NCBI GenBank assembly: GCA_016193065.1
Contig: JACPSX010000227.1
Span: 1 to 6,830, forward strand
DNA: 6,830 bases
Direction: 5' to 3'
Source of the DNA: Candidatus Tectimicrobiota bacterium
GTDB lineage: Bacteria > JACPSX01
Program-made: the position numbers and the translations under genes
Notes under the pieces: model-generated
The model's input: the letters and a program-made list of their open reading frames with translations, nothing else
Database searches by the model: none
Told to the model about the DNA's origin: nothing
In this document: positions 1 to 6,830 of the stretch, in pieces
Numbering within the stretch: position 1 is the first letter of the stretch
Layout of the letters: every line of letters starts with the position of its first letter

Positions 1-107
1 CGGAGCACGAAGAAGAGGCTCGAAATGCCCTCGAAAAGGTGATCCACACTGTGACCGGAAAAAACGAGTCCTTGCAACTCCCCGAAATTGCAAGCGCAAA
101 GGTCTAA
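1..107 (+). CDS. C-terminal end of an unidentified plus-strand protein (partial)
   Basis: Frame 3 of the plus strand is open from the left edge and ends at TAA (105-107). It gives about 34 residues, starting EHEEEARNALEKV and ending LPEIASAKV. The first part is Glu/Ala-rich and likely helical. The other two plus frames give less protein-like sequence, and one has a stop by base 42. A probable intrinsic terminator on the same strand follows at 148-195, which supports a real gene ending here. A 7-base inverted repeat (71-77 with 88-94) lies inside the coding end. The family cannot be told from so short a tail. The gene converges on the minus-strand operon and is probably unrelated to it. Confidence 0.5.
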   Translation, partial: EHEEEARNALEKVIHTVTGKNESLQLPEIASAKV

Positions 108-291
108 GCGGATGCGACTCCCACGCTCCTCCGCCAGCAATCTGGTAGCCCCTTGTCGAATGCGTCAACCGCGTGCTGGCAAGGGGTTTTCTGTTTGCCA
201 CGAGCTCACCACGGCTGGCCCTTTCCGGTGCGGAGGCTCCCCTCTTCCGCAGGCTCTCGGAGAACTTCGAGTTGTGCGTCTACGGTCTGGG
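108..291. other. Convergent intergenic gap
   Basis: This is the space between the plus-strand stop at 107 and the minus-strand stop at 292. Apart from the plus-strand terminator it holds a 6-bp inverted repeat, TGCGGA (229-234) with TCCGCA (246-251). On the minus strand that repeat is not followed by a T tract, so it is at best a weak candidate 3' end for the operon. I see no gene here. Confidence 0.5.
148..195 (+). terminator. Probable rho-independent terminator of the plus-strand gene
   Basis: The arm CCCCTTG (149-155) pairs perfectly with CAAGGGG (180-186), with a 24-base loop, and TTTTCTGTTT follows. The long loop is unusual. A second, mutually exclusive 7-bp pairing exists between GCCAGCA (133-139) and TGCTGGC (174-180). 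The T tract is on the plus strand only, so it serves the gene ending at 107 rather than the minus-strand operon. Confidence 0.5.
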
Positions 292-750
292 CTATGTTCG
301 GGCGGAGCTGGAGCGCTTGAGGGACCCGACCCCGTGCAGCACCCAGGTTCGATAGTGCTCGAAGTGATTCTGCAGCGCCCGCGACGTGACCGCGCCGTCG
401 ATGAACAGATGGACTGCCTCGCTCAGAATCAGCAGCGTCTCCGCGTTCCCTTTAATGGTGACGGTCCCACCGGCGAGCAGGCGCAGCAGAGTGGCTGTTC
501 CGTCCACCAGATCCAGGATGTCGCGGGGGGTGATCGCGGCCTCTACCTTCGTGGTCTTTGCCCGCCAGCCGGGGGCCACGGAGATGCGACTCCGTGCCGC
601 CGTCAGCGTGAACCGTTCCGTCCCGACCTGATACCGTCCCGGCGCCGCTTCGAGAGAGACGCACAGCGCGGCGTAGCGGTCCGGCGATTCTGCCTTGAGA
701 ATCTCAAACGCACGCCGGAAAAACTGAAGCGTGGAGTCTGCACGTGCCAC
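292..750 (-). CDS. SCP2-type sterol/lipid-binding domain protein
   Basis: This 152-residue protein resembles the SCP2 sterol-carrier fold. Residues 42-118 carry the typical pattern: a beta-rich stretch (VGTERFTLTAARSRISVAPG), a TPRDILDLVDGTATLLRLLAGG helix-loop (residues 74-95), then VTIKGNAETLLILSEAV. This matches the family's usual segment ending in 'G.v.i.Gd...l..l'. SCP2 domains bind a lipid in a hydrophobic tunnel and usually act in the cytosol; no signal peptide is seen. Two starts are possible. TTG at 774 overlaps the upstream TGA in a TTGA junction. GTG at 750, chosen here, has AAGGGA 12 bases upstream. Open frame continues upstream, but it is antisense-like sequence opposite the CrtC-like gene in another frame. 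This is the last gene of the operon and probably carries a hydrophobic product or substrate. The lipid is unknown. Confidence 0.75.
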   Translation of the reverse strand: MARADSTLQFFRRAFEILKAESPDRYAALCVSLEAAPGRYQVGTERFTLTAARSRISVAPGWRAKTTKVEAAITPRDILDLVDGTATLLRLLAGGTVTIKGNAETLLILSEAVHLFIDGAVTSRALQNHFEHYRTWVLHGVGSLKRSSSART

Positions 751-770
751 AGTGCCGCAAGATCCCTTGC

Positions 771-1814
771 TCAACCGGCCAGCTCGGCAAACCCGGCATA
801 GGTAAAGGCGAAGGCGCGCCCGCCCAGCACCCCCTGGGCCTGGTACGGCCCCACGAGCTCGGCGATGGTCGTGGTCCCGCCTCCCACCGGATGGGGAACG
901 AGGAACTGGAGAGCATTTTCCACATCCATCCGAATCTCGACCCGGTCCTCCCCGTCCTCGGCACGGATGCGGAGTTGGCGCGGAATGCCGGAGACCCGGG
1001 GCGGAGCGAGCAGCGCCATCACGCCGGGAACACGCGGGATCGCCACTCCGGTCAGTTCCCCCGCCGTCGCAATGTCCACGGCCTCGTCGAGGAAGACCTG
1101 CGCGCACCTCTCGCCGACCCAGACCAGCAGCACGAGATCGGACTTGGCGGCGGCGCGCGTGGCATCCGTGACTTGCCCGAACACGATGGACACCGGAGGG
1201 GACCCGTTCCTGGTTCGTGGCGGCGATTGGATGAGGTAGCCCCAGTCCCACCCGAGGTCCGTGCCCCAGTTCCAGTACCCCCAGTTGTGGTCGTGATAGC
1301 CGGTGGCGCCCTCGATCCGGTACTCGCAGCCAGCGATGCGCACGGAGCCTTCAACGGCCAGGCGCGGCAGGATGAACGTGTTGATCATCCCCCCGATGTT
1401 GTCGACGCGGATGGCCGATGCTTCGGGCGTCCACGAAGCCTTCAGGACGACTGAGCCGTCCTTGAGCGCTGCCGAGACGAGGTAGCGGTCCTTTCGGAAC
1501 CGCACGGAGTTAGCGCCGATTTGCAAATCGACCGATCCCGGCGAGAAACGCGCTTCCTCGATCGAGTACAGGTTCATCGTTCCGCGCCACCCCTTTTTCC
1601 GGTCGCACACGACGAGGGAAACCCCGGCCCGTCCCTGCGCGGGATCCTGGATGTTGCCCGACAGCGCCAGGTTGAGGACGCCGTACAGCCCGTTGGCGTC
1701 ATCGTTAAAGTTGAAGTGATGCCACTCGCTGTACTTCTGCAGTTCGCCCGGATCGGTCCGTGGACGACTCAGCGCATCATCCTGTTGGATGCGGGTGACG
1801 AACCTCAGCTTCAC
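771..1814 (-). CDS. CrtC/AttH-like lipocalin-fold protein (carotenoid 1,2-hydratase or cyclase-like)
   Basis: This 347-residue protein has the hallmarks of the CrtC (hydroxyneurosporene synthase)/AttH family. Near the N-terminus is SEWHHFNFND (residues 29-38), the counterpart of the family's E-W-[WH] motif. In the middle is GYHDHNWG (172-179), followed by WNWGTDLGWDWGYLIQ (181-196). Members add water to or cyclise hydrophobic polyene or prenyl substrates, and some are Diels-Alderase-like. No signal peptide is seen. The start is GTG at 1814, 12 bases after the preceding gene's stop, with GAGG about 10 bases upstream. With Idi and a prenyl synthase in the same operon, a prenyl-derived substrate is likely. 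No carotenoid synthase or desaturase is present in the window, so a carotenoid-specific role is unsupported. The fold assignment is fairly firm; the reaction is not. Confidence 0.8.
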   Translation of the reverse strand: MKLRFVTRIQQDDALSRPRTDPGELQKYSEWHHFNFNDDANGLYGVLNLALSGNIQDPAQGRAGVSLVVCDRKKGWRGTMNLYSIEEARFSPGSVDLQIGANSVRFRKDRYLVSAALKDGSVVLKASWTPEASAIRVDNIGGMINTFILPRLAVEGSVRIAGCEYRIEGATGYHDHNWGYWNWGTDLGWDWGYLIQSPPRTRNGSPPVSIVFGQVTDATRAAAKSDLVLLVWVGERCAQVFLDEAVDIATAGELTGVAIPRVPGVMALLAPPRVSGIPRQLRIRAEDGEDRVEIRMDVENALQFLVPHPVGGGTTTIAELVGPYQAQGVLGGRAFAFTYAGFAELAG

Positions 1815-1826
1815 GTCAGCATCGCC

Positions 1827-2129
1827 TCATCGGAGCAGAGATGAATGGAGATCGGGCTTGTCGCTCCCGGCATGTGCCTCTGGCGCATGGGCCGGGTCGT
1901 CCAGGAAGAAAGAAGAGACTTGCCTGAGCTGATTCTCCACGAGCTGTGTGGCCAGCCGCAATTCGGCCCGATGGTTTTGGAAAAACGCCCCCGGCCGCCA
2001 TAGCAAATCAGTGACTTCCGGCGTCGGGAGCAGCAGGCGCAGGATCAGATACAGGTCGTTGGCGGGAGTCTCTTCGATCCTGATCCGAGGGAGCGTCGCT
2101 CGCGGTGGAGCTTTCACAGAGCGCCTCAC
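1827..2129 (-). CDS. Small hypothetical protein in the operon
   Basis: I do not recognise this protein of up to 100 residues. GTG at 2129 overlaps the upstream TGA (GTGA). A second GTG at 2117 gives 96 residues and has GAGG 6 bases upstream, so it may be the true start. The N-terminus is basic and Pro-rich. It is followed by a hydrophobic segment (DLYLILRLLLPTPEVTDLLW) and a likely amphipathic helix (AELRLATQLVENQLRQVSSF); the tail is Ala/His/Asp-rich and looks disordered. There is no signal peptide and no cysteine. It fits snugly between its neighbours, which supports it as real. It may associate with a membrane, a lipid surface or a partner protein through its helices. The coding call is moderately sure; the role is unknown. 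Confidence 0.6.
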   Translation of the reverse strand: MRRSVKAPPRATLPRIRIEETPANDLYLILRLLLPTPEVTDLLWRPGAFFQNHRAELRLATQLVENQLRQVSSFFLDDPAHAPEAHAGSDKPDLHSSLLR

Positions 2130-2833
2130 GACGCGCGCCGCTTTTTCGCCGGCTTGGCACGCTTGACTGTCTGGCCCGCCGGTTTGGCCTCCTTCCCGGG
2201 CGGCCGGACCGTGATCGCAAGTGCCACTTCCTTGGCCTGGAATCCCAGCACGCGGATCGTCGTGCTGTAGGTCTGCCCCACCACGAAGTCTTTTGTCAGA
2301 GTGACTGCGGCGTTCACCACCGCCTGGCCCTTCGGGGCCACCATCAAGGTGGCGGGCTCAAAGGAGATATGCGAAGCCGGAAGGGCGCGCCCGCTCCCGG
2401 GGACCAGGTCACTGGCCTGGAAGGCCACATCAAGGGCACGGTCGTAGCGGTTCTCCACAAGAAATGGCGCAGTCACTCGTTCCCCCTGCCGCCCCTCGAG
2501 TCGCATTTCGACCTTCTGTTCGGCTGACGGGCCGGGTTCCGGAGCAGGGCGCGCCTTGGTACCCAGGGCTTGTTCTGCCGCCGAGACGATGCCGTTGAGG
2601 AGCGCCATCCCTTGCGTGCTGATCACCGAGTAGGACGCGAGGTTGAACTCCATCCAGCGCGCGAACAATGTGGACGCGTCGATCGGCTCCTTCTGGCGGG
2701 CGGTGGCGGCTTTCACCAGTTCGTTGATACGGGCCATCAGTTGGACGTTCCCGGCAAGGTTAGCCGATATCAGCGCTTTCAACTCCTCGACGAAGGTCTC
2801 CGGCGACATGCGTTCGGTCGAACCCTTCGACAT
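2126..2833 (-). CDS. Phasin-like helical domain plus Ig-like domain plus basic tail
   Basis: This 235-residue protein has three visible parts. Residues 10-90 are alpha-helical and amphipathic (for example FARWMEFNLASYSVISTQGM, then ALLNGIVSAAEQAL). They resemble the Phe/Leu/Ala helices of granule-associated phasins, but this is a similarity of style and not a proven match. After a Pro-rich linker (95-104), residues 105-210 form an Ig-like beta-sandwich pattern with 'apFLVENRYDRALDVAF' and 'VTLTKDFVVGQTYSTTIRVLG'. Residues 212-235 are a Lys/Pro/Ala/Arg tail (VKRAKPAKKRRAS). ATG at 2833 is chosen because AAGGAGG lies 9 bases upstream; upstream in-frame GTGs at 2857 and 2839 flank that site. There is no signal peptide and no cysteine. 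The Ig-like segment is related in pattern to the two preceding genes. A structural or scaffold role is inferred. Confidence 0.75.
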   Translation of the reverse strand: MSKGSTERMSPETFVEELKALISANLAGNVQLMARINELVKAATARQKEPIDASTLFARWMEFNLASYSVISTQGMALLNGIVSAAEQALGTKARPAPEPGPSAEQKVEMRLEGRQGERVTAPFLVENRYDRALDVAFQASDLVPGSGRALPASHISFEPATLMVAPKGQAVVNAAVTLTKDFVVGQTYSTTIRVLGFQAKEVALAITVRPPGKEAKPAGQTVKRAKPAKKRRAS

Positions 2834-2842
2834 CGTCACTGC

Positions 2843-2849
2843 CCTCCTT
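2843..2849 (-). promoter_or_regulatory. Shine-Dalgarno AAGGAGG that fixes the start at 2833
   Basis: A perfect AAGGAGG ends 9 bases before ATG 2833. It lies downstream of the longer GTG candidate (2857), so it argues against that start. Confidence 0.75.
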
Positions 2850-2909
2850 GTCGTCACCCGGTTTGTATTCGAGCGAACCCTCTCCCCAACAGCGCGGCGT
2901 GGTCGGCGG

Positions 2910-3599
2910 TCACCGTGGATTGGTGTCGGTGGCGAACTCCGTCACCACCTTGCCCATTCCTGGCTTCCCCACGGGTTGTGGCGCACAGGGTTCGGCGCAC
3001 TGGAAGTGATCATGCCAACGATGCGCACGAATCCGGACCGGGGGATCCCCCTGCGCCACCTCGCAAGCACAATGCTGCTCGCCCTGGACCTCCAGGGTGA
3101 CGCAGACGCACTGCTCATAGGCTCCCTGGACAAGGATCTCCGCCTCGTATCGTCCCGGCGTGAAACCGGCCGGGACCGTAAAGGTCGCAGTCACGACACC
3201 GGATTGGCCGGCGGGAAGCGTGAGATTGGTGGGCGACAGCGCGATGGTTGCCGACGATCCTCCGGCCCCGACGAAAGGGGTCGCCTGAAAGGTGAAGGTT
3301 CGCCCGGTCTGCGAGGCGTTGGTGACGCGGATCGTGCAGCGCAGCGTTTCTCCCCGACCGGCTTCCCAGGCGATCTCACACGCGCACCGCGGAGGACATT
3401 CGGTCTCGGGGATCTCGCACATGCCCTTCGGCTTGAGCGCGCTCCAGGCAGGCATTGCAGGGGACAAAATGCCGGCAGCCTGCTGCATGAAGACGCGGGC
3501 GCTGTCCACAGACATGGCCAGCAGCCTGGGGGCAAGCGTAGCCAGGTTTACCATCGTCGGCTGTTTGGGAGCTGTGGATTTCACGAATACTCGACTCAT
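2910..3599 (-). CDS. Cysteine-rich Ig-like domain protein
   Basis: This 229-residue protein has no signal peptide. Residues 17-45 form an apolar, probably helical segment (LATLAPRLLAMSV, then FMQQAAGIL). A Cys cluster follows: C61, C68, C72 and C74 in the stretch CEIPETECPPRCAC. Residues 75-171 are an Ig-like beta-sandwich of the NPCBM-associated/COG1470 style, with RCTIRVTNAS and the closing strands FTVPAGFTPGRYEAEILVQG. The tail repeats the CACE motif (C177, C179), contains H195 and H198, and adds C201 and C205. In all there are eleven Cys, including three CxC pairs. ATG 3599 is chosen because GGAGG ends 5 bases upstream. ATG 3602 gives one more residue and an ATGA overlap with the upstream stop. 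Translation is probably coupled to the upstream gene. Metal binding or disulfide cross-linking is possible but unproven; a structural role is inferred. Confidence 0.75.
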   Translation of the reverse strand: MSRVFVKSTAPKQPTMVNLATLAPRLLAMSVDSARVFMQQAAGILSPAMPAWSALKPKGMCEIPETECPPRCACEIAWEAGRGETLRCTIRVTNASQTGRTFTFQATPFVGAGGSSATIALSPTNLTLPAGQSGVVTATFTVPAGFTPGRYEAEILVQGAYEQCVCVTLEVQGEQHCACEVAQGDPPVRIRAHRWHDHFQCAEPCAPQPVGKPGMGKVVTEFATDTNPR

Positions 3600-4390
3600 C
3601 ATGGCCTCCGTTTGTTGGAACCGGGTGTGCCGTTGCATTCCACTTCAAAGTACAAGTCGGTGCTCATAAAGGGGATGGCCCGGACGTATGTCCGGCCCTT
3701 GATCAATTTCTCCGGTAAGGTGATCTCCGCGTGGACCTCCCGGGTCTCCCCGGGTCGAATCTCCCGCGGGTTCGCATGGAAGGTCACCCGGGCAGGACGG
3801 ATGTCGGTGGCGCGGATCTCGCGCAGGAGCCGGTCGAGATACGCCTGATGGCTTTCGCCTTCTTCCGTCTGGCGCAAGGCATATACGAGCGAGCGGCCGA
3901 ACCAATCGCGCTCCTCGAGGTGGACCAGCGCCAGCTCGGGTACCGTGTGCGTCACGTTGCCCCGATTCGTGATGACGAGGGGCTGGGAGAACACCTGCCC
4001 GGCAACGCCGCGGAATTGGAGGCGCTCAGGCGCGACGCGCACGTCCAACTTTTCCAGGACGTGGACCACAACCTGCTCCCGTTGCTCCCCGCAGGCGAGT
4101 TCAGCGGTGTACTTGCCGGGCGGCGTGTAGGGGTCCACGAAAAAGTGGGCCCGCACGCGGGCGCGGTCCCGTGGCGCGAGGCGAGCGGCCAGCCGCACCT
4201 CTTGGAGTCCCCGGACGGCGAGCGCCTCCCCCTTGTGACCGGTGGCGCCAATCGCCCGCACTTTCACTTTTTCATCCGACGCATTGATGAGCTCCAGATC
4301 GCCCGAACACATCGGCGGCACGCCGCTGAGTATGAACGGCCCGGCACCGAGCCGCCACGCCTGTCCAGGCGGAGCTGTATGCTTTTGCAT
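3599..4390 (-). CDS. Two-domain Ig-like beta-sandwich protein
   Basis: This 263-residue protein appears to hold two tandem beta-sandwich segments. The first (about 18-113) runs from 'SGDLELINASDEKVKVRAIG' to 'YTPPGKYTAELACGE'. The second (about 115-252) begins 'LDVRVAPERLQF' and has the classic QPLVITNRGNVTHTVPEL strand pair. A charged, probably helical insert (about 155-195) interrupts it, and it ends with 'ITLPEKLIKGRTYVRAIPFM'. That 'lP..l..G.tY...I' pattern recurs in the next two genes, which suggests paralogues. No signal peptide or membrane span is visible, which is unusual for such domains because many family members are extracytoplasmic. ATG 4390 has AAAGGAGG 9 bases upstream. The stop TGA (3601-3599) overlaps the next gene's start. 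No catalytic motif is seen, so a structural or adaptor role is inferred. Confidence 0.75.
   Translation of the reverse strand: MQKHTAPPGQAWRLGAGPFILSGVPPMCSGDLELINASDEKVKVRAIGATGHKGEALAVRGLQEVRLAARLAPRDRARVRAHFFVDPYTPPGKYTAELACGEQREQVVVHVLEKLDVRVAPERLQFRGVAGQVFSQPLVITNRGNVTHTVPELALVHLEERDWFGRSLVYALRQTEEGESHQAYLDRLLREIRATDIRPARVTFHANPREIRPGETREVHAEITLPEKLIKGRTYVRAIPFMSTDLYFEVECNGTPGSNKRRP
3605..3609 (-). promoter_or_regulatory. Shine-Dalgarno GGAGG within the preceding gene's end
   Basis: GGAGG sits in the last codons of the two-domain Ig-like gene. It is 5 bases before ATG 3599 but only 2 before ATG 3602, so it favours the second ATG. The stop and start share bases (ATGATGA), typical of coupled translation. 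Confidence 0.65.
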
Positions 4391-4399
4391 GATGGCGTC

Positions 4400-4422
4400 C
4401 CTCCTTTGCCACAGCCGGTGGC
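4400..4422 (-). promoter_or_regulatory. Ribosome binding site with adjacent small hairpin
   Basis: AAAGGAGG (4407-4400) precedes ATG 4390. Directly 5' of it on the transcript, GCCAC and GTGGC (within 4408-4422) can form a perfect 5-bp stem with a 5-base loop. No T tract follows, so it is not a terminator. It may act in mRNA stability or in setting translation between the repeat-protein gene and the Ig-like genes. Confidence 0.4.
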
Positions 4423-4446
4423 GCGCAAGGCTTCACCCGCAGGGGC

Positions 4447-4833
4447 TCACGCGCACGTTTCGGTCTTGTGCGGCACATAGTCCTCGATCACAACCATGCT
4501 TTCCCCGCACACGCAGAAGGACAGCAGCTCCATTCCCAATGTGCACAGGCCGAACTTGAGGTTGACCGGGAAGTGCACGCGGGTCGGTTTCATGGCCATC
4601 TCGACATGCAGGTCGATCCGCGGAAGCTCCTTGATACGGATGTTGTCGAGACCCATGTCCACTTTGCTGTCGCTCGTGAGCTTGCTATCGCTCGTGAGCT
4701 TACTGTCGCTGTTGAGCGAGATGGTCGGGAGTTCCTTGACGTGGATATTGTCCAGATCCATGTCCAGACTGCCGCTCAAGGCCATATTCGAGTCAATGGT
4801 GTAATGGGTGGGAACGCTGATACCCTTGCTCAT
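4447..4833 (-). CDS. Internally repetitive small protein of unknown function
   Basis: I do not recognise a named family for this 128-residue protein. ATG 4833 is well supported by AAGGAG (4846-4841) 7 bases upstream. Residues 25-40 (MDLDNIHVKELPTISL) and 60-75 (MGLDNIRIKELPRIDL) are near-identical copies. They flank three copies of a hexapeptide, SDSKLT, SDSKLT and SDSKV (residues 42-58). The alternating polar/apolar pattern suggests beta structure, possibly a small repeat sheet. The C-terminal third is different: HFPVNLKFGL, then C97, a CVC pair (C107, C109) and C127. There is no signal peptide. It lies 38 bases after the prenyl synthase gene and 56 before the Ig-like genes, as part of the same operon. 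CxC pairs also mark the Cys-rich Ig-like protein nearby, so the two might be partners. A scaffold role is a guess. Confidence 0.8.
   Translation of the reverse strand: MSKGISVPTHYTIDSNMALSGSLDMDLDNIHVKELPTISLNSDSKLTSDSKLTSDSKVDMGLDNIRIKELPRIDLHVEMAMKPTRVHFPVNLKFGLCTLGMELLSFCVCGESMVVIEDYVPHKTETCA
4609..4656 (-). repeat. Copy 2 of the duplicated 16-residue coding unit
   Basis: Encodes MGLDNIRIKELPRIDL, matching the copy at 4714-4761 at 11 of 16 residues. The two units flank the hexapeptide tract. This suggests an old internal duplication kept by selection at the protein level, because the DNA copies have drifted. Confidence 0.75.
4663..4710 (-). repeat. 18-base tandem repeat encoding SDSKLT hexapeptides
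   Basis: Two full 18-base units plus 12 bases of a third encode SDSKLT, SDSKLT and SDSK. On the plus strand the shared core is TCGCTCGTGAGCTT. Copies differ by only a few bases, so the tract may vary in copy number by slippage. Confidence 0.8.
4714..4761 (-). repeat. Copy 1 of the duplicated 16-residue coding unit
   Basis: Encodes MDLDNIHVKELPTISL, the partner of the unit at 4609-4656. The shared core is the L-D-N-I-x-[VI]-K-E-L-P-x-I-x-L pattern. Confidence 0.75.
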
Positions 4834-4871
4834 CTACAATCTCCTTCTTTGTGCCGCGGGCCGTGCAACCT

Positions 4872-6053
4872 TCATAAGTCCCTGTAGATCACGTAATCGA
4901 TCATTTCTTCGAGAAACCGTCTGTGCGGCGTTTCCGCCAAGTCGCCCATCTCGCCAAGGAAAATGGTCCTGGCCGATTCTGCAAACCTCCGGGACACGTC
5001 GCGCCCATAGTCCAGACACCCGTACTTATACATCAACCCCAGCACCTCCTCGACTTCCGGTGCCGTCTTTCCTTCCCGCGGCTTGGACATGACGCGCACC
5101 ATGCGCTGATGCTCGCGCGCGCTGCACCGTTGCAGCAGTTTGATGAGCATCAGCGTCCGCTTCCCTTCCCAGATGTCTCCTGCCGTTTCCTTGCCGTAGC
5201 GCCCCTCTTCGCCGACCAAGTTCAAGAGGTCGTCCTGGATCTGGAAGGCGACACCCATGTAATACCCGAACCGGATGAACGCGTCCAGGTTGGCGTTGTT
5301 GCTGCCGCCGATGATCGCCCCGATCCGGCAGGGCGTGATGCACGTGTACCAGCATGTCTTCTTGCAGGTCATCACGTGATAGTGGCGGTCGGTGAGGTTC
5401 CAGTGCCGATTCTTCACCCACTCCAGCTCCATCGCCTGCCCCTCCACGGATTCCCGCGCCATTCGTTCGATCTCCTTGAAGATTCTCAGCGTCTTCTCCA
5501 GCCCGAGGACCTCGAGGTTGTTCAGGAGCGGGGTCATGGAAAGCACGTTCAGCGCGTCGCCCACGTTGATCGCGATGGCGACTCCGTACTTCCGGTGAAT
5601 GGTCGGCTCGCCGCGCCGGTGGATGGATTCATCCTCTACGTCGTCGTGCACCAGAAAGGCATTGTGAAACAGCTCCAGGGCCACCGCCGATTGCAGCGCG
5701 TGCTCCAGCCGTCCCCCGAACGCCTGGCAGGTGGCGAGGCACAGCGCGGGCCGAAGCCCTTTGCCGGCGCGGAGCGGGTATTCGGCCAAGCGCCCCGCGA
5801 GCGCCTTTTGGAATCGCTTCGCCGCGATGATCCGGCGCATCTCGCTGATCACGGCGTCGCGATACGTGAGCAGCATCTCGGAAAAGACGCGGTCCGCATG
5901 CGGCGGCGTACTCCCATGGGGTTGACGTGCCGCACTCCCATTCCCTTGTCTTTCCATAGTTTTCCCAGGGATCCCCTGAAGGACTCTCAGCGCGTACGGG
6001 TCCCGAGAGAACTCCTCCACCCACCCGCCTTTTTTGCCGAGCGCCGCTCTCAC
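4872..6053 (-). CDS. Trans-isoprenyl diphosphate synthase (polyprenyl synthetase family)
   Basis: This enzyme condenses allylic diphosphates with isopentenyl diphosphate. Numbered from GTG 6053 (393 residues), the family landmarks appear in order: GKGLRP (97-102; GGKRLRP is usual), first Asp-rich motif DDVED (137-141) followed by RRGEPT, KKT (231-233), second Asp-rich region QDDLLN (273-278) and GDIWEGKRT (292-300). The last Asp of the second motif is Asn. Residues 4 and 5 before DDVED are Phe and Ala, so a short product (C15-C20) is plausible but uncertain. Four Cys at i+4 spacing (230, 234, 238, 242) are unusual. The start is uncertain: GTG 6053 overlaps the idi stop as GTGA, GTG 6020 has AAGG 7 bases upstream, and ATG 5957 gives 361 residues with a weak ribosome site. 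The first ~55 residues would be an extension ending in a Gly/Pro/His-rich linker. Confidence 0.93.
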   Translation of the reverse strand: MRAALGKKGGWVEEFSRDPYALRVLQGIPGKTMERQGNGSAARQPHGSTPPHADRVFSEMLLTYRDAVISEMRRIIAAKRFQKALAGRLAEYPLRAGKGLRPALCLATCQAFGGRLEHALQSAVALELFHNAFLVHDDVEDESIHRRGEPTIHRKYGVAIAINVGDALNVLSMTPLLNNLEVLGLEKTLRIFKEIERMARESVEGQAMELEWVKNRHWNLTDRHYHVMTCKKTCWYTCITPCRIGAIIGGSNNANLDAFIRFGYYMGVAFQIQDDLLNLVGEEGRYGKETAGDIWEGKRTLMLIKLLQRCSAREHQRMVRVMSKPREGKTAPEVEEVLGLMYKYGCLDYGRDVSRRFAESARTIFLGEMGDLAETPHRRFLEEMIDYVIYRDL

Positions 6054-6604
6054 CGCCAGCCCCCATTGTTCTTCACCTGCTCGGGCATACCGCGAGCCCG
6101 CAGCTCCGCCCAGGCGATCCGAAACCATACCGAATAGCGCCCCGGGCTCGCCGCCACGTCGTCGCTCACCTCGTCGACGCCGGCCCAGCGCCAGTCATCC
6201 ACCTCGTCGGGATTGGGCCGGGGATCTCCCTCGAACTCCCCTACGAAGACGTGATCGTACTCATGCTCGGTCAGGCCATGGTCCAACTCGGCCTTGTAGA
6301 TGAAGCTGAAGGCCGGGGACAATGCGCAATCGAACCCCATCTCCTCATGCAATCGCCGGCGGGCCGCCTCTCCGATGGGCTCTCCCGGCCGCGGATGGCC
6401 GCAGCAAGTATTCGTCCACAACCCACCGGAATGGTACTTGGTGACCAACCGCCGCTGTAGGAGCAACCGGCCGGCTCCGTTGAACACGAAGACGGAAAAG
6501 GCGCGGTGCAGCGTGCCTTGTTCGTGCACGGGGATCTTCTCGCCCGTGCCCACTTCCACGTCGTTTTGGTCCACAAGGACGAGCTTTTCTTCCACTTCAC
6601 TCAC
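6050..6604 (-). CDS. idi: Isopentenyl-diphosphate delta-isomerase, type 1 (Nudix fold)
   Basis: This enzyme interconverts isopentenyl and dimethylallyl diphosphate in the cytosol, supplying the starter for the downstream prenyl synthase. The 184-residue length is normal. Motifs are complete: metal-ligand His in IPVHEQGTLHRAF (H27, H33), LLLQRR, then LWTNTCCGHPRPGE with catalytic Cys68 and metal-ligand H70. AARRRLHEEMG is the Nudix-like helix, and TEHEYDHVF carries E113 and the catalytic E115. The start is GTG. GTG 6604 gives 184 residues, but GTG 6595 (181 residues, VEEKLVLVDQ) has AGGG 8 bases upstream and is a strong alternative. It is the first recognisable gene of the operon. Type 1 Idi in bacteria is often placed in isoprenoid clusters, as here. 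The stop overlaps the next gene. Confidence 0.96.
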   Translation of the reverse strand: MSEVEEKLVLVDQNDVEVGTGEKIPVHEQGTLHRAFSVFVFNGAGRLLLQRRLVTKYHSGGLWTNTCCGHPRPGEPIGEAARRRLHEEMGFDCALSPAFSFIYKAELDHGLTEHEYDHVFVGEFEGDPRPNPDEVDDWRWAGVDEVSDDVAASPGRYSVWFRIAWAELRARGMPEQVKNNGGWR

Positions 6605-6830
6605 CCTGCGCGGGAGGACCCGGCAAGCTGGAATGTGTCGGCCGACGGTGTATTATTGATCTGTTCCGGGGGTTTTGCCACATCAGAGCCGCGGCAACGA
6701 TTCCACATGGGTCACTACCCCCAACATCGGGTCAATGAGGACACCTTTCCTGTTGTGATGCAGGGGCGCCCCAAACTCTTCTGGATATTTTGACGCTACA
6801 CTTCTTAGAGGGCATGGTCAAGTGGAAAAC
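6605..6830 (-). promoter_or_regulatory. Upstream non-coding region of the operon with weak promoter candidates
   Basis: This region looks less GC-rich than the genes and holds no convincing gene. Two promoter candidates lie on the minus strand. One is TTGACC (6821-6816), 17 bases before a poor -10 TAGCGT (6798-6793). The other is a good -10-like TAATAC (6655-6650) without a fitting -35, about 45 bases before the idi start. Neither is secure. A direct repeat, TGACCC(G)ATGT, lies between them (plus-strand 6705-6714 and 6724-6734). A 10-base GC palindrome (6763-6772) is also present. A promoter for the operon is expected here from the layout. Confidence 0.3.
6705..6734. repeat. Direct repeat ACAT(C)GGGTCA, possible operator
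   Basis: ACATGGGTCA (6705-6714) and ACATCGGGTCA (6724-6734) differ by one inserted base, and their GGGTCA cores are exactly 20 bases apart, near two helical turns. They lie about 100-130 bases upstream of the idi start, a position suitable for a regulator site. This may be chance. Confidence 0.35.

Follow-up and report, generated by a model that had tools for sequence, protein, structure and literature searches.

A cross-phylum prenyl synthase gene cluster encoding cytoplasmic Ig-like proteins and its possible role in holding an isoprenoid lipid

Introduction

Several described systems resemble parts of the gene cluster reported here. In PHA granules (carbonosomes), phasins provide a precedent for coat-like proteins that are genetically tied to a biosynthetic enzyme, and the igC/igD-type proteins of the cluster have helical, phasin-like N-terminal parts. 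The cluster differs in its extra Ig domain, its weak matches to Phasin_2, and its isoprenoid rather than PHA enzymes. Family 2 encapsulins whose cargo is a polyprenyl synthase or a terpene cyclase (PMC8346489) likewise tie a prenyl synthase to protein-compartment genes, but the cluster has no visible HK97 shell protein and encodes Ig and helical proteins instead. MSP/ASH/HYDIN/VAP proteins use a cytoplasmic Ig fold for assembly or docking, and the Ig domain of igC is predicted to fold similarly (Z 10-12); igC is bacterial, however, with identity of about 10% and an attached helical hairpin, and PapD and GH123 match it equally well.

On the enzymatic side, bacterial carotenoid clusters share Idi, a prenyl synthase and a CrtC-type enzyme with the locus, which lacks phytoene synthase and desaturase and has rep, igA, igB, igC and scp2. 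CrtC, kievitone hydratase, AttH, CrtC-like Diels-Alderases and 25-phosphosteroid lyase have the predicted fold of its crtC product (Z 22-28), and several of these enzymes act on isoprenoid side chains (PMC4717167, PMC5805349). The Tyr-x-Asp motif of crtC also resembles one reported as essential in CrtC (PMC4717167). Unlike the superfamily, crtC has no Pfam CrtC match, shows no evident His-x-Trp, and is always accompanied by an SCP2-like gene. Our literature searches, restricted to open-licence articles, found no paper describing this gene set.

Results

A packed nine-gene operon

The window, meaning the whole 6,830-base stretch of DNA analysed, is an entire contig, and the operon is seen only as far as the contig ends. 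An open-frame check located nine tightly packed minus-strand genes between positions 292 and 6604, in the order idi-prenyl synthase-rep-igA-igB-igC-g7-crtC-scp2 (Table 1). Overlaps of about 4 bases were found for igA/igB, igC/g7 and crtC/scp2, and the remaining junctions have gaps of 12-89 bases when the prenyl synthase start is set at 5960. Order, strand and spacing all agree with the operon described in an earlier note on this DNA. The open frame of pps extends back to 6128, with the ATG at 5960 or one further in as the likely start; for igB, an in-frame upstream ATG may extend the protein by one residue. Promoter and terminator scans of the window gave nothing above chance.

Table 1. Genes of the cluster, with products as predicted from sequence or modelled structure
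Gene	Position	Strand	Predicted product
idi	6050..6604	-	isopentenyl-diphosphate delta-isomerase, type 1, Nudix; would balance IPP and DMAPP supply
pps	4872..5960	-	trans-polyprenyl diphosphate synthase, KTCWYT subfamily; PF00348 E 5.5e-60
rep	4447..4833	-	small repeat-bearing protein; C-terminal region conserved
igA	3599..4390	-	cytoplasmic protein, two predicted Ig/NEW3-like stretches
igB	2910..3596	-	helical-looking N-terminal stretch, Ig-like domain, conserved Cys/His motifs
igC	2126..2833	-	helical hairpin (residues 11-89) and MSP/ASH/PapD-type Ig domain (106-213)
g7	1827..2129	-	small helical-looking protein, no family match
crtC	771..1814	-	CrtC/AttH-superfamily enzyme; fold by AlphaFold2
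scp2	292..774	-	SCP-2 sterol-transfer-like lipid-binding protein; PF02036

Precursor supply and the prenyl synthase

The idi product passed the cut-offs of both NF002995 (E 3.2e-55, 186.7 bits against a cut-off of 127) and TIGR02150 (E 2.8e-35) in NCBIfam and is firmly predicted to be a type 1 IPP isomerase. The PF00348 match of pps predicts a prenyl synthase just as firmly, and both identifications agree with those first made from the DNA. The window synthase is 52-53% identical to cluster synthases from other phyla, and an IspH gene lies within two sister clusters. The source genome also has two squalene/phytoene-synthase-family (SQS/PSY) genes outside the window, which could draw on the same precursor as the cluster.

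A score of 184.6 bits on NF041169, the model for family 2 encapsulin polyprenyl cargo, raised the idea that the synthase is the cargo of an encapsulin-type nanocompartment. This score is far under the cut-off of 450, and the idea was dropped. The SrpI-like shell family PF19307 had no match in the genome, although the control matched nowhere either, and no capsid-like gene was noticed among the recurrent cluster families. We regard this explanation as extremely improbable.

The Ig-like genes travel with the synthase across phyla

An alignment of the synthase subfamily was used to scan about 85,000 species genomes and retrieved 80 loci from at least 10 phyla. At least one Ig-like family gene lies near the synthase in 66 of these and none in the other 14; in 58 the synthase has an igC/igD/f16-type gene no more than 300 bp away, and rep, igA and igB are all present in 20. 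Homologues of rep and igA occur in 23 loci each, and those of igB and scp2 in 21 each. Every igA-carrying genome among those searched (22/22) has a single copy inside the cluster, including one cluster split over contig ends, and elsewhere in the tested genomes igA found nothing except weak generic Ig matches. Synthases outside the subfamily had no such neighbours; of the control loci, just the two at 52-53% identity had any. The earlier note had proposed a tie between prenyl synthases and the repeat and Ig-like genes, to be abandoned should homologues of the latter prove scattered and unlinked; such scatter was looked for and not found. Linkage of these unusual genes to prenyl synthases across phyla is therefore well supported, and the cluster is best read as a conserved, horizontally spread system. 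It is also found in cultured, named strains of Aequorivita, Chryseolinea, Kaistella, Chitinophaga, Massilia, Roseobacter and Cellulomonas. Aequorivita, Kaistella antarctica and Chryseolinea serpens have the complete rep-igA-igB-igC-igD-synthase-GGR set (GGR, geranylgeranyl-reductase-like gene), and Roseobacter cerasinus and Cellulomonas humilata have a cluster of the crtC type.

Two further searches returned little. Scanning genome contigs with igC alone gave 0 matches because the family is so divergent that the 8-residue exact patterns used were too stringent for it. Among plasmid proteins, rep, igC and igA had no match and CrtC only weak ones.

The loci differ in the enzyme that accompanies the synthase. 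A crtC gene and a geranylgeranyl-reductase-like (GGR) gene share a locus in just 1 of the 80, and given this mutual exclusion the two look like alternative chain-modifying modules. An amine-oxidase-like FAD protein adjoins the synthase in nine of the 80 loci, mostly from Myxococcota, which in the tree belong to a clade without crtC. All 20 crtC loci contain scp2.

Repeat protein, igA, igB and g7

No match to rep was found in Pfam, NCBIfam or the PDB. The C-terminal region of its family has the consensus GxELxSxCxxGESQxITEPY, and 18-nt tandem units are present at 4664-4717. The rep8 family, which has the same position and a vague C-terminal likeness, was considered as a homologue and rejected, since profile comparison gave an E value of 0.016 and a probability of 3%. 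The Ig part of igA is homologous to igC (99.2% in profile comparison), as is igB (99.9%), whose alignment displays CPPxC and HxxxHFxC motifs. Taken singly, igA, igB and igC had sub-threshold Ig/NEW3/fn3 matches only in Pfam, and igB had sub-threshold S-layer-like matches in NCBIfam. None of the window's rep, igA, igB and igC proteins showed a strong hydrophobic stretch, and neither did the igA and igB homologues. The proposal that the Ig-like proteins lack signal peptides passed this crude test, in which the N-termini were not signal-like either. For g7, there was no Pfam or NCBIfam match and no homologue among the cluster loci; other small genes occupy its position in loci L057 and L059.

igC is predicted to combine a helical hairpin with an Ig domain

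The AlphaFold2 model of igC has a mean pLDDT of 81.7, with values mostly of 93-97 in the Ig part. Structure comparison with VIA-align gave Z scores of 10-12 to the GH123 N-domain, the CEP192 ASH domain, the VAP MSP domain and PapD chaperones, all spanning the Ig part only (residues 104-213); for the CEP192 ASH domain (6fvi), Z was 11.5 with an rmsd of 2.0 over 102 residues. The predicted structure thus assigns igC an MSP/ASH/PapD Ig fold, and the Ig-like call originally made for it is matched by a clear domain.

Of the 32 members of the igC family, seven had weak matches to Phasin_2 (PF09361), the best at E 1.9e-4; the window igC had no Phasin_2 match and so does not reach the gathering score. 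In amphipathicity its predicted helices do not exceed shuffled sequence (p 0.62 and 0.37), and those of homologues do so only weakly (p 0.01-0.09). Because no PHA synthase (PhaC, PF07167) was found in the 86%-complete source genome, with the control matched in Caulobacter, a role in PHA is unlikely for the phasin-like proteins, and a PHA granule system was dropped.

The igC fold bears on two other explanations. With PapD chaperones among its structural matches and the S-layer-like hits of igB, the Ig proteins could belong to an export or surface system, acting as chaperones or as surface subunits for some lipid or polymer that the cell secretes. The window Ig proteins lack signal-peptide-like N-termini, however, the igA and igB homologues lack strongly hydrophobic stretches, and usher, sortase and secretion genes were not seen among the recurrent cluster families; such an export system is very improbable. 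Alternatively, MSP-type Ig domains elsewhere are docking platforms for short peptide motifs (VAP/FFAT is among the fold matches), the synthase adjoins igC/igD/f16 genes in 58 loci, and each cluster has a single small enzyme set. The Ig and helical proteins might then simply keep the synthase, the modifying enzyme and the carrier assembled at the inner membrane as a metabolon, with no inclusion. A dock would hardly seem to need several Ig proteins in parallel together with a repeat protein and helices of phasin type, and we judge this arrangement rather unlikely.

A CrtC-superfamily enzyme and an SCP2-like protein

Sequence searches with crtC against Pfam and NCBIfam gave no match. Its AlphaFold2 model (pLDDT 90.4, pTM 0.90) matched AttH (2ich, Z 28.0, 286 residues), kievitone hydratase (7a0t, Z 25.7, 275 residues), Diels-Alderases (Z 25) and 25-phosphosteroid lyase (Z 22.8). 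The double lipocalin-like beta fold common to AttH, kievitone hydratase and CrtC-like pericyclases defines the CrtC superfamily, in which the model places crtC at the fold level. The scp2 product passes the PF02036 cut-off marginally (22.0 against 21.3 bits), and a cluster homologue (L057:10968-11459) scores 25.2 bits. Both families had been named correctly from the DNA.

His-x-Trp and Tyr-x-Asp residues are reported to be essential in the carotenoid 1,2-hydratase CrtC (PMC4717167). In crtC, a YxD motif (Tyr173 and Asp175) is invariant in 20 of 20 sequences and corresponds to the Tyr-x-Asp of CrtC by motif only; the alignment shows no evident His-x-Trp pair. The crtC product is probably a hydratase, cyclase or lyase of prenyl chains. 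CrtC relatives in diverse genomes lack the cluster neighbours, and the proximity of a synthase in L011 to a CrtC-like lipoprotein gene was set aside as apparently chance.

Membership of crtC in this superfamily, and the two SQS/PSY-family genes elsewhere in the genome, could also indicate an ordinary cluster for modifying the end groups of carotenoids or terpenoids, in which crtC would encode a carotenoid 1,2-hydratase and the Ig proteins would be passengers unrelated to the pathway. Against this, the His-x-Trp residues that CrtC needs are not apparent, the window has no carotenoid synthase or desaturase, and the phytoene-synthase family was not noticed among the recurrent cluster families. 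The amine-oxidase-like FAD protein is confined to nine loci in a clade without crtC. Moreover, the Ig proteins accompany the synthase in many phyla and are therefore not passengers. An ordinary end-group cluster is thus improbable.

Discussion

We give an even chance to the reading that the cluster produces a cytoplasmic polyprenyl lipid and keeps it on a protein surface dedicated to it. Idi, or IspH in the nearest relatives, would set the IPP/DMAPP supply, from which the KTCWYT-type synthase would build a polyprenyl diphosphate with all bonds in trans. The chain would be finished by an enzyme that modifies double bonds, here the CrtC-superfamily hydratase, cyclase or lyase and in the other main branch the geranylgeranyl-reductase-like flavoenzyme, and SCP2 may bind or ferry the hydrophobic product. 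The igB/igC/igD-type proteins would rest their helices on the lipid and point the MSP/PapD-like Ig domain towards the cytosol, resembling a phasin to which a docking domain had been added, and igA and rep may join them into a coat or scaffold. The phasin-like helices and the cytoplasmic-type Ig fold lend some support to such a coat, scaffold or lipid-surface role, first suggested in the earlier note, and we consider it plausible. In the other branch, each of the 17 large PKD-domain partner proteins has a single hydrophobic stretch in its central part, about 30-45 residues long, which would be fitting as a membrane or lipid-surface anchor.

A further step, which we take tentatively and hold to be possible, is that the cluster encodes an undescribed organelle-like inclusion for isoprenoid lipids, spread horizontally over at least 10 phyla and served by two interchangeable finishing chemistries. 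As part of the same tentative reading, it would have a coat family of its own, made up of the hairpin and MSP-type Ig proteins, the repeat protein and, in other lineages, the giant PKD protein.

The existence of cultured carriers makes the cluster directly testable. If the proposal is true, several protein families now without a function would gain one, and new CrtC-superfamily enzymes and coat proteins would become available for terpenoid engineering. Many phyla would then own an isoprenoid inclusion or assembly surface akin to PHA granules or plant plastoglobules, with a coat and a chemistry that are as yet unstudied.

The Ig-like genes are linked to a prenyl synthase subfamily

The window spans the whole of a 6830-base contig, from an assembly of 2.9 Mb and 86% completeness, and carries nine minus-strand genes in the order idi, pps, rep, igA, igB, igC, g7, crtC, scp2, joined by short gaps or 4-base overlaps, as in the packed run described in the earlier note. 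Pfam and NCBIfam searches agreed with the identities proposed there, firmly for Idi (isopentenyl-diphosphate isomerase) and the polyprenyl diphosphate synthase pps and marginally for the SCP2-like protein; igA, igB and igC gave sub-threshold Ig-like matches and nothing above, and rep, the small protein g7 and crtC gave none. Because promoter- and terminator-like sites in the window were no more frequent than in shuffles, we infer a single operon from the packing and conserved order. The repeats inside rep could make its length differ among strains, and the conserved igB motifs CCPP..CPPxC and HxxxHFxC may give this cytoplasmic Ig protein a metal site.

In a set of 290 diverse genomes, the synthases closest to pps (two, at 52-53% identity) are both immediately preceded by an igC/igD-type gene (igD and f16 are igC-type families of other loci). 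Scanning the synthase subfamily over ~85,000 species genomes gave 80 loci, from Bacteroidota, Pseudomonadota, Myxococcota, Cyanobacteriota, Gemmatimonadota, Actinomycetota, Deinococcota, Dormibacterota, Chlorobiota, Balneolota and others; the igD-synthase pair in two Bathyarchaeota bins (L061, L063) reflects transfer to archaea or, alternatively, binning errors. Co-occurrence, the check proposed in the earlier note, was borne out by profile searches of the locus open frames: an Ig-family gene is present at 66 of the 80 loci, and an igC/igD/f16-type gene lies within 300 bp of the synthase at 58. igA, igB and rep occur at 23, 21 and 23 loci, jointly at 20. Control loci with less related synthases had none of these cluster neighbours. 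Nor were igA homologues scattered and unlinked, the outcome named as counting against the proposal: in 31 whole genomes of these loci, igA was found in 22, once each and always inside the cluster, as was one second, weak match. One genome (G320) has the cluster split over contig ends, with rep-igA-igB ending one contig and igC-methyltransferase-synthase starting the other. Against 386 diverse genomes, the profile gave three weak, generic Ig matches besides the window.

Cluster architectures follow the synthase tree

Six architectures were distinguished; the window has the third, lacking the methyltransferase.

Cluster architectures at the synthase loci (GGR, geranylgeranyl-reductase-like gene; rep8 and f9, further cluster families)
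Architecture	Genes	Distribution
1	rep-igA-igB-igC-igD-synthase-GGR	Bacteroidota
2	rep8-igD-synthase with GGR; many also f9 and a giant PKD protein	many phyla
3	rep-igA-igB-igC plus methyltransferase, synthase, igC-like, crtC, scp2	Roseobacter, Cellulomonas, Dormibacter, Lysobacterales, two Flavobacteriales
4	synthase-igC-crtC-scp2	
5	synthase-f16-crtC with scp2	cyanobacterial
6	FAD oxidoreductase (amine-oxidase type) plus synthase	mostly Myxococcota

The crtC clade, which includes the window (support 100/100), stands apart from the GGR and FAD clades, and architecture changes 10 times on the tree versus 34.5 in shuffles. Sequences from different phyla are interspersed, a pattern suggestive of horizontal transfer of the cluster. 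crtC occurs at 20 of the 80 loci, all with scp2, and GGR at 36; both occur at only one. Both of the loci closest to the window have IspH (LytB) within the cluster, a parallel to Idi in the window. In one of these, L057, an AMP-binding ligase and an acyl carrier protein are encoded between Ig genes on the opposite strand. In one crtC-type cluster, the rep end is followed by an acyltransferase-like gene (by-eye call), which hints at product esterification.

Coordinates of features in the window, its genome (G000) and other loci
Feature	Location	Positions
igB	window	2910-3596
18-nt tandem units in rep, three	window	4664-4717
41-nt repeat in rep, 80% identical, copies 105 bases apart	window	4621-4661, 4726-4766
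Squalene/phytoene-synthase-family genes, two, outside window	G000:C48; G000:C90	24752-25504; 10636-11226
PKD proteins (2 of 17 loci)	L053; L084	4988-8743; 5160-8807
IspH	L057; L059	14038-15006; 6114-7040
Acyltransferase-like gene	L115	8718-9569

Predicted folds and a possible lipid-surface role

The high-confidence crtC model matches AttH, kievitone hydratase, Diels-Alderases and 25-phosphosteroid lyase (Z 22-28; next matches far below, Z ~8), in keeping with the CrtC/AttH-like assignment in the earlier note. CrtC proper and kievitone hydratase hydrate the terminal double bond of a prenyl chain (PMC4717167, PMC5805349). The invariant Tyr-x-Asp of the cluster family corresponds, by motif alone, to the essential Tyr266-x-Asp268 of CrtC. 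The essential His-x-Trp pair of CrtC (PMC4717167) is not evident in the cluster alignment.

The igC model combines a helical hairpin (residues 11-46 and 53-89) with a confident Ig sandwich of the MSP/ASH/PapD/GH123-N type, and profile comparison indicates that igB, igC, igD, f16 and the Ig part of igA are homologous. Phasin-type likeness is a weak point: Phasin_2 matched weakly in 7 of 32 igC family members and did not match the window igC, whose predicted helices scored no higher for amphipathicity than shuffles did. All 17 giant PKD-domain partners (~1200 aa), which belong to the GGR-type branch and not the window's, have one central hydrophobic stretch of ~30-45 residues, exceeding one membrane span and often Gly-rich in the middle, that resembles a hairpin anchor. 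No PHA synthase was found in the 86%-complete G000 genome. Both observations are compatible with a lipid-surface role for the helical and Ig proteins of the cluster.

Idi and prenyl synthases make polyprenyl diphosphates, and SCP2 folds bind lipids. Gene content, linkage and predicted folds are directly supported. We infer that CrtC-type and GGR-type enzymes would be alternative routes for finishing the chain double bonds, because each replaces the other across loci; that the helical and Ig proteins would be seated on the product or a membrane; and that igA and rep would connect them. A literature search of partial coverage did not find this gene set described. The cluster is best read as an apparently undescribed form of bacterial lipid inclusion or biosynthetic scaffold.
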